Origin: Bacteroides stercoris ATCC 43183
Lineage (GTDB): Bacteria > Bacteroidota > Bacteroidia > Bacteroidales > Bacteroidaceae
Direction of reading: 5' to 3'
Length of the DNA stretch: 64,000 nt
NCBI RefSeq assembly: GCF_025147325.1
Contig: NZ_CP102262.1
Coordinates: 682,001-746,000, forward strand
The position numbers and the translations under genes were made by a program. Below are positions 1-64,000 of the stretch, one piece after another; position 1 is the stretch's first letter; the number at the start of each line of letters is the position of its first letter. Under the pieces are notes generated by a model, which did no database searches, was not told the DNA's origin, and worked only from the letters and a program-made list of their open reading frames with translations.

Positions 1-69
1 TTTGAACAAGAAGAGCGGGTAAAAAAAGGGTGGTTTCCCAAGAATCCTAAACGAACATATAAATTCTAA
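1..69 (+). CDS. C-terminal end of an unidentified protein (partial)
   Basis: The window opens in frame 1 with 22 sense codons ending in TAA at 67-69. The visible tail is basic and aromatic (it ends RTYKF). It is too short to assign to a family, and the gene begins outside the window. That this is a real reading frame is an inference from its codon content and from the tRNA promoter that follows it at a normal distance. Confidence 0.45.
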   Translation, partial: FEQEERVKKGWFPKNPKRTYKF

Positions 70-101
70 ACAAAAAGCATTCGCATTTTTATCTGAAACG
101 C

Positions 102-132
102 TTGCATATTTCAAGAGAAAATACTACTTTTG
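102..132 (+). promoter_or_regulatory. Promoter of tRNA-Met
   Basis: TTG at 102-104 is followed after 20 bases by TACTTTTG at 125-132. This matches the Bacteroidota -33/-7 pattern (TTTG or TTG, 19-21 bases, TAnnTTTG). The tRNA begins 29 bases downstream. Confidence 0.7.
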
Positions 133-160
133 TCCCCGCTATCCGATATAAGGATACACC

Positions 161-234
161 GGACTTGTAGCTCAGTTGGTTAGAGCAACAGACTCATAAT
201 CTGGAGGTCCCTGGTTCAAGCCCAGGCTGGTCCA
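161..234 (+). tRNA. tRNA-Met (anticodon CAT)
   Basis: A cloverleaf can be drawn. The acceptor stem pairs 161-167 with 227-233, with one G-U pair and one T-T mismatch. The D arm contains the usual GCTCAGTTGGTTAGAGC, the anticodon loop carries CAT at 195-197, and the T arm contains GGTTCAAGCCC. A234 is the discriminator base and CCA is not encoded. Elongator methionine is the likely identity. A tRNA-Ile2 with a modified CAT anticodon cannot be excluded by reading alone. Confidence 0.9.
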
Positions 235-240
235 CAAACT

Positions 241-275
241 AAAAGGCTGATTCCTAACGGAATACAGCCTTTTTT
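241..275 (+). terminator. Rho-independent terminator after tRNA-Met
   Basis: AAAAGGCTG at 241-249 pairs with CAGCCTTTT at 265-273, and the right arm runs on into a T tract. It lies a few bases beyond the tRNA 3' end. Confidence 0.8.
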
Positions 276-660
276 GTTTGCAGACCCTCCAGATATGATA
301 GTATGCCCAATTCTATAAAGCTACTACAATTCTAAGAAATACTTCTATATATAACCTCATTCGCAAGAATGTTGCAGCAGTTTATAATAAACAAAACCTT
401 ATATAATCTTCTATTTCTTGAGCAGCTACAGCATAAATCGGTGCAAGTTGCTCAAAATGGGAATCTCTTGTAAAACGAGAGCCGTTGATGGTCATAGCTA
501 ATTGGCTCATATTCCTTTCTCCGCAAATCTTAATGTAACATAATAATACCTTCTTGCCAATAGCAGTTTATTGGCTGCATCGCAGTTAGTTACAACTCCA
601 CATGTATGAATTTGTACTTTTTATGGACAATTACAGATTTCACATTTCTTATACAATCCA
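276..660. other. A/T-rich gap without a clear gene, between tRNA-Met and the susC promoter
   Basis: The stretch has no long reading frame. The only coding-like signal is a 42-codon frame on the minus strand at 382-510, listed separately. I see no integrase, no attachment-site repeat of the tRNA 3' end and no regulator gene for the downstream SusC/SusD pair. Confidence 0.6.
382..510 (-). CDS. Possible 42-residue protein or gene remnant
   Basis: A minus-strand frame runs from ATG at 508-510 to TAA at 382-384. The sequence starts MSQLAMTINGSR and continues with a normal mix of charged and hydrophobic residues. An AGAAAGGA stretch lies just upstream of the ATG. I do not recognise the family. It could be a small gene, or the surviving 5' end of a decayed gene beside the tRNA. 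A chance open frame is also possible at this length. Confidence 0.25.
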   Translation of the reverse strand: MSQLAMTINGSRFTRDSHFEQLAPIYAVAAQEIEDYIRFCLL

Positions 661-668
661 TACATTTG
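661..668 (+). promoter_or_regulatory. -7 promoter element before susC
   Basis: TACATTTG matches TAnnTTTG and lies 29 bases before the susC ATG. The expected -33 TTG is not clear, which would fit a promoter that needs an activator. Confidence 0.5.
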
Positions 669-696
669 CACATCCTAATTTTTTAATTTTATTTTT

Positions 697-3600
697 ATGA
701 GACCAAAAGTTATCTTAAATCTTTTATTCTTCCTTTTCTGCTGTACAGCAGTACAGGCACAGACAGGAAGACAGATTACAGGTAAAGTGATTGATGCCAT
801 GGGAGAGTTGCCCGGGGTAAGTGTTGTAATTAAAGGAACAACCAATGGGACAACCACAGATTTAAACGGAGAGTTTAAATTGGACAATGTAAAAAATGGT
901 GATGTTTTACAATTCTCATTTATCGGCTACAAAACGGAAAATGTCAAAGTAGGCAATCAAAGTAAATTTGATATTACAATGACAGAAAATACCCAAACCT
1001 TGGAAGAAGTGACCGTTGTTGCTGTAGGATATGGTGATGTCAGAAGACGTGACCTGACCGGTTCTATCGGTTCCGCCAATATGGGCGATTTGACCAAGAC
1101 TCCTGTCAGCAATATTACCGAAAGCCTCGGAGGACGTATTGCCGGCGTACAGGTTTCATCCGGTGACGGTGGACCGGGAGATAACTTTAATATAGTAATC
1201 CGCGGTGCCGGTTCATTGACCGGAAGTACAGCTCCGCTTTACGTTATCGACGGATTCCCTTCCGAAAGTTCCGGCTTAGGATCAATAAATCCTAATGATA
1301 TTGAATCCATAGACATTTTGAAAGATGCTTCCGCCACAGCTATCTATGGAGCACGCGGTGCCAACGGTGTAGTTATCGTAACCACCAAAAAAGGCGGAGC
1401 CGGAAAGCCTACCATTACATACAACGGTAGCGTAAAAGTAGGTCTTGTAAAAAACACACCGGAAGTGATGAATGCCTATGACTTTGTCATGCTGCAACAA
1501 GAAATCATGGGCAGCGGAGAAGAATTCCAGAAAAACTATATAACCGAACTTTATCCTACACTGGATGCCTATCACAATGCTAAATCTTACGATTGGCAAG
1601 ACTATATCTACCGTACCGCTCTCAGCCATAACCATCATATATCTATGACCGGTTCGCAAGGCGATTTGAAATACACCACATCTTTGTCTTACGATGACAC
1701 ACAGGGAGTTATCATCAACTCCGGCGTAAAACGCTATCAAGGACGTGTGAACCTGAGCCAGAAAGTAAACAACAAACTGAAGATTGACTTTACAGGGAAC
1801 TATGCCAGCACTGTTCAGGACGGTCCTACCGTATCGAGCGCCACAAGTTCCATGTCTACCGCCTACATGTACAGTGTATGGTCTTTCCGTCCGGTATCCC
1901 CTACTGGAAGCGATCTTCTCAATCAGATGTACGATGAGGGTGTCAATATGAGTGAGGACTACCGCTTTAACCCCGTGAAGTCTGCTCAAAACGAATACCG
2001 TCATAAGACAACCAATAATCTCCAGTTTAATGTAGGTGCCGAATATGAGATAATTAAGAAACTCAAACTGAAAGTTACAGCCGGATATACATCAACCGAC
2101 TACAAAAACGAAGAATTCAACGGTTCTCAGACACGCACCGGTAACAGCCACCCTTCCAACACTCAAAGTAAGGGAATAAACGCTTATCTATACCAAAGTG
2201 AAGCAAGAAGTTACCTGAACGAAAATACACTCAGCTACCAACTGAACAAGAACTCTCATAATTTCAATGCGATGCTCGGTATGTCTGTTCAGAAAAATAC
2301 CAGCTATATACATTCTATACGGACGGAAAAAATCAGCAATGAATCTTTCGGCATGGCAGGACTCGATAAGGGAAGCACACCAGCCGTAAATTCTTCCAAA
2401 GGCGAAAACAAACTGATGTCTTATTTCGGACGTATCAATTATAACTACGACTCCCGTTACTATATAACAGCTACCATGCGTGCCGACGGTTCTTCCAAAT
2501 TTGCCCGCGGCAACCGTTGGGGTTACTTCCCTTCCGGCTCTTTGGCATGGGCTTTTGCGCGTGAATCTTTCATTGCCGAAAATGCCAGCTGGCTGTCAAA
2601 CGGTAAACTGCGTTTCAGCTATGGCCAGACCGGTAACAACCGCATAGGCAATTATGACTATATGGCACACCTCATTACTGATGACGATCTTTACAAATAT
2701 CCGTGGAACGGTCAGTTTGTACCGGGTTATGTATTGAGCAGCATGCAGAATGAAAAGCTGAAATGGGAAACAACCGAACAATTGGACCTCGGTCTGGACC
2801 TCGGCTTCCTCGATGGACGAATTAACCTGAATATGGACTATTACATCAAAACCACCAAGGACTTGTTGCTTGATGCCGATATATCTGCCAGCTCAGGCTT
2901 CTCTTCTGCTACCTTAAATGTTGGAAAATTGCGTAACAGCGGTTTGGAAATCACCTTGGAAACAACCAATATCAAAACTAAAGATTTCAGTTGGAATTCC
3001 AGCTTCAACATCGCTTTCAACAAGAATGAAATCATAGCCTTGAACTCAGGACAACCTTATATGACCAGCTATATCAGTTGGGATAACAAATATAAAACCA
3101 CTCCGGCATATATCAGCAAAGTAGGTGAATCTGCCGGTAAAATGTACGGCTTCATCTATGACGGAACTTACAAATATGAGGACTTCAACAAGACAATAGA
3201 TGAAAACGGCAAAGAGGTATATACCTTAAAAGAAGGCATCCCGTATTACGTAGCCGGTACTCAACCGGGAGACCCCAAATACCGTGACCTGACAGGTGAA
3301 GGCGAAATCAACGACAAGGACAAGACCACTATCGGTAACGGTCAGCCCAAACACATAGGTGGTTTTACCAATAATCTGGTTTGGAAAAACTTCGACTTGA
3401 ACATCTTCTTCCAATGGAGCTATGGCAATGATATCCTCAATGCCAACCGCATGGTGTTCGAAAACCCTTCCGCCAAACAAAATACCAATATGTTTGCCGC
3501 CTATACTAACCGCTGGACTCCGGAAAACCCCACCAGCAACATACCGAGAGCCCGGGCGCAAGGTTCCAATGAATACAGTTCACTCTATGTGGAAGACGGC

Positions 3601-3840
3601 TCTTTCCTGAAACTCAAGAACATCTCATTGGGATATAATTTTGAGGCAAAAACACTGAAGCCCTTGCATATAAGCAGCGCACGTGTTTACCTTTCTGCCG
3701 AAAACATTGCCACTATCAGCGGTTATTCCGGAAGCGACCCGGAAGTTTCTACCCGTAATTCTCCATTGACACCGGGCTTTGACTGGTCTCCATACCCTCG
3801 CGCCTTCAGTATGTCATTGGGATTAAACGTAACATTCTAA
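697..3840 (+). CDS. SusC/RagA-family TonB-dependent outer-membrane transporter
   Basis: This 1047-residue protein is the outer-membrane pore of a Sus-type glycan uptake system. The first about 21 residues are a signal peptide ending in QA before QTGRQ. Residues about 25-105 form a carboxypeptidase-regulatory-like domain (DLNGEFKLDN). The plug follows with the SusC signatures LYVIDGF and DIESIDILKDASATAIYG, then a long beta-barrel ending in a terminal phenylalanine (LNVTF). susD starts 24 bases later, so the pair should be co-transcribed. The PL8 lyase gene that follows suggests a glycosaminoglycan substrate; that is inference from context. No anti-sigma, hybrid two-component or SusR-type regulator is present next to it. 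Confidence 0.95.
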   Translation: MRPKVILNLLFFLFCCTAVQAQTGRQITGKVIDAMGELPGVSVVIKGTTNGTTTDLNGEFKLDNVKNGDVLQFSFIGYKTENVKVGNQSKFDITMTENTQTLEEVTVVAVGYGDVRRRDLTGSIGSANMGDLTKTPVSNITESLGGRIAGVQVSSGDGGPGDNFNIVIRGAGSLTGSTAPLYVIDGFPSESSGLGSINPNDIESIDILKDASATAIYGARGANGVVIVTTKKGGAGKPTITYNGSVKVGLVKNTPEVMNAYDFVMLQQEIMGSGEEFQKNYITELYPTLDAYHNAKSYDWQDYIYRTALSHNHHISMTGSQGDLKYTTSLSYDDTQGVIINSGVKRYQGRVNLSQKVNNKLKIDFTGNYASTVQDGPTVSSATSSMSTAYMYSVWSFRPVSPTGSDLLNQMYDEGVNMSEDYRFNPVKSAQNEYRHKTTNNLQFNVGAEYEIIKKLKLKVTAGYTSTDYKNEEFNGSQTRTGNSHPSNTQSKGINAYLYQSEARSYLNENTLSYQLNKNSHNFNAMLGMSVQKNTSYIHSIRTEKISNESFGMAGLDKGSTPAVNSSKGENKLMSYFGRINYNYDSRYYITATMRADGSSKFARGNRWGYFPSGSLAWAFARESFIAENASWLSNGKLRFSYGQTGNNRIGNYDYMAHLITDDDLYKYPWNGQFVPGYVLSSMQNEKLKWETTEQLDLGLDLGFLDGRINLNMDYYIKTTKDLLLDADISASSGFSSATLNVGKLRNSGLEITLETTNIKTKDFSWNSSFNIAFNKNEIIALNSGQPYMTSYISWDNKYKTTPAYISKVGESAGKMYGFIYDGTYKYEDFNKTIDENGKEVYTLKEGIPYYVAGTQPGDPKYRDLTGEGEINDKDKTTIGNGQPKHIGGFTNNLVWKNFDLNIFFQWSYGNDILNANRMVFENPSAKQNTNMFAAYTNRWTPENPTSNIPRARAQGSNEYSSLYVEDGSFLKLKNISLGYNFEAKTLKPLHISSARVYLSAENIATISGYSGSDPEVSTRNSPLTPGFDWSPYPRAFSMSLGLNVTF

Positions 3841-3864
3841 CCAAATATTAAAAATGAGACTGAT

Positions 3865-5463
3865 ATGAAAACAGTATATAAATTATTCCATGCAACAGTT
3901 TTAACATTATGCTCTGCCATAATGCTGAGCTCCTGCGACAGTTTTTTGGATACAAAGCCTTATGATTTCACCGCTCCGGAAACTTTTTATTCCAATGAAA
4001 GTGAATGCACGGCTGCTTTGGCCGGAGTCTATTATACTTTGGTCTACGAGAAGGTATACGGAAACAATTACTCATGCATGATATCCAACGTAGACGACCT
4101 GAGTTACTACCAGCGCCAAAGCGGACAATTGGCAAGTCAAGTCTATGGTAACGACCATAATCCGGGAAACCAACATGTATGGGGTACATGGGAGACTCTT
4201 TACAAAGGAATCAACAATGCCAACGTTTTTCTTGAGAATGTTGATAAAGCCGACATGGATGAAAGTGTGAAAACACGAATGAAAGGTGAAGCTAAATTTC
4301 TCCGTGCATATTTTCACTTCCTGTTAGTACAAGGTTGGTACGAAGTACCCATCCGCAAGACCTCATTCAAAGATGTGAATAATTCATCCATAGAAGCAAC
4401 TCCCCATGCCGATGCTTTGGATTGGATTATCGGAGAAATGGAAGAATGCGTAAACTTGGTTGATGACCAGACCTATGATAAGTCTCCCTCTTATATCAAA
4501 AAGAATACAGTAATGGGTATCCTTGCCCGCGTATACTTGTGGCGTGCCGGATATCCCGCCAACGGCGGACAGCCTTACTATGCCAAAGCTGCATATTGGG
4601 CCAATGAGGTAAAAAAATCGAATAAGCATAAGATGAATCCGGATATCTATGCTATCTGGAAGAACATGGCAGCCGACAAATATGATACCGAATACAATGA
4701 AAGCATCTGGGAAGCCGAATTTATCGGTAACCGTACTGCCGACGGCATAGGAAACTATACAGACGGGCGTATAGGAAATGTTATAGGCAATCTTCAAAAA
4801 TGCACCAAAGCTACCGGTAAGGGATACGCCTATGGCTTTTATGCAGCCACTCTGATACTTTGGGATTTATTCGAAGAAAACGATAAGCGCCGCGACTTGT
4901 CCATCGCTCCTTATTGGTATGATGTAAACGACAACAAGAAAACATGGACAAACAAACAGATTGTCCAACGTTCATGTGGAAAGTTCCGCCGCGAATGGGA
5001 AACCTCTTCTATGAAAGAGAAGAGTTATACTCCTGAAAACTATCCTATTTTACGTTATGGTGATGTCCTTTTAATGCTGGCTGAAGCAGAAAATGAAGCC
5101 CATCAAGGACCTACGGATTTAGCATACGAATGCATTAATGAGATACGCCAACGTGCAGGCATATCCAAATTGGAGGGTTTGTCCTATACAGACTTCCAAC
5201 AAGCCGTCCGTGACGAACGTGCCCGTGAGCTCTGTTTTGAGTCTCTGCGAAAATATGATCTGGTACGCTGGGGTATTTATGTAGAAGCCGTACACGACAA
5301 ATTAGGAGCTGCGACTCAAGATAAACGCTGGGCTACAGGAAACCAGTTTATCGGTGCACGCGATTATGCAGCACGTACACAAGAAAAACACCAGTTCCTC
5401 CCCATTCCGACAAAAGAACTGGATGTAAACGGCAAATTGGAACAGAATAAATATTGGCAATAA
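3865..5463 (+). CDS. SusD/RagB-family surface glycan-binding lipoprotein
   Basis: This 532-residue protein partners the SusC transporter and binds the glycan at the cell surface. A lipoprotein signal peptide ends at a lipobox with cysteine (LSSC, residue 24), followed by DSFLDTKP, a typical start of mature SusD proteins. The C-terminal region contains YPILRYGDVLLMLAEAENEA and INEIRQRAG, which are characteristic of the RagB/SusD C-terminal domain. The product ends FLPIPTKELDVNGKLEQN, also usual. It follows susC by 24 bases. The length is normal for the family. Substrate is not visible in the sequence; the neighbouring lyase points to chondroitin, dermatan or hyaluronan. Confidence 0.95.
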   Translation: MKTVYKLFHATVLTLCSAIMLSSCDSFLDTKPYDFTAPETFYSNESECTAALAGVYYTLVYEKVYGNNYSCMISNVDDLSYYQRQSGQLASQVYGNDHNPGNQHVWGTWETLYKGINNANVFLENVDKADMDESVKTRMKGEAKFLRAYFHFLLVQGWYEVPIRKTSFKDVNNSSIEATPHADALDWIIGEMEECVNLVDDQTYDKSPSYIKKNTVMGILARVYLWRAGYPANGGQPYYAKAAYWANEVKKSNKHKMNPDIYAIWKNMAADKYDTEYNESIWEAEFIGNRTADGIGNYTDGRIGNVIGNLQKCTKATGKGYAYGFYAATLILWDLFEENDKRRDLSIAPYWYDVNDNKKTWTNKQIVQRSCGKFRREWETSSMKEKSYTPENYPILRYGDVLLMLAEAENEAHQGPTDLAYECINEIRQRAGISKLEGLSYTDFQQAVRDERARELCFESLRKYDLVRWGIYVEAVHDKLGAATQDKRWATGNQFIGARDYAARTQEKHQFLPIPTKELDVNGKLEQNKYWQ

Positions 5464-5520
5464 CCTAAATAAAAGAACTACAATTCTTCTAACCTTCAAC
5501 TTTTTTTATTAACTTAACCG

Positions 5521-5617
5521 AAAGAGGTTGTTTCATGGCATGAAGCAGTCTGCCGTTCCGTCCGGAAAGAGATGGCGGCAGAATGCCTCTACATCGGAGA
5601 CAACCTCTTTTTTTGCA
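5521..5617 (+). terminator. Long nested hairpin with T tract between susD and the lyase gene
   Basis: The outer arms at 5521-5534 and 5597-5610 pair (AAAGAGGTTGTTTC with GAGACAACCTCTTT). Inside are GGCAT/ATGCC (5537-5541, 5583-5587), TCTGCCG/CGGCAGA (5549-5555, 5576-5582) and TTCC/GGAA around 5556-5567. Seven T residues follow the outer arm. It could end susCD transcripts or partly attenuate read-through into the lyase gene. It is larger and more layered than a normal terminator. Confidence 0.6.
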
Positions 5618-5638
5618 TACCTGCTAAAATTTCGCAAT

Positions 5639-8539
5639 ATGTACCGATTCTATTTGTTATATTGTCTGTTTTTATGCTTTGGCAACATACTCTTTGCACA
5701 GACAACCGGATTTGAAAAAGGAGTGCCACAATCCTTCTGCACAGTACAACCAAACGAACTCTCTTCCTCAGAAGAGTTCTACAAAGAAGGGAAAAGAAGC
5801 CTTGCATGGCAATTCTCTCCCCGTTCCGTGCTCACCGTCAAACTAGATACTCCCCTACATCTGGACTCCATATCAAAAGAAAAGCGCGGGATTACACTAT
5901 GGATTTACAACGAACAAGCCAGAAAAGATTCGCTGCGCTTTGAATTCTTCTCTCCAACGGGTCATGTATCTTATAGGTTCGGTTTCCGGCTAAACGCTCA
6001 GGGTTGGCGTGCCTGTTGGATAGGCTTTGCCCACATGAAAGGAGATAAGCAAGAGAATACAATCGCCGGTTACCGTATTGTTGCTCCGGACAACAACGGA
6101 CGCGTATTCTTCGACCGTCTCGTTTTCCCCGTAAAAGAAATGAATCAACGCACTACTCCCGACATGCAGATGCCCTACAATAATTCACTTACATTTAGAG
6201 ACTTATGGCATTGGTGTCGTGTATGGCAATGGGAACAGTTGGAATATGACCTGCCTCTTCCTGCTACGCTGACTCCGACAGAGAAACAGGAATTACAAAC
6301 CATAGAAGAACGGCTGACAAAAGTCCTGACAGCGGATAAAGTTTCACAAGGCAAAATCGACAAAGCCTATGCTACATTCCAAAAAGCACAGATACAACGC
6401 TCCGGAAACGGCTTTACAGGAGCTCCTCTTGTAGTTCCCGATGACAAGTTGAACCGCAAAAAGGGAGAAATATCCCTCAACGATCTGGAAACAATGCTCT
6501 CCGGATTTGCCTATGATGCCTATTACAATCAATCCAAAGATGCAGAACACAAATATTTTTTAGTCTGGGACTATGCCATGAACCAAGGATTTGCTTTCGG
6601 AAGCGGCATGGGAACCAATCACCATTACGGCTATCAGATAAGAAAAATATACACCACAGCCTGGCTGATGCGCGACAAAATACGGCAAGCTCCCACATGC
6701 GATAATATCCTTTCAACACTATCGTTCTGGGCAGCCTTACAGGAAACCCGTAAGGCATGCGGCAAAAACCGCGACGAGTTACTGGATACATGGCATACAT
6801 TGCTGATGCCTAAAATTGTTTCAGCCATGATGACAAAGGATGAGAGAGAAAGGGTTCGCGCACTGAAAGGACTTTCACGTTGGGTATCCACATCGTTGAG
6901 ATATACTCCCGGTACGATTGGAGGTATTAAAGTAGACGGTACCACTTTTCACCATGGCGGCTTTTATCCGGCCTATACCACGGGAGCACTTGCTATGCTG
7001 GGACAATTCACCAATCTGACTAACAAGACTTCTTATCAATTGACCTTATCTGCCAGAAAGGTACTGAAATCCGCTCTTATCGCCATGCGCAACTATTGCA
7101 ACAAATACGAATGGGGCGTAGGTATCAGTGGCAGACATCCTTTCGGCGGTTCCATGAAAGATGACGACATAGACGCTTTTGCCTACCTTGCCCTATCCGG
7201 AGACTTCTCGGATAAAGGAGAACCGTTTGATCATCAACTGGCCGCAGACTATTTGCGCCTTTGCAAACGTAATACCCCTGAAGCCGCTTACTTCAAACAA
7301 CAAGGGATACTTCCGGCAACAGCGCCGCAAGGCTTTTTTGTATACAATTACGGTTCTGCCGGCATTTTCCGCCGCAATAACTGGATGGTTACGCTCAAAG
7401 GATATAACACAGATGTATGGGGAGCGGAAATTTACACAAAAGACAACCGGTACGGTCGGTATCAAAGTTACGGTTCGGTACAAATAATGGGGGCTCCTTC
7501 CCGCAAAGCCAGCGGTTACAATGAAAATGGCTGGGATTGGAATCGACTGCCCGGCACCACCACCATACACCTGCCCTTCGAACTGTTGAACAGTCCTCTG
7601 CCTGGTACTACCATGGCACGCTCCAAGGAAAAATTCGCCGGTGCAAGTTCTCTGAAAAACCAAAACGGAATGTTTGCCATGAAATTAATGGAACGAGACC
7701 TTAAAAACTTTACCGGCGATTTCGTAGCACGAAAGTCGGTATTTTGTTTCGATAACCGCTTAATCTGCCTTGGCACAGACATCAAAAACAGCAACAGCGA
7801 CTATCCTACGGAAACAACACTTTTCCAACACGTCTTCCGACCGGGAAAAGATTTCATCAGGATTACCGGAGAAAAAGAACAGCAAATAGGGCTGCAACAG
7901 GAACTACCTGCCTCGGATACACAACCGGTCTGCCTTGAAGACGGCTGCGGTAACCTGTATTTTGTGAAAGACGGAAAGGTAAAGGTACAAATCACAGAAC
8001 AGGAATCGCGCCACGAAAAGTTACGCACCCCCACTACCGGAACATTTGCGTCGGCATGGATAGCTCACGGAACAGCTCCCAAAGATGGAAGCTACGAATA
8101 CATGGTATGGATACAGCCTTCTGGAAAAGAACTGAAGACCCATGTGCCGGCAGCCACCTACAAAGTGATACAACGCGACCGCAAGATGCATGCCGTAAAC
8201 GATATTCTGACAGGCACCATGGCATACGCTGTCTTTGAAGATACCAAACCGGCTGCCGATAATGTTTTCTCTTTCTTGCCCGCAGAAACAATGGTGATGT
8301 ATCAAAAAGAGAATAATGCCTTGGTAATGAGTGTGTGTACTCCCAACCTCAACATTGCGGAAAAGACATTCACAACCAAAGAACCCAGCCGTATCATAAT
8401 AAAAGAGTTGGAACTGAAAGGTAAATGGCATGTGTCTGCTTACGACAAAAGAGTGAAAACGACATACCGGACCGGCACAACCCAACTGAGTGTGGAATGC
8501 CAGCATGGGCAACCTGTAGAGTTTACCCTGATTCAATAA
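5639..8539 (+). CDS. Polysaccharide lyase family 8, chondroitin-sulfate ABC lyase type
   Basis: This enzyme should cleave chondroitin, dermatan or hyaluronan by beta-elimination, leaving 4,5-unsaturated uronate ends. I chose ATG 5639 (966 residues) because it gives a clean signal peptide (MYRFYLLYCLFLCFGNILFAQ). An upstream in-frame ATG at 5528 would translate through the hairpin. An N-terminal jelly-roll-like lyase domain covers about residues 25-200, then the alpha/alpha catalytic domain, then beta-sandwich domains. The stretch DGTTFHHGGFYPAY aligns with the known chondroitin ABC lyase site: His439 and Tyr446 keep the spacing of the catalytic His/Tyr pair, and Arg499 (SGRHPFGG) falls 60 residues later, as expected. 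NENGWDWNR near residue 629 is also typical. It probably acts in the periplasm or at the surface after SusCD capture. Exact substrate is inferred. Confidence 0.88.
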   Translation: MYRFYLLYCLFLCFGNILFAQTTGFEKGVPQSFCTVQPNELSSSEEFYKEGKRSLAWQFSPRSVLTVKLDTPLHLDSISKEKRGITLWIYNEQARKDSLRFEFFSPTGHVSYRFGFRLNAQGWRACWIGFAHMKGDKQENTIAGYRIVAPDNNGRVFFDRLVFPVKEMNQRTTPDMQMPYNNSLTFRDLWHWCRVWQWEQLEYDLPLPATLTPTEKQELQTIEERLTKVLTADKVSQGKIDKAYATFQKAQIQRSGNGFTGAPLVVPDDKLNRKKGEISLNDLETMLSGFAYDAYYNQSKDAEHKYFLVWDYAMNQGFAFGSGMGTNHHYGYQIRKIYTTAWLMRDKIRQAPTCDNILSTLSFWAALQETRKACGKNRDELLDTWHTLLMPKIVSAMMTKDERERVRALKGLSRWVSTSLRYTPGTIGGIKVDGTTFHHGGFYPAYTTGALAMLGQFTNLTNKTSYQLTLSARKVLKSALIAMRNYCNKYEWGVGISGRHPFGGSMKDDDIDAFAYLALSGDFSDKGEPFDHQLAADYLRLCKRNTPEAAYFKQQGILPATAPQGFFVYNYGSAGIFRRNNWMVTLKGYNTDVWGAEIYTKDNRYGRYQSYGSVQIMGAPSRKASGYNENGWDWNRLPGTTTIHLPFELLNSPLPGTTMARSKEKFAGASSLKNQNGMFAMKLMERDLKNFTGDFVARKSVFCFDNRLICLGTDIKNSNSDYPTETTLFQHVFRPGKDFIRITGEKEQQIGLQQELPASDTQPVCLEDGCGNLYFVKDGKVKVQITEQESRHEKLRTPTTGTFASAWIAHGTAPKDGSYEYMVWIQPSGKELKTHVPAATYKVIQRDRKMHAVNDILTGTMAYAVFEDTKPAADNVFSFLPAETMVMYQKENNALVMSVCTPNLNIAEKTFTTKEPSRIIIKELELKGKWHVSAYDKRVKTTYRTGTTQLSVECQHGQPVEFTLIQ

Positions 8540-8540
8540 A

Positions 8541-8585
8541 GCCTCAGCAGACAACCGGTCTACCTCCTGCCGATTGTCTGCTGGC
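8541..8585. repeat. Inverted repeat after the lyase gene
   Basis: CAGCAGACAA at 8545-8554 pairs with TTGTCTGCTG at 8574-8583, and GCC/GGC extend the stem around one bulged T. It lies just beyond the lyase stop codon and may end its transcript, but no T tract follows. Confidence 0.5.
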
Positions 8586-8615
8586 AAAACTCCTCAATCA
8601 TATCACAATTATCCG

Positions 8616-8623
8616 TATCTTTG
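8616..8623 (+). promoter_or_regulatory. -7 promoter element before the PG_1098-like methyltransferase
   Basis: TATCTTTG matches TAnnTTTG exactly. It places transcription start near 8630 and rules out the longer open frame starting at 8574 in favour of ATG 8640 or 8646. Confidence 0.65.
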
Positions 8624-8639
8624 CACCGTTACTCAAACA

Positions 8640-9854
8640 ATGCCCATGACACTGACTGAAGAAACACTCCAATTTATCCGGGAGCATCGCAAAGACAACG
8701 TACGCAACCTTGCTTTACAAGCACACAAGTATCCGACAGTAGACGTACCTGCCGCTATCATCCAAATTGTGGGACGTCAAATTGCAGAAGAAAAAATACC
8801 CGCTTGGGCAGCACGGGAAGGTATTCTTTACCCGACACATCTTTCCATGGAACAATGCTCCTCGGAAGTAACGGCAAACTATAAGGTCAAAATAGTTTCA
8901 GACACGGGATACGGCAGCCGCAAAACCTTTACCGACCTCACCGGCGGTTTTGGCATCGACTGTGCCTTCCTATCTGCCTGCTTCCAACAGTCCGCCTATG
9001 TGGAGCGGCAGGAAACACTCTGTACAATAGCAGCTCATAACTTTTCGCTTTTAAACTTAAAACAGGTCATGGTCTGCCATGAAGACAGCATCCGTTATCT
9101 GCAAATGATGGAACCCGTAGATTGGATATTCATAGACCCCGCCCGGCGTGATGGACACGGAGGCAAAACAATAGCTATCAGCGAATGTGAGCCTGATGTT
9201 TCCGCTTTGGAAAATTTACTGCTTGAGAAAGCGTCACACGTTCTGGTTAAGTTATCTCCCATGCTGGACCTTACCCTTGCACTGCATGACTTGAAACATG
9301 TACAAGCCGCCCACGTCGTTTCCGTCAACAACGAATGCAAGGAACTTCTCCTTGTATTAGAGCGCGGGAAGGAATTAGTACCTGAAGAAATCCCTATCCA
9401 CTGCATCAACCTCACTGCATCGCAGAAGGTTCAAAAGCTCCTGTTCACCCGCCAACAGGAGAAAGAACATACATGCCCGTATACTCCCACATTGAAAACA
9501 TACTTGTACGAACCCAATGCATCCATCCTAAAAGCCGGAGCCTTCCGCAGCGTTTCATCTATATATAATGTAGAGAAACTGCACCCCAACAGTCATCTTT
9601 ATACTTCCGACGAGTATATACCGGACTTTCCCGGACGCAAGTTCCGCATTACCGATAGCAGCAGTCTCAACAAGAAAGAACTTAAAAAGCTGATAGGAAC
9701 GGAAAAGAAGGCCAACCTCACAGTACGTAATTTTCCTGCCAGCGTAGCCGAGTTGCGAAAACGCCTGAAGCTGGCGGAAGGTGGAGACATGTACCTGTTT
9801 GCAACGACTCTTGCCGATGAGAAAAAGCTGTTGATTGCCTGTAAACAGCCTTAA
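8640..9854 (+). CDS. Class I SAM-dependent methyltransferase, PG_1098/THUMP-like type
   Basis: The product (404 residues from ATG 8640) resembles the Bacteroidales family typified by PG_1098. It has a helical N-terminal region (LTEETLQFIREHRKDNVRNLALQ), then a Rossmann methyltransferase core. Motif I is DLTGGFGIDCAFLS. Motif II acidic residues are in AYVERQETLC. WIFIDPARRDGHGGK matches the catalytic-loop region of RNA or DNA methyltransferases (DPxR). A C-terminal domain with repeated lysines follows. The substrate is not known to me; nucleic acid is likely from the DPAR-type loop. The start was chosen from the promoter at 8616. It appears to be a single-gene unit. Confidence 0.8.
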   Translation: MPMTLTEETLQFIREHRKDNVRNLALQAHKYPTVDVPAAIIQIVGRQIAEEKIPAWAAREGILYPTHLSMEQCSSEVTANYKVKIVSDTGYGSRKTFTDLTGGFGIDCAFLSACFQQSAYVERQETLCTIAAHNFSLLNLKQVMVCHEDSIRYLQMMEPVDWIFIDPARRDGHGGKTIAISECEPDVSALENLLLEKASHVLVKLSPMLDLTLALHDLKHVQAAHVVSVNNECKELLLVLERGKELVPEEIPIHCINLTASQKVQKLLFTRQQEKEHTCPYTPTLKTYLYEPNASILKAGAFRSVSSIYNVEKLHPNSHLYTSDEYIPDFPGRKFRITDSSSLNKKELKKLIGTEKKANLTVRNFPASVAELRKRLKLAEGGDMYLFATTLADEKKLLIACKQP

Positions 9855-10023
9855 TATACAGTTAAAGCAAATAAAAGTAAAGTACATTCCAATCTTATAA
9901 TCTGTCATTCAGTACATACAAGATAAATTATATCGTCCCCTGATGCATCATTTGCAATTGGTTTGTAATATTATCGTTACCGTTTCTTCAAAATTCCGTA
10001 AGACAGACGTAATCCCATACCTA

Positions 10024-10031
10024 TACTTTTG
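10024..10031 (+). promoter_or_regulatory. -7 promoter element before the TonB receptor gene
   Basis: TACTTTTG matches TAnnTTTG and lies 29 bases before the ATG at 10061. The preceding 160 bases (9855-10023) hold no gene. Confidence 0.6.
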
Positions 10032-10060
10032 CCGCAGATTATTAACAGATAATAACAGGT

Positions 10061-12829
10061 ATGAAACAAATTGTAAGAGCATTCTTATTCCTTCTACTAT
10101 TCGCAGCGGCCAGCAACACGACAATGGCCGACGAAAAAGCAAATATCGTTAAGCAAGGTACGGTACGCGGCCGTATCATCGACGTAACCAAGCAAACTCT
10201 CCCGGGTGCTTCAATCTACATCGAGAAACTACACACAGGCGTGACGAGCGACGTCAACGGCTTCTACACTTTCCCCAACCTCGACCCGGGAACCTATACA
10301 GTGAAGGTGAGCTATGTAGGCTACTCACCCGTAGAACTGAAAATTACAATTCCCGCCGGACGCACTTTAGAGAAAGATGTGGTACTGAACGAAGGAGTCG
10401 AACTTCAGGAAGTAGTTGTAGGCGGCGCATTTCAGGGACAGCGCCGCGCCATCAACGCCCAAAAGAGCAACTTGGGAATTACCAATGTAGTATCTGCCGA
10501 CCAGGTAGGCAAATTCCCCGACTCCAACATCGGCGATGCCTTAAAGCGTATCTCCGGTATCAACGTGCAGTACGACCAGGGAGAAGCCCGCTTCGGACAA
10601 GTACGCGGAACAAGCGCCGACCTGAGCTCCGTAACTGTCAACGGCAACCGTGTACCCTCTGCCGAAGGTGATACCCGTAACGTACAGCTCGACCTGATTC
10701 CGGCCGACATGATTCAGACTATCGAAGTAAACAAGGTAGTAACCCCGGATATGGACGCCGATGCCATTGGCGGCTCTATCAATCTGGTAACGAAGAACTC
10801 ACCCTATAAGCGCAGCATTGCTGCCACCGCAGGAACAGGCTACAACTGGATTAGCGAAAAAGCCCAGCTGAACCTGGGATTTACCTACGGCGACCGTTTC
10901 TTCAATAATAAATTAGGGTTGATGGTATCTGCCTCCTATCAAAATGCCCCCTCCGGTTCTTACGACACCGAGTTTACCTGGGAGCAGGATAAAGACGGCA
11001 AAGCATACGTCAACGACTATCAAATGCGCCAGTATTACGTAACCCGCGAACGTCAAAGCTACTCCGCCGCTTTGGACTGGGACATCAGCACCAACCACAA
11101 ACTCACTTTCAAAGGTATCTTCAATAACCGCAACGACTGGGAAAACCGTTACCGCACTAACCTGAAAGACCTTGAACCGGACGGCAGCGCCACCGTACGC
11201 ATACAAACCAAAGCCGGAACGCCCGACAACCGTAATGCCCGTCTGGAACGCCAGCGCACGATGGATTTTTCACTTGGCGGTGAACATCTCTTCGGACTTC
11301 TTTCCATGGACTGGCATGCAAGTTATGCCAAAGCCAGCGAAGAGCGTCCCAACGAGCGCTACATCGACTTCCAACTCAAGAAACAGAAATTCGATATAGA
11401 CCTGAGCAACGAACGCCAGCCTTTTGCATCTCCCAAAGACGGTTCTACAATGACCTTGAATGACGAATTCAGCCTGAAAGAACTGACCGAGCAACAGGAA
11501 GACATCAAAGAGCAGGACTTGAAATTCTCCGCCAACTTCAAACTCCCGTTCAAGAATGGCAACAAACTGAAATTCGGCGCAAAGGTAGTTCGTAAAACCA
11601 AAGATAAAACTGTGGACTTCTACGAATATTCTCCGCTGGACGAAGATGCTTTTATGGAAAACAGCCTTAAAAATACTGTTGACCAATCCAACAAGCACTT
11701 TATGCCCAACAGCAAATACCAGACAGGAATCTATGCCAGCAAGGAATACACCGGAGCATTAGACCTTAACAACCCTGCATTGTTCGAGAAAGAACAAGTA
11801 CAGGAAGAACTGGCAGGTAACTTTGAGGCACGCGAAACGGTCAGCTCCGGCTATGTCCGCTTTGACTCAAAAATCACAGACCGCATAGAGCTGATGTCCG
11901 GCTTGCGTATCGAGAACACCAATCTGGCTTATACCGGACGTACATACGATGCAGACGAAGACATCACCGGCAAGACCGAACGTCAGCGCAACAGCTACAT
12001 CAATTTCCTGCCTTCGCTGCTGGTAAAGTGGAATGTAAACGATGACTTCAAGGTACGCGGTTCATTTACCCAAACACTGTCACGTCCCAAGTACTCGGCT
12101 CTTGTACCGAGCGTAAACATCAAGCGTTCCGACAACGAAATCACTATCGGTAATCCGGAATTGAAACCGACCACATCCTACAACTTCGACTTGAGCGCCG
12201 ACTATTATTTCCGCAGCATCGGTCTGGTCAGTGCTGGTATCTTCTACAAGAAAATCGATGATTTCATCGTAGACCAAGTCAGCACCAACTACGAATATCA
12301 GGGTAATGTATATACTCGATTCACACAGCCCAAGAATGCGGGCAACGCCAACCTGCTCGGAGTAGAACTCTCTTACCAACGCGACTTCGGATTCATCGCC
12401 CCTGCCTTGAAGTGCATCGGCTTTTACGGAACTTACACCTATACGCACTCCCGCGTAGAAGACTTCAACTTCGAAGGGCGCGAAAACGAAGAAGGCCTCA
12501 GTATGCCGGGTTCACCGGCACACACCGCCAATGCTTCGCTCTATTTCGAGAAAGCCGGACTGAACATCCGCGTAAGCTATAATTTCGCTTCCGACTTTAT
12601 CGATGAAATGGGTGAAAGCACTTTCTACGACCGTTACTACGACAAAGTGAACTACATGGACGCCAATGCAAGCTATACGTTCGGAAAGAAAATAAAGACT
12701 ACATTCTATGCCGAAGCCAATAACCTGCTGAACCAGCCTCTCCGCTACTATCAGGGAACGAAAGACCGTACCATGCAAGCCGAATACTACGGTGTAAAGG
12801 TGAATGCCGGAGTGAAGATTAATTTTTAA
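10061..12829 (+). CDS. TonB-dependent receptor (non-SusC type) with carboxypeptidase-like domain
   Basis: This 922-residue outer-membrane receptor has a signal peptide (about residues 1-23, ending in ADEKA). A carboxypeptidase-regulatory-like domain covers about residues 33-115 (GRIIDVTKQTLPGASIYIEKLHTGVTSDVNGFYTF). The plug follows (SADQVGKFPDSNIGDALKRISGINV, DADAIGGSINLVTK), then a barrel ending in INF. The KFPDSNIGDALKRI plug signature belongs to the TonB-Xanth-Caul type of receptor rather than SusC. No SusD follows. The next gene, 102 bases downstream, encodes a secreted phosphoesterase, so the pair may take up a phosphorylated compound or the product of its hydrolysis. That role is inference; the ligand cannot be read from the sequence. 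Confidence 0.9.
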   Translation: MKQIVRAFLFLLLFAAASNTTMADEKANIVKQGTVRGRIIDVTKQTLPGASIYIEKLHTGVTSDVNGFYTFPNLDPGTYTVKVSYVGYSPVELKITIPAGRTLEKDVVLNEGVELQEVVVGGAFQGQRRAINAQKSNLGITNVVSADQVGKFPDSNIGDALKRISGINVQYDQGEARFGQVRGTSADLSSVTVNGNRVPSAEGDTRNVQLDLIPADMIQTIEVNKVVTPDMDADAIGGSINLVTKNSPYKRSIAATAGTGYNWISEKAQLNLGFTYGDRFFNNKLGLMVSASYQNAPSGSYDTEFTWEQDKDGKAYVNDYQMRQYYVTRERQSYSAALDWDISTNHKLTFKGIFNNRNDWENRYRTNLKDLEPDGSATVRIQTKAGTPDNRNARLERQRTMDFSLGGEHLFGLLSMDWHASYAKASEERPNERYIDFQLKKQKFDIDLSNERQPFASPKDGSTMTLNDEFSLKELTEQQEDIKEQDLKFSANFKLPFKNGNKLKFGAKVVRKTKDKTVDFYEYSPLDEDAFMENSLKNTVDQSNKHFMPNSKYQTGIYASKEYTGALDLNNPALFEKEQVQEELAGNFEARETVSSGYVRFDSKITDRIELMSGLRIENTNLAYTGRTYDADEDITGKTERQRNSYINFLPSLLVKWNVNDDFKVRGSFTQTLSRPKYSALVPSVNIKRSDNEITIGNPELKPTTSYNFDLSADYYFRSIGLVSAGIFYKKIDDFIVDQVSTNYEYQGNVYTRFTQPKNAGNANLLGVELSYQRDFGFIAPALKCIGFYGTYTYTHSRVEDFNFEGRENEEGLSMPGSPAHTANASLYFEKAGLNIRVSYNFASDFIDEMGESTFYDRYYDKVNYMDANASYTFGKKIKTTFYAEANNLLNQPLRYYQGTKDRTMQAEYYGVKVNAGVKINF

Positions 12830-12931
12830 ACACATCACCACAGAGAGACAGAGCATTTTCTTTTGTAACACACTAAATGAAAAAACAATGCAACTGTATA
12901 CCCTCTGCAGTGAATAAATAACATCCAAACA

Positions 12932-13864
12932 ATGAAGAAAATATTCTTTTTACTATTCGTCGCCCTGCTGGGCAACTGGGCAAGTGCCCAAATTACCGAT
13001 TATTCCGTATTCGACAAAAAGTTCAACTTCTATGTAGCCAATGACCTGGGACGCAACGGCTATTATGACCAGAAGCCCATTGCCGAACTGATGGGAGTAA
13101 TGGCGGAAAACGGCACAGATCCGGAGTTTGTACTCGCTACGGGTGATGTGCACCACTTTGAAGGCGTACGTTCCGTCAACGACCCGTTGTGGATGACTAA
13201 TTACGAACTGATTTACAGCCATCCCGAACTGATGATAGACTGGTTTCCTTTGCTGGGTAATCATGAATACCGCGGCAACACGCAAGCCGTACTGGATTAT
13301 TCGAATATCAGCCGCCGCTGGACAATGCCCGCACGTTACTATACCAAAGTTTTTGAAGACAAAGGCATGACTATCCGGGTAGTTTGGGTAGATACCGCTC
13401 CGATGATAGACAAATACCGTAATGAGAAAGAGACTTATCCCGATGCTTGCCAACAAGATTACAAACAACAACTCGCATGGATTGATTCTGTCCTGACCGC
13501 CGCTAAAGAAGACTGGGTAATCGTGGCCGGACACCACCCCATTTATGCCGAAACACCGAAAGACGGAAGCGAACGCCGGGATATGCAGTCGCGGCTCGAC
13601 CCTATACTCCGCAGGCACAACGTAGACATGTATATCTGCGGACATATCCATAACTTCCAGCATGTGCGCGTACCGGGCAGTAATATAGATTATATCACCA
13701 ACACCTCAGGTTCGCTCAGCCGCAAAGTCAACCCTATTGAAGGTACCGTTTTTTGCAGTCCCGAACCGGGCTTTTCCATAGTATCTGCCGATAAAAAAAC
13801 ACTGGAACTGCGCATGATTGACAAACAAGGCAATGTACTGCACACTGTTACACGCAGCAAATAA
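12932..13864 (+). CDS. Secreted metallophosphoesterase, acid-phosphatase (ACP5-like) type
   Basis: The 310-residue product has a signal peptide (MKKIFFLLFVALLGNWASAQ), so it is exported. Calcineurin-like phosphoesterase motifs appear in order: NDLGRNG (about residue 36), ATGDVHHFEGV (about 69-79), GNHE (about 110), AGHHPIY (about 195) and GHIHNFQH (about 236). The spacing and the GDxxxFxGV context resemble tartrate-resistant (purple) acid phosphatases. There the iron ligand is the tyrosine of GDNFY, and this position is histidine here. The gene follows a TonB receptor gene in the same direction, so it may release phosphate or an alcohol for uptake. Substrate unknown. Confidence 0.85.
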   Translation: MKKIFFLLFVALLGNWASAQITDYSVFDKKFNFYVANDLGRNGYYDQKPIAELMGVMAENGTDPEFVLATGDVHHFEGVRSVNDPLWMTNYELIYSHPELMIDWFPLLGNHEYRGNTQAVLDYSNISRRWTMPARYYTKVFEDKGMTIRVVWVDTAPMIDKYRNEKETYPDACQQDYKQQLAWIDSVLTAAKEDWVIVAGHHPIYAETPKDGSERRDMQSRLDPILRRHNVDMYICGHIHNFQHVRVPGSNIDYITNTSGSLSRKVNPIEGTVFCSPEPGFSIVSADKKTLELRMIDKQGNVLHTVTRSK

Positions 13865-13901
13865 CCCGTTTTTTAAGTCAATAGGAAAATCCTGATTATA
13901 C

Positions 13902-13960
13902 GAAGTTGTATCGGAAAGAACCAAACCATCATTCCGATACGACTTCTTTCAATTATTTCT
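13902..13960 (+). terminator. Terminator after the phosphoesterase gene
   Basis: Fifteen-base arms at 13902-13916 and 13932-13946 (GAAGTTGTATCGGAA with TTCCGATACGACTTC) pair with one G-U. A T-rich stretch follows. The rest of the gap up to 14117 shows no gene. Confidence 0.7.
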
Positions 13961-14117
13961 TTTTCCGTAGCACCATCCTTCGGAGCCGTACTTACATTTA
14001 CGTCACGCGTAACCATATAATGTGGAGATATAATTTCCGCCCCGGTTTCGGAACAATTCTCCGCATTTACAAGCGCAAACGGACTTCCTCTTGGCTCGTT
14101 TAATCAGAATTTTGCAT

Positions 14118-14125
14118 TATCTTTG
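14118..14125 (+). promoter_or_regulatory. -7 promoter element before the Ca2+/Na+ antiporter
   Basis: TATCTTTG, exact match to TAnnTTTG, 20 bases before the ATG at 14146. TTGG at 14091-14094 is a possible -33 element, slightly far at 23 bases. Confidence 0.6.
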
Positions 14126-14145
14126 CGCGCAAAATAATATACTTC

Positions 14146-15108
14146 ATGAACATTCTATTACTTATAGGAGGACTTCTCCTCATCCTGTTAGGTGCAAACG
14201 GACTGACAGACGGAGCAGCATCCGTTGCCAAACGCTTCCGCATACCCAATATCGTTATCGGACTGACAATCGTTGCTTTCGGAACATCAGCTCCGGAGTT
14301 GACGGTCAGCGTATCTTCCGCCCTGAAAGGAAGCGCCGATATTGCCATCGGCAACGTGGTGGGCAGCAATATCTTCAACACACTGATGATTGTGGGCTGC
14401 ACCGCACTGTTCGCCCCAATTGCCGTAACCCGGAACACATTACAAAAGGAAATACCTCTGTGCATCCTGTCTTCCATTGCTTTACTGGTTTGTGCCAACG
14501 ACATATTCCTGAACGGAGACAAGGCTAATACTCTCAGTATCACAGACGGCTTGCTTTTGCTCTGCTTCTTCGCTATCTTCCTGAGTTATACTTTTGCCAT
14601 CGCCTCACACAGTCCCGAAGAAACAGCCGGCAGTGAGGAAACTATCAGGCAACTGCCACTTTGGAAGTCTGTCCTCTACATTCTGGGCGGGCTTGGAGCA
14701 CTTATTGCCGGCGGCAGTTTCTTTGTTGACGGTGCAAGCGGCATTGCACGCAGCCTGGGAGTAAGCGAATCTGTTATCGGACTGACGCTGGTGGCAGGCG
14801 GAACATCCCTGCCCGAACTTGCCACATCCATTGTAGCCGCCTTGAAGAAAAATCCGGAAATAGCCATTGGCAACGTAGTAGGCAGCAATCTGTTCAACGT
14901 GTTCTTTGTACTGGGATGCAGTGCATCCATCACTCCGTTACACCTGACCGGAATCACTAATCTGGACTTGTGGGTACTGGCAGGTTCCGGAATCCTGCTT
15001 TGGTTCTTCGGGCTGTTCTTTGCCAAGCGTACCATCACCCGCATTGAGGGAAGCATCATGGTGCTTTGCTACGTTGCATATACGACATTCCTCATTTATA
15101 ACCTGTAA
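14146..15108 (+). CDS. Calcium/sodium antiporter, CaCA family (YrbG-like)
   Basis: This 320-residue inner-membrane exchanger shows the internal duplication of the CaCA family. The first alpha repeat has GTSAPELTVSVSSAL and GNVVGSNIFNTLMIVG (about residues 47-87). The second has GGTSLPELATSIVAAL and GNVVGSNLFNVFFVLG (about residues 221-263). The acidic residues in both SAPEL/SLPEL motifs, needed for cation binding, are present. About ten hydrophobic segments are visible. The length is normal for bacterial members. It has its own promoter and stands alone. Ca2+/Na+ or Ca2+/H+ exchange is the family role; which ion couples here is not visible. Confidence 0.92.
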   Translation: MNILLLIGGLLLILLGANGLTDGAASVAKRFRIPNIVIGLTIVAFGTSAPELTVSVSSALKGSADIAIGNVVGSNIFNTLMIVGCTALFAPIAVTRNTLQKEIPLCILSSIALLVCANDIFLNGDKANTLSITDGLLLLCFFAIFLSYTFAIASHSPEETAGSEETIRQLPLWKSVLYILGGLGALIAGGSFFVDGASGIARSLGVSESVIGLTLVAGGTSLPELATSIVAALKKNPEIAIGNVVGSNLFNVFFVLGCSASITPLHLTGITNLDLWVLAGSGILLWFFGLFFAKRTITRIEGSIMVLCYVAYTTFLIYNL

Positions 15109-15134
15109 GACACCCGTTTTTAAAGATTTTCATG

Positions 15135-15142
15135 TATCTTTG
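15135..15142 (+). promoter_or_regulatory. -7 promoter element before the GNAT-like gene
   Basis: TATCTTTG, exact match to TAnnTTTG, 23 bases before the ATG at 15166. Confidence 0.6.
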
Positions 15143-15165
15143 CCGGCTCATAACAACATACAACT

Positions 15166-16299
15166 ATGGCAATTACAATTAAAAAGGTCTCTACGAAAAA
15201 GGAATTGAAGCAGTTTATCCGCTTCAACTACAAACTATACAAAAACAATCCGTATTCGGTACCCGATCTCTACGATGATATGCTCAATACCTTCAACAAG
15301 AAGAAAAATGCCGCTTTCGAATTTTGCGAAGCCGATTATTTTCTTGCTTACAAGGATGATAAAATCGTAGGACGCGTAGCCGCCATCATCAACCATAAAG
15401 CCAACCAAACCTGGAACAAGAAAGAGGTGCGCTTCGGCTGGATTGACTTTATCGACGACCCCGAAGTATCGGAGGCCCTTATACATACCGTTGAAGAATG
15501 GGGCAAGGAACGGGGCATGACCCATATACAAGGCCCGTTAGGCTTCACCGATTTCGATGCGGAAGGTATGCTTATCGAAGGCTACGACCAGCTTAGCACA
15601 ATGGCAACCACCTATAACTACCCTTACTACCCGCAACACATGGAACGCATGGGCTTTGAGAAAGATGCCGACTGGGTAGAATACAAGATTTATATCCCGG
15701 ATGCCATACCCGACAAGCATAAGCGTATTTCGGACCTAATCCAACGTAAATACAATCTCAAAATCAAGAAATATTCATCTGCCAAGAAGATTGCCCGCGA
15801 CTACGGACAAGCCATTTTCGAGCTGATGAACGAAGCATACAGCCCGTTGTACGGTTACTCTGCCCTGTCACAGCGCCAGATTAACCAATACGTAAAGATG
15901 TATCTGCCCATTCTGGACCTGCGCATGGTGACGCTGGTTACAGATGCCGAAGACAAACTGGTAGCCGTAGGCATCTCCATGCCTTCCTTGTCAGAGGCTT
16001 TGCAAAAATCTCATGGCCGTTTGCTGCCTTTCGGTTGGTATCACCTGCTGAAAGCCTTGTTTATGAAACGCCGTGCCAAGATGCTGGATCTGTTACTGGT
16101 AGCCGTGAAACCCGAATATCAGAACAAGGGCGTAAACGCCTTGCTATTCTCCGACCTAATCCCCGTTTATCAGAAACTGGGGTTTGTCTTTGCGGAAAGC
16201 AACCCCGAATTGGAACAAAACGGCAAGGTACAGGCACAATGGGAATATTTCAAGACCGAACAGCATAAGCGTAGAAGAGCATTTACCAAGGCAATCTAA
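15166..16299 (+). CDS. GNAT-like acyltransferase protein
   Basis: The 377-residue product looks like a cytoplasmic protein of the acyl-CoA N-acyltransferase (GNAT) superfamily. The N-terminal half holds FLAYKDDKIVGRVAAIINH, a typical GNAT beta-strand pair. The C-terminal part has LDLLLVAVKPEYQNKGVNALLFSDLIPVYQKLGFVFAES, which resembles the acetyl-CoA pyrophosphate-binding motif (Q/RxxGxG/A) followed by the usual last helix and strand. The protein is about twice the size of a single GNAT domain, so it may be a double-domain member (E. coli YghO-like). The acceptor substrate is unknown. It has its own promoter and is followed by a long non-coding gap. Confidence 0.65.
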   Translation: MAITIKKVSTKKELKQFIRFNYKLYKNNPYSVPDLYDDMLNTFNKKKNAAFEFCEADYFLAYKDDKIVGRVAAIINHKANQTWNKKEVRFGWIDFIDDPEVSEALIHTVEEWGKERGMTHIQGPLGFTDFDAEGMLIEGYDQLSTMATTYNYPYYPQHMERMGFEKDADWVEYKIYIPDAIPDKHKRISDLIQRKYNLKIKKYSSAKKIARDYGQAIFELMNEAYSPLYGYSALSQRQINQYVKMYLPILDLRMVTLVTDAEDKLVAVGISMPSLSEALQKSHGRLLPFGWYHLLKALFMKRRAKMLDLLLVAVKPEYQNKGVNALLFSDLIPVYQKLGFVFAESNPELEQNGKVQAQWEYFKTEQHKRRRAFTKAI

Positions 16300-16336
16300 A
16301 AACACGTAGTTCATCAGCATACAAAAGACCCGCATT

Positions 16337-16397
16337 TTGCCGGCACACATCACCTTACCTCCCTTTCCGTCTAAGAGTTTGCAATTGTGCCGGCAAA
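16337..16397. repeat. Perfect 12-base inverted repeat in the gap before parE
   Basis: TTTGCCGGCACA at 16337-16348 is the reverse complement of TGTGCCGGCAAA at 16386-16397, with 37 bases between. There is no T tract, so a role as a terminator is uncertain. Confidence 0.5.
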
Positions 16398-16488
16398 TAT
16401 AATGGTCTTACACACCATTTCCCCATTGATAAACATCCGTTTTCCCCATTATAAATATACCAATCTATCAAGGATAACTTGCTTTTGC

Positions 16489-16598
16489 CTATACCTTTTC
16501 TTCGTTTTCCAACTGCGGGATGTCCGGTTTGCATATGCGGGATGAAGAGCCCGCAATTGGCAACCGTGGAGCCCGCAGTTGGAAAACGAGGTTTTTCC
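16489..16598. repeat. Array with 22-base period upstream of parE
   Basis: Five consecutive 22-base units start at 16489, 16511, 16533, 16555 and 16577. GCGGGATG recurs at 16515 and 16537, and GAGCCCGC at 16547 and 16569, each 22 bases apart. The first and last units share a TTTTCC ending. A perfect 17-base inverted repeat spans the array (16503-16519 with 16572-16588), and TGCGGG/CCCGCA pair inside it. The TTCCCCATT repeat at 16419 and 16442 (23 bases apart) may extend it leftward. The rest of the gap 16300-16712 has no gene. Confidence 0.7.
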
Positions 16599-16712
16599 TA
16601 TAGCCTAACAACCTTTTCAACCATACTTTTTCCTATTAAATACCCAGTAAACTGAAAAAAGTTTCAGGGCATATATTTGTTTACATAGGGTGTTTTATAT
16701 TGATTTTCTTAT

Positions 16713-16720
16713 TAACTTTG
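16713..16720 (+). promoter_or_regulatory. -7 promoter element before parE
   Basis: TAACTTTG matches TAnnTTTG. It lies inside a longer open frame starting at 16690, which argues that translation begins at ATG 16747 or 16756 instead. Confidence 0.6.
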
Positions 16721-16746
16721 CGAAATATCAGTGCTTACAATACAAG

Positions 16747-18678
16747 ATGTTTTCTATGGAAGATAATAATATGATGTTGCCGTTGGAAGGTTCTGCCGGT
16801 TATGAGGAAAAGACAACCGGTACAAATACCGGCAGCAGTGAGGTTGAATACAATGAAGATAACATTCGCCATTTGGACGACATGGAGCATATCCGTGTCC
16901 GTTCGGGCATGTACATAGGCCGTCTTGGCGACGGTTCGCAAAATGATGACGGTATCTATGTATTGCTGAAAGAGGTAATGGACAACAGTATCGATGAATT
17001 CAAGATGGGTGCCGGCAAACGAATCGAAGTCAACATAGAAGAAAATCTCCGCGTAAGCGTACGCGACTACGGACGAGGCATTCCGCAAGGAAAGCTGGTA
17101 GAGGCAGTCAGCAAACTGAATACCGGCGGTAAATACGACAGCAAGGCATTCAAAAAGAGCGTTGGTCTGAACGGTGTCGGCATCAAGGCAGTCAATGCAC
17201 TCAGCAGCCGTTTCGAGGTACGCAGTTACCGCGACGGCAAAGTACGCACGGCTATTTTCGAGAAAGGCGTACTGCAAAGCGACCTGACAGAGGACAGTAC
17301 GGAAGAAAACGGTACGTATATCTTCTTTGAACCCGATAACACCCTCTTTACCAATTACTCCTTCCAGAACCAGTTTGTAGAGACACTGCTACGCAACTAT
17401 ACTTATCTCAATACGGGGCTGACTTTCATCTACAACGGGCAACGGATTATCTCCCGCCACGGTTTGGAAGACCTTCTGAAAGACAACATGACCAGCGAGG
17501 GGCTTTATGACATCGTCCACCTGAAAGGGGAAGACATCGAAATAGCCTTTACGCATACCAACCAGTATGGAGAGGAATATTATTCTTTCGTAAACGGACA
17601 GCACACCACACAGGGCGGTACGCACCAGACTGCCTTAAAGGAACATATAGCCCGCACCATCAAGGAGTTCTATAACAAGAACCAGGATTATGCCGACATC
17701 CGCAACGGACTGGTAGCCGCCATTGCCATTGATGTGGAAGAACCGATGTTCGAAAGTCAGACCAAGACCAAGTTAGGCTCTAACAATATGTGGCCCGAAG
17801 GCCCTACCGTAAACAAATATGTAGGCGACTTCATCAAGACGGAAGTGGACAACTACCTGCACAAGAATCCGTTAGTGTCCGAAGTCATGCTGCAAAAGAT
17901 ACAGGACTCCGAGAAAGAGCGCAAGGCTATTGCCGGGGTTACCAAGCTGGCCCGCGAACGGGCTAAAAAGGCTAATTTGCATAACCGCAAGTTACGCGAT
18001 TGCCGCTTCCACCTGAGCGACGGTAAAGGCAAAGACCAGGAAGCGGAATCGTGTATCTTCATTACCGAGGGTGATTCCGCCAGCGGCTCCATCACCAAGA
18101 GCCGCGATGTAAACACGCAAGCAGTATTCAGCCTACGCGGTAAGCCCCTCAATTCCTACGGCCTGACAAAGAAAGTAGTCTATGAAAATGAAGAGTTTAA
18201 TTTACTTCAGGCGGCGCTGAACATCGAAGACGGTATCGAAGGGCTTCGCTATAACAAAGTGATTGTTGCCACCGATGCCGATGTGGACGGCATGCACATC
18301 CGTCTGCTTATCATCACATTCTTCCTGCAGTTCTTCCCCGATCTGATAAAGAAAGGGCATGTATACATCTTGCAGACTCCCTTGTTCCGTGTGCGCAACA
18401 AGAAGAAAACAAGCTATTGCTACACAGAGGACGAACGGGTGAAAGCAATTGAGGAATTAGGTCCGAATCCGGAAATCACCCGGTTCAAGGGTCTGGGAGA
18501 GATTTCACCGGATGAATTCAGACATTTCATCGGCAAAGACATGCGTCTGGAACAGGTATCCTTACGCAAAACAGACTTAGTAAAAGAGTTATTGGAGTTC
18601 TACATGGGTAAAAACACTATGGAACGGCAAAACTTTATCATCGATAATCTGGTTATAGAAGAAGATTTAGCATCATGA
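16747..18678 (+). CDS. parE: DNA topoisomerase IV subunit B (type IIA topoisomerase ATPase subunit)
   Basis: This is the ATPase and TOPRIM subunit of a type IIA topoisomerase. From ATG 16747 it has 643 residues. The GHKL ATPase part contains [15 protein letters not shown] and [11 protein letters not shown]. The transducer follows, then the TOPRIM region with [20 protein letters not shown] and [12 protein letters not shown]. It ends with the [12 protein letters not shown] and FIGKDMRL motifs. GyrB is the alternative. I prefer ParE from the downstream coaD/S41-protease order, which I associate with parE in Bacteroidales. The stop codon overlaps the coaD start (ATGA), so the two are translationally coupled. 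The start could also be ATG 16756. Confidence 0.85.
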
Positions 18679-19142
18679 GAAGAGCAATCTTTCCGGGCAC
18701 ATTCGACCCGTTCACTATCGGCCATGCTTCGGTAGTGCGCCGTGCGCTGACTTTCATTGACGAAATCGTCATAGGAATAGGTATCAACGAGAATAAGAAT
18801 ACGCATTTCCCTATTGAAAAGCGCGAAAAGATGATACGGGATTACTACCGGGACGAGCCGCGCATCAAGGTACAGTCATACGACTGTCTGACCATTGACT
18901 TCGCCAAAGAAGTGGATGCCAGTCTGATTATACGCGGCATACGCACGGTAAAGGATTTCGAGTACGAGGAAACGATTGCCGATATAAACCGCAAGCTGAC
19001 AGGAATTGAAACCATTCTGCTCTTTACGGAACCGGAACTGACCTGCGTAAGTTCCACTACCGTACGCGAACTGCTGCAATTCGGAAAGGATATAAGCATG
19101 TTCCTTCCGGAAGGAATGGAAATGAGTGATGAGATGAAATGA
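18675..19142 (+). CDS. coaD: Phosphopantetheine adenylyltransferase
   Basis: CoaD transfers AMP from ATP to 4'-phosphopantetheine, making dephospho-CoA in coenzyme A synthesis. The 155-residue product has the nucleotidyltransferase motif [10 protein letters not shown] (residues 8-17) and the C-terminal [13 protein letters not shown] motif. [12 protein letters not shown] is also diagnostic. Its ATG overlaps the parE stop codon. The S41 protease gene follows within 25 bases, so the three are probably one operon. Confidence 0.95.
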
Positions 19143-19164
19143 TTGGTAGTTAGTGACAAGAATA

Positions 19165-20787
19165 ATGAAGAAGATTTTTGCTATTATAGTATGTATATGT
19201 GCCGTAACGGCGCAGGCTCAGAAAATGGGCAATGAAGCTCTCCGCAAGTTGCAAATGGCAGAGTTTGCCATAGCCAACCTCTACGTGGACTCCGTGGATG
19301 AGAACAGACTGGTGGAAGAGGCCATTATCAAGATGCTGGCGCAGCTTGATCCGCACTCTACCTACAACAATGCCGAAGAAGTAAAGAAAATGAACGAACC
19401 CCTGCAAGGCAACTTCGAAGGTATCGGCGTACAGTTCCAAATGATAGAAGATACGCTGCTTGTAGTACAGCCCGTCAGCAACGGTCCCTCGGAGAAAGTA
19501 GGCATTCTTGCCGGCGACCGCATCATAGCCGTTAACGACTCCGCCATTGCCGGAGTTAAAATGAGCACGGAAGACATCATGAGCCGGTTACGCGGAGAGA
19601 AAGGCTCGGAAGTCAAACTGACAATCGTGCGCCGCGGAGTAAATGAACCCTTATTCTTCACTGTAAAACGGGATAAAATACCTATTCTCAGTCTGGATGC
19701 CGCATATATGATACAGCCCCGGACAGGTTATATCCGCATCAATCGCTTTGGGGCAACCACTGCCGAAGAGTTTCTTAAAGCATTAAAGGAGTTGCAGAAA
19801 AAAGGAATGAAAGACCTGATACTCGACCTGCAAGGAAATGGCGGTGGCTATCTGAACGCCGCTATCGACCTCGCCAATGAATTCCTGCAACAAAAGGACC
19901 TCATTGTTTATACGGAAGGCAGAGCCGCACGCCGCAGTAATTTCCATGCCAAAGGAAACGGAAAGTTTAAAGACGGCCGTCTCGTCGTTCTGGTGGATGA
20001 ATATTCCGCATCCGCCAGTGAAATCGTAACCGGAGCCATTCAGGATTGGGATAGAGGTGTAGTCGTAGGCCGGCGCACTTTCGGCAAAGGATTGGTGCAA
20101 CGCCCTATCGACCTGCCGGACGGCTCTATGATACGCCTGACCATTGCCCGCTACTATACTCCTTCCGGCCGTTGCATACAGAAGCCTTATGACAAGACCG
20201 CCAACCCGGACGGCACGCTTAGCGGGGAAAATAATCTGGAAAAATACAACCAGGAATTGATAGACCGCTTTAATCATGGCGAATTAATGCATGCCGACAG
20301 CATACATTTCCCCGATTCCCTGAAGTACCAGACAAAAAAATTAGCGCGCACCGTTTATGGCGGTGGCGGTATCATGCCCGACTTCTTCGTGCCGATAGAT
20401 ACCACCCAATACACAGATTATCATCGGAATATCGTTGCTAAAGGTGTCGTTATCAAGACAACTATGAAATTTATAGAAAGCCATCGGAAAGAGTTGCAAA
20501 GCAAATATAAGAAATTCGAAACGTTCAACGATAAGTTCGAAATCAGCGATGAGATATTAGCAAACATGCAGACTCTTGCGGAACAAGAAAAGATTAAGTT
20601 CGACGAGAAGCAATACCGGAAGTCCCTGCCGCTCATCAAGACGCAACTAAAAGCGTTGATAGCCCGCGACCTGTGGGATATGAATGAATACTTCCAGATA
20701 ATGAATACTACGGACAGCAGCGTACTACAAGCCCTGAAAGTTCTAAATGAAGGAGCGTATGAAAAAGTGGTTATGAAAAAGTGGTAA
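19165..20787 (+). CDS. C-terminal processing protease, S41 family, with PDZ domain
   Basis: This is an exported S41 peptidase of 540 residues. ATG 19165 is preferred over GTG 19153 because it gives a clean signal peptide (MKKIFAIIVCICAVTAQAQ). A PDZ domain covers about residues 70-155 (GIGVQFQMIEDTLLVVQPVSNGPSEKVG). The catalytic domain follows with DLQGNGGGYLNAAIDLANEF, the serine in DEYSASASEIVTGA and the lysine in RRTFGKGLVQ, the Ser/Lys dyad of the family. A C-terminal helical extension of about 140 residues is usual in Bacteroidota members. It should act in the periplasm or outer membrane on protein C termini. It ends in a bidirectional terminator. Confidence 0.93.
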   Translation: MKKIFAIIVCICAVTAQAQKMGNEALRKLQMAEFAIANLYVDSVDENRLVEEAIIKMLAQLDPHSTYNNAEEVKKMNEPLQGNFEGIGVQFQMIEDTLLVVQPVSNGPSEKVGILAGDRIIAVNDSAIAGVKMSTEDIMSRLRGEKGSEVKLTIVRRGVNEPLFFTVKRDKIPILSLDAAYMIQPRTGYIRINRFGATTAEEFLKALKELQKKGMKDLILDLQGNGGGYLNAAIDLANEFLQQKDLIVYTEGRAARRSNFHAKGNGKFKDGRLVVLVDEYSASASEIVTGAIQDWDRGVVVGRRTFGKGLVQRPIDLPDGSMIRLTIARYYTPSGRCIQKPYDKTANPDGTLSGENNLEKYNQELIDRFNHGELMHADSIHFPDSLKYQTKKLARTVYGGGGIMPDFFVPIDTTQYTDYHRNIVAKGVVIKTTMKFIESHRKELQSKYKKFETFNDKFEISDEILANMQTLAEQEKIKFDEKQYRKSLPLIKTQLKALIARDLWDMNEYFQIMNTTDSSVLQALKVLNEGAYEKVVMKKW

Positions 20788-20807
20788 GGTTATAACCTTA
20801 TCACTTT
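20778..20807. terminator. Bidirectional terminator overlapping two stop codons
   Basis: AAAGTGGTAAGG (20778-20789) and CCTTATCACTTT (20796-20807) form an almost perfect palindrome with one G-T pair. The stop codon of the S41 protease gene (20785-20787) and that of the convergent PAP2 gene (20801-20803) both lie inside it. Confidence 0.7.
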
Positions 20808-21403
20808 CCAAACAACCAGCGGTTCAGCCAGCGGTTTACATAGATATTCACAATCGCACAGCCTGCACCGATAGCCGCACCTGCCAGTACATCCGAGGGA
20901 TAATGTACACCCTCATTCATACGGGACACTCCGACGGAACAAGCCCACAAGGCAGAAGGGGCTATTACGTACCACTTAGGATATTTTATGCACAGAGAAG
21001 TGGCAAGTGCGAAAGCCGATGCGGTATGCCCGGAGGGAAATGAAGGACTGCTCTCATGGCTATACGGATGTACCCTATCCGGATAGCGTTCATACGGACG
21101 TTCGCGGTCGACAAGATATTTCATACCATACGCCACCACAAAAGCACCCGCCACACTTGTTCCGACGTATACGGCATCCTTCAACAAGCCCTTGTCCTTT
21201 TTAGCCCATGCCGTCAAAGCCATAGCTACCGGGACACCAATGGCCACATAAGGCTCCGAACGGGAAATAAATTTATTGTAATTACGGACAAATTTATTAT
21301 CCCAGCCATTAACCCGATGTAAGGTATTAATATCCCAATTCTGTGCAAAGAGATTTGATACAACAAAGGAAATAAAAAATACAAAAAAAATGGTTCTTCT
21401 CAT
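20801..21403 (-). CDS. PAP2-family phosphatase, exported or membrane-anchored
   Basis: The 200-residue product has an N-terminal hydrophobic signal (MRRTIFFVFFISFVVSNLFAQ) and the three PAP2 phosphatase motifs: KYLVDRERP (about residue 98), PSFPSGHTASAF (about 117-128) and SRMNEGVHYPSDVLAG (about 160-175). The active site is complete. Family members dephosphorylate lipid phosphates such as phosphatidylglycerol phosphate, undecaprenyl pyrophosphate or lipid A phosphates; which applies is not visible. It is transcribed divergently from the AraC-type regulator, with its own promoter. Confidence 0.9.
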   Translation of the reverse strand: MRRTIFFVFFISFVVSNLFAQNWDINTLHRVNGWDNKFVRNYNKFISRSEPYVAIGVPVAMALTAWAKKDKGLLKDAVYVGTSVAGAFVVAYGMKYLVDRERPYERYPDRVHPYSHESSPSFPSGHTASAFALATSLCIKYPKWYVIAPSALWACSVGVSRMNEGVHYPSDVLAGAAIGAGCAIVNIYVNRWLNRWLFGK

Positions 21404-21426
21404 AAAACCTATCTATTAGTTTGGCG

Positions 21427-21434
21427 CAAAGATA
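21427..21434 (-). promoter_or_regulatory. -7 promoter element of the PAP2 gene
   Basis: On the minus strand this reads TATCTTTG, an exact TAnnTTTG match 24 bases before the start codon. Confidence 0.6.
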
Positions 21435-21467
21435 GCCGAAATCCTTAGAGTATTCGCAAAATTATCT

Positions 21468-21475
21468 TATCTTTG
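21468..21475 (+). promoter_or_regulatory. -7 promoter element of the first AraC-type regulator
   Basis: TATCTTTG, exact TAnnTTTG match, 42 bases before ATG 21517. It lies back to back with the PAP2 promoter. Confidence 0.6.
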
Positions 21476-21516
21476 TTGCCACAATTTACATATTAATACA
21501 ATTCACATATCTATTC

Positions 21517-22419
21517 ATGGCATTAAATAGTTGTTGCTCTCGGCAAATTGATTGTGCACTATGTCCTAAAACATCCCAAGGAGTATTGATATATAGCCAA
21601 TATCCTAAAGGACAGCATTTCCCTGCCGAAAAGTGTACACAAAATTGTATAATATTTATATTGAAAGGCGAGTTGCTTGTCAATAGCGAGGAATATCCCG
21701 GCACTACTCTGCAGGCCCGCCAATGTATCTTGCAAGCTATCGGCTCCAAAGTAGAATTGCTGGCGCTAACCGATGTTGAATATTTTACCTACCGATTCAC
21801 CGAACTTCCTCTCCTCTGTGAAGAACGCTACAAAGACATACTTGAAAGGGCTTATGCCCCTCTGACCTATACTCCTTTGCCCATCATTCCTAAACTGGAA
21901 AGATTATTCGGAGATTTAACGGAATATTTCAGGGAGCAGCCGAACACGTGCAGCAGGTATCTTGACGTTAAATGCCAGGAGATAATTTATATCCTGACTT
22001 GCTACTACCCAATCCAGCAAGTCTCCACTTTCTTCTATCCAATCAGTACATATACAGAAAGTTTCCACTATTTCGTCATGCAGAACTACGATAAAGTGAA
22101 AAACGTAGAAGAGTTTGCCCACCTTGGCGGATATACCACAACCACTTTCCGCCGATTATTCAAGAACATGTATGGCGTACCTGTATACGAATGGATTCTG
22201 GACAAAAAACGCGAGGGCATTTTAAACGACCTGCAACACACCAAGCAACGCATCTCCACAATCAGCACCCGATACGGATTCGATTCATTATCACACTTTG
22301 CCCATTTCTGCAAAGACTCTTTCGGCGACACCCCGCGCGCTCTGCGCAAACGTACTGCCAACGGCGAAAACATAACTATTATCTGTAAAGAACATAACAA
22401 GGAACAAGAGGACGAATGA
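21517..22419 (+). CDS. AraC-family transcriptional regulator with N-terminal cysteine cluster (copy 1)
   Basis: The 300-residue product has an N-terminal sensor region and a C-terminal AraC DNA-binding domain (about residues 185-285). The latter shows EEFAHLGGYTTTTFRRLFKNMYGVPVYEWI and ISTISTRYGFDSLSHFAHFCKDSFGDTPRALRK, the two helix-turn-helix units. The N terminus carries Cys6, Cys13, Cys16 and Cys40, and all four are conserved in the paralogue at 26169-27059. This suggests a bound metal or redox switch (inference). It lies directly upstream of frdCAB in the same direction, with a promoter for frdCAB in between, so fumarate reductase is a plausible target. No signal molecule can be named. 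Confidence 0.85.
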   Translation: MALNSCCSRQIDCALCPKTSQGVLIYSQYPKGQHFPAEKCTQNCIIFILKGELLVNSEEYPGTTLQARQCILQAIGSKVELLALTDVEYFTYRFTELPLLCEERYKDILERAYAPLTYTPLPIIPKLERLFGDLTEYFREQPNTCSRYLDVKCQEIIYILTCYYPIQQVSTFFYPISTYTESFHYFVMQNYDKVKNVEEFAHLGGYTTTTFRRLFKNMYGVPVYEWILDKKREGILNDLQHTKQRISTISTRYGFDSLSHFAHFCKDSFGDTPRALRKRTANGENITIICKEHNKEQEDE

Positions 22420-22480
22420 CACCGCTGATTCGCCCGGCAATCTTGCTACCCGCTCATTACGGAATAATTTCTTTAATTCC

Positions 22481-22511
22481 TTGTTTAATCAAGGTATTTC
22501 CTCTATTTTTG
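22481..22511 (+). promoter_or_regulatory. Promoter of the fumarate reductase operon
   Basis: TTG at 22481-22483 and TATTTTTG at 22504-22511 are separated by 20 bases, an excellent Bacteroides -33/-7 pair. The frdC start is 70 bases downstream, leaving a leader of about 60 bases. Confidence 0.75.
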
Positions 22512-22581
22512 CAGGATATTAGTCTGACGAGCTTTTAAGAATATATTTTCTAACTATTAAATAATTTAAATTCAATCATTT

Positions 22582-23286
22582 ATGTGGTTAAGTAATTCAT
22601 CTGTAGGAAGGAAAGTGGTGATGAGTGTTACCGGTATCGCCCTTATCCTGTTTCTGACATTTCACATGGCGATGAACCTTGTTGCATTGGTTTCGGCCAA
22701 TGGCTATAACATGGTTTGTGAGTTCTTGGGAGCAAACTGGTACGCGCTGGTAGCTACCGTAGGTCTGGCTGCCCTGTTCATCATCCACATCATCTACGCT
22801 TTCTGGCTGACGATGCAAAACCGCAAAGCGCGCGGTAACGAGCGTTATGCAGTAGTAGACAAGCCTAAAACCGTGGAATGGGCCTCTCAAAACATGCTCG
22901 TACTGGGTATCGTGGTAATCGTAGGTCTCGGTCTGCACCTGGTTAACTTCTGGGCAAAGATGCAGCTCCCCGAACTGATGCACAACATGGGCGCACATGC
23001 CGACATGCTCACGCTGGCTTACGCTGCCAACGGTGTCTATCACATTCAGAACACCTTCTCCAACCCGGTATTCGTAGTGCTTTACCTCATTTGGCTGGGT
23101 GCATTGTGGTTCCACCTGACTCACGGTTTCTGGAGCTCCATGCAGTCTTTGGGCTGGAACAACAAAGTATGGATCAACCGTTGGAAATGTATCTCCAACA
23201 TCTACTCCACTATCGTTGTTGTATGCTTCGCTCTGGTAGTTGTCGTATTCTTCATCAAATCACTGATGTGCAGCGGCGCTTGCTGA
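22582..23286 (+). CDS. frdC: Fumarate reductase/succinate dehydrogenase cytochrome b subunit
   Basis: This 234-residue integral membrane subunit anchors the complex and carries menaquinol electrons to FrdA/FrdB through haem b. Five hydrophobic segments are visible, at about residues 10-35, 50-75, 97-125, 150-180 and 203-228. Histidines suited to haem ligation occur in the membrane segments (TFHMAMN, IIHIIYAFW, GLHLVNFW, WFHLTHGFW). The pattern fits the diheme single-subunit (type B) anchors. It is first in frdCAB, 35 bases before frdA. In Bacteroides the complex works mainly as a fumarate reductase in anaerobic respiration leading to succinate. Confidence 0.93.
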   Translation: MWLSNSSVGRKVVMSVTGIALILFLTFHMAMNLVALVSANGYNMVCEFLGANWYALVATVGLAALFIIHIIYAFWLTMQNRKARGNERYAVVDKPKTVEWASQNMLVLGIVVIVGLGLHLVNFWAKMQLPELMHNMGAHADMLTLAYAANGVYHIQNTFSNPVFVVLYLIWLGALWFHLTHGFWSSMQSLGWNNKVWINRWKCISNIYSTIVVVCFALVVVVFFIKSLMCSGAC

Positions 23287-23321
23287 TAAATTATTGTAAA
23301 TGATTAAATTGTAATAGCATT

Positions 23322-25268
23322 ATGACTAAGATAGATTCTAAAATACCGGAAGGACCGGTGGCTGAGAAATGGACCAACTATAAAGCTCACCAAAAATTAG
23401 TAAACCCTGCCAACAAACGCCGTTTGGACATCATCGTAGTAGGAACCGGACTTGCCGGCGCTTCCGCTGCCGCTTCTCTCGGTGAAATGGGTTTCAGAGT
23501 GTTCAACTTCTGCATTCAGGACTCTCCGCGCCGCGCACACTCTATCGCTGCGCAAGGTGGTATCAATGCTGCAAAGAATTACCAGAACGACGGCGACTCC
23601 GTTTACCGTCTGTTCTACGATACGGTAAAAGGTGGTGATTATCGTGCCCGCGAAGCAAACGTTTACCGTCTGGCCGAGGTTTCCAACAACATCATCGACC
23701 AGTGTGTTGCACAAGGTGTTCCTTTTGCACGCGAATACGGCGGCTTGCTCGACAACCGTTCATTCGGTGGTGCACAGGTATCACGTACATTCTACGCCAA
23801 AGGACAGACAGGACAGCAATTGCTGCTGGGAGCTTACTCCGCACTGAGCCGTCAGGTAAACGTGGGTACGGTGAAACTGTACACGCGTTATGAAATGGAA
23901 GACGTTGTCATCATCGACGGACGTGCCCGCGGTATCATCGCCAAGAATCTCGTAACAGGTAAGCTGGAACGTTTTGCCGCTCACGCTGTGGTTATCGCTA
24001 CCGGCGGTTACGGCAACGCATACTTCCTCTCTACCAATGCAATGGCTTGCAACTGTTCCGCTGCCATGGCCTGCTACCGTAAAGGAGCCTGGTTTGCCAA
24101 CCCCGCTTACGTACAGATTCACCCGACTTGTATCCCCGTTCACGGCGACAAGCAGTCCAAACTGACTTTGATGTCCGAATCTTTGCGTAACGACGGACGT
24201 ATCTGGGTTCCGAAGAAACTGGAAGATGCCAAGAAGTTGCAGGAAGGTACACTGCAAGGAAAAGATATTCCCGAAGAAGACCGCGACTACTACCTGGAGC
24301 GCCGTTATCCGGCATTCGGTAACCTCGTTCCGCGTGACGTTGCCAGCCGTGCTGCCAAAGAACGTTGCGACAAGGGTTATGGCGTGAACAATACAGGTCT
24401 TGCCGTATTCCTCGACTTCTCCGAAGCTATCAACCGTTTGGGCAAAGATGTGGTTGCACAGCGTTACGGCAACCTCTTCGACATGTACGAAGAAATCACA
24501 GATGTCAGCCCGTACGAAAACCCGATGATGATTTATCCGGCTATCCACTATACAATGGGTGGTATCTGGGTAGACTACGAACTAATGACTTCTATCAAGG
24601 GCTTGTTCGCCATCGGTGAATGTAACTTCTCGGACCACGGCGCCAACCGCCTCGGTGCTTCCGCATTGATGCAGGGTCTGGCAGACGGTTACTTCGTATT
24701 GCCTTATACTATCCAGAACTACCTGGCCGACCAGATTACCGTTCCCCGCTTCTCTACCGACCTGCCTGAGTTCGCAGCGGCAGAAAAAGCCATTCAGGAC
24801 AAAATCGACTGGATGATGAACATCAAGGGTAAGAAGTCTGTAGACTCTATCCATAAGGAACTGGGCCACGTAATGTGGGAATATGTAGGTATGGGACGTA
24901 CTGCAGAGGGCTTGAAAGAAGGCTTGAAGAGACTGAAGGAAATCCGCAACGAATTCGAGAAAGAGTTGTTCATCCCCGGCGAGAAAGAAGGCATGAACGT
25001 CGAACTCGACAAGGCTATCCGTCTGTACGACTTCATCACAATGGGCGAACTCGTAGCATACGATGCCTTGAACCGTAACGAAAGCTGCGGCGGTCACTTC
25101 CGCGAAGAGTACCAGACAGAAGAAGGCGAAGCCAAGCGCGATGACGAAAACTACTTCTACGTTGCCTGCTGGGAATACCAGGGTTCAGACGAAAAAGAAC
25201 CGGTATTGCTGAAAGAACCTCTGGTATACGAAGCAATCAAGGTACAGACTCGTAACTACAAGAGCTAA
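23322..25268 (+). CDS. frdA: Fumarate reductase/succinate dehydrogenase flavoprotein subunit
   Basis: FrdA (648 residues) holds the FAD and the dicarboxylate site. A dinucleotide-binding motif is at residues 38-56 ([20 protein letters not shown]). His73 in [11 protein letters not shown] is the expected site of covalent FAD attachment. Catalytic-region motifs include [27 protein letters not shown] and [12 protein letters not shown]. The near-C-terminal [12 protein letters not shown] is also typical of type-B enzymes. It lies between frdC (35 bases) and frdB (33 bases). Codon choice is strongly biased to C-ending codons, consistent with high expression. Confidence 0.96.
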
Positions 25269-25301
25269 TCGGGAAGTTGAACATTTAAAGAATTAAAGAA
25301 A

Positions 25302-26057
25302 ATGGATAAAAATATATCATTTACGCTCAAGGTATGGCGCCAGAAGGGTCCGAAAGCAAAAGGCGCTTTTGAAACATACCAAATGAAAGATATTCCGGGC
25401 GATACCTCATTCCTCGAAATGCTGGATATTCTGAACGAACAGCTCATCAGTGAAGGTAAAGAACCGGTTGTATTCGACCATGACTGCCGCGAAGGTATCT
25501 GCGGTATGTGTTCTCTTTACATCAACGGACATCCGCACGGTCCTGCAACAGGAGCCACTACCTGCCAAATCTATATGCGCCGCTTCAACGACGGCGACAC
25601 CATTACCGTAGAACCCTGGCGTTCTGCCGGCTTCCCGGTAATCAAAGACTTGATGGTAGACCGTACTGCATACGACAAGATTATGCAGGCAGGCGGTTAT
25701 GTCAGCGTACGTACAGGTGCTCCTCAGGATGCCAACGCTATCCTGATTCCGAAGCCCATCGCCGATGAAGCCATGGATGCCGCTTCCTGTATCGGTTGCG
25801 GTGCTTGTGTAGCCGCTTGTAAGAACGGTTCCGCCATGTTGTTCGTTTCCGCTAAGGTAAGCCAGTTGAACCTGCTTCCTCAAGGCAAACCGGAAGCATT
25901 GCGCCGTGCCAAAGCCATGTTGAGCAAAATGGACGAACTCGGTTTCGGTAACTGTACAAACACCCGTGCTTGTGAGGCCGAATGTCCGAAGAATGTCTCT
26001 ATCAGCAACATCGCACGTCTGAACCGCGACTTCATTACCGCAAAATTGAAAGACTAA
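25302..26057 (+). CDS. frdB: Fumarate reductase/succinate dehydrogenase iron-sulfur subunit
   Basis: FrdB (251 residues) relays electrons between the quinol anchor and FrdA. Cysteine motifs for three clusters are in order: the [2Fe-2S] ligands in [15 protein letters not shown] with a later TTC, the [4Fe-4S] ligands in [11 protein letters not shown], and the third cluster in [14 protein letters not shown]. The length and order are normal. It is last in frdCAB and is followed by a clear terminator. Confidence 0.95.
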
Positions 26058-26089
26058 CCGTACTTTCTGCATTTGATTAATATCACAAG

Positions 26090-26127
26090 AACTCTTCTAT
26101 CGGGAAAACCGGTAGAGGAGTTTTTTT
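26090..26127 (+). terminator. Terminator of frdCAB
   Basis: AACTCTTCTATCGG (26090-26103) pairs with CCGGTAGAGGAGTT (26109-26122) with two G-U pairs, then a T tract to 26127. Confidence 0.85.
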
Positions 26128-26168
26128 ATGATAAGAAATTATGGAAACAGCTTGATATCCCAAGCAGG

Positions 26169-27059
26169 TTAAACAGACAAAAACATAGAATCCTGGGGTG
26201 CAGATAAAGATGGCTTCTCAACCTCTTTCCTTAAATTACGGGGAGACAACCCAAAATTCTTCTTGCAGAAATTAGAGAAATGAGATAAAGATTCAAAGCC
26301 ATATTTATAACAAATTTCAGAGATTGTAAAGTTTGTATGCCGAAGTTCATAAAGAATGCCTTCTTTTCTGCGTTCCTGCATCCACTCGTATACAGGCTGA
26401 TGGAATACAGAAGTAAAGATACGGCGGAAAGTCGTCACTGTATATCCCCCTAATTCGGCAAATTCTTCAACCGTCTTGACCTTATCATGATTCTTAAGTA
26501 CGAAATACTGAAAACTATCCGTGTATTTCGATAACGTATGCACCAGCATGGAAAGCTCATAATCCGAATAGTAACGCCACAGGATAAACGCAAGTTCTTT
26601 CTGCTTAAATTGCAGTAGCTCCCTACAAATCTTCCCCTCAACCAGATAAGACTTCGAAGCTTCCAAGAAAAAATTCAGTTCAGAGCATATTTTCAACGGA
26701 AAAAAGATAAGAGGTGGAACCACATCTTTTGCGATATGCTGAAAACGTCCTTCACAAAAAGATTCCGGCTGGGAAAAACGATAGCATACACACTCTACAT
26801 CGGTCATGGCAAGCACTTCGTATTTTGAACCGACAGCCTGCAGAATAAACTCACCGGCATACAACGTCACGCCTGCATATTCTTCACTGTTGACAAGAGC
26901 CTCACCTTTTAAAAGAAACATAATGATATTGTTATCGCACTTGGGCATAATAAAGTGAAACCCTCTACTATGAGAGGCGTATAAGATAAGATTGTCCACA
27001 GCCTTGGGGCATTTCAGGCAATCGGCGTTAACCGCTTCACAAGCGGGAGAGTCGTACAT
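26169..27059 (-). CDS. AraC-family transcriptional regulator with N-terminal cysteine cluster (copy 2)
   Basis: The 296-residue product is a paralogue of the regulator at 21517-22419. Both align without gaps through the N terminus. The HTH region contains EFAELGGYTVTTFRRIFTSVF and ISEICYKYGFESLSHFSNFCKKNFGLSPRNLRK. I chose ATG at 27057-27059 because it aligns with the start of copy 1. A longer frame from TTG at 27093-27095 would include the promoter element. Cys7, Cys14, Cys17 and Cys41 correspond to the four cysteines of copy 1. It is convergent with frdCAB and lies downstream of the fimbrillin operon, separated by a terminator and with its own promoter. Targets may be either neighbour (inference). 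Confidence 0.85.
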   Translation of the reverse strand: MYDSPACEAVNADCLKCPKAVDNLILYASHSRGFHFIMPKCDNNIIMFLLKGEALVNSEEYAGVTLYAGEFILQAVGSKYEVLAMTDVECVCYRFSQPESFCEGRFQHIAKDVVPPLIFFPLKICSELNFFLEASKSYLVEGKICRELLQFKQKELAFILWRYYSDYELSMLVHTLSKYTDSFQYFVLKNHDKVKTVEEFAELGGYTVTTFRRIFTSVFHQPVYEWMQERRKEGILYELRHTNFTISEICYKYGFESLSHFSNFCKKNFGLSPRNLRKEVEKPSLSAPQDSMFLSV

Positions 27060-27092
27060 GACAGGATAGAATGTTTTGTTTGTTTGCTCTGG

Positions 27093-27100
27093 CAAAAATA
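27093..27100 (-). promoter_or_regulatory. -7 promoter element of the second AraC-type regulator
   Basis: On the minus strand this reads TATTTTTG, a TAnnTTTG match 33 bases upstream of the chosen start codon. Confidence 0.55.
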
Positions 27101-27109
27101 AACATTAGC

Positions 27110-27160
27110 AGCCAACAAAAAAACATATTCCCCGAAAACTTTAAAAACGTTTTCGGGGAA
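27110..27160 (-). terminator. Terminator of the fimbrillin operon
   Basis: TTCCCCGAAAAC (27128-27139) and GTTTTCGGGGAA (27149-27160) form a perfect 12-base stem with a 9-base loop. On the minus strand a run of seven T follows four bases later. It separates the fimbrillin gene from the AraC gene. Confidence 0.75.
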
Positions 27161-27204
27161 GAATCAAAATATTATGAAATCAACAGGACTCTTATATCAA
27201 ACTC

Positions 27205-28191
27205 TTATAGCCCGGTGAATGTTCCGTCCTCATTGGTCCATATGCCAACATTCGGAGTAAACTTAATAGGAGTAGCATTGTTGGTCAGCGTCAATGTATA
27301 CCGAATATTCTTGCCCATGCCCCAACTGCCTGTAAGGTTAACGACCTTGGTATCGTTCCAGGTATACTCACTTGATTTATCTTTCGGTGCAGCAGTATAG
27401 GTAATCTCCAAAGTAACGCCTGTCAGGTCGTCTTGAGGCATCAGCATAAACAAAGCATTGCCGGAAGTCTCAAAAGCAGTAAAAGCATCAGGTTCTGCAG
27501 CAGTCGGAGTAACGGATACGGGAGTGCCGGTGTATTCGTATGTCACGCCCGAAGCAGACTCTGCCAGGTTACTCCAAGCCCCCACAGTGCTGCTTCCGTC
27601 AAAAGTAAAAGTAGCCTTATCCTTTGCACCTTTAATCACCAATTTCGATACGGTATAAATAAAATCGGCAACATCACCCTTGATTGTAAAGTTCACCTGC
27701 GTCAGAAGATGCTGGAAAGGAAGAGAAATGGCTGACTCAGACTTTACCTGATTTATTACGTTGGCAGCAACCAGATCTTCCTGACTGTCAACCGCCTTCA
27801 CCGCATACTCGAATTTCGGATAACCGGCAGCAGTAGTAATATCCAAAGTTTGCGCCGGTGAGGTAGCAAAAAATTGCAATTTACCGGAGGCAGGCCAGTA
27901 GTAATCGCCCTTATACTTCCATTCCCCGCTTGATTTATCAACTTCTATATCATCCATAAACCCCGTATTCAACTGTACAGTTCCTCCCATGTCATCTGTT
28001 GTTTTATAAGCGCTTACAGTAAACTTACTGAAATTCTCAGTAGTGGCAACCAATGTCTTTGTTCCGGTCTTCACCACTGTCCCGAATTTAATCCGGTTCA
28101 TTGTACTTTCATTCTCAAACCCTTCATTTTCAGAGCAACTTACCATTGCTGCGGCTGTTAAAGCCACCAATAAAATTTTTCTCATAACCAT
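27205..28191 (-). CDS. Fimbrillin-family (Mfa1-like) lipoprotein
   Basis: The 328-residue product is a type V pilus (FimA/Mfa1-type) subunit or adhesin. A lipoprotein signal ends at VSCSENEG. The mature part has YWPASGKLQFFATSP, a motif usual in Mfa-like fimbrillins (YYWP...L.FFAY/TSP), and LPFQHLLTQVNFTIKG, which corresponds to the LxHxLxKV stretch. GKNIRYTLTLT near the end is the typical N.Y.YTI/V strand. ATG 28185 is an alternative start that shortens the signal by two residues. It is the last gene of the DUF3575-DUF5119-fimbrillin operon. Whether it is a shaft or tip subunit cannot be told. Confidence 0.85.
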   Translation of the reverse strand: MVMRKILLVALTAAAMVSCSENEGFENESTMNRIKFGTVVKTGTKTLVATTENFSKFTVSAYKTTDDMGGTVQLNTGFMDDIEVDKSSGEWKYKGDYYWPASGKLQFFATSPAQTLDITTAAGYPKFEYAVKAVDSQEDLVAANVINQVKSESAISLPFQHLLTQVNFTIKGDVADFIYTVSKLVIKGAKDKATFTFDGSSTVGAWSNLAESASGVTYEYTGTPVSVTPTAAEPDAFTAFETSGNALFMLMPQDDLTGVTLEITYTAAPKDKSSEYTWNDTKVVNLTGSWGMGKNIRYTLTLTNNATPIKFTPNVGIWTNEDGTFTGL

Positions 28192-28228
28192 TTGTTTTTA
28201 GTTAATATATTAATTGCTTATCTTGTTT

Positions 28229-29194
28229 CTACACGATTATATCCACATTCGTTTCATCATCCCAATCACCTATATCACCTCCGATACCGCTATTTCCACC
28301 TTCTTCCTTATCCACCTCTACCGTAATCTGTCCATCGGGAACAGGCACCTCAATATGTATTTCCCCATCAGGAGCAGGCTGTATTTCTTCTTCCTCACCG
28401 GAGGTCGGAGGTGTTATCAGCTCTTTGATATCAACCTGTATCTCCTGTACCTGCTTATCCACCTTGATAATCCTGATGGTCAGCACTACCGGACTATCGC
28501 CCCGCGTATCCGCACTTTTCGGAAGCCTGAAATGCGAAAAATGCCCCTGCAACAGTCCGTTTTTACAATCATTCTCCACATAAACGGGCACTTCTGCAAG
28601 TGTACACAGCCTTCTACCGAGAAAATAACCGCCATTCAACCCGCTGACGTAGCACACAACAGCCGATATATTTTCTACACCATCCACCTTCACGGCAAAC
28701 GAATAACTGCTTACTACCCGTTCCGGTTTCAGTTTCATCACCATAGCCGCTTCGCTTTTTGCTATTTCCACATCATCCAACGCCACAACGTAGAAATCGT
28801 CCGGCGACCAAATCATATCCTCTCCGGCATCCATTCCAATACACCGTTCCGTATATGCCCTGATAGTACCATAGCACTCATCGCCTTCTATGCAGACACA
28901 TTCCGTATTATAGTTGTAAACTATCATTGCATAATGGCCGGGCGGTACTTTCATTTCCCCGCCGGCAGCCGGCAAATAGCCGTCTACTTTCCGCCCTTCG
29001 GCATCTTTCAGATAAAATATTACCCGCACGGTCTCCGGCAAATTCTCCGCAACTCCCGTCCAGTCCAGCGTTATCTGTACGCCACTGACAGGATAATCGT
29101 CCAGCACCTCCCTGAAATTGCACCCTGACAGGATTATCAACAGACAGAACAGAGGCAACGGTACATTATATCTGATATTTTCCACCACATTCAT
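28229..29194 (-). CDS. DUF5119-like lipoprotein of the fimbrillin operon
   Basis: The 321-residue product (ATG at 29192-29194, overlapping the upstream stop as ATGA) has a lipobox at LSGC and a domain beginning VSGVQITLDWTGV. It contains VRVIFYLKDAEGRKVDGYLPAAGG and VPPGHYAMIVYNYNTE, which I recognise as DUF5119-type features of Bacteroidales cell-surface lipoproteins. The last about 60 residues are strongly acidic, with two related PDGxIxxEV units and a glycine/aspartate-rich end. It may be an anchor or accessory subunit of a fimbria, like FimB/Mfa2, but that is inference. A longer start at 29215 is possible but less likely. Confidence 0.7.
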   Translation of the reverse strand: MNVVENIRYNVPLPLFCLLIILSGCNFREVLDDYPVSGVQITLDWTGVAENLPETVRVIFYLKDAEGRKVDGYLPAAGGEMKVPPGHYAMIVYNYNTECVCIEGDECYGTIRAYTERCIGMDAGEDMIWSPDDFYVVALDDVEIAKSEAAMVMKLKPERVVSSYSFAVKVDGVENISAVVCYVSGLNGGYFLGRRLCTLAEVPVYVENDCKNGLLQGHFSHFRLPKSADTRGDSPVVLTIRIIKVDKQVQEIQVDIKELITPPTSGEEEEIQPAPDGEIHIEVPVPDGQITVEVDKEEGGNSGIGGDIGDWDDETNVDIIV

Positions 29195-30156
29195 TGTCCT
29201 GCCGTTATATGCCATACTAAAGAGACCGCTACCTTTGTAGGACCCACAAAATGAAAGTGTCCTCCATTAGTTCGGACTAATTCCCCTTTATAAGAGGTAT
29301 ATTTACAGTATTCCGTTGTCAAATAACCTATTCCCAAACTGCACTCGATTGCAAGGTGCCCGGTTATTCTGCGTGCATATCCGCAGCTCAGCCCCGAAGT
29401 CATATAATACTTACCGCGAATGCCACTCTCTTCTTTCAACTGAAAATCATATACTCCTCCCTCGGTATATAGCCCCAGAAAATACCCTGTCAATCTGTTA
29501 CACAGATTTCTGTTGCCCAGCCAACAGCGTACTTCCACACCTCCCGAAAGAAGCTGATAACAAAAGCCGTTCCGACAGTTCAACCACCAAGGACATTTAT
29601 ATTCAGTATTCAAAGACCACCTCTTTCCTGTCGAAAACTCAACTTCCACATTCGGAGCCAACGCCAAATCATATATCATATTATTCTTCAGAGCTACCAT
29701 AACCTTATGTGATGGTCCCAGCCTTTTTCTTTTCTCAGGGAACGCAGTCGGAACCAGTTCTCCGCTACCGGCAGACATTACCGGCAGTGCCTTCTCCGGC
29801 ATCCGTATTCCGGCAATAGGAAACTCCTTCGAATGTACCGTATAGCTGCCTATCCGCGGAAAAACAAACTGCAACAGATATTTACAGGCCTTGCCTTCGT
29901 TCAGATAGAACAACAGTTCCGTCAATTTGCCGAAATTCCCATAATGATACCGGATTAACATCAAAACCTCTTTCCTGTCCGGCACATTCTTATCAGCGAG
30001 TACCCACCGATATACTTCTCTCCATTCGTCCGGTTTTATAACCGAGTCCAGCATTACACTGTTTACAACCATCAATATGTCCGCCCGTACAGATGCTCTT
30101 CCCACTGATAAAAAAAAGAGTATTATAAGAGTTACTATATAGATACGGTTCACCAT
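29191..30156 (-). CDS. DUF3575-family outer-membrane protein
   Basis: The 321-residue product has a signal peptide (MVNRIYIVTLIILFFLSVGRASVRA). The C-terminal half holds the DUF3575 signature VALKNNMIYDLALAPNVEVEFSTGKRWSLNTEYKCPWW. Alternating beta-strands follow (GLYTEGGVYDFQL, GLSCGYARRITGHLAIECSLGIGYL), consistent with a small outer-membrane barrel. DUF3575 genes regularly begin fimbrillin operons in Bacteroidales, and this one is first in transcription order here. The N-terminal about 130 residues do not match the barrel and have no recognisable role. It is preceded by a good promoter. Confidence 0.8.
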   Translation of the reverse strand: MVNRIYIVTLIILFFLSVGRASVRADILMVVNSVMLDSVIKPDEWREVYRWVLADKNVPDRKEVLMLIRYHYGNFGKLTELLFYLNEGKACKYLLQFVFPRIGSYTVHSKEFPIAGIRMPEKALPVMSAGSGELVPTAFPEKRKRLGPSHKVMVALKNNMIYDLALAPNVEVEFSTGKRWSLNTEYKCPWWLNCRNGFCYQLLSGGVEVRCWLGNRNLCNRLTGYFLGLYTEGGVYDFQLKEESGIRGKYYMTSGLSCGYARRITGHLAIECSLGIGYLTTEYCKYTSYKGELVRTNGGHFHFVGPTKVAVSLVWHITAGQ

Positions 30157-30176
30157 AACTTTGCTTTGTACAAAGC

Positions 30177-30184
30177 CAAAAATA
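30177..30184 (-). promoter_or_regulatory. -7 promoter element of the fimbrillin operon
   Basis: On the minus strand this reads TATTTTTG, 21 bases before the DUF3575 start codon. Confidence 0.6.
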
Positions 30185-30539
30185 AACCATTAAAATTAAA
30201 GAAGATACAGAAAAACCAACTCATTTAGCAACTTGGAAGATTCTGTGAAACGATTGGAAGTTTTTTGCAACTTATGCTACTTCCAATACAGACAAAGAAC
30301 CGGAATATTCCACGAAAAGCCCCAACAGCAAGCCTCGCTTATCCGATAGTTATCATATAGTCATTATATACACTTTATTTAAGTCAAGATGTCCAAGCGT
30401 GCACGAAAACAGTAAATATTCGCAAAAGAAAACTAAAAGAAATTCAGAAAAAGAGTAAATATTTGGGAAATATATGAAGAAGCTATACATTTGTTACGTG
30501 ATTTTTTTCATAGTATTAGATTTAAGGTTAACAAAGGTT
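30185..30539. other. A/T-rich gap with degenerate short repeats, no clear gene
   Basis: TTGGAAG occurs at 30233 and 30254 (21 bases apart). ATTGGAAGT (30253-30261) pairs with ACTTCCAAT (30279-30287), and a further GGAA at 30302 keeps a spacing near 22-23. A frame starting at 30474 looks like a signal peptide at first but runs through the terminator and antisense to dprA, so I do not call it. Confidence 0.45.
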
Positions 30540-30564
30540 GGAGTACAGCGGTACTCCTTTTTTT
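30540..30564 (+). terminator. Plus-strand terminator opposite the end of dprA
   Basis: GGAGTAC (30540-30546), a 4-base loop, GTACTCC (30551-30557), then seven T. The T tract is on the plus strand although both flanking genes are on the minus strand. A plus-strand transcript that would use it is not known. Confidence 0.6.
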
Positions 30565-31681
30565 ATGCCAATAAGCAATATACTCCTCCAACCAATGCCT
30601 TTACCACCCCTTTCATCTCCAGTTCGAAAAGCAAGGCGCTCATACGGTTTACGGGTATGTCCGCCTCCACTACCAGCGCATTGATATGCAAGTCTCCCTG
30701 ATGAGTCAGTATACGCACCACCAGCTCCTCCTCATCCGTCAGTTCCGGAAACAGATTGCGCTGGATACCGGCTGCTTTGGCAGCAGGCTCTGCACTCGCC
30801 CACCCCATTGTTTTTACGAACTCTTCGGCACTCTGTACAAGCGCAGCCTTATTATCCCGTATCAACCGGTTGCAGCCGATAGAAGCGGCATCCGTCACCC
30901 GCCCGGGCACGGCAAAGCAATCACGGTGATAGCCGTCGGCCAAATCCGCTGTAATCAAAGAACCGCCTTTAGCGGCAGATTCCACAACAATCGTCGCATC
31001 GCACATACCTGCCACAATACGGTTACGGCTGACAAAGTTATGCCTGTCCGGAGTAGTTTCGGATAAGAACTCGGTAAGCAAACCGCCGTTGACCAACATA
31101 TCGACAGCCGTCTTACGATGTACAGAAGGATAGATACGGTCCAAACCGTGAGCCAGAACGGCAACAGTAGACATATTATCGGCCAGGGCGGCACGATGTG
31201 CATGAATATCAATGCCGTAGGCGAGACCGCTCACTATCAGGGCATCAGGGAGAAGCACGGATAAATCGTGCACGAAATCCGTACAAAACCGTTTGCCGTA
31301 CTCCGTTGCACGGCGCGTACCTACCATATTGATAACATGTAAACGGTTAAAATCAGTGTTTCCCTTGAAAAACATGACAATCGGCGCATCCTCACATTCC
31401 CGCAGACGGGAAGGATAGGCCTCATCCCGCAAAGTAAGACAAGTCAGGCGGTTCTTTTCCACAAACTCCATTTCACGTTCGGCACGAAGAAAAGCGGCAG
31501 GACAGTCAAGAGCCGTAATTATCGAGGAATTCACGCCGGGCAGACGTTCCGGCAATTCCTTACGATACCCGAAAACGTCAACGGCGCTACCTATGGCATC
31601 TATTAAACGCTTTGCCCCGATATGTCCTATACCGGGACAGAGCGTAAGAGCTATACTGCAAAGACGTTCGTCCTTATTCAT
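30563..31681 (-). CDS. dprA: DNA-processing protein DprA
   Basis: DprA binds single-stranded DNA during uptake and loads RecA. The product has 372 residues from ATG 31681; a longer start at 31699 overlaps the upstream gene more. An N-terminal helical (SAM/HhH-like) region with LCPGIGHIGAKRLIDAIGS is followed by the Rossmann-like DprA core. Key motifs are NMVGTRRATEYGKRF, SGLAYGIDIHAHRAAL, HGLDRIYPSVHR, FVSRNRIVAGMCDATIVVESAAKGGSLITA and FAVPGRV. A C-terminal winged-helix domain is visible (about residues 305-370). The gene is last of a four-gene operon and overlaps the thioesterase gene by 8 bases. Confidence 0.95.
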   Translation of the reverse strand: MNKDERLCSIALTLCPGIGHIGAKRLIDAIGSAVDVFGYRKELPERLPGVNSSIITALDCPAAFLRAEREMEFVEKNRLTCLTLRDEAYPSRLRECEDAPIVMFFKGNTDFNRLHVINMVGTRRATEYGKRFCTDFVHDLSVLLPDALIVSGLAYGIDIHAHRAALADNMSTVAVLAHGLDRIYPSVHRKTAVDMLVNGGLLTEFLSETTPDRHNFVSRNRIVAGMCDATIVVESAAKGGSLITADLADGYHRDCFAVPGRVTDAASIGCNRLIRDNKAALVQSAEEFVKTMGWASAEPAAKAAGIQRNLFPELTDEEELVVRILTHQGDLHINALVVEADIPVNRMSALLFELEMKGVVKALVGGVYCLLA

Positions 31682-32081
31682 GGTCGAGGTAGGGGGCAAA
31701 GACGTTATCGAATAACTCGCTGTCGCTTAAACGTCCGTTTACCACACATACCGTTTCAACCACTGCCTTGATGGCCACTTTATTGTCACTTGCCCTGAAA
31801 ATATCCTGGTAGAATACATACTTGATGCCTTCTTTCTTCATTGCCAGCTTCGATACGAACTCATCACCGCTTTTCAACGGTGTCTTGAAAGCCATATTGA
31901 TGCGTGCTACCACTGGATCTACCCCCTGTTCGTGGAGTGCGGCAAAGCTGACACCCGTACTCAACAGGAACTCGTGCCGCGTATGCTCCAGATAATGCTG
32001 GTAGTTGGCATTGTTGACAATACCCTGAAGGTCGCATTCATAGTCGCGGACCTTCATTTTCAGTTCATAAATATAGTTCAT
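31674..32081 (-). CDS. Acyl-CoA thioesterase, hotdog fold (4-hydroxybenzoyl-CoA type)
   Basis: The 135-residue product is a single hotdog domain. The pattern VRDYECDLQGIVNNANYQHYLEHTRHEFL is the active-site region of YbgC/4HBT thioesterases, with Asp17 of ECDLQGIVNN as the catalytic acid candidate. It should hydrolyse a cytoplasmic acyl-CoA; the chain is not known. It sits between the U32 peptidase gene (37 bases) and dprA (8-base overlap) in one minus-strand operon. Confidence 0.9.
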   Translation of the reverse strand: MNYIYELKMKVRDYECDLQGIVNNANYQHYLEHTRHEFLLSTGVSFAALHEQGVDPVVARINMAFKTPLKSGDEFVSKLAMKKEGIKYVFYQDIFRASDNKVAIKAVVETVCVVNGRLSDSELFDNVFAPYLDHE

Positions 32082-32092
32082 TATAATACCTG

Positions 32093-32121
32093 CAATTTAA
32101 CAATTTACCATTTGATAATTA
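32093..32121. repeat. Degenerate 7-base-period repeat between two operon genes
   Basis: CAATTTA occurs at 32093 and 32101, then CCATTTG at 32108 and ATAATTA at 32115, giving steps of 8, 7 and 7 bases. It reaches into the stop codon of the U32 peptidase gene. Confidence 0.45.
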
Positions 32122-33411
32122 ACCGCGTTTATTCTCGATATCCAAACCTTTGAACCGCTTGAGCTCCTCTACGGAAACCAGTTTGTAGAGTTTGTCGCTG
32201 GGACGTATTTTATCCGCTTTCATCGAGAAATGCTGCCCTTTTTTCACCGTCTGCACGGGTTTCAGATCCACGCGCGCTTCTTCCAATGTAGTGAATACGG
32301 CTCCCGTTGTCGGTCCCGTTATCAGCAGCTTGTCGCCGACATTGATTTCGGCGGCTTCCACCAAGAACTCCGCCACGCCGATATTCGAGAAGTAACGGAT
32401 ACCCTTGCCGACATAAATCTTACGTTCGGTAGCGGCAGAACCGTAGTTCCGGGTCCATTCGCCCAAGCGCTGCCCCAGATAATAGCCGTCCCAGAAACCA
32501 CGGTTAAACACGGTTTTCAGGCGCTCGTCCCAGGCAGCTATCTTTTCGTCGGTAAACGTGCCTTCCACATAGGAGCGAATGGCCTCCTTATAACATTCCA
32601 CCACCGTACGCACATACTCGGGACCGCGGGCGCGTCCTTCAATCTTGAACACACGCACGCCTGCATCTAGCATTTTGTTCATGAAATGAATGGTTTTCAG
32701 GTCTTTGGGCGACATAATGTACTGGTTGTCTATATCCAGTTCCACATCCGTTTCCTTGTCGCGCACCGTATACGAGCGGCGGCATACCTGCATACAGGCT
32801 CCCCGGTTGGCCGAATGGTTCATCTCGTGCAGCGAAAGATAGCACTTGCCCGATACCGCCATGCACAAAGCGCCGTGGCAGAACATCTCGATACGTATCC
32901 GCTCACCGCTCGGTCCGCAGATATTCTCTTCACAGATATGACGGTAGATTTCCGCCACCTGCTCCAGATTCAGTTCGCGCGCCAGCACCACCACATCGGC
33001 AAATTGGGCATAGAAACGCAAAGCCTCCACATTCGAAATATTCAGTTGCGTGGACAGATGCACCTCCTGTCCTATCTGCCGGGCGTAGCTCATCACAGCC
33101 ACATCGGCTGCAATCACCGCCGAGATACCTGCCGCTTTTGCCGCATCCACAATGGTTCGCATCAGGGAGATATCGTTATCGTAGATAATGGTATTTACCG
33201 TAAGGTAACTTTTCATACCATGCTCATCACAGGTTTGGGCAATCTCCCGCAAATCGTTAATGGTAAAGGTATTGGCGGAACGGGCACGCATATTCAGGTT
33301 TTCGATACCGAAGTAAATAGAGTCCGCACCCGCCTGGATAGCTGCGGCAAGAGACTCGCGCGAGCCTACCGGAGCCATGATTTCAAAATCGTTCAAAGTA
33401 GTAGAATTCAT
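32119..33411 (-). CDS. Peptidase U32-family protein (TrhP/YegQ-like)
   Basis: The 430-residue product has the U32 TIM-barrel-like N-terminal domain (EIMAPVGSRESLAAAIQAGADSIYFG). The family signature EMFCHGALCMAVSGKCYLS and ANRGACMQVCRRSY carries the conserved cysteines expected for an iron-sulfur cluster. GVRVFKIEGRARGPEYV is also typical. A C-terminal beta-barrel-like domain covers about residues 340-430. Members of this branch act in tRNA U34 hydroxylation using prephenate (TrhP) or were described as collagenase-like peptidases. The tRNA role seems more likely from the length and cysteine pattern. It is second in the DUF2059-U32-thioesterase-dprA operon. Confidence 0.88.
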   Translation of the reverse strand: MNSTTLNDFEIMAPVGSRESLAAAIQAGADSIYFGIENLNMRARSANTFTINDLREIAQTCDEHGMKSYLTVNTIIYDNDISLMRTIVDAAKAAGISAVIAADVAVMSYARQIGQEVHLSTQLNISNVEALRFYAQFADVVVLARELNLEQVAEIYRHICEENICGPSGERIRIEMFCHGALCMAVSGKCYLSLHEMNHSANRGACMQVCRRSYTVRDKETDVELDIDNQYIMSPKDLKTIHFMNKMLDAGVRVFKIEGRARGPEYVRTVVECYKEAIRSYVEGTFTDEKIAAWDERLKTVFNRGFWDGYYLGQRLGEWTRNYGSAATERKIYVGKGIRYFSNIGVAEFLVEAAEINVGDKLLITGPTTGAVFTTLEEARVDLKPVQTVKKGQHFSMKADKIRPSDKLYKLVSVEELKRFKGLDIENKRG

Positions 33412-33435
33412 CCAATATGAAATTTAATGATGCAA

Positions 33436-33900
33436 TTATTTATTACCGTGCGCATCTAATTCCCGTTGAATCAGTGTCACAAGTTCCATGCCAAGCTGTT
33501 GGCCTGCCGTCATCCCTTCCATTGTAATGGCTGGAGTAGCCGCTCCCAGCTTCTTGCCCACCGGAGATTCGTAGAAGGCTACAATCTTCTTCAGGTCGTC
33601 CAATGTCAGGTGTTTCTGATAGATGGGCACATACACCTTCACCAGATTATCGCTGAAAAACTGCTTTGCCTTTTCCATTACTGCGTTCCACGTGGCCTCC
33701 GATACAGAGGGGGACTGCTGCTTCATCATGCCGATTATCTGCGGAACCATCGTATCCACAGTGGCCAGACCGCCGGAAAGCAACAGCATTTTATGCAACG
33801 TTTCCTGATATTCCTTATTCTGCCCTTGTGCAGAAACAGGGGAAATGCCGATGAGCAGTGTCATCACGCACAATGCGACTGAAAGCAAACTCTTTTTCAT
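33436..33900 (-). CDS. DUF2059-domain exported protein
   Basis: The 154-residue product has a signal peptide (MKKSLLSVALCVMTLLIGISPVSAQ) and a helical DUF2059 domain. The domain shows YVPIYQKHLTLDDLKKIVAFYESPVGKKL, the most conserved part of that family. It should be periplasmic. The biochemical role is unknown. It is the first gene of a four-gene minus-strand operon and has a good promoter. Confidence 0.88.
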   Translation of the reverse strand: MKKSLLSVALCVMTLLIGISPVSAQGQNKEYQETLHKMLLLSGGLATVDTMVPQIIGMMKQQSPSVSEATWNAVMEKAKQFFSDNLVKVYVPIYQKHLTLDDLKKIVAFYESPVGKKLGAATPAITMEGMTAGQQLGMELVTLIQRELDAHGNK

Positions 33901-33932
33901 AATTATTTCTGTTGTTAAGTGAATGAATAGTG

Positions 33933-33940
33933 CAAATATA
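33933..33940 (-). promoter_or_regulatory. -7 promoter element of the DUF2059-U32-thioesterase-dprA operon
   Basis: On the minus strand this reads TATATTTG, 33 bases before the DUF2059 start. Confidence 0.6.
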
Positions 33941-34014
33941 CAGATTTAAGGAAGAAGCTGTATATTCTTTCAAGGATTTCACTCCTGCATAGCGAATGAA
34001 ACAGGCTTTTTCCG

Positions 34015-34022
34015 TACTTTTG
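34015..34022 (+). promoter_or_regulatory. -7 promoter element of dusB
   Basis: TACTTTTG, exact TAnnTTTG match, 21 bases before ATG 34043. It is divergent from the DUF2059 promoter. Confidence 0.6.
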
Positions 34023-34042
34023 CAGGCAAATCCCGTCAGATT

Positions 34043-35020
34043 ATGAAGATTAAAGATATAGACCTCGGCAAGCACCCCATATTGCTTGCCCCCATGGAAG
34101 ATGTGACCGACCCCGCTTTCCGACTGATGTGCAAAGGTTTCGGAGCGGATATGGTGTACACCGAGTTTGTGTCGAGCGACGCGCTGATACGTTCCGTCAG
34201 CAAGACCGAACAGAAGCTGAACATCAGTGACGAAGAGCGCCCCGTAGCCATACAGATATACGGCAAAGATACGGACACTATGGTAGAGGCGGCACGTATC
34301 GTGGAGCAGGCGCGCCCGGACATACTGGACATCAATTTCGGCTGCCCCGTAAAACGTGTGGCCGGCAAAGGAGCCGGTGCGGGAATGTTGCAGAATATCC
34401 CCAAGATGCTGGAGATAACCCGTGCCGTGGCAGATGCCGTAAAGATACCCGTGACCGTAAAAACCCGTCTCGGCTGGGATGCCGGCAGCAAGATTATCGT
34501 AGATTTGGCAGAACAACTGCAGGACTGCGGCATTGCCGCCCTTACCATTCACGGCCGCACCCGCGCCCAAATGTATACGGGTGAAGCAGACTGGACACTG
34601 ATTGGTGAAGTCAAAAACAATCCGCGCATGCACATCCCCATCATCGGCAACGGTGACGTCACCACCCCTCAAAGGGCCAAAGAGTGCTTCGACCGCTACG
34701 GGGTGGACGCCGTTATGATAGGCCGCGCCAGCTTCGGCCGCCCTTGGATATTCAAGGAAGTGAAACATTATCTGGAGACGGGTGAAGAGATACCGCCCCT
34801 CAGTTCCGAATGGAAACTGAATGTACTCCGGCAGGAAGTGGAAGACAGCGTAAAACTGCTGGACGAACGGAGAGGTATCCTGCACGTACGTCGCCACTTG
34901 GCAGCAAGCCCGCTGTTCAAGGGTATCCCTAACTTCCGGGAAACGCGCATCGCCATGTTGCGGGCAGAGACAAAAGAGGAACTGTACCGTATCTTCAACG
35001 AAATAGAAAAACTGATATAG
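34043..35020 (+). CDS. dusB: tRNA-dihydrouridine synthase
   Basis: Dus enzymes reduce uridine in the tRNA D loop using FMN and NAD(P)H. The 325-residue TIM-barrel product has the FMN-binding start LLAPMEDVTDPAFR, the catalytic-cysteine region DINFGCPVKRVAGKGAGAG, the KTRLGWD loop, TIHGRTRAQMYTGEADW and IGNGDV. A C-terminal helical tRNA-binding domain follows (about residues 245-325). The DusB-type subfamily is most likely given the length and the CPVKRV motif. It is a single gene with its own promoter, convergent with the AUR1-like PAP2 gene. Confidence 0.93.
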   Translation: MKIKDIDLGKHPILLAPMEDVTDPAFRLMCKGFGADMVYTEFVSSDALIRSVSKTEQKLNISDEERPVAIQIYGKDTDTMVEAARIVEQARPDILDINFGCPVKRVAGKGAGAGMLQNIPKMLEITRAVADAVKIPVTVKTRLGWDAGSKIIVDLAEQLQDCGIAALTIHGRTRAQMYTGEADWTLIGEVKNNPRMHIPIIGNGDVTTPQRAKECFDRYGVDAVMIGRASFGRPWIFKEVKHYLETGEEIPPLSSEWKLNVLRQEVEDSVKLLDERRGILHVRRHLAASPLFKGIPNFRETRIAMLRAETKEELYRIFNEIEKLI

Positions 35021-35058
35021 TTTAAATTATCTTACAACCCCAACCAAAAGAGTGCCCT

Positions 35059-35146
35059 GCTTTTCTATGGGTCGGCAATCATCCGCCGAGCGAACCTCAT
35101 TCAGTCAGGGAGTGAAAGACAATGAGTCAGGGACTGGCATCATTTG
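35059..35146. repeat. Array with 22-base period between dusB and the AUR1-like PAP2 gene
   Basis: Units start at 35059, 35081, 35103 and 35125. AGTCAGGGA is identical at 35103 and 35125, exactly 22 bases apart. All four units end with a CAAT or CATT-like stretch. The last unit reaches into the stop codon region of the PAP2 gene at 35140. No hairpin with a T tract is present, although the genes are convergent. Confidence 0.6.
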
Positions 35147-36105
35147 AACATCGGCTGCGCAAACCACCGCTTGAACATCCACGTTGCCACCACATAGAGC
35201 ACAATGGCAGAGAAAAAGCCCACAATGGCATCAATCAGGTAATGCGCCTGTATGTACACCGTAGCCCCGCACAGCAGCAGATAAAAAGGAAGCAGGCAGG
35301 CAAACAAACGCCTGCTGCCCCGCCATGCCATAATCATCAGGATGGTGGACATGCCGACATGCGAACTGGGGAATGCCGCCGTCGGACGCTCGCCCACTTG
35401 CTGCGAGCTTTCCACCAGATTATAAAAGAATCCGTGTTCATATCCCGGACCGGGCAGCAGCTCCTGGTTGTGGTTGAAGTAATCGCCGATAGCCGGGAAT
35501 ATCCCCTGCCCCACGTTATCCCCGCCGATAGCCGGAAAATAGAACTGCGGCCCTGCCACCGGCACGAAGATATATATCAGGTAGTAGATGAAGAAAGCGG
35601 TGACTATCACGAACGACACTTTCTCAAAAAGGTCGAAGCGGTAGAGAAAATACCACACCACTACCAGAAGTATCATCGGATAGTAGAAGAAATAACCCAT
35701 ATTGAACGGTTCGCTCACCCACATCTGCGGAAAACGCAGACAGAACCATACGGCAGGCTGTCCGCCGAATATCCATTGCTCGACCGAAGCGAAAACATGG
35801 TCCAGGTTGGGGAAGATACGGTTGAACTCGAATGTGTCGGGATACCAGTAGGAGAGCAACGACATCTGGATAACGATGCGGATGAAGGCGGAAAACTTGC
35901 AGGGCGCAAGCCGGTAAAGATACATCAGCAAAAACGTCATGCCTGCAATCACAGCGCGGTCTGCAAGCATCTGCACCGGATGATCCATTTCTTGGAAAAG
36001 AAACAGTATGAGTATGGAAGTCAGCAGATTATATATCAGCGTAATCTTCTCTACCGCAAAAAGCCCTTTACGGGTTTCTACTCTCTTGAATAAGTCTAAA
36101 GCCAT
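35140..36105 (-). CDS. Polytopic PAP2-superfamily protein, AUR1/inositol-phosphotransferase-like
   Basis: The 321-residue product is an inner-membrane protein with about eight hydrophobic segments. The PAP2 signature is ERPTAAFPSSHVGMSTILMIMAW (about residues 240-262) and the last motif is YIQAHYLIDAIVGFF (about 286-300), so the catalytic Ser-His and His-Asp features are present. The arrangement is like AUR1/PAP2_3 enzymes, which move or remove phosphoryl head groups on lipids. Its start overlaps the stop of the upstream epimerase-like gene by 10 bases, so the two are translationally linked. A role in sphingolipid or inositol-lipid metabolism is inference. The opposite-strand open frame at 35122-36093 is a shadow. 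Confidence 0.85.
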   Translation of the reverse strand: MALDLFKRVETRKGLFAVEKITLIYNLLTSILILFLFQEMDHPVQMLADRAVIAGMTFLLMYLYRLAPCKFSAFIRIVIQMSLLSYWYPDTFEFNRIFPNLDHVFASVEQWIFGGQPAVWFCLRFPQMWVSEPFNMGYFFYYPMILLVVVWYFLYRFDLFEKVSFVIVTAFFIYYLIYIFVPVAGPQFYFPAIGGDNVGQGIFPAIGDYFNHNQELLPGPGYEHGFFYNLVESSQQVGERPTAAFPSSHVGMSTILMIMAWRGSRRLFACLLPFYLLLCGATVYIQAHYLIDAIVGFFSAIVLYVVATWMFKRWFAQPMFK

Positions 36106-37103
36106 CCTTTATCTTTATACCAGGCAATCGTTTCCTTCACTCCCCGTTCCAGGTCATATTCGGGACTGTAGCCCAATTCCTCGACAGTCGGAGTTATATC
36201 GCATTGCCAGTTGCGTTGTTTCATTATTCTATACTTGTCCGAATTGAGCGTACTGGTGGTATTCCGGCGTTTCGCCCAATATTCGGCGAGCAAAGATACA
36301 ACTTTCAATATAATTAACGGACATCTCAGACGAATTACAAACGGATTCCCCAGTTCTTTCCGTATCAGGTCGGAAAAAGCACGGCTCCGGTACACCTTGC
36401 CGTCTGCCAGAAAATAGGTGCGGCGGGATATTTGTTTCTCTATCCCCAGGAAAACAGCCTGCACGATATCCTTGACGTAAACAAACGTCAAATCCTGCCG
36501 GCGGAAACCCACGGAGAAGTCCGTGTGCCGACGGATAGACTTTGCCATCAGGAAGTAATCCTTCTCGCGCGGTCCGTACACACCCGTAGGACGATAGATG
36601 ACGTAAGGAAAATCCGACATGCCTTGCAGATACCTCTCCGCTTTCAGTTTGCTAAGGCCATAGGCGGTATTGGGCACAGGGGTATCCTTTTCCGTAATCG
36701 GAGTATAGGTCTTTTCACGTATCGGACCGAATACGCTCAAGGTACTGATAAAGACAAACTGCCTGGGAATCATGTCCAACTCCCGCAACGTGTCTACAAA
36801 ACATTTGGTCTGCCGGTAGTTCACACGTTCGAAGTCGTTCTTATCTACACATTTTGTAGCTCCGGCACAGTGGATAATGTAATCGAACTTACCATACAGT
36901 TCCTTATGACCGGAAAGTTGCGCACAAAGCTCACCGGGATGCGCAAAGTCGAGTTCAAGAAAATGTATCTTCTTGTCCTGCAAATACTCCCGGCTGCTGG
37001 ACGAACGGATGCCTGCCCATACGCCGAATCCCCGCCTCAACGCCTCTTCCACGATGAAACTCCCGATAAACCCGCTTGCTCCTGTTACTAAAACCGATTC
37101 CAC
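36096..37103 (-). CDS. NAD(P)-dependent epimerase/dehydratase-like reductase (candidate 3-ketosphinganine reductase)
   Basis: The 335-residue product starts with GTG. It is an extended short-chain dehydrogenase with the Rossmann motif VTGASGFIGSFIVEEALRRG (residues 6-25). The catalytic Tyr and Lys are in AYGLSKLKAERYL, and YRPTGVYGPRE is also conserved. Sugar epimerases and dihydroflavonol-type reductases share this layout. From memory, a B. thetaiotaomicron protein of this family (locus BT_0972) has 3-ketosphinganine reductase activity. I cannot confirm orthology here. The tight link to an AUR1-like PAP2 gene makes a lipid role attractive (inference). It is second in an operon with the CDF exporter. 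Confidence 0.75.
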   Translation of the reverse strand: MESVLVTGASGFIGSFIVEEALRRGFGVWAGIRSSSSREYLQDKKIHFLELDFAHPGELCAQLSGHKELYGKFDYIIHCAGATKCVDKNDFERVNYRQTKCFVDTLRELDMIPRQFVFISTLSVFGPIREKTYTPITEKDTPVPNTAYGLSKLKAERYLQGMSDFPYVIYRPTGVYGPREKDYFLMAKSIRRHTDFSVGFRRQDLTFVYVKDIVQAVFLGIEKQISRRTYFLADGKVYRSRAFSDLIRKELGNPFVIRLRCPLIILKVVSLLAEYWAKRRNTTSTLNSDKYRIMKQRNWQCDITPTVEELGYSPEYDLERGVKETIAWYKDKGWL

Positions 37104-37138
37104 GTTATGAATTATGAATTTTATAAATTATGAATTAT
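37104..37138. repeat. Degenerate 7-base-period repeat upstream of the epimerase-like gene
   Basis: Five consecutive heptamers of the type (A/G)ATTATGA fill 37104-37138, beginning GTTATGA then ATTATGA. The remaining gap to 37190 also shows a weak 7-base rhythm on the minus strand (GTGAAAT, GTGAAGT). There is no other feature in the gap. Confidence 0.55.
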
Positions 37139-37190
37139 TTTCTCCCGGTATCCCGTTACTTCACCATTTCGCCCCTACTGTACGGCCTCA

Positions 37191-38105
37191 TCATTTCACC
37201 GGCTCTACATGAATACCTACATGAGTGCCTTTACCGAACTGTTCCTTCAAGGTATTCTCAATGGCCGTTGCCGTACGGTGTGCTTCTTCCAGTGTTATTT
37301 TTCCATCCATGCGCACATGCACCTCTATCGCGTAATAATTCCCGATACGGCGGGTACGCAAATGGTGAGGCGAACTTACTCCGGGAAAAGAAAGGATAAT
37401 CTTCTGAATTTCATTTTCCACATCGGCGGGCAGCGATTTCTCCAGCAACTCATCTACGCAAGGAATCAATAACTTTACGGCCACCTTCATGATGAAGAAA
37501 CTGACAACAACCGCGGCTATCGGGTCGAGCACCCGCCAATGATTTCCCAAAAGAATAGCCCCGCCGATACCTATGGCAGTTCCTATGGAAGAAAGAGCAT
37601 CACTGCGATGATGCCACGCATTGGCCACCACTGCCTGAGAATTCAACCTCTTCCCCTTAAACACCGTATAGCGATAAAGCGCTTCCTTAAAGGCAACGGA
37701 CACCAATGCCGCTATCAGTGCCAGCATTCCCGGTTCCTGCAAAGAACCACCGTGAAGAAACCGATAGATAGATGAAGCGCCATTCCAGAAAATCCCAAAA
37801 CCGACGCCGAGCAATATTATGCCGATAATGGCAGTTGCCAAAGTCTCGTATTTGCCATGTCCGTAGTCGTGTCCCTCATCTTCCGGCTTGGAAGAGATAC
37901 GCACAAAAACAATGACAATGATGTCTGTAACAAAGTCCGATAACGAATGTACGGCATCCGCCAGCATGGCGGCACTATGCCCCATGATGCCCGCAAAGAA
38001 CTTGAACAGAAGCAGCAGGAAGTTCACTACGCTCCCCACAATCGTTACGCGGTAAATGCCTTTTTCCCTCGCAACCTCTTCCTTATCCATAGATTGTACT
38101 TCCAT
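37191..38105 (-). CDS. Cation diffusion facilitator family metal exporter
   Basis: The 304-residue product is an inner-membrane CDF transporter. Six hydrophobic segments are visible. The metal-site motifs are HSAAMLADAVHSLSDFVTD in TM2 and ANAWHHRSDALSSIG in TM5 (HxxxD pairs). A cytoplasmic C-terminal domain of about 90 residues carries the histidines SSPHHLRTRRIGNYYAIEVHVRMD. Zn2+ or Fe2+ efflux by proton antiport is the usual role (FieF-like). It is the first gene of a minus-strand operon with the epimerase-like and PAP2 genes. ATG 38090 is a possible shorter start. Confidence 0.92.
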   Translation of the reverse strand: MEVQSMDKEEVAREKGIYRVTIVGSVVNFLLLLFKFFAGIMGHSAAMLADAVHSLSDFVTDIIVIVFVRISSKPEDEGHDYGHGKYETLATAIIGIILLGVGFGIFWNGASSIYRFLHGGSLQEPGMLALIAALVSVAFKEALYRYTVFKGKRLNSQAVVANAWHHRSDALSSIGTAIGIGGAILLGNHWRVLDPIAAVVVSFFIMKVAVKLLIPCVDELLEKSLPADVENEIQKIILSFPGVSSPHHLRTRRIGNYYAIEVHVRMDGKITLEEAHRTATAIENTLKEQFGKGTHVGIHVEPVK

Positions 38106-38125
38106 GACGTTTTTCTAAGTTGTTG

Positions 38126-38133
38126 CAAATATA
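38126..38133 (-). promoter_or_regulatory. -7 promoter element of the CDF exporter operon
   Basis: On the minus strand this reads TATATTTG, 21 bases before the start codon. Confidence 0.6.
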
Positions 38134-38229
38134 GTACATAAATCCGTTATGACCGGTCGTTCCCTTATAATTTTCAGTAAGACAGAAAGATTTTGAAGCC
38201 GGAGTGAACGAGTGAATACATTTATTTGT

Positions 38230-38237
38230 TTACTTTG
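38230..38237 (+). promoter_or_regulatory. Probable -7 element of the RNase R gene
   Basis: TTACTTTG differs from TAnnTTTG at one base. It lies 27 bases before ATG 38264. Confidence 0.4.
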
Positions 38238-38263
38238 CAAGAAAGATAAAAAGACACCAGATT

Positions 38264-40423
38264 ATGGCTAAGACAAAAAAGGAAAAGAAAGAGAAAAAAG
38301 CCGGCAAGCGAATGAAGAAGAAAGAGCTCGTCAAAGCACTATTGGACTTCTTCCACGTAAAACAAGACGAAGTACTGTCCCTGAAATACATTTTCGAACA
38401 ACTGCATCTCACTACACACCCGCTGAAAATGCTGTGTATGGATATTCTGTCCGAACTGTCGGATGACGATTACATCACCGAAGTGGACAAGCATAAATAC
38501 AAACTGAACAATCATGGTGTGGAGATGACCGGCACTTTCCAACGGAAGAGCAACGGAAAGAACTCATTCATACCCGAAGGCGGCGGCGACCCCATCTTCA
38601 TTGCCGAACGGAACTCGGCACACGCCATGGCGGGCGATAAAGTACGTATCGCCTTTTATGCCAAACGCCGCGGACGCGAAGCCGAAGGCGAAGTCATCGA
38701 GATACTGGAACGCGCCAACGATACCTTCGTAGGAACATTGGAAGTTGCCAAATCATATGCTTTCCTTGTTACGGAAAACCGCACGCTGGCCAATGATATC
38801 TTTATCCCCAAAGAGAAACTGAAAGGTGGAAAGACAGGCGACAAGGCCATCGTCAAAGTGGTGGAATGGCCTGACAAGGCAAAGAATCCTATCGGTCAGG
38901 TTATCGACATTCTGGGGAAAGCCGGAGATAACACCACCGAGATGCACGCCATCCTGGCCGAATTCGGATTGCCGTATGTTTACCCCGCATCCGTGGAAAA
39001 AGCCGCAGACAGGATACCTGCCGAAATTCCCGCAGAAGAATATGCCAAACGTGAGGATTTCCGCAATGTAACCACCTTTACCATAGACCCCAAAGACGCT
39101 AAGGACTTTGACGATGCCTTGTCCATCCGCAAACTGAAGGACAATCTTTGGGAAGTGGGTGTACACATTGCCGACGTGACGCACTACGTAACGGAAGGCA
39201 GCATCATCGACAAAGAAGCCGAGAAACGCGCCACATCCGTTTACCTCGTAGACCGCACCATCCCGATGCTGCCCGAACGGTTGTGTAACTTCATCTGTTC
39301 CCTGCGCCCCGATGAAGAGAAACTGGCTTACTCTGCCATCTTCGAGATGACGGACAAGGGAGAAGTAAAGAACTCGCGCATTGTGCATACGGTTATCAAG
39401 TCCGACCGCCGCTTCACCTACGAAGAGGCGCAGCAGATTATCGAAACCAAAGAGGGAGACTTTAAGGAAGAAATCCTCAAACTGGACTCGCTTGCCAAGA
39501 TATTGCGTGAAAAACGGTTTACCGCCGGCGCCATCAACTTCGACCGCTATGAGGTGAAATTTGAGATTGACGAGCAGGGCAAGCCTGTCAGCGTATATTT
39601 CAAGGAATCCAAAGACGCCAACAAACTGGTAGAAGAGTTCATGCTACTCGCCAACCGCACTGTGGCGGAAAAAATAGGACGTGTACCCAAAAACAAAAAG
39701 CCGAAAGTATTCCCCTATCGTATTCACGACCTTCCGGACCCTGAAAAGTTGGATAACCTGGCACAGTTCATCGCCCGCTTCGGCTACAAACTGCGCACCG
39801 GCGGAACCAAAACGGATGTATCCAAATCCATCAACCATCTGCTGGATGATATTCAGGGAAAGAAAGAGGAGAACCTTATTGAAACCGTATCCATCCGTGC
39901 CATGCAGAAAGCACGCTATTCCGTGCACAACATCGGTCACTACGGATTGGCATTCGATTATTACACCCATTTCACTTCTCCCATCCGACGCTATCCGGAC
40001 ATGCTGGTGCACCGGTTGCTGACCAAATACCTGGATTTAGGCGGACGAAGCGTTTCCGAACAGAAATACGAAGCCCTCTGCGAGCATTCCAGCAGCATGG
40101 AACAGATAGCTGCCAATGCGGAACGCGCCTCTATCAAGTACAAACAGGTGGAATACATGACGGAACGCCTGGGACAGACTTACGACGGCGTTATTTCCGG
40201 TGTTACCGAATGGGGACTGTACGTTGAGCTGAACGAGAATAAATGTGAAGGAATGATACCTATCCGCGACCTCGATGATGATTACTACGAGTTCGACGAA
40301 AAGAATTATTGCCTGCGCGGACGACGGAAGAAACGCACATACAGCCTCGGCGACGCTATCACCATCAAGGTGGCACGCGCCAACCTGGAGAAAAAGCAGT
40401 TGGACTTTGCACTGGTTGAATAG
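38264..40423 (+). CDS. rnr: Ribonuclease R
   Basis: RNase R is a 3'-5' exoribonuclease that digests structured RNA. The 719-residue product begins with a lysine-rich tail (about residues 1-25), then a winged-helix-like region and two cold-shock domains (about 60-230). The RNB catalytic domain follows with TFTIDPKDAKDFDDALS, which holds the metal-binding aspartates, then HYGLAFDYYTHFTSPIRRYPDMLVHRLL. A C-terminal S1 domain is at about residues 640-715 (YDGVISGVTEWGLYVELNENKCEGMIPI). The length and order match RNase R rather than RNase II. The next gene starts 44 bases later. Confidence 0.95.
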   Translation: MAKTKKEKKEKKAGKRMKKKELVKALLDFFHVKQDEVLSLKYIFEQLHLTTHPLKMLCMDILSELSDDDYITEVDKHKYKLNNHGVEMTGTFQRKSNGKNSFIPEGGGDPIFIAERNSAHAMAGDKVRIAFYAKRRGREAEGEVIEILERANDTFVGTLEVAKSYAFLVTENRTLANDIFIPKEKLKGGKTGDKAIVKVVEWPDKAKNPIGQVIDILGKAGDNTTEMHAILAEFGLPYVYPASVEKAADRIPAEIPAEEYAKREDFRNVTTFTIDPKDAKDFDDALSIRKLKDNLWEVGVHIADVTHYVTEGSIIDKEAEKRATSVYLVDRTIPMLPERLCNFICSLRPDEEKLAYSAIFEMTDKGEVKNSRIVHTVIKSDRRFTYEEAQQIIETKEGDFKEEILKLDSLAKILREKRFTAGAINFDRYEVKFEIDEQGKPVSVYFKESKDANKLVEEFMLLANRTVAEKIGRVPKNKKPKVFPYRIHDLPDPEKLDNLAQFIARFGYKLRTGGTKTDVSKSINHLLDDIQGKKEENLIETVSIRAMQKARYSVHNIGHYGLAFDYYTHFTSPIRRYPDMLVHRLLTKYLDLGGRSVSEQKYEALCEHSSSMEQIAANAERASIKYKQVEYMTERLGQTYDGVISGVTEWGLYVELNENKCEGMIPIRDLDDDYYEFDEKNYCLRGRRKKRTYSLGDAITIKVARANLEKKQLDFALVE

Positions 40424-40466
40424 GCGGAATTATCATTGTCAGTTACAAAAGCTTACCTACACATAC

Positions 40467-40946
40467 ATGAAGACAATTACTATTACAAACCGCTCGCAAA
40501 TAGAAGATATCATCCGTAAATGCCCTTATTGTACGGTCGGGATTATCGACGGAGAGGGTAATCCGTATGTAATACCTATGAACTTTGCCTGGGAAAATGA
40601 TACTATTTATCTGCATTCGGGCCCCGAAGGAAGTAAAGTAGAAATGGTGGCACGGCATCCGCAGGTCTGCATCACCTTCTGTGAAGGGCACGAACTGGTG
40701 TATATGCATAAACAGATAGCTTGCAGTTACAGCATGAAATCCCGCAGCGTTATCTGTAAAGGCAAAGTGCGTTTCATAGAAGATATGGATGAAAAGCGAC
40801 GGATACTCGACCTGCTTATGAAGCAATATACGGACAATGCATGTAGCTACGCCGAACCGGCTGTACGCAATGTGAAAATATGGGAAGTGAAAGTAGATGA
40901 AATAAGCTGCAAATCGTTCGGGCTGAGGCCGAGTGAATTGAAATAA
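40467..40946 (+). CDS. Pyridoxamine 5'-phosphate oxidase-like flavin-binding protein
   Basis: The product (159 residues from ATG 40467) is a split-barrel FMN-binding protein. I rejected a longer frame from 40275 because it overlaps the end of RNase R with non-family sequence. Features are CPYCTVGIIDGEGNPYVIPMNFAW, GPEGSKVEMVARHPQVCITF and SMKSRSVICKGKVRFIED, which match the PNPOx-like group that includes nitroimidazole-resistance (Nim) proteins. KIWEVKVDEISCKSFG is a usual C-terminal end. Substrate and Nim activity cannot be told from the sequence. It may be co-transcribed with RNase R. Confidence 0.82.
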   Translation: MKTITITNRSQIEDIIRKCPYCTVGIIDGEGNPYVIPMNFAWENDTIYLHSGPEGSKVEMVARHPQVCITFCEGHELVYMHKQIACSYSMKSRSVICKGKVRFIEDMDEKRRILDLLMKQYTDNACSYAEPAVRNVKIWEVKVDEISCKSFGLRPSELK

Positions 40947-40985
40947 TCTCTACAAAAAACTTTGCCCGAAGTTTGATTGCCACTA

Positions 40986-41073
40986 ACCTGCATATTCAAG
41001 GTATCCCAGTCCTATACTCAGAATACTTCAGTCACATAGGTAGTCTCTGTATAGGACTGAGCACATAACTCAT
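40986..41073. repeat. Weak 22-base-period array with perfect inverted repeat between convergent genes
   Basis: CAGTCCTATAC (41007-41017) and GTATAGGACTG (41049-41059) are perfect reverse complements. Within the same stretch AGTC recurs at 41008 and 41030, 22 bases apart, and ATAnTCA-like cores fall at the same unit position at 40992 and 41014. The hairpin may stop both convergent transcripts, although there is no long T tract. Confidence 0.45.
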
Positions 41074-42020
41074 CATAAGGGATATTCCTCAAAGGCATAC
41101 AACAGCGTCGACAAATAGCGTTCTCCCGTATCAGGGAGCAACACTACTATGTTTTTACCCTCATTCTCCGGCAACTGCGCCAACCGGGTTGCAGCACTGA
41201 CAGCCGCTCCCGAAGAAATCCCCACCAACAGGCCTTCGTATTTCGCCAGTTCCCGCCCGGTACGGATAGCGTCATCATTGGATACCTGCATAATTCCGTC
41301 TACCACGGCACTATTATAGTTTTTCGGAACAAAACCTGCACCGATACCCTGAATCTTATGCGGGCCCGGTTTTCCGCCTGACAATACCGGAGAATCTTCC
41401 GGTTCTACGGCTACCACTTGTATCCGGGAGTTATGTTTCTTCAAAGCCGCACCCACGCCGCTCACCGTTCCGCCAGTCCCTACACCGGCCACGAATATAT
41501 CGACCTTCCCGTCCGTATCCTGCCAGATTTCCTGTCCGGTAGTGCGCTCATGAACGGCAGGGTTAGCCCGATTATTAAACTGCTGCAAAATCAGTGAACC
41601 GGGAGTGCTTGCCTGCAACTCTTCGGCACGGGCTATAGCACCTTTCATACCGTCTGCACCGGGCGTCAAAACAAGTTCCGCACCAAGGGCTTTCAGCAGA
41701 TTGCGACGTTCCGTACTCATGGTATCCGGCATAGTCAAAATCAATTTATAGCCTTTGGAAGCTGCCACAAAGGCAAGCCCTACCCCGGTATTCCCACTGG
41801 TCGGCTCAATAACCGTTGCACCGGGCTTCAACAGCCCTTTCGTTTCCGCATCTTCTATCATAGCCAGCGCAACACGGTCCTTTACGCTGCCCGCAGGATT
41901 AAAGTATTCCAGTTTGACGATGACACGAGCTTTCAAGTTCTTGTTTTTACCATAATTGTTCAACTCCAACAAAGGAGTATTGCCAACTAAATCAGTCAGG
42001 CGTTGTGCTATTTTTTTCAT
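41073..42020 (-). CDS. cysK: Cysteine synthase A (O-acetylserine sulfhydrylase)
   Basis: CysK makes cysteine from O-acetylserine and sulfide with PLP. The 315-residue product has the PLP lysine Lys47 in NPAGSVKDR, the substrate loop EPTSGNTG, the phosphate loop [10 protein letters not shown] and [19 protein letters not shown] is near the C terminus. Length and motifs are normal for CysK. It is divergent from the serine O-acetyltransferase gene, which makes its substrate, and the two share a 158-base regulatory gap containing a 22-base direct repeat. Confidence 0.95.
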
Positions 42021-42045
42021 ATCTTACAGTGAATTATCAATAAGA

Positions 42046-42053
42046 CAAAAGTA
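42046..42053 (-). promoter_or_regulatory. -7 promoter element of cysK
   Basis: On the minus strand this reads TACTTTTG, 26 bases before the start codon. A TTG on the minus strand (plus 42072-42074) sits 18 bases further upstream as a possible -33. Confidence 0.6.
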
Positions 42054-42075
42054 CGGCGGAGTCCGTTCATTCAAA

Positions 42076-42119
42076 ATACCATAAATGTGGTAAATCCATA
42101 CTATAAATGAGGGATATGT
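42076..42119. promoter_or_regulatory. Tandem 22-base repeat, candidate operator shared by cysK and cysE
   Basis: Two adjacent 22-base units share the pattern ATAC-ATAAATG-GG. The first contains the palindrome ACCATAAATGTGGT (42078-42091), and the second has ACTATAAATGAGGG at the same phase. The first overlaps the expected cysK -33 region, and the second ends about 22 bases before the cysE -7 element. A repressor binding both would control cysteine synthesis in both directions. The protein is not known. Confidence 0.5.
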
Positions 42120-42141
42120 AGGAAAATTGGTGAGTATTTTA

Positions 42142-42149
42142 TACCTTTG
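42142..42149 (+). promoter_or_regulatory. -7 promoter element of cysE
   Basis: TACCTTTG, exact TAnnTTTG match, 30 bases before ATG 42179. Confidence 0.6.
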
Positions 42150-42178
42150 TAGCCACTTTATTAATAAAGGATATCATA

Positions 42179-43078
42179 ATGAGTCCACTTAATTTTACTC
42201 ACATCCTGACACAGGCAGTCGATGAGCTATCGGAAAGCGAATCCTACAAAGGACTGTTTCACCAGCACACGGACGGCAATCCATTGCCTTCAGCTAAGGC
42301 ATTGTGCGATATTATCGAACTTGCACGTGCCATTATCTTCCCCGGATATTTTGGAAATTCAACGGTCAACAGCCGTACGGTAACTTACCATATCGGAGTC
42401 AATGTAGAAAGACTGTTCGACCTGCTGACCGAGCAAATATTGGCAGGACTCTGTTTCGGCAGTGATGACGAATGCAGTTGCTGTACCGAACTTCAACGTG
42501 AGGAGGCCGCATCAATTGCCGCCCGGTTCATCAGCCATTTACCTGAACTGCGTCGCATACTGGCTACGGATGTTGAAGCCGCTTACAACGGCGACCCTGC
42601 CGCACATTCGTTTGGCGAGGTTATCAGTTGCTATCCGGCCATACGCGCTATCAGCAATTACCGCATAGCACACGAACTGTTGGTACTCGGCGTGCCTCTC
42701 ATTCCGCGTATCATCACCGAAATGGCCCATAGCGAAACCGGTATCGATATTCATCCGGGAGCTGCCATAGGCGGTTATTTCACGATAGACCACGGTACAG
42801 GTGTGGTAATCGGCGAGACTTGCATCATCGGCAAGAACGTAAAACTATACCAGGGTGTAACCCTCGGAGCCAAAAGTTTCCCGCTGGACCAGGACGGTAA
42901 ACCCATCAAAGGCATACCCCGCCATCCCATACTGGAAGATAATGTCATTGTCTATTCCAATGCCACCATATTAGGGCGTATCACCATTGGAAAAGACGCT
43001 ACCGTAGGCGGCAACATCTGGGTAACGGAAGATGTGCCCGCAGGCGCAAGAATAGTACAAACCAAAGCAAAAAAGTAA
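42179..43078 (+). CDS. cysE: Serine O-acetyltransferase
   Basis: The enzyme acetylates serine with acetyl-CoA, giving the substrate of CysK. The 299-residue product has a long helical N-terminal domain (about residues 1-180), then a left-handed beta-helix with hexapeptide repeats. Diagnostic stretches are GIDIHPGAAIGGYFTIDHGTGVVIGET and KNVKLYQGVTLGAKSF, with HPILEDNVIVYSNATILG further on. The His and Asp of FTIDHGTG and IDIHPG belong to the active site. The long N-terminal part resembles the EpsC/SAT type of Bacteroidota. The divergent partner is cysK. A 7-base-period repeat follows the stop codon. Confidence 0.93.
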   Translation: MSPLNFTHILTQAVDELSESESYKGLFHQHTDGNPLPSAKALCDIIELARAIIFPGYFGNSTVNSRTVTYHIGVNVERLFDLLTEQILAGLCFGSDDECSCCTELQREEAASIAARFISHLPELRRILATDVEAAYNGDPAAHSFGEVISCYPAIRAISNYRIAHELLVLGVPLIPRIITEMAHSETGIDIHPGAAIGGYFTIDHGTGVVIGETCIIGKNVKLYQGVTLGAKSFPLDQDGKPIKGIPRHPILEDNVIVYSNATILGRITIGKDATVGGNIWVTEDVPAGARIVQTKAKK

Positions 43079-43082
43079 GAGA

Positions 43083-43174
43083 TTTTATGATTTCAGAATT
43101 ATAATCCATATCATATGCGTAATAGTAAAAATGAAATCATACCGGAATAAATCATAAATTATAAATCATAAATA
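43083..43174. repeat. 7-base-period repeat with inverted arms, downstream of cysE
   Basis: Four exact heptads fill 43147-43174, alternating ATAAATC and ATAAATT-like units. TATGATTTCA (43086-43095) is the reverse complement of TGAAATCATA (43132-43141). The element fills the gap to the methyltransferase gene, whose ATG is at 43180. Confidence 0.6.
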
Positions 43175-43179
43175 AGTAG

Positions 43180-44625
43180 ATGAGCGAACAATCATTCGAA
43201 ATGATTGCCAAAACTTTCCAGGGACTGGAAGAAACATTGGCACAGGAACTGACCTCTTTGGGTGCAGACGAGATACAGATAGGACGTCGTATGGTATCAT
43301 TCCGCGGCGACAAGGAAATGATGTACAAGGCGAATTTCTGCCTGCGGACCGCTATCCGCATCCTGAAACCTATCAAACAGTTTGTAGCGAAAAATGCCGA
43401 TGAGGTGTATGAACAGATCAAGGCAATCCACTGGGAAGATTATCTGGATATAGATAAAACTTTCGCCGTAGACGCAGTTGTGTTCAGCGAGGAATTCCGC
43501 CATTCCAAATTTGTTTCCTACAAAGTGAAGGATGCCATTGTGGACTATTTCCGGGATGCATACGACAAACGCCCGTCCGTACGCATCAGCAAGCCGGATG
43601 TATTATTGAACATTCACATTGCAGAAACCAAATGCACTCTTTCTCTCGATTCATCCGGCGAGTCTCTGCACCGCCGCGGTTATCGTCAGGAAGCCGTGGA
43701 AGCTCCTCTGAATGAGGTTTTGGCAGCCGGCATGATATTAATGAGCGGTTGGCACGGAGAATGTGACCTGATAGACCCGATGTGCGGCTCGGGAACAATC
43801 CCCATCGAAGCTGCCTTGATAGCCAGGAATATCGCACCGGGCGTATTCCGTAAGGAGTTTGCTTTTGAAAAATGGATTGATTTCGACCAGGAGCTGTTCG
43901 ATAAGATTTATAACGATGACAGCCAGGAACGTGAATTCGCTCATAAGATATACGGATACGACAACAACCCGAAAGCCAACGAAATCGCAACCCATAACAT
44001 CAAGGCAGCAGGCGTATCCAAAGACGTAACGCTGAAGTTGCAACCTTTCCAGCAGTTTGAGCAACCTAAGGAAAAGGCTGTTATCATTACCAACCCGCCT
44101 TATGGAGAGCGTATATCTACCAACGACCTGCTGGGCTTATACTCTATGATTGGCGAACGGCTGAAACACGCGTTTACAGGCAACACCGCGTGGATACTTT
44201 CTTATCGTGAAGAATGCTTCGATCAAATCGGATTGAAACCTACTGCCAAGATACCTCTGTTCAACGGTGCTCTGGAATGTGAGTTCCGTAAATACGAAAT
44301 CTTCGACGGAAAATACAAAGAATTCAAAAAGCAGGAAAGCGAAGAGGGTAATAAAGAGTATAGACCTTACGCTGCAAGAGAAAAAAGAGAATTCAAGACC
44401 GGAGAAAGAAGAGAGTTTAAATCCGGAGAGAAAAGGGAATTCAAGCCGAGAGAGAGAAGAGAATTCAAATCGGATGATAAACGGGAGTTCAAGCCTCGTG
44501 AATACAGAAAACCGGCAGACGGAGAATGGAAACCGAAGCGAGAATTTGACAGAGAGCGAGAATTTAATAAAGAACGTAAACCGGGAGAGTTTCGGAAACG
44601 GAACAACGAACGGAATAACGACTGA
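43180..44625 (+). CDS. THUMP-domain RNA methyltransferase with repetitive charged C-terminal tail
   Basis: The product (481 residues) is an RlmL/YpsC-type 23S rRNA guanine-N2 methyltransferase. A THUMP domain is at about residues 1-160. The methyltransferase core contains DLIDPMCGSGTIPIEAALIARNIAPG (SAM site) and the catalytic motif ITNPPYGER. The core ends near residue 390. The last about 85 residues are unusual. They hold five 8-residue repeats of the type (K/R)REFKxxE encoded at 44383-44502, followed by further charged, glycine-poor sequence. This tail may bind RNA or ribosomes (inference). The S9 peptidase gene starts 21 bases later. Confidence 0.9.
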   Translation: MSEQSFEMIAKTFQGLEETLAQELTSLGADEIQIGRRMVSFRGDKEMMYKANFCLRTAIRILKPIKQFVAKNADEVYEQIKAIHWEDYLDIDKTFAVDAVVFSEEFRHSKFVSYKVKDAIVDYFRDAYDKRPSVRISKPDVLLNIHIAETKCTLSLDSSGESLHRRGYRQEAVEAPLNEVLAAGMILMSGWHGECDLIDPMCGSGTIPIEAALIARNIAPGVFRKEFAFEKWIDFDQELFDKIYNDDSQEREFAHKIYGYDNNPKANEIATHNIKAAGVSKDVTLKLQPFQQFEQPKEKAVIITNPPYGERISTNDLLGLYSMIGERLKHAFTGNTAWILSYREECFDQIGLKPTAKIPLFNGALECEFRKYEIFDGKYKEFKKQESEEGNKEYRPYAAREKREFKTGERREFKSGEKREFKPRERREFKSDDKREFKPREYRKPADGEWKPKREFDREREFNKERKPGEFRKRNNERNND

Positions 44626-44645
44626 AACCGTTAAAATTAAAAGCT

Positions 44646-46838
44646 ATGAACATAAAGAGAATCGGTAAGGCAATCATGGTATTGCTACTGGCAACACCTG
44701 CTTTATCTTCAATGGAGCTTATGGCACAAGACTTGAAAATGCCCACTCTGGAAGACCTTCTTCCCGGTGGCGCAACCTATCGTATCGCTGAGAACCTGCC
44801 GGGTTTGCAGTGGTGGGGTGACGTATGTATAAAACCCGGCATCGACTCTTTGTTTGCCGTCAATCCCAAAAACGGGAAGGAGACATTGCTCACAACCCGG
44901 GAAAAGGTAAATAAAGTACTCAACTCACTGATAACTCCTACGGAAACAACCGCAACACCCGGCCATAAGGGAAATAAAGTACAGCATTTCTACAATACCG
45001 AGTTTCCATGGCCGGACAAACCGTATATGCTTATCAAATTGCCTGCGAGATACATCGTTTATGATTTCGAGAAAGATGAATTCGTCAAAGGTCTGCCGCA
45101 GGCCGGAGAAAGAAACGGTGCAAACATTGACTATACCCCGGAAGGCGGACACATAGCCTATACCGTTAAGAATAACCTCTTCGTGGACAACAAAGCCGTA
45201 ACCGAAGAACCCGAAGGAATTGTATGCGGGCAGAGCGCACACCGCAATGAATTCGGAATCGGCAAGGGCACCTTCTGGAGTCCTCAAGGAAATCTGCTGG
45301 CCTTTTACCGCATGAACGAAAGCATGGTAACTCCCTATCCGCTGGTGGATATTACTCCCAGAATAGCGCTGGTGGACAAGATACGTTATCCGATGGCAGG
45401 GATGCTCAGCCATCAGGTTACCGTAGGTATCTATAATCCGGACACTCAAAAAACCGTTTACTTGAATACCGGCGATCCTACCAACCGTTATTTCACCAAT
45501 ATCAGTTGGGCGCCCGACGGAAAGAGTCTTTATCTCATAGAGCTGAACCGTGACCAGAATCATGCAAAACTTTGCCGATACAACAGCGAGACCGGCGAAC
45601 TGATGTCCACACTTATCGAAGAAACGCATCCCAAATATGTGGAGCCTCAACAACCCATCCTGTTCCTGACTTGGGATCATACTCAATTTATCTACCAGAG
45701 CCAGAAAGACGGCTACAACCATCTGTATCTCTATAATACGGACGGCAAGCTCATCAAGCAACTGACAAAAGGGGAGTGGCTGGTACAGAACATTTTAGGA
45801 TTCAATGCCAGAAAGAAAGAAGTTATCATCGCTTCTACGGAAGTATCTCCTTTGCAAAGCAACCTGTACAAGGTCAATGTCAATACCGGCAAACGTACTC
45901 CATTGGACAACAGCAAGGGAGTACACAACGGAATACTTTCCGCTTCGGGCAATTATATTATCGACCGGTATTCAACTCCGGATACTCCCCGCAAAATAGA
46001 GATAACCAATACCCAAAACAAGAAAAGTGTCTCTTTGCTCACTGCGAAGAATCCTTATGAAGGCTTTGTCATGCCTGCCATAGAAACCGGTACAATAAAG
46101 GCTGCCGACGGCAAGACCGACTTATATTACCGCCTTGTAAAGCCTGCCGACTTCGACCCGAATAAGAAATATCCTGCAATCGTCTATGTATATGGCGGTC
46201 CTCATGCCCAGATGATTACCAACGGCTGGATGAATGACGCACGCGGCTGGGACATCTATATGGCCAATAAGGGTTATATCATGTTCACGCTCGACAACCG
46301 CGGTAGCAGTAACCGGGGGCTGGAGTTCGAAAACATCACCTTCAGACACTTAGGTATTGAAGAGGGCAAAGACCAGGTAAAAGGAGTGGACTACCTGAAA
46401 AGCCTGCCTTACATAGACAGCAGCCGCATCGGCGTTCACGGCTGGAGTTTCGGCGGACACATGACTACCGCACTCATGCTGCGCTATCCGGAGATTTTCA
46501 AAGTAGGCGTGGCCGGCGGACCGGTCATCGACTGGAAATATTATGAGATAATGTATGGCGAGCGCTATATGGACACCCCGCAGACAAACCCCGAAGGTTA
46601 TGAACAGTGCGACTTGAAGAACCTCGCAGGGCAACTGAAAGGACATCTGCTCATTATCCACGATGACCACGACGACACCTGCGTGCCCCAGCATACGCTT
46701 TCTTTCATGAAAGCATGTGTAGATGCACGCACCTATCCCGATCTGTTTATCTATCCCGGACATAAACACAACGTTTTGGGACGCGACCGCGTACATCTGC
46801 ACGAAAAGATAACCCGATATTTCGAGGATTATTTATAA
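44646..46838 (+). CDS. Exported S9-family peptidase, dipeptidyl-peptidase IV type
   Basis: The 730-residue product has a signal peptide (about residues 1-28) and an N-terminal DPP IV beta-propeller region (about 70-460; SPQGNLLAFYRMNESMVTPYPLVD). The C-terminal alpha/beta hydrolase domain has Ser601 in HGWSFGGHM, Asp676 in HDDTCVPQH and His708 in GHKHN as the expected catalytic triad. VYGGPHAQMITNGW forms part of the oxyanion region. It should remove dipeptides, often X-Pro, from peptide N termini in the periplasm. purD follows 44 bases later in the same direction. Confidence 0.93.
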   Translation: MNIKRIGKAIMVLLLATPALSSMELMAQDLKMPTLEDLLPGGATYRIAENLPGLQWWGDVCIKPGIDSLFAVNPKNGKETLLTTREKVNKVLNSLITPTETTATPGHKGNKVQHFYNTEFPWPDKPYMLIKLPARYIVYDFEKDEFVKGLPQAGERNGANIDYTPEGGHIAYTVKNNLFVDNKAVTEEPEGIVCGQSAHRNEFGIGKGTFWSPQGNLLAFYRMNESMVTPYPLVDITPRIALVDKIRYPMAGMLSHQVTVGIYNPDTQKTVYLNTGDPTNRYFTNISWAPDGKSLYLIELNRDQNHAKLCRYNSETGELMSTLIEETHPKYVEPQQPILFLTWDHTQFIYQSQKDGYNHLYLYNTDGKLIKQLTKGEWLVQNILGFNARKKEVIIASTEVSPLQSNLYKVNVNTGKRTPLDNSKGVHNGILSASGNYIIDRYSTPDTPRKIEITNTQNKKSVSLLTAKNPYEGFVMPAIETGTIKAADGKTDLYYRLVKPADFDPNKKYPAIVYVYGGPHAQMITNGWMNDARGWDIYMANKGYIMFTLDNRGSSNRGLEFENITFRHLGIEEGKDQVKGVDYLKSLPYIDSSRIGVHGWSFGGHMTTALMLRYPEIFKVGVAGGPVIDWKYYEIMYGERYMDTPQTNPEGYEQCDLKNLAGQLKGHLLIIHDDHDDTCVPQHTLSFMKACVDARTYPDLFIYPGHKHNVLGRDRVHLHEKITRYFEDYL

Positions 46839-46882
46839 ACCGGACACATTTTCAACAGTAAACAATTAAACGTATCCATAAA

Positions 46883-48157
46883 ATGAAAGTATTATTGCTT
46901 GGCTCAGGTGGCCGTGAACACGCTTTGGCTTGGAAAATTGCACAAAGCCCCAAAATAGAGAAACTGTATATCGCTCCCGGCAACGCGGGAACAAGTGCAG
47001 TGGGCGAAAATGTAGCCATCAAAGCTACGGACTTCCCCGCCCTCAAGGCTTTTGCCCTTGAACATAAGATTGACATGATTGTAGTGGGTCCCGAAGACCC
47101 GTTGGTACAGGGCATTTTCGACTTCTTCAAAGAAGATGCCGCTACACAGCACATTGCTGTCATCGGTCCTTCTGCAAAAGGTGCGCAATTGGAAGGCAGC
47201 AAAGAATTTGCCAAGGAATTCATGCTGCGCCATCACATCCCTACCGCCCGCTATAAAAGCGTGACTGCTGCAACACTCGAAGAAGGACTTGCTTTTCTCG
47301 AAACGCTCACCGCTCCCTACGTTCTGAAAGCCGATGGCCTGTGCGCCGGTAAAGGCGTGCTGATTCTTCCGACTCTGGAAGAAGCCCGGAAAGAGCTGAA
47401 AGAGATGCTTAGCGGTATGTTCGGCGATGCCAGCGCAACAGTGGTTATCGAAGAATTCCTCAGCGGGATAGAGTGCTCGGTATTTGTCCTGAGCGATGGT
47501 GAGCACTATAAGGTGCTGCCTGTAGCCAAAGACTATAAACGTATCGGAGAAGGTGATAAGGGATTGAACACTGGCGGTATGGGTAGCGTAACACCCGTTC
47601 CGTTTGCCGATGAGGTATTTATGGAAAAGGTGCGCAAACGCATCATAGAGCCTACCATCAACGGACTGCGCGAAGAAGGCATTCTGTACAAAGGTTTCAT
47701 TTTCCTGGGACTTATCAATGTACAGAACGAGCCTATGGTTATCGAATATAATGTACGTATGGGCGACCCGGAAACCGAAAGTGTCATGCTGCGCATCAAG
47801 AGCGACATTGTAGAGCTTTTCGAAGGCGTGCACAAGGTAAACCTCGACACCAAGGCAATGGAACTCGACACGCGCACGGCTGCCTGCGTAATGCTGGTCA
47901 GTGGCGGGTACCCCGAAACGTATCAGAAAGGCTATCCCATGAGCGGCTTTGACTTGGCAGAAACCACGGACAGCATTCTGTTCCATGCCGGTACCGCCGT
48001 AAAAGACGGGCATATCGTCACCAACGGCGGACGCGTCATAGCTGTCTGCTCCTATGGAGAGACAAAAGAAGAGGCTTTGAAAAAGAGTTATAAAGTGGCC
48101 GACATGTTAAGTTTTGAAGGCAAATACTTCCGTCGCGATATCGGATTCGACCTTTAA
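46883..48157 (+). CDS. purD: Phosphoribosylamine-glycine ligase
   Basis: PurD makes glycinamide ribonucleotide in the second step of purine synthesis. The 424-residue ATP-grasp protein begins with [21 protein letters not shown]. It contains [18 protein letters not shown] and the ATP-grasp stretches [16 protein letters not shown] and [34 protein letters not shown] near residue 290 is the metal-binding signature. The length is normal. No other pur gene is adjacent. A membrane-protein gene begins 6 bases after its stop. Confidence 0.95.
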
Positions 48158-48163
48158 CAGTCA

Positions 48164-49159
48164 ATGAGAAGCCAAAGATTCCAAAATCGGGTTACGGCGG
48201 GACGATTTACGCTTCCCGCCGCCATCCTTATATCAGTAGCCTGCTGGATACTGAGCGCTATTCTGTTGCCCGATTTGGAGATACGGAAAGGCAATTACCC
48301 CCTATGGGACATATTCTATAGCTCATGTATTCCAACGTGGGGCACTCGTCTTTTCAGCTTCATCCTGTACTCCGTCATAGGGTATTTTCTTATCGGGCTG
48401 AACAACGCCTTTGCCATCATCCGCATGCGGGCCTCAGTACAGACAGCCATTTATTTCCTGCTGATTTCCGTTTGCCCTACCATGCACATACTGTATGCAG
48501 GAGATTTGGTAGCGGTCACTTTTCTCATTGCTCTGTATTTCCTGTTCAAGAGCTATCAGCAATCCAAATCTGCAAGCTATCTGTTTCACGCATTCGTATT
48601 TATAGGAATGGGGAGTCTGCTTTTTCCGCAACTGATATTCTTTGTTCCCGTATTTTGGATAGGCGCGTATAGCTTCCAGTCCCTGCACCCCAAGAGTTTT
48701 TTCGCTTCGCTTATCGGCTGGAGCGTACCTTATTGGTTTCTATTGGGCTATGCCTATCTATCCGGACACATGGATTTATTCTACCAGCCATTCCTGGAAC
48801 TGGTGAATTTCCGCTCTATCCTATTTGGTTTCCGGCCTTGGGAATTGGCGACAATCGGGTATATACTCCTTTTATATATGGTCAGTTCAAGCCATTGTTT
48901 AATAGCCGGATATGAGGACAAGATACGTACGCGCAGCTATCTGCACTTCCTGATATTCCTGAACTTCTGTATTTTCGTCTATATAGGACTGCAACCCGCT
49001 CTGTATCCCCATCTGTTCTCTCTGCTGCTAATCGGCACCAGTATTCTGATAGGACACTTATTCGTACTGACCAACAGCCGGAGTTCCAACCTGTTCTTCA
49101 TCATTATGCTGGTCGGATTATTTACTTTATTCGGATTCAATCTATGGACGCTTTTATAG
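48164..49159 (+). CDS. Polytopic membrane protein of unknown function
   Basis: The 331-residue product has about nine to ten hydrophobic segments spread along its whole length (for example around residues 18-35, 60-80, 95-125, 140-165, 180-200 and 230-330). It has no soluble domain and no motif I recognise. It follows purD by 6 bases, and its last codons overlap the start of the DedA-like gene by 16 bases, so the three are probably co-transcribed. It resembles integral membrane proteins commonly annotated as hypothetical (DUF6427-like) in Bacteroidota, but I cannot confirm this. Confidence 0.7.
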   Translation: MRSQRFQNRVTAGRFTLPAAILISVACWILSAILLPDLEIRKGNYPLWDIFYSSCIPTWGTRLFSFILYSVIGYFLIGLNNAFAIIRMRASVQTAIYFLLISVCPTMHILYAGDLVAVTFLIALYFLFKSYQQSKSASYLFHAFVFIGMGSLLFPQLIFFVPVFWIGAYSFQSLHPKSFFASLIGWSVPYWFLLGYAYLSGHMDLFYQPFLELVNFRSILFGFRPWELATIGYILLLYMVSSSHCLIAGYEDKIRTRSYLHFLIFLNFCIFVYIGLQPALYPHLFSLLLIGTSILIGHLFVLTNSRSSNLFFIIMLVGLFTLFGFNLWTLL

Positions 49160-49623
49160 ATACACTCATACAACTCCTGATAGACTGGGGATATGCAGGG
49201 CTCTTTATCTCGGCCTTATTGGCGGGAAGCATCATTCCGTTCAGTTCCGAGCTGGTGATGCTGGCACTCGTCAAGGTAGGCTTGAACCCTGCCATCTGTG
49301 TTCTTGCCGCCACACTGGGAAACACAATGGGCGGCATGACCTGCTATTACATGGGACATCTCGGCAAGACGGACTGGATAGAAAAATATTTCAAAGTGAA
49401 GCAAGAAAAAATAGACAAAATGCAGCGTTTCCTGCAAGGTAAAGGAGCGCTCATGGCTTTCTTTGCCTTTCTGCCCTTTATAGGAGAAGCCATTGCCATA
49501 GCACTGGGATTTATGCGCAGCAACGTAATGCTGACTTCCCTTTCCATGTTTACAGGAAAACTGATACGGTACATCGTTATGTTATCGGCTCTTCAAGGCG
49601 CTTTGTCGGTGATGAGTGTTTAG
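49144..49623 (+). CDS. DedA/VTT-family membrane protein (YqaA-like)
   Basis: The 159-residue product is a short DedA/VTT-type membrane protein. It has AGLFISALLAGSIIPFSSELVMLALV, then GNTMGGMTCYYMGHLGK with the G-N-x-x-G motif of YqaA proteins. RFLQGKGALMAFFAFLPFIGEAIAIALGFM corresponds to the FxRxxPxxR-like re-entrant region. Family members take part in lipid translocation or membrane homeostasis. It overlaps the upstream gene by 16 bases. Confidence 0.88.
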   Translation: MDAFIDTLIQLLIDWGYAGLFISALLAGSIIPFSSELVMLALVKVGLNPAICVLAATLGNTMGGMTCYYMGHLGKTDWIEKYFKVKQEKIDKMQRFLQGKGALMAFFAFLPFIGEAIAIALGFMRSNVMLTSLSMFTGKLIRYIVMLSALQGALSVMSV

Positions 49624-49655
49624 CGGTTGGTAATTAATATTTAGTGATTAGCGGG
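49621..49655. repeat. 7-base-period repeat between the DedA-like gene and mnmD
   Basis: Five consecutive heptads start at 49621 with the stop codon itself (TAGCGGT) and include TAGTGAT at 49642 and TAGCGGG at 49649. They fill the whole gap before ATG 49657. The reverse complement of the right arm of the element inside mnmD (50101-50128) has the same heptads (AGTGATT, AGTGGTT). Confidence 0.6.
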
Positions 49656-49656
49656 T

Positions 49657-50364
49657 ATGGAACGGATTATAGAACAGACGGAAGACGGAAGCACCACATT
49701 GTTTGTGCCGGAGTTGAATGAGCATTATCACTCGGTAAAAGGAGCGCGCACAGAATCGCAACATATTTTCATCGACATGGGACTAAAAGCCTCCGCCGCT
49801 ACCTTGCCGCATATCCTTGAAATAGGTTTCGGCACGGGACTGAACGCTCTGCTCACACTGGAAACAGCCGGACTGGAGCAAAGGCCGGTTCACTATACCG
49901 GTATCGAACTTTATCCTCTGTCATGGGAAGAGGTGGATGTTTTACATTATAGCGACAATCCCCTGTTTAAGGAATTACACACGGCACCCTGGCACAAAGA
50001 CGTGAACATTACACCGTACTTCACGTTACACAAGATACAAGGAGACGTAAATAAAGTGATGAGCGACAAGCAGTCAGCGATGAGTGACAGATTACCTGTT
50101 CATCACTCATCGCTAACCACTAATCACTATTTCGACCTTGTCTATTTCGATGCCTTTGCTCCCGAAAAACAGCCGGAAATGTGGAGCGAAGAGCTTTTCC
50201 GGCACATATATGCCGCCATGAACAACAACGGCATACTGACCACATATTGTGCAAAAGGCGTTATCCGCAGGCTTTTGCAAGCCATCGGATTTAGGGTAGA
50301 GCGTCTTCCCGGTCCGCCGGGTGGTAAACGCGAAATACTGCGGGCATCCAAAACAAAGGAATGA
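49657..50364 (+). CDS. mnmD: tRNA mnm5s2U34 methyltransferase MnmD, with an inserted loop
   Basis: MnmD methylates 5-aminomethyl-2-thiouridine at the tRNA wobble position. The 235-residue product has IDMGLKASAATLPHILEIGFGTGLNALLTL (SAM motif I), YTGIELYPLSWEEV, and the signature FDLVYFDAFAPEKQPEMWSEELF with GILTTYCAKGVIRRLLQAIGFRVERLPGPPGGKREILRA. Between GDVNKVM and YFDLVYFDAFAP lies an extra stretch of about 22 residues rich in Ser, His and Thr. It is encoded by the palindromic element at 50056-50128. Homologues I know have only a few residues there. The frame stays open, so the protein is probably still made. Confidence 0.9.
   Translation: MERIIEQTEDGSTTLFVPELNEHYHSVKGARTESQHIFIDMGLKASAATLPHILEIGFGTGLNALLTLETAGLEQRPVHYTGIELYPLSWEEVDVLHYSDNPLFKELHTAPWHKDVNITPYFTLHKIQGDVNKVMSDKQSAMSDRLPVHHSSLTTNHYFDLVYFDAFAPEKQPEMWSEELFRHIYAAMNNNGILTTYCAKGVIRRLLQAIGFRVERLPGPPGGKREILRASKTKE
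50056..50128. repeat. 7-base-period palindromic element inside mnmD
   Basis: The left arm is five heptads of the type GCGATGA/GTGATGA (50056-50090). The right arm is four heptads of the reverse type CATCACT/CATCGCT (50101-50128). AGCGATGAGTGA (50076-50087) and TCACTCATCGCT (50103-50114) are perfect reverse complements with a 15-base loop. It reads through in the mnmD frame. Confidence 0.75.
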
Positions 50365-50435
50365 GCCATACACAAAAAACAAACAAAGTAACGGCCCCAC
50401 AGAGCCACATATACAAAAAACCATAGATAGAATAA

Positions 50436-51344
50436 ATGAAAAAGATATACTTTCTACTACTTACAACTATACTGATAGCTTCCTGCAAACCCGGAAGCAA
50501 AACCAACAATAGGAGCGAAGGAAAACCGGTTATCACCGTTACCCTCGAGCCTCTGCGGTACCTCACTGAAGCCATTGCCGGCGACCGCTTTACGGTAGTC
50601 AGCATGGTTCCCAAGGGCACAAGTCCGGAAACCTATGACCCTACGCCTCAACAGCTCGTAGAGCTTGCACGCAGTAAGGCTTACTTCCGCATCGGCTATA
50701 TCGGTTTCGAGCAGACTTGGACTGACAAGCTGACAGACAACGCTCCTCACCTGCAATTCTTCGATATGTCGCAAGGTGTGGATCTGATTTATGACAACAC
50801 GCATGTTCATCATCACGCAGCCAACGAAAAAGAGCACCAACACGCCATCGGTGTGGAGCCCCATATATGGAACTCGGCCGTCAACGCCCAAATCATCGCA
50901 GGCAATATCTTAAGTGCCTTACGTAATATCGACAAAGGCAACGAAGATTTTTATCTGGAACGCTATAATACTCTTTGCCGGAAGATAGAACATACCGACA
51001 GCCTCATACGGCAAACGCTGGCGACCCCCGGCGCAGACCATGCCTTTATGATTTACCACCCGGCACTCTCTTATTTCGCCCGCGACTACGGATTGCATCA
51101 GATTCCCATCGAAGCCGGTGGCAAAGAACCGTCTCCTGCACATCTGAAAGCCTTGATTGATACCTGCAGCAGCGAAAATGTACATGTCATCTTCGTACAG
51201 CCGGAATTTGACCGCCGCAATGCCGAACTCATCGCCCAACAAACCGGAACCCGGGTTGTTGACATCAATCCCTTATCTTACGATTGGGAAACGGAAATGC
51301 TGAATATAGCCCAAGCGCTGAACCCAATGAAGAACCAAGAATGA
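50436..51344 (+). CDS. Zinc/metal ABC transporter substrate-binding lipoprotein (ZnuA-like)
   Basis: The 302-residue product has a lipoprotein signal (MKKIYFLLLTTILIASC). The mature part follows the cluster A-I/ZnuA fold: VTVTLEPLRYLTEAIAGDRFTVVSMVPKGTSPETYDPTPQQL. A histidine-rich loop (HVHHHAANEKEHQH, about residues 122-135) and GVEPHIWNSAVNA are typical of zinc binders. HPALSYFARDYGL and FVQPEFDRRNAELIAQQTG follow. It delivers Zn2+ (or Mn2+) to an ABC importer. The ATPase gene starts 4 bases later; no permease gene is in the window. Confidence 0.9.
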   Translation: MKKIYFLLLTTILIASCKPGSKTNNRSEGKPVITVTLEPLRYLTEAIAGDRFTVVSMVPKGTSPETYDPTPQQLVELARSKAYFRIGYIGFEQTWTDKLTDNAPHLQFFDMSQGVDLIYDNTHVHHHAANEKEHQHAIGVEPHIWNSAVNAQIIAGNILSALRNIDKGNEDFYLERYNTLCRKIEHTDSLIRQTLATPGADHAFMIYHPALSYFARDYGLHQIPIEAGGKEPSPAHLKALIDTCSSENVHVIFVQPEFDRRNAELIAQQTGTRVVDINPLSYDWETEMLNIAQALNPMKNQE

Positions 51345-51348
51345 AGCA

Positions 51349-52110
51349 ATGAAACCTATTATTGAAATCAAAAACCTCAATGCCGGATACGACGGCCGTA
51401 CAGTACTTCGCGATGTAAACCTCACCGTTTACGACCGGGATTTTCTGGGTATCATCGGTCCGAACGGAGGTGGCAAGACCACTCTTATCAAATGTATTTT
51501 AGGATTGCTCAAACCGCTTTCCGGTGAAATATCTTTCACCTCTTCCCGCACGGCAGGCAACTTACAGCTCACCATGGGCTATCTGCCTCAATACAACAGT
51601 ATAGACCGCAAGTTTCCTATCACCGTCGAAGAGGTGATTCTGTCAGGGCTCAGCAGCAAGAAGTCACTTATTTCGCGTTTTACAAAAGAACATAAAGAAA
51701 AGGCACATCAAGTCATTGTACGCATGGGACTGGAAGGACTGGAAGAACGGGCTATCGGTGCATTGAGCGGCGGACAGCTTCAACGCGCCTTGCTGGGTCG
51801 CGCCATTATTTCCGATCCCGAAGTGGTAATCCTCGACGAACCCAGTACCTATATCGACAAGCGATTTGAGGCACGCCTATACCAATTGTTAGCCGAAATC
51901 AACAAAGATTGCGCCATCATACTCGTCAGCCACGACATAGGTACAGTATTGCAGCAGGTGAAATCCATTGCCTGTGTCAACGAAACACTGGACTACCACC
52001 CCGATACCGGCATTACCGGCGAATGGCTGGAACGCAATTTCAACTGCCCCATAGAACTGCTGGGACATGGAACATTGCCGCACCGGGTACTGGGGGAACA
52101 TCATCATTAA
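51349..52110 (+). CDS. Metal ABC transporter ATP-binding protein (ZnuC-like)
   Basis: The 253-residue ATPase has Walker A GPNGGGKTTLIK (about residues 37-48), the Q-loop MGYLPQYNSID, the signature ALSGGQLQR, Walker B VVILDEPSTYID and the switch His in ILVSHDIG. The C terminus holds a short HHH tail (GEHHH). It pairs with the ZnuA-like lipoprotein. A ZnuB-type permease would be needed for transport and must be elsewhere, because the next gene is 430 bases away and unrelated. Confidence 0.92.
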   Translation: MKPIIEIKNLNAGYDGRTVLRDVNLTVYDRDFLGIIGPNGGGKTTLIKCILGLLKPLSGEISFTSSRTAGNLQLTMGYLPQYNSIDRKFPITVEEVILSGLSSKKSLISRFTKEHKEKAHQVIVRMGLEGLEERAIGALSGGQLQRALLGRAIISDPEVVILDEPSTYIDKRFEARLYQLLAEINKDCAIILVSHDIGTVLQQVKSIACVNETLDYHPDTGITGEWLERNFNCPIELLGHGTLPHRVLGEHHH

Positions 52111-52262
52111 CGGTTACACTCCATAACTGATTTTGCCCTATTTCCTCTCTGACTGTATTTCTCTCATATTGGATACGAAAACCAGTAATGATATTCTCCC
52201 TTAACAGTTTAGCTTCCTCAGCGGTCTTGCATAGTTTACACCCGACAAATATTTAGCGGCAG
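52111..52262. other. Gap after the metal ATPase gene, no feature seen
   Basis: No gene or hairpin is evident. One 22-base segment at 52241-52262 may be an outlying unit of the array that follows. Confidence 0.4.
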
Positions 52263-52393
52263 AAAGTCCGGGAGTTCTCAGACAAAAGACGGGGCATTTT
52301 CTTCAAAAGACCGGGAGTTTTGCACGAAAAGTCTGGGAGTTTTACCCCGAAAGTCCCGGTCTTTTGCGCGGAAAGCTCAGGAGTTTTGAGCAG
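52263..52393. repeat. Six-unit array with 22-base period upstream of the DUF2723 gene
   Basis: AAAG begins units at 52263, 52285, 52306, 52328, 52350 and 52372, with spacings of 22, 21, 22, 22 and 22. Most units continue with a CCGGGAGTTTT-like core (52311, 52333 and others). AAAAGACCGGGA (52305-52316) is the reverse complement of TCCCGGTCTTTT (52354-52365), so some units are inverted relative to each other. The promoter of the next gene lies 90 bases further on. Confidence 0.8.
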
Positions 52394-52482
52394 CCTCTCC
52401 CTTTTTCTATAAAATTCCCCCTATATCTCTAAACCAATCCTAATAATCCGCCTTATTGTCACTTATTTAGAACTGAAATCAT

Positions 52483-52490
52483 TATCTTTG
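52483..52490 (+). promoter_or_regulatory. -7 promoter element of the DUF2723 gene
   Basis: TATCTTTG, exact TAnnTTTG match, 50 bases before ATG 52540. Confidence 0.6.
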
Positions 52491-52539
52491 CGCCCATATA
52501 TGCCGAAATTAAAATAAAACCATAACGAATTTCATCCGA

Positions 52540-55500
52540 ATGAAACAGTACAAAACCGTAAACAACCTGATTGGTTGGATTACCTTTATCATTGCAGCAA
52601 CGGTTTATTGCATGACTATTGAGCCGACTGCAAGTTTTTGGGACTGCCCGGAGTTCATTACCACCGGCTATAAGCTGGAAGTAGGACACCCGCCCGGTGC
52701 ACCGTTCTTTATGTTAGTAGCCAATCTGTTTTCTCAGTTTGCTTCCGATGCCTCTACCGTTGCCAAGATGGTGAACTACATGAGTGCACTGATGAGCGGC
52801 GCTTGTATCCTGTTCTTATTCTGGAGCATCACTCACCTGGTACGCAAACTGGTTATTACCGATGAAAACAACATCACCAAAGGACAACTGATTACTGTCA
52901 TGAGCAGCGGTCTGGTGGGTGCATTGGCATACACATTCAGTGATACGTTCTGGTTCAGCGCCGTAGAGGGTGAGGTGTATGCTTTCTCCTCACTGTTCAC
53001 GGCAGTAGTGTTCTGGCTGATATTGAAATGGGAAGATGTGGCGGACGAGCCGCATTCCGACCGCTGGCTGATTCTTATCGCCTATCTCACCGGATTGAGT
53101 ATCGGTGTTCACTTGCTGAACCTGCTCTGTCTTCCGGCTATCGTGCTGGTATACTACTATAAGAAAGTACCCAATGCCAACGCAAAAGGTTCGCTGTTAG
53201 CACTTCTCGCATCTATGGTGCTGGTAGCGGTTGTGCTGTACGGTATCGTTCCGGGCATCGTAAAAGTGGGCGGCTGGTTCGAGCTGTTCTTTGTCAACAC
53301 GCTCGGCATGTCTTTCAACAGCGGTGTCATCGTATATATCATCTTGCTGGCGGCTTGCCTCATCTGGGGTGTATACGAAAGCTACAATGAAAAGAGCAAG
53401 TCGCGTATGGCACTCTCGTTCATACTGACCATAGCCATGCTGGGTATTCCTTTCTATGGTCATGGCGGCAGTTCTGTCATTATCGGCATTATCGTTATCG
53501 CGCTGCTGTGGCTCTATCTCAAACCGGGCACGCAGGAGAAGATTAAGGAGAGATACCGCGTATCGGCACGCACACTGAACACATCACTGCTGTGCACCAT
53601 GATGATTGTTATCGGATATTCATCCTACGCGCTTATCGTAATCCGCTCCACCGCCAATACGCCGATGGACCAGAATTCTCCGGAAGATATCTTCACATTG
53701 GGCGAATACCTGGGACGCGAACAGTACGGTACACGCCCGCTGTTCTACGGTCCGGCTTACTCCTCACAGGTAGCCCTGGATGTAAAAGACGGATATTGCG
53801 AACCGCGCATCTCCTACAACGGAACCAAATACATCCGTAAGGAAAAGGCCACTGACGACGAGAAAGACAGCTACATCGAAATCCCCGGACGCATCGAATA
53901 CGAGTATGCGCAGAATATGCTCTTCCCCCGTATGTACAGCAGCGCTCATGCCAACCAATATAAGGCATGGCAGGACATCAAGGGATATGACGTACCCTAC
54001 GACAAATGCGGCGAAATGATTATGGTAACTATGCCTACGCAGTGGGAAAACATTAAGTTCTTCTTCTCCTACCAGCTCAACTGGATGTACTGGCGCTATT
54101 TCATGTGGAACTTCGCCGGACGCCAGAACGACTTGCAGGGTAGCGGAGAAATCGAACACGGCAACTGGATTACCGGCATCAAGTTTATCGACAATATGCT
54201 GGTAGGCAATCAGGACTTGCTGCCGAAAGAACTGAAAGAGAACAAGGGGCATAACGTATTCTACTGCCTGCCGTTGTTGCTCGGCATCATCGGTCTGTTG
54301 TGGCAGGCCTACCGCGGGCAGAAGGGTATCCAGCAGTTCTGGGTAGTGTTCTTCCTCTTCTTCATGACCGGTATAGCGATTGTGCTCTACCTGAACCAGA
54401 CACCGAGCCAGCCGCGCGAACGCGACTACGCATACGCAGGTTCGTTCTATGCTTTCGCCATCTGGATTGGTATGGGCGTGGCAGGCATTATCCGTCTGTT
54501 GCAGCATTATGCTAAGATGAAGGAACTTCCCGCCGCCGCTATCGTTTCAGTGGCCTGCCTTTTCGTTCCCATACAGATGGCAAGCCAGACGTGGGACGAC
54601 CATGACCGCAGCGGCCGTTATGTGGCACGCGATTTCGGGCAGAACTACCTGATGTCATTGCAGGAAACGGGTAATCCGATTATATACACCAACGGCGATA
54701 ACGATACCTTCCCCCTGTGGTACAACCAAGAAACGGAAGGCTTCCGTACCGACGCCCGTACCTGCAACCTCAGCTACCTGCAGACCGACTGGTACATCGA
54801 CCAGATGAAGCGTCCCGCCTACGACTCTCCCTCCCTGCCTATCACGTGGGACCGTATGGAGTATGTAGAAGGTACCAACGAATATGTTCCGGTACGTCCC
54901 GAATACAAGAAGAGCATCGATGCCCTGTATGCCGAAGCAGAGAAACAAGCCCTGAGCGGCAACACCGAAGCACTGGTAAACGTGAAGAAAGAATTCGGCG
55001 AAAATCCTTACGAACTCAAGAACATACTGAAATACTGGATACGCAGCAAGAACGAGGACCTGAAGATAATTCCTACCGACAGCATCGTGATGAAAGTGGA
55101 TAAGGAAGCCGTACGCCGCAGCGGAATGATGATACCGGGCGATTCCATCCCCGACTACATGCACATCTCGCTGAAAGGCAAACGCGCCCTCTACAAGAGT
55201 GAGCTGATGATGCTCGAAATGCTGACGGAAGCCAATTGGGAGCGTCCTATCTACATCGCAGTCAGCGTAGGGCCGGAGAACCAACTGAACATGGGCAACC
55301 ACTTCATTCAGGAGGGTCTCACCTACCGTTTCACTCCGTTCGATACCGACAAGCTGGGTGTGAAAATAGACAGCGAAAAGATGTACGACAACCTGATGCA
55401 CAAGTTCAAGTTCGGCGGCATCGACAAACCGGGCATCTACATTGATGAGAATGCCATGCGCATGTGTCACTCGCATCGCCGTATCTTCTCCCAGCTTGCA

Positions 55501-55905
55501 CAGCAGTTGATACGCGAAGGCAAGAAGGATAAGGCTAAAGCCGCACTGGACTATGCCGAGAAGATGATTCCCGCCTTCAACGTGCCATACGACTGGCAGA
55601 ACGGTGCCGTACAGATGGCCGAAGCATACTACCAGTTGGGCGATTCTACAAAAGCCGACGACATGATGAAAGCCCTTGCCGACAAAGCCGTGGAATACCT
55701 CACCTGGTATCTGAGCATGGACGACAACCGCTTCTCCATCTCTACCCGTGAATTTGAATATCACTGGGCAGTGCTCGATGCTGAAGTGAAGATTATGAAG
55801 AAATACAATTCCAAACTGGCAGAAATCTACGCTCCGAAGGTAGAAGAGTTGTACAACTTGTATGCGGAAAGATACGAAAGATTACAAAAAATGGAAAAAA
55901 AATAA
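52540..55905 (+). CDS. DUF2723 large membrane protein, possible GT-C-fold glycosyltransferase
   Basis: The 1121-residue product has an N-terminal membrane part with about 13 hydrophobic segments (residues 1-700). It opens with the family motif TIEPTASFWDCPEFITTGYKLEVGHPPGAPFFMLVANLFS. The Asp of WDCPEF and HPPGAP resemble the first-loop acidic motif of PMT/GT-C transferases. TPSQPRERDYAYAGSFYAFAIWIG marks a second conserved block. The soluble C-terminal part (about 700-1121) contains NGDNDTFPLWYNQE and a helical TPR-like end. Family members are annotated DUF2723; a role in cell-envelope or protein glycosylation is plausible but not shown. It is a single-gene unit under its own promoter. Confidence 0.85.
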   Translation: MKQYKTVNNLIGWITFIIAATVYCMTIEPTASFWDCPEFITTGYKLEVGHPPGAPFFMLVANLFSQFASDASTVAKMVNYMSALMSGACILFLFWSITHLVRKLVITDENNITKGQLITVMSSGLVGALAYTFSDTFWFSAVEGEVYAFSSLFTAVVFWLILKWEDVADEPHSDRWLILIAYLTGLSIGVHLLNLLCLPAIVLVYYYKKVPNANAKGSLLALLASMVLVAVVLYGIVPGIVKVGGWFELFFVNTLGMSFNSGVIVYIILLAACLIWGVYESYNEKSKSRMALSFILTIAMLGIPFYGHGGSSVIIGIIVIALLWLYLKPGTQEKIKERYRVSARTLNTSLLCTMMIVIGYSSYALIVIRSTANTPMDQNSPEDIFTLGEYLGREQYGTRPLFYGPAYSSQVALDVKDGYCEPRISYNGTKYIRKEKATDDEKDSYIEIPGRIEYEYAQNMLFPRMYSSAHANQYKAWQDIKGYDVPYDKCGEMIMVTMPTQWENIKFFFSYQLNWMYWRYFMWNFAGRQNDLQGSGEIEHGNWITGIKFIDNMLVGNQDLLPKELKENKGHNVFYCLPLLLGIIGLLWQAYRGQKGIQQFWVVFFLFFMTGIAIVLYLNQTPSQPRERDYAYAGSFYAFAIWIGMGVAGIIRLLQHYAKMKELPAAAIVSVACLFVPIQMASQTWDDHDRSGRYVARDFGQNYLMSLQETGNPIIYTNGDNDTFPLWYNQETEGFRTDARTCNLSYLQTDWYIDQMKRPAYDSPSLPITWDRMEYVEGTNEYVPVRPEYKKSIDALYAEAEKQALSGNTEALVNVKKEFGENPYELKNILKYWIRSKNEDLKIIPTDSIVMKVDKEAVRRSGMMIPGDSIPDYMHISLKGKRALYKSELMMLEMLTEANWERPIYIAVSVGPENQLNMGNHFIQEGLTYRFTPFDTDKLGVKIDSEKMYDNLMHKFKFGGIDKPGIYIDENAMRMCHSHRRIFSQLAQQLIREGKKDKAKAALDYAEKMIPAFNVPYDWQNGAVQMAEAYYQLGDSTKADDMMKALADKAVEYLTWYLSMDDNRFSISTREFEYHWAVLDAEVKIMKKYNSKLAEIYAPKVEELYNLYAERYERLQKMEKK

Positions 55906-55907
55906 TG

Positions 55908-56010
55908 CCGGTACACGGTAGCGAATGAGCGGATTACCGCAGGTACATCCTGCCGGTAAACCTGCCATTCGCCACCGGATGCCCAGCATCAGTCAATAAC
56001 CGTTAACCAC
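55908..56010. repeat. Structured repeat upstream of the polysaccharide deacetylase gene
   Basis: GCGAATG (55921-55927) pairs with CATTCGC (55966-55972), and GCAGGT (55939-55944) with ACCTGC (55960-55965), forming a nested hairpin. CCGGTA or CCGGAT-like cores fall at 55908, 55930, 55953 and 55975, 22 to 23 bases apart. It may be a degenerate member of the 22-base-period arrays. Confidence 0.45.
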
Positions 56011-56019
56011 CGATTAACC

Positions 56020-56634
56020 GTGTTTATAGAACAGCCACCCGAGTTTGTTCGTAAGTTATATCCCAGCGCCGTATGGCGAATGGACCCGGACGAGAGAGCC
56101 GTCTATCTGACTTTCGATGACGGACCTATCCCCGAAGTTACTCCGTGGGTACTCGACTTGCTTGACAAATACGACATAAAAGCCACCTTCTTTATGGTAG
56201 GTGACAATATCCGTAAGCACCCTGATGAATTCCAAATGGTTGTGGAGCGGGGACACCGCATCGGTAACCATACCTTCAACCATCTTAGGGGATTTGAATA
56301 CAACTTCAAAGATTATCTGGCAAATGCCGAGAAAGCCAACGAGGTAATGAAAACAGACCTGTTCCGCCCTCCGCACGGCCACATGGGATGGACGCAGTAC
56401 ATGATACTGAAACGCCGTTATAAGATAATAATGTGGGATTTGGTAACCCGTGACTACAGTAAGAAACTCCGCGGGCCTCAGGTGCTTGCCAACGTTATGA
56501 AATATGCGCGCAATGGCTCTATCATTACATTTCACGATTCCTTAAAGTCCTGGAACAACGGCAACCTGCAATATGCACTGCCACGGGCAATAGAATTTCT
56601 GAAAGAAGAGGGATACGAGTTCAGACTGTTATAG
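56020..56634 (+). CDS. Polysaccharide deacetylase (carbohydrate esterase 4 type)
   Basis: The 204-residue product starts with GTG. The N terminus MFIEQPPEFVRKLYPSAVWRMDPDERAVYLTFDDGPIPEVTP continues straight into the NodB domain, so this start is preferred over ATG 56077. Motif 1 is TFDDGP (metal Asp), motif 2 is HRIGNHTFNH (metal histidines), motif 3 is LFRPPHGHMGW and motif 5 is IITFHDS. There is no signal peptide, so it may act in the cytoplasm or be unconventionally placed. The substrate (peptidoglycan, chitin-like or lipid-linked GlcNAc) is not visible. Confidence 0.88.
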   Translation: MFIEQPPEFVRKLYPSAVWRMDPDERAVYLTFDDGPIPEVTPWVLDLLDKYDIKATFFMVGDNIRKHPDEFQMVVERGHRIGNHTFNHLRGFEYNFKDYLANAEKANEVMKTDLFRPPHGHMGWTQYMILKRRYKIIMWDLVTRDYSKKLRGPQVLANVMKYARNGSIITFHDSLKSWNNGNLQYALPRAIEFLKEEGYEFRLL

Positions 56635-56715
56635 AATTATAGAGTTATAAAGTTGAGAGTTGAAAGTTTTCATGCAGCACAATTGCGCAGCCTGACTTTC
56701 AACTCTCAATGTTTT
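56635..56715 (+). terminator. Hairpin built of 7-base-period repeats between convergent genes
   Basis: TTGAGAGTTGAAAGT (56653-56667) and ACTTTCAACTCTCAA (56695-56709) are perfect reverse complements; a T tract follows at 56712-56716. AGTT recurs at 56643, 56651, 56658 and 56665, so the stem is itself made of heptads. It should end the deacetylase transcript and may act on the convergent operon too. Confidence 0.7.
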
Positions 56716-57947
56716 TAGTTTACTTTTACCGTCAGCGGATTACGCACTTTTTGGGCGAAATCAGCCATATACCGGTTCCAGGCATCGGCAGTCTTGATAT
56801 CTGCCTTATCCCATGCAAATCCCCAATAATATACATATTCCGAACCCGGTTCGTAGTCGCTTACAGCAAGTACATGGCCATCGGCATTGTTACGTTCTTT
56901 CTTTTCCTTCTCGGAGAAAAGTACGGTTTTCGCATCTTTGACAACAGCGGGAACCGCAGCACCCATAAAGATTTTACCGTTATCGGGACCGGTCGTAGGG
57001 TCTACATAAGTAATGTAACCGTTAGCAGCATCGGCAACGACAGCTCCATCGGGTTCATGCAATACGATGCCTGCAACGATAGGCAATGTTTCTTTCAAAT
57101 TGCTGTACGACACGGCAGTCTTGTTCAAATGTGAGCCTGCATCAAGTGTAATCAGACGCGTTTCTACCACGGTCGAATCTCCCTTTACAGTCAGCGGAGT
57201 AAACTCCAGCTTCACCGTAAAGCGTAACGGGCCGTTATCCAAAATCTCCTGGTTCTTATAGCACCACGGATAGATAATCGTATCGTTTACCATCAGCGCG
57301 GCTACACCGGCTCCCAATGTAGGGCCTACTGCATAACAGTCCATCCCGTAACCGTGGTCGATGTGATAAGAACGCTCGCGGCTTAACTCGGCAGCAGCCT
57401 TCGGATCGGTCTTTTTCAGTTCGGCAATCTTGGCAAGCGTTTCCTTGTCCAGTTCTTTGGCGTACATGGCCTCCAGTATCGGTTCGGTAGTGTTGTACTT
57501 CGTAAACAGGTCATAACCGAAACCACGCTCTCCTTTAGCCTGCAAAGCAGGACCGTAAGCGCGGAAAGCCACCAAATCATTCTCCCAAGCCATATCATCC
57601 ATACGTTCGGGATAGCATCTGCCGCAGGCCTTTACATCAAAAGCCTCAGGCGTACCGGTTTGTATGGTGTACGTAGCGGTGCCGCCAGCAGCTATCGCAG
57701 CCGGGAATATAACCTTGCCGTCGTACGTAATCTGATAAGGCACTTGCTGCCCGTCGGCATTCAATACTACAATCTGTGCCGTGTCCGCCAAGCCCAGGCG
57801 GTCTGTAACAGTTTCCATAGACACCTCTACCATTTCATTGGAGCGCTCCATGGCCAACGGATTGGTTACCGTAACGGTCACCGTCCTGCTGTCGTTGCAA
57901 GCGAAGCAAAACAAGGCCGTCATACCTAATAAAAGAAGTTTCTTCAT
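56715..57947 (-). CDS. DUF4861-family lipoprotein of the kdu operon
   Basis: The 410-residue product has a lipoprotein signal (MKKLLLLGMTALFCFAC). The mature protein begins with TVTVTVTNPLAMERSNEMVEVSME and contains ERMDDMAWENDLVAFRAYGPALQ and HIDHGYGMDCYAVGPTLGAGVAALM. These are features of the DUF4861 family seen in uronic-acid utilisation loci. It is the third gene of kduI-kduD-DUF4861, so it probably binds or processes a uronate-containing sugar at the membrane. The reaction is unknown. The full length is present. Confidence 0.8.
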   Translation of the reverse strand: MKKLLLLGMTALFCFACNDSRTVTVTVTNPLAMERSNEMVEVSMETVTDRLGLADTAQIVVLNADGQQVPYQITYDGKVIFPAAIAAGGTATYTIQTGTPEAFDVKACGRCYPERMDDMAWENDLVAFRAYGPALQAKGERGFGYDLFTKYNTTEPILEAMYAKELDKETLAKIAELKKTDPKAAAELSRERSYHIDHGYGMDCYAVGPTLGAGVAALMVNDTIIYPWCYKNQEILDNGPLRFTVKLEFTPLTVKGDSTVVETRLITLDAGSHLNKTAVSYSNLKETLPIVAGIVLHEPDGAVVADAANGYITYVDPTTGPDNGKIFMGAAVPAVVKDAKTVLFSEKEKKERNNADGHVLAVSDYEPGSEYVYYWGFAWDKADIKTADAWNRYMADFAQKVRNPLTVKVN

Positions 57948-58090
57948 AGTGAATAAATAATGTGATAAAGTGGTAATGTAACAGGATGGTAATGCGATAA
58001 TGCAGCAGGTGATGAAGCAACCTTATTATAAAAAATAAGGCGGTAAAGCAATATCCTCTATCACTTACCGCCTCACTACCTTATTACCTG
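57948..58090 (-). repeat. Gap with 7-base-rhythm repeats and a hairpin after kduD
   Basis: GGCGGTAA (58039-58046) pairs with TTACCGCC (58065-58072), and AATAAGG (58034-58040) can pair with CCTTATT (58079-58085). Read on the minus strand the stem is followed by TTATTTTTT, a terminator-like end after kduD. Either side shows a loose 7-base rhythm (GGTAATG, GTGATAA and related words). The hairpin may reduce transcription into the DUF4861 gene. Confidence 0.5.
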
Positions 58091-58894
58091 TTATTTCGGT
58101 TGTTTTCCGATGTAAGCCAAGATACCGCCGTCAACGTACAGAATATGTCCGTTCACTGCGTTGGAAGCCTCAGATGCCAAGAACACAGCAGGACCTGTGA
58201 GTTCTTGCGGATCCAACCAACGACCGGCCGGAGTCTTAGCGCAAATGAATGAATCGAACGGGTGACGGCTGCCGTCAGCTTGTTTTTCACGCAACGGAGC
58301 AGTCTGCGGAGTAGCGATGTAACCCGGGCCGATACCATTACATTGGATGTTGTATCCACCGTATTCGGAGCAGATGTTACGAGTCAGCATCTTCAAACCA
58401 CCCTTAGCGGCAGCGTATGCAGATACAGTCTCACGACCCAGTTCGGACATCATGGAGCAGATGTTGATGATCTTACCGTGACCCTTCTTCATCATTGCAG
58501 GCAGAACAGCCTTAGAAACGATGAACGGAGCATTCAGGTCGATGTCGATAACGCGACGGAAATCGGCAGCTTCCATTTCGTGCATAGGGATACGGCGGAT
58601 GATACCTGCGTTGTTAACCAGAATATCAACAGAGCCCACTTCTTTTTCGATAGTAGCCACCATAGCCTGAACAGCCGGTTCATCGGTTACGTCGCATACA
58701 TAACCATGTGCCTTGATACCCTTTTCGGCATAAGCAGCCATACCTTTGTCTACCAGCTCCTGGTTGATGTCGTTGAAACAGATTTTCGCACCTTGTTCTG
58801 CAAAAGCCGAAGCAATGGCAAAACCGATACCGTAAGAAGCACCTGTTACGAGGGCTACTTTACCTTCCAGAGAAAAATTCAAATACTGATTCAT
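58091..58894 (-). CDS. kduD: 2-keto-3-deoxy-gluconate/5-ketouronate oxidoreductase KduD (SDR family)
   Basis: KduD reduces 3-deoxy-D-glycero-2,5-hexodiulosonate to 2-keto-3-deoxygluconate with NAD(P)H. The 267-residue short-chain dehydrogenase has the cofactor motif VTGASYGIGFAIASAFAEQG, NNAGIIRR, the catalytic Ser in INICSMMSELG and the Tyr/Lys pair in SAYAAAKGGLKML. Annotation as gluconate 5-dehydrogenase is an alternative. I prefer KduD because kduI lies directly upstream. Gap to kduI is 33 bases. Confidence 0.88.
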   Translation of the reverse strand: MNQYLNFSLEGKVALVTGASYGIGFAIASAFAEQGAKICFNDINQELVDKGMAAYAEKGIKAHGYVCDVTDEPAVQAMVATIEKEVGSVDILVNNAGIIRRIPMHEMEAADFRRVIDIDLNAPFIVSKAVLPAMMKKGHGKIINICSMMSELGRETVSAYAAAKGGLKMLTRNICSEYGGYNIQCNGIGPGYIATPQTAPLREKQADGSRHPFDSFICAKTPAGRWLDPQELTGPAVFLASEASNAVNGHILYVDGGILAYIGKQPK

Positions 58895-58927
58895 GATGTT
58901 TATTTATTTTAGGTTGAAAAAATAGTG

Positions 58928-59770
58928 TTATTTCAAATCGGTAATCAAGGAGAAATCCTGGTCGCCGTAATCCAGATTCTCGCCGCCCATCCCCCATATA
59001 AAGGTATAATTGTGCGTAGCTGCGGCAGAGTGGATAGACCATTCGGGAGAAAGGACAGCCTGGTCGCCCTTCATCCACACATGGCGGGTTTCGTCCACCT
59101 CGCCCATAAAGTGGCAGATAGCATGGTCTTCCGGAATCTCAAAGTAAAAATAAGCTTCCATACGGCGGCTGTGGACGTGTGCCGGCATTGTATTCCACAC
59201 ACTGCCCGGAGCAAGTTCCGTCATGCCCATTTGCAATTGGCAGGTCGGCAGCACCTGATTTACCAGCATCTTGTTGATATTACGGTGGTTGGAGCCTTCC
59301 AAAGAACCCATCTCAGCCACTACCGCATCTCTCTTCGTCACTTTCTTGTCGGGATAGTTGCGATGAGCCGTTACGGAATTAAAATAGAACTTGGCCGGAT
59401 GAGCCTCGTCCTTGCTCTCAAAAGTAACTTCACGGTCGCCCGAACCCAGGTAGAGGGCTTCTTTATAATCCATTTCAAACACAGCGTCGCCGGCTCTGAC
59501 CACGCCCGGTCCGCCTACATTGAAAATACCCATCTCGCGGCGGGTCAGGAAATAAGGGGCTTTCAACGGGTCGATAGCCTCCAGTTGCAACACCTCACCC
59601 ACCGGCATGGCACCACCTACCACCATACGGTCGTACATGGAATATACCATATTCACTTCATTCGGGGAGAATACTTTCTCTATAAGGAAATCACGACGAA
59701 TTCTTTTCGTATCATAACTTTTCGCATCTTCCGGATGCGCAGCGTAGCGGATCTCATAGTTCGTTCTCAT
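58928..59770 (-). CDS. kduI: 5-dehydro-4-deoxy-D-glucuronate isomerase
   Basis: KduI isomerises 5-keto-4-deoxyuronate, formed from unsaturated uronic acids, to 3-deoxy-D-glycero-2,5-hexodiulosonate. The 280-residue cupin protein has the zinc site in PAHVHSRRMEAYFYFE and the later IHSAAATHNYTFIWGMGGEN. LTRREMGIFNVGGPG and FNSVTAHRNYPDKK are also family hallmarks. It is first in kduI-kduD-DUF4861. It would serve the products of the PL8 lyase encoded 50 kb away, as well as pectin or heparin products from elsewhere. Confidence 0.95.
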   Translation of the reverse strand: MRTNYEIRYAAHPEDAKSYDTKRIRRDFLIEKVFSPNEVNMVYSMYDRMVVGGAMPVGEVLQLEAIDPLKAPYFLTRREMGIFNVGGPGVVRAGDAVFEMDYKEALYLGSGDREVTFESKDEAHPAKFYFNSVTAHRNYPDKKVTKRDAVVAEMGSLEGSNHRNINKMLVNQVLPTCQLQMGMTELAPGSVWNTMPAHVHSRRMEAYFYFEIPEDHAICHFMGEVDETRHVWMKGDQAVLSPEWSIHSAAATHNYTFIWGMGGENLDYGDQDFSLITDLK

Positions 59771-59837
59771 GATTATATTACCTTTCTTTAATTTTCAAAA
59801 TTAACAGCCAGCGGTACGTCGTTTACGTACACGATTG

Positions 59838-59845
59838 CAAATGTA
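59838..59845 (-). promoter_or_regulatory. -7 promoter element of the kdu operon
   Basis: On the minus strand this reads TACATTTG, 68 bases before the kduI start codon. A leader of about 60 bases follows. Confidence 0.55.
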
Positions 59846-59980
59846 GCAAAAGAAAACGGCAAAACATTGCTTTTTTGTCCTAATTATCTATCAATATTGT
59901 ACAAAGAAAGGAAAAATCATCAGAAATGTCCTAATATTGAATGAATAAATCAAAAGAAAAAATAAAAGAGAATCCTATAG

Positions 59981-60068
59981 TTGCCAACCGTGCCATCTAT
60001 ATGGCAAACCCGTGCCATATAATAGACAAAGTTGTGCCACTATATTGGCACAACTCATATACTAATGA
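59981..60068. repeat. Regular 22-base-period array between kduI and tRNA-Gln
   Basis: Four units start at 59981, 60003, 60025 and 60047. GTGCCA occurs at the same position in three units (59990, 60012 and 60034), exactly 22 bases apart. CCGTGCCAT is identical in the first two. GTTGTGCCA (60031-60039) pairs with TGGCACAAC (60046-60054), and TGCCAT with ATGGCA inside the first two units. The array ends at the tRNA-Gln terminator. The stretch 59846-59980 before it is A-rich with nothing recognisable. Confidence 0.8.
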
Positions 60069-60106
60069 AAAAAGCTCCGACAATCATCGACTGTCGGAGC
60101 TTTTTT
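60068..60106 (-). terminator. Terminator of tRNA-Gln
   Basis: GCTCCGACA (60074-60082) and TGTCGGAGC (60092-60100) form a perfect stem. It is flanked by A6 on the left and T6 on the right, so it can work on either strand; here it follows the minus-strand tRNA. Confidence 0.85.
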
Positions 60107-60108
60107 CG

Positions 60109-60179
60109 TTGGACTACCAAGATTCGAACTTGGACAAACAGAACCAAAACCTGTTGTGCTACCATTACACCATAGTCCA
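60109..60179 (-). tRNA. tRNA-Gln (anticodon TTG)
   Basis: On the minus strand the acceptor TGGACTA pairs perfectly with TAGTCCA. The anticodon loop TTTTGGT carries TTG (plus 60145-60147), and the T arm has AGTTCGAAT. A discriminator follows at 60109 and CCA is not encoded. The T-start of the acceptor is usual for glutamine tRNAs. Confidence 0.95.
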
Positions 60180-60209
60180 AACATATGCGCTTTCTGTTAA
60201 AAAGCGGTG

Positions 60210-60217
60210 CAAAGATA
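60210..60217 (-). promoter_or_regulatory. -7 promoter element of tRNA-Gln
   Basis: On the minus strand this reads TATCTTTG, 30 bases upstream of the tRNA 5' end. Confidence 0.65.
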
Positions 60218-60222
60218 GAAGT

Positions 60223-60259
60223 ATGTCCCGAAATATGCAAATATTTCGGGACATTTTTT
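60223..60259. terminator. Strong hairpin between tyrS and tRNA-Gln
   Basis: Fourteen-base perfect arms (60223-60236 and 60241-60254) enclose a GCAA tetraloop, with six T on the plus strand. It is placed to end tyrS transcription on the minus strand, but its T tract faces the other way. Confidence 0.65.
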
Positions 60260-60271
60260 CATATCCCTATA

Positions 60272-61564
60272 TTATTTTGCAATAATCAGATAATAGTTCT
60301 TCTTGCCGCGTTGCACCAGCAGATACTTGTCATCCAATAAATCAGCAGTTGTAACAACCTGATCGAAAGCAGCCAGTTTTTCTTTGTTCAAAGAGACGCC
60401 GCCGCCCTGCACCAGCTTGCGCATTTCGCCTTTCGATGCAAATACAGCCGCATTGTCTACGAACAGATCAACTGCCTTTACACCGGCAGCCAGCGCATCA
60501 CGGGATACCTCAAACTGAGGAACACCCTCAAACACTGCCAGCAAAGTATCTTCGTCCAGCTTTTTCAACGCCTCCGATGTGGCATTGCCGAAAAGAATGT
60601 TGGACGCATCGACAGCCGCGTTGTAGTCCTCTTCGGAGTGTACCATAATGGTGACTTCCTTGGCCAGACGCTTCTGCAGGACACGCAAGTGCGGAGCTGC
60701 TTCGTGCTCGGCCGTCAGAGCCTCGATTTCTTCCCTGGACAAAGAAGTGAATATCTTGATGTAGCGGGCTGCATCGGCATCGCTTACGTTCAGCCAGAAC
60801 TGGTAGAACTTATAAGGAGATGTATAGCGGGGATCGAGCCATATATTGCCGGATTCCGTCTTACCGAATTTACCGCCGTCCGCCTTTGTAATCAGAGGGC
60901 TTGTCAGGGCAAATACCTCACCGCCATTGGTACGGCGAATCAGTTCGGCTCCCGTGGTGATGTTACCCCACTGGTCCGAGCCGCCCATTTGCAGCTTGCA
61001 ACCTTTGGTTTCGTACAGATGCAGGAAATCGTAGCCTTGCAGCAACTGATAAGTGAATTCTGTGAAAGAAAGACCGTCGCGGGCTTCACCGTTCAGACGC
61101 TTCTTCACCGAATCCTTAGCCATCATATAGTTTACGGTGATATGCTTGCCTACTTCACGGGCAAAATCAAGGAAACTGAAGTCCTTCATCCAATCGTAGT
61201 TGTTCACCAACTCCGCACGGTTAGGGGCATCCGAATCAAAATCCAAAAACTTGCTCAACTGCTTCTTCATGCCTGCCATATTGCGCTGCAATGTTTCTTC
61301 AGTGAGCAGATTGCGTTCCGCCGACTTACCGGAAGGGTCGCCAATCATACCCGTAGCACCGCCTATCAGTGCCAACGGCTTATGGCCGCAACGCTGGAAG
61401 TGACGCAATATCATCACACTGCAAAGGTGTCCGATGTGCAGGGAGTCTGCCGTAGGGTCGAAACCGATATATGCAGTCACCTGTTCCTTTGCCAGCAGTT
61501 CTTCCGTACCCGGCATCATATCGTGGAGCATGCCACGCCATTTTAATTCTTCTACAAAATTCAT
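60272..61564 (-). CDS. tyrS: Tyrosyl-tRNA synthetase
   Basis: TyrRS charges tRNA-Tyr. The 430-residue class I synthetase has [15 protein letters not shown], with the HIGH motif at residues 43-46. The tyrosine-binding [13 protein letters not shown] and [10 protein letters not shown] follow, and the KMSKS-equivalent GKFGKTES sits near residue 230. A C-terminal S4-like RNA-binding domain is at about residues 365-430. It has its own promoter and precedes tRNA-Gln on the same strand. Confidence 0.97.
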
Positions 61565-61608
61565 CGAATGATTAACTATTAATTATTTGATTTATACTTT
61601 GTCTGCGA

Positions 61609-61616
61609 CAAAAGTA
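61609..61616 (-). promoter_or_regulatory. -7 promoter element of tyrS
   Basis: On the minus strand this reads TACTTTTG, 45 bases before the tyrS start. Confidence 0.6.
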
Positions 61617-61642
61617 CGACTCTTTATCCGAACAAACAACTC

Positions 61643-62290
61643 TTATTGTTTAAAAAAGACTTTGGCGATATTTTCCCGTATCGCTTCCGTGAGTTCCGCC
61701 AAAGATACGCGACGGACTTCGGCTGCCCGGCTGTATAAATCCGCAACCGGCACGGAGCTTTCGTCAGTTTCCAGGAACAGACGGTCGGCAGGAGTTATCC
61801 GCAGCGCCTCTTCCTGATATTTCTCCCCGAAAGAGAGATAAAACCCATGCCTCAGACATTCCTCCGCCAGAGCCGCTTTCCCGCGAAAACCATGAATAAT
61901 CCAGGGGTTGGCCGGCTTTATCTGCTGTTTCAACTTCAGCAACTCACTCATAGCCTTTACCAAATGAATGACCAAAGGCTTGTCAAGCTCCACAGACAAC
62001 CGTGCCTGATATTCAAAAACCTTTATCTGCACAACCATCGGAGCATCGGCCAATTTATCCAGTCCGGCTTCCCCTATGGCAAGAACCTGCGGATGCCCGG
62101 CTAAAGAAGCCAAAACATTCATTTCATTCCGAACAACCGGAGTAACGGTTGCCGGGATATGCCAGGGATGTATGCCTACCGAATACCACGCCCCCTCTTC
62201 CGGAACAAAAGTATCGGGATAACGGTTCGCAATAGCCGTTCCGGGCACAGGCGGCAAGCGATGCGTATGTATATCGACAGGAAATTTCAT
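61643..62290 (-). CDS. TatD-family metal-dependent hydrolase
   Basis: The 215-residue product is a short TatD-like amidohydrolase/DNase. It has the metal site [10 protein letters not shown] at the N terminus, the later SVGIHPWH, the glutamate of [11 protein letters not shown], the histidine of [22 protein letters not shown] and the aspartate of LFLETDES. All expected metal ligands are present. The protein is shorter than E. coli TatD but normal for the Bacteroidota branch. Its ATG overlaps the yidD stop codon (ATGA), so it is translated in series with rnpA and yidD. Confidence 0.9.
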
Positions 62291-62508
62291 GGAACAGGAT
62301 CATATCCGGAACCACCCCAGGGATGGCAACGCAATATACGTTTTACCGCCAGATAAAGGCCTTTGAAAGGGCCATGTTTCTTAATAGCCTCAACTGCATA
62401 TTGAGAACAGGTAGGAGTAAATCTGCACGAAGGGGAAGTCATGGGCGAAATGCACTTCCGGTAAAAATAAATAGGAAGCAACAGCAGATATGAAAGCAGG
62501 CGTTTCAT
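62287..62508 (-). CDS. yidD: Membrane protein insertion efficiency factor YidD
   Basis: YidD is a small inner-membrane-associated protein that helps YidC insert proteins. The 73-residue product has the diagnostic pattern [27 protein letters not shown] (three cysteines) and [17 protein letters not shown]. Start and stop overlap rnpA and tatD by 4 bases each. Length is normal. Confidence 0.95.
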
Positions 62509-62927
62509 GGCTTCATAGGCGCTACGGCTGCCATATTCGCATCCGATACGGTAACTTTCTCAACAATACGCGCCAAAGCAGTCTTCACCCTCTCTTCTAT
62601 TACGGAAGATTCCGTCAGCTGGTCGGAAAGGTAAATAAAGGCAATGGCCAACCGGCACTTCTTTTCTGCCAAAGCGTTCAACAGTTCATGTTTGTTTACA
62701 CGGTAAGCCTCGCGTATCTGACGCTTTACGCGGTTGCGCTTCACCGCACGTTTGAAGCGGCGCTTCGAAACACTGATAAGAATGGAAGCATCCGCCTCCA
62801 GCTCCTCTACCGGCAAATACACCACACGCAACGGGAAGACCGAAAACGAACGCGAACCGCCCGCAAACATCTTCTCTATTATCTTTTTTTTATCCAGCCT
62901 TTCGACTTTATGTAAGGTATTCGCCAT
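62505..62927 (-). CDS. rnpA: Ribonuclease P protein component
   Basis: RnpA helps the RNase P RNA mature tRNA 5' ends. The 140-residue basic product has [20 protein letters not shown] at the start and the RNA-binding signature [22 protein letters not shown] at about residues 72-93. It is first of the tightly overlapping rnpA-yidD-tatD set. No clear promoter is visible immediately upstream, so transcription may come from the hemD side. Confidence 0.95.
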
Positions 62928-62928
62928 G

Positions 62929-63087
62929 AAGTATAAGGTATAATGTAAAATATAGAGGGGGATATGAAAAAACGGGCTACAGGTAGTGCTGCTAAGATTC
63001 CGCAGTCTGCCCGCCGCCCGTTATTGCTTCGTTACGATTATAAATGTATCCGACAGGCTTATAACTTATAATTCATAACTTATACTT
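62929..63087. repeat. Facing 7-base-period repeats flanking a terminator between hemD and rnpA
   Basis: Heptads AAGTATA, AGGTATA and related words fill 62929-62956. CTTATAA-type heptads (CTTATAA twice, then TTCATAA) fill 63058-63085. The outer ends AAGTATAAG (62929-62937) and CTTATACTT (63079-63087) are perfect reverse complements, so the two arms could close the whole 140-base interval into one loop. Confidence 0.6.
62967..63022 (-). terminator. Probable terminator after hemD
   Basis: AACGGGC (62971-62977) pairs with GCCCGTT (63016-63022). On the minus strand a six-T run follows the stem. The interior can pair further. If active it would separate hemD from rnpA. Confidence 0.55.
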
Positions 63088-63091
63088 CTTT

Positions 63092-63844
63092 TCACTTTCC
63101 CTTGTTGTTCTCCTTTATGAACATATCAAGCGCTGCCGTCATAGAGGGCGCCTGCACACTGGGAGCTTCCAAATCCAAACGGAGTCCGGCATCACGGACA
63201 GCCTGTGCTGTTGTAGAGCCGAATGTTCCGATTTTAATCTCTTTCTGCTCGAAATCCGGGAAATTCTTCTTCAAAGAAGACACACCGGCAGGGCTGAAGA
63301 ATACCAGCATGTCATAGTCAAACTTTTCATCCGGAGTAAAATCATTACTTACCGTACGATACATGACTACTTCCGTATGCTGGATTTTACTCTTGTCCAA
63401 CAGATTCTTAATATCGTCTGTATGTACATCCGACATCGGCACCAAATACTTTTCAGTCTTATGCTTTATAATGGAAGACAACAGGTCATCAAACTTTCCG
63501 GTATTTCCAAAGAAAATCTTACGCTTGCGGTATTGTACATATTTCTGAATATACAAAGCAATCGCCTCCGTCACACAGAAATATTTCATGGTCTCAGGGA
63601 TTGTTACGCGCAATTCCGTACAAAGATGAAAAAAGTGATCGATTGCATGACGCGAAGTGAAAATAACGGCGGTATGATCCAATATAGAGACCTTCTGCTG
63701 TCTGAACTCTTTTGCTGAAAGGCTCTCTACTTTGATAAACGGGCGAAAATCGATTTTCACACCGTACTTCTCGGCAATGTCGTAGTAAGGAGATTTCTCT
63801 GATGCCGGTTTCGGCTGCGACACAAGTACTTTCTTAATTTTCAA
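63092..63844 (-). CDS. hemD: Uroporphyrinogen-III synthase
   Basis: HemD cyclises hydroxymethylbilane to uroporphyrinogen III. The 250-residue product starts with TTG (63842-63844). It has the loose two-domain HemD layout: VSQPKPASEKSPYYDIAEKYGVKI, HTAVIFTSRHAIDHFF, YLVPMSDVHTDDI and the best-conserved part FDYDMLVFFSPAGVSSLKKNFPDF followed by IGTFGSTTAQAVRDAG. It lies 4 bases after the DUF4271 gene. Sequence conservation in HemD is low, so the call also rests on the standard Bacteroidales gene order DUF4271-hemD-rnpA. Confidence 0.88.
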   Translation of the reverse strand: MKIKKVLVSQPKPASEKSPYYDIAEKYGVKIDFRPFIKVESLSAKEFRQQKVSILDHTAVIFTSRHAIDHFFHLCTELRVTIPETMKYFCVTEAIALYIQKYVQYRKRKIFFGNTGKFDDLLSSIIKHKTEKYLVPMSDVHTDDIKNLLDKSKIQHTEVVMYRTVSNDFTPDEKFDYDMLVFFSPAGVSSLKKNFPDFEQKEIKIGTFGSTTAQAVRDAGLRLDLEAPSVQAPSMTAALDMFIKENNKGK

Positions 63845-63848
63845 CGTC

Positions 63849-64000
63849 CTAAAATTTTATTATCAAATAATCGTTTAGTTGTATCACTCCTTGGTATAGC
63901 ATAAAACAAGGCATGATTTCAAGGGCACAAAAGTACAAAATTAAAAGGAAACTGCCATGTAAATTGCTACAAAAAAGCTTGAACCACTTATAGAACATCA
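63849..64000 (-). CDS. C-terminal end of a DUF4271 membrane protein (partial)
   Basis: A minus-strand frame enters from the right edge and ends with TAG at 63849-63851. The visible 49 residues include HGSFLLILYFCALEIMPCFMLYQGV, a hydrophobic segment with the ILYxCALEIxP pattern found at the end of DUF4271 proteins. The gene normally precedes hemD in Bacteroides. The N-terminal part lies outside the window. A TACTTTTG word at 63928-63935 (minus strand) is inside this coding sequence and need not be a promoter. Confidence 0.75.
   Translation of the reverse strand, partial: MFYKWFKLFCSNLHGSFLLILYFCALEIMPCFMLYQGVIQLNDYLIIKF

What the first reader, a model, noticed from the sequence alone, without database searches (positions are those of the whole stretch)
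59981..60068. A dispersed class of intergenic arrays with an exact 22-base period
Seen directly: four consecutive 22-base units with GTGCCA at 59990, 60012 and 60034. Similar 22-base-period arrays with other unit sequences occur at 52263-52393, 16489-16598 and 35059-35146, and weaker ones at 40986-41073, 55908-56010 and 30231-30310. All are outside genes and beside unrelated functions. Period and self-complementarity are kept while the unit sequence differs. Inference: 22 bases is about two helical turns, so a protein could bind one face of the DNA, or the transcript could form a chain of hairpins. I know of no named Bacteroides repeat with these properties.
Basis: partly seen in the sequence, partly recalled or inferred. 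Interest (0 to 1): 0.78.

Follow-up and report, generated by a model that had tools for sequence, protein, structure and literature searches.

The report
Family-swapping 22-base palindrome arrays between genes
Gaps between genes in this Bacteroides and its relatives carry short strings of mirror-image DNA sites that repeat every 22 bases; the sites belong to many unrelated sequence families that spread and replace one another while the 22-base spacing stays, which points to an undescribed kind of mobile or protein-bound DNA element.

Summary
The class is real. In 28% of this genome (511 gaps), 46 windows score 17 or more at lags 12-43: 27 at lag 22, 6 at 21, 6 at 23; a Markov copy gave one, at lag 32. 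The arrays at 59981, 52263, 16489 and 35059 are confirmed, 40986 is borderline, 55908 and 30231 are not supported. Units are dyads, two inverted half-sites each. By eye 36 arrays form at least 14 sequence families, 11 of them with period 22. Lag 22 also leads in 80 Bacteroidales loci. Families are dispersed and patchy, and one orthologous gap holds at least eight families in 9 of 22 Bacteroides. In the best-sampled family half-sites are conserved and strictly phased, spacers nearly free, and core arm changes uncompensated. Best reading: dispersing, REP/MITE-like non-autonomous elements whose core is a phased row of sites for a sequence-specific factor. Factor and mobilising enzyme are unknown; RAYT (PF01797) is absent from this genome. 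A hairpin role in RNA stays open.

The parts
59964..60064 (.). Array of the given finding, GTGCCA..TGGCAC family, period 22, four units (core 59981-60056), between the tRNA-Gln terminator and kduI
   Evidence: Lag-22 score 21.2, Markov p 0.001; half-site positions; same family by eye at C1:678500 and C1:3507571 and in the orthologous gap of G022
60029..60056 (-). Last unit of the array, listed as a terminator-like hairpin on the minus strand (11 pairs, T-rich tail)
   Evidence: Consensus scan
60067..60107 (-). Hairpin with T-run, terminator-like, directly 3' of tRNA-Gln and before the array
60108..60179 (-). tRNA-Gln(TTG) beside the array
   Evidence: ARAGORN, Rfam RF00005
58928..59770 (-). 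KduI/IolB-family gene on the other side of the array
   Evidence: Pfam PF04962
60272..61564 (-). tyrS, anchor used to compare the orthologous gap
   Evidence: Pfam PF00579
52251..52445 (.). Array of the AAAGTCCGGGAGTTTTGC / AAATGCC family, period 22 (core 52263-52393)
   Evidence: Lag-22 score 31.3; related units by eye at C1:772610 and C1:2219053
16415..16617 (.). Array of the CCCGC/TTTTCC family, period 22; core 16496-16596 with inverted ends CGTTTTCC..GGAAAACG
   Evidence: Lag-22 score 28.2; 13 distinct loci in this genome and matches in 5 other Bacteroides of 60 genomes
35059..35139 (.). Short array of the TCAGGGAGTGAA family between convergent dus and PAP2 genes
   Evidence: Lag-22 score 15.2, p 0.001; same unit at C1:2768432; orthologous gap carries other families
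40986..41072 (.). Borderline lag-22 signal, not counted as an array
   Evidence: Score 12.4, p 0.004

Best explanation
The arrays are dispersing, non-autonomous intergenic elements of Bacteroidales. Each is a row of dyad units (mostly about 4-8; shorter rows would escape my scan), a unit being two inverted half-sites, with a dyad-to-dyad pitch of 22 (21-23) bases. Shown: they form many unrelated sequence families; for the two families searched genome by genome, copies sit at many scattered loci and occur in few species; an orthologous gap can hold no array, the same family or another family. Shown for one family: half-sites and spacing are conserved while spacers drift. Inferred: each family is read by a sequence-specific factor that binds the dyads in phase along the double helix, either a dispersal enzyme or a host DNA-binding protein. 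Copies spread by transposition-like events and grow or shrink by whole units. Not known: the factor, the enzyme, and whether the cell gains anything.
For: Period: this genome; 80 Bacteroidales loci; in the repeat, 25 of 58 windows at score 18 have lag 22, in 15 loci, and a Markov copy gave none. Families: by eye. Dispersal: a strict GTACC pattern gives 35 hits (15 loci) here, 35 (11 loci) in G031, 21 in G019 and 0-2 in each of the other 57 genomes; the reversed-pattern control gave 6 hits in all 60. The CCCGC family has 13 distinct loci here and no match in G031, the nearest of the 60 by TyrS. Gain, loss, replacement: dus/PAP2 gap, tyrS gap, C1:762283, and a block of about 300 bp here and not in G031 at C1:634709. 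In G019 three copies with alignable flanks hold 2, 4 and 6 dyads, 44-bp steps; one of them lies inside a 54-nt inverted repeat. Phased sequence-specific sites. Over 10 orthologous GTACC arrays, arms are 94.6% identical (454 of 480), spacers 65.8% (626 of 952), flanks 79.5% (2092 of 2633), while 61 array-free gaps of the same two genomes show 134 indel events per 796 substitutions.
Against: No target-site duplication, no terminal repeat common to the families and no mobilising gene was found. Ten of the 11 G031 GTACC loci are orthologous to loci here, so that family's spread is older than the split. The arm mask was set on intact own half-sites, and arms align to arms in any register, so its contrast is inflated. 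Some signs favour pairing: inner pairs of 22 own GTACC units are complementary more often than shuffled ones at two of three positions (p 0.03, 0.007, 0.23), pair 8-10 of 149 units has p 0.04, and at pair 6-12 there are 6 compensated against 1 uncompensated double change, though pairing there is not above shuffles; the GTTGAC array has a double change in G018 that keeps its dyad. Different-family sharing of a gap by this genome and G031 alone is about what chance would give (my rough estimate, about 1 of 107 gaps). Beside the 281 opposite steps there are 63 steps between half-sites of one orientation, where a half-site is lost or the array ends.
Confidence: 0.5

Rival explanations
1. RNA hairpin chain: the arrays act in transcripts as rows of small hairpins, ending transcription or protecting mRNA ends, as REP hairpins are thought to do in enterobacteria.
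For: Strong folding on both strands (31 and 30 of 36 arrays with z below -2; 11 and 9 of 40 controls). One unit of the given array scores as a terminator-like site. Of 20 arrays in tandem gaps 13 are nearer the upstream gene's 3' end. Some dyads keep symmetry through inner changes, such as GTACCTTAGTAAGGTAC and GTACCAGCAGCTGGTAC.
Against: No preference for convergent gaps: 7 convergent, 7 divergent, 20 tandem, 2 at block ends of 36 arrays, against 84, 112, 294 and 21 of 511 gaps. Core arms of the GTACC family keep one sequence with no compensated change at pairs 3-5. Loop and linker lengths do not vary, which a hairpin chain would not require.
Confidence: 0.25
2. Neutral minisatellites: replication slippage or hairpin-templated copying made tandem repeats that drift without function.
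For: Unit number differs between orthologues and between G019 copies by whole units. Edges of several arrays look more degenerate than their centres (by eye).
Against: Slippage sets no common period, yet 11 of 14 families have 22. Drift would hit arms and spacers alike, yet arms are kept and spacers are not. Slippage does not move one family to 15 loci.
Confidence: 0.13
3. Ordinary REP/REPIN elements moved by a REP-associated tyrosine transposase (RAYT).
For: Dispersed short intergenic palindromes in alternating orientation, lineage-specific families (REPIN abstract, PMC3116915).
Against: Y1_Tnp (PF01797) has no match in 8 of 13 Bacteroides searched, this genome among them; the control rang in 5 of 14 known genomes. 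In three of the five genomes that have it (G031, G018, G047) the gene is flanked by another palindrome (AGCCCGGGGTAACACCCCGGG and variants) and by tandem repeats of lag 20 or 18, not 22; in the other two (G044, G012) I saw no such repeat beside it.
Confidence: 0.08

Closest known systems
BrickBuilt minisatellite/MITE of Porphyromonas gingivalis (PMC4596501)
   Same: Bacteroidales; intergenic; 23-nt tandem repeats predicted to fold; 19 dispersed copies of varying unit number; repeats carried in a MITE with inverted ends, as in one G019 copy here. The same paper notes earlier mention of 22- and 23-nt repeats in strain W83.
   Different: One sequence family with leader and tail, in P. gingivalis and P. 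gulae; described as direct repeats. Here at least 14 families in one genome share the pitch; in most I saw no leader, tail or IS5-like ends.
REP/BIME and REPIN elements, including GTAG and CGTC repeats (PMC3733652, PMC3116915)
   Same: Intergenic palindromes in alternating orientation, multi-copy, lineage-specific families. CGTC repeats are reported from Bacteroidetes too and are said to lack a dedicated transposase (92 passages).
   Different: REP units are 20-40 bp with a GTAG or CGTC tag at one end. Here one 22-base pitch holds over many families, half-sites are short, and no tag is common to the families.
CRISPR arrays
   Same: Short dyad-symmetric repeats at constant spacing with variable spacers.
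   Different: Spacers of about 5-9 bases cannot hold targets, and one family sits at many loci.
Operator or centromere-type arrays bound by oligomerising DNA-binding proteins (for example ParR/parC, MetJ boxes; recalled, no call)
   Same: Short half-sites in rigid phase, spacer sequence free.
   Different: Those sit at one or a few loci with a known protein; here 102 dyads of one family lie at 17 loci of the chromosome and no protein is known.

Membership tests
REP/REPIN moved by RAYT | Short imperfect palindromes, multi-copy, intergenic | tested here: met
REP/REPIN moved by RAYT | A RAYT (Y1_Tnp) gene in the genome, flanked by the repeat | tested here: not met
   No PF01797 match in G000; where present in five relatives, no period-22 array beside it
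REP (GTAG or CGTC type) | GTAG or CGTC tag at one end of the palindrome | tested here: inconclusive
   By eye only: GTAG appears in some GTACC units as a variant of GGTAC, CGTC in the array at C1:3270501 and in some CCCGC copies; no tag common to the families
BrickBuilt | 23-nt unit AGAYCATARTATCCTCTCRTRTG | tested here: not met
   No array listed shows that unit (compared by eye with the consensus)
BrickBuilt | Tandem units inside a MITE with terminal inverted repeats | tested here: inconclusive
   Seen in one of four G019 pieces scanned (54-nt arms, 72% complementary); CCCGC copies have inverted ends CGTTTTCC..GGAAAACG (by eye); not looked for systematically
MITE in general | Target-site duplication at a filled site against an empty site | tested here: inconclusive
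   Seven gap pairs aligned; no clear duplication, flanks often poorly alignable
Operator-type protein-binding array | Half-site sequence conserved, phase fixed, spacer free | tested here: met
   In numbers for the GTACC family only; position lists for seven further arrays show the same step
Operator-type protein-binding array | A protein that binds it | not testable with these tools
   No candidate gene identified
CRISPR | Spacers long enough to hold targets | tested here: not met
   Spacers about 5-9 bases; cas genes were not searched for

The most novel reading that the evidence does not exclude
Bacteroidales have their own class of selfish or regulatory DNA: phase-locked dyad arrays with one common pitch of 22 bases, of which a lineage carries a dozen or more sequence families, each read by its own fast-changing, so far unknown sequence-specific protein or hairpin-processing enzyme. 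The pitch is a property of that protein fold and is kept while recognition sequences turn over, so that the same gap is filled again and again by different families.
Probability: 0.33. Interest if true: 0.85.

Novelty: new variant of a known kind. Interest (0 to 1): 0.7.

Why it matters
About one array per 30 kb (36 in 1.124 Mb) makes this one of the commoner structured intergenic features of a dominant gut genus, yet Rfam had no match at the window's arrays or at 14 own GTACC loci and four period-23 arrays, and nothing in the listings of ten full-text searches named it in Bacteroides. A common pitch over unrelated sequences means that something measures 22 bases; finding it would give either a new dispersal system or a new chromosome-binding factor. 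The arrays can also confound gene calling, promoter design and comparison of gaps, and may serve as fast-changing markers.

Tried and rejected
RAYT/REPIN as mobiliser: not met. Rfam: in the window only FopS sRNA and two tRNAs at gathering scores. DNA search with the 52263 array in this genome: 6 matches, the array itself on both strands and four short weak ones. The first covariation test asked for 9 of 10 arm matches, so compensated double changes could not appear; its 'outer' result is void and was redone with 7 of 10. Reading 11 bases as a turn of A- or B-form helix: dropped, since any palindromic unit of period 22 has two dyad centres 11 apart. Pooled autocorrelation is high at lags 21-23 and 44 but also at 7-9 and 11, so I rely on the local scans. 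A Fisher test of array sharing between this genome and G031 (5 both, 5 own only, 4 G031 only, 93 neither of 107 gaps; p 0.00025) is not controlled for gap length. Controls outside the order are small: 10 genomes labelled 'same class' (presumably other orders) 0 windows at lags 20-24 in 90 gaps, 10 of other classes 1 (lag 24) in 75 gaps, E. coli K-12 three 50-kb stretches 0 in 70 gaps. One window in an rRNA region (C1:405444, lag 24) was dropped from the 37, leaving 36; two of these (676261, 1911370) fit no family. The gap beside the ABC-transporter gene was to be compared next (30 loci) and was not analysed. The tyrS gap output was cut, so I saw only part of its 30 genus loci. CCCGC counts are lower bounds: only 14 of 19 first-look candidates were scored here and 14 of 18 in G018.

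Papers: PMC4596501 read in sections 4 (part 1 of 5), 7 (part 1 of 2), 8, and passages; PMC3733652, PMC5771137, PMC6006769, PMC7366714 and PMC12306157 passages only; PMC3116915 abstract and outline; all others search listings only.

Full report
What was checked. The window is C1:682001-746000 of a one-contig 4.0-Mb genome, a Bacteroides close to B. gallinarum (TyrS 97% identical). The array at 59981 is as described: four units with GTGCCA at 59990, 60012 and 60034, a TTGCCA at 59981 and inverted half-sites at 60002 and 60046. It lies between the terminator-like hairpin of tRNA-Gln and kduI. Of the six other places named, three are confirmed (52263, 16489, 35059), one is borderline (40986) and two are not supported (55908, 30231).

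Is it more than chance? I took 1,124,000 bases of the genome (28%), masked genes by a hexamer score and tRNAs by ARAGORN, and scanned 511 gaps for local self-match at lags 12-43. Of 46 windows with score 17 or more, 27 have lag 22, 6 lag 21, 6 lag 23, 1 lag 24; the other lags have 0-2 (recounted). A first-order Markov copy of the same gaps gave one window, at lag 32. Ten Markov copies gave 0.4 gaps each at lag 22 and score 15, against 27 real gaps. Pooled autocorrelation is raised at lags 21-23 and 44, but also at 7-9 and 11; the 21-23 part is carried more by G and C than by A and T.

What the arrays look like. Each unit holds two inverted half-sites, for example GTACCA-N5-TGGTAC-N5. The 36 kept arrays fall by eye into at least 14 families with unrelated half-sites: GTACC (5 arrays), CCCGC/TTTTCC (4), GACACCCGGGTGTC (4), GTGCC (3), GTTAGACAG (3), AAATGCC (3), AAGTAGAACTTTA (3), GTTTAA (2), TGTGCAG (2), TCAGGG (1, plus the weak window array), and four single ones; two arrays were not placed. 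Eleven families have period 22, two 23, one 21. All four confirmed families of the window recur elsewhere in the genome. The scan needs about four units, so shorter rows are missed. Arrays lie in 20 tandem, 7 convergent and 7 divergent gaps and 2 at block ends, in line with all gaps.

How wide is it? In 80 tyrS loci of other genomes, nearly all titled as Bacteroidales or Bacteroidetes (the best 80 of a capped list; 1.29 Mb, 529 gaps), lag 22 is again the top: 18 of 53 kept windows at score 20 (one of the 53 a run of N), next best 5 each for lags 16 and 11. Repeated on 526 N-free gaps at score 18, 25 of 58 windows have lag 22, in 15 loci, and a Markov copy gave none. Units there are again different sequences. 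In small samples from outside the order I saw no window at lags 21-23.

Dispersal and turnover. A strict GTACC pattern gives 35 hits at 15 loci here, 35 at 11 loci in G031, 21 in G019, and 0-2 in each of the other 57 genomes; the reversed pattern gives 6 in all. Ten of the 11 G031 loci are orthologous to loci here. The CCCGC family has 13 distinct loci here, 6 matches in G018, 6 in G042, 3 each in G056 and G043, 1 in G057, and none in the other 54 of 60, G031 included. So these families have patchy ranges. Gap by gap, the convergent dus/PAP2 gap (window 35021-35139) was found with both genes in 22 of the 30 loci given (of 60 genomes searched); 9 of the 22 carry an array of period 22-24, in at least eight families by eye. 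The tyrS/tRNA-Gln gap has the GTGCC family here and in G022, a GTTTCC-type array in G056 and at most a remnant in G031. At C1:762283 two relatives have a GTTAGACAG array where this genome has none. At C1:634709 this genome has a block of about 300 bp with a CCCGC array that G031 lacks, flanks alignable. In G019 three copies of a GTACCGAGTC family hold 2, 4 and 6 dyads, 44-bp steps, between alignable flanks, and one copy is enclosed by a 54-nt inverted repeat.

How it most likely works. Two tests speak for a sequence-specific, phased reader. First, in GTACC units from 28 arrays (102 here, 63 in G031, 149 distinct) the TACC and GGTA arms are 89-100% conserved per column and the seven inner bases much less so; pairs 3, 4 and 5 show 26, 24 and 4 single changes and no compensated double change. 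Pair 6-12 has 6 compensated and 1 uncompensated double change but is not paired above shuffles; pairs 1-17 (6 against 9), 7-11 (21 against 30) and 8-10 (26 against 41; p 0.04) show no strong pairing either (units were chosen with at least 7 of 10 arm matches). Second, steps between adjacent opposite half-sites are 11 in 126 of 145 and 117 of 136 cases, and 10 or 12 in two cases; the rest are mainly lost half-sites, overlaps and array ends, and 63 further steps join half-sites of one orientation. TACC-to-TACC distances peak at 22, 44, 66, 88 and 110. Between this genome and G031, arms of 10 orthologous arrays are 94.6% identical, spacers 65.8%, flanks 79.5%, while 61 array-free gaps of the pair, filtered for length and identity, have one indel per six substitutions. 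Free spacers of fixed length suit sites on a helix. Against this, folding is strong, one unit of the given array scores as a terminator-like hairpin, inner pairs are complementary above shuffles at two of three positions in 22 own units, and the GTTGAC array in G018 has a double change that keeps its dyad. A hairpin role in RNA or single-stranded DNA therefore stays open.

What is not known. I found no mobilising gene. RAYT, the enzyme of REP elements, has no PF01797 match here; in five relatives that have one, no period-22 array lies beside it, though in three of them another palindrome and tandem repeats of lag 18-20 do. I saw no target-site duplication. GTACC loci share a loose head motif at about half of the arrays (by eye), which hints at a defined end but was not tested.

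Relation to known things. BrickBuilt of P. gingivalis (PMC4596501) is the nearest in kind: 23-nt tandem repeats in a MITE, dispersed, foldable. REP/REPIN elements are alike in architecture, and CGTC-type REPs are reported from Bacteroidetes (PMC3733652). What I read of either does not describe the feature that marks this class: one pitch held over many unrelated families. Hence 'new variant of a known kind'. Listings of ten paper searches named nothing like it in Bacteroides; subscription papers are mostly not held, so this is no proof of absence.

Noticed in passing
window 30498-30567 (+): Full match to Rfam RF04319, FopS, a family of paralogous Bacteroidetes sRNAs (72.5 bits, gathering 56); a second copy lies at L029:11893-11964.
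   Followed up: no
L198, L199, L200; G031 gap orthologous to C1:650220: Y1_Tnp (RAYT-like) genes of three relatives are flanked by a palindrome AGCCCGGGGTAACACCCCGGG (with variants) and by tandem repeats of lag 20 or 18; the palindrome also forms a long inverted element in a G031 gap. It looks like the true REPIN of these species.
   Followed up: partly
L357:1366-1584: In G019 an array sits inside a 54-nt inverted repeat (CTCCCCTCCTG..GGAGGAGGGGAG); a similar GGAGGAGGGG palindrome without an array lies in the dus/PAP2 gap of G056 (L256).
   Followed up: partly
L008:12982-13070, L029:11476-11564, L040:16711-16800: Three of the four near-identical period-23 arrays GACACCCGGGTGTC lie about 800 bases upstream of 16S rRNA genes; the fourth (L007:3572) has no rRNA in its 20-kb stretch.
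   Followed up: partly
window 44378-44495: In-gene tandem repeat of 48 bp (2.5 copies) in the ORF 43180-44625.
   Followed up: no
window 37105-37138, 43147-43173, 63058-63088: AT-rich repeats of 7, 14 or 16 bases in gaps between genes; lag 7 is the strongest lag of the pooled gap spectrum.
   Followed up: no
GTACC-family loci: A loose common motif TTATAATCAA..GATACGT directly outside one end of about half the arrays, followed by an aberrant first unit GTACCAAnnnATTTC.
   Followed up: partly
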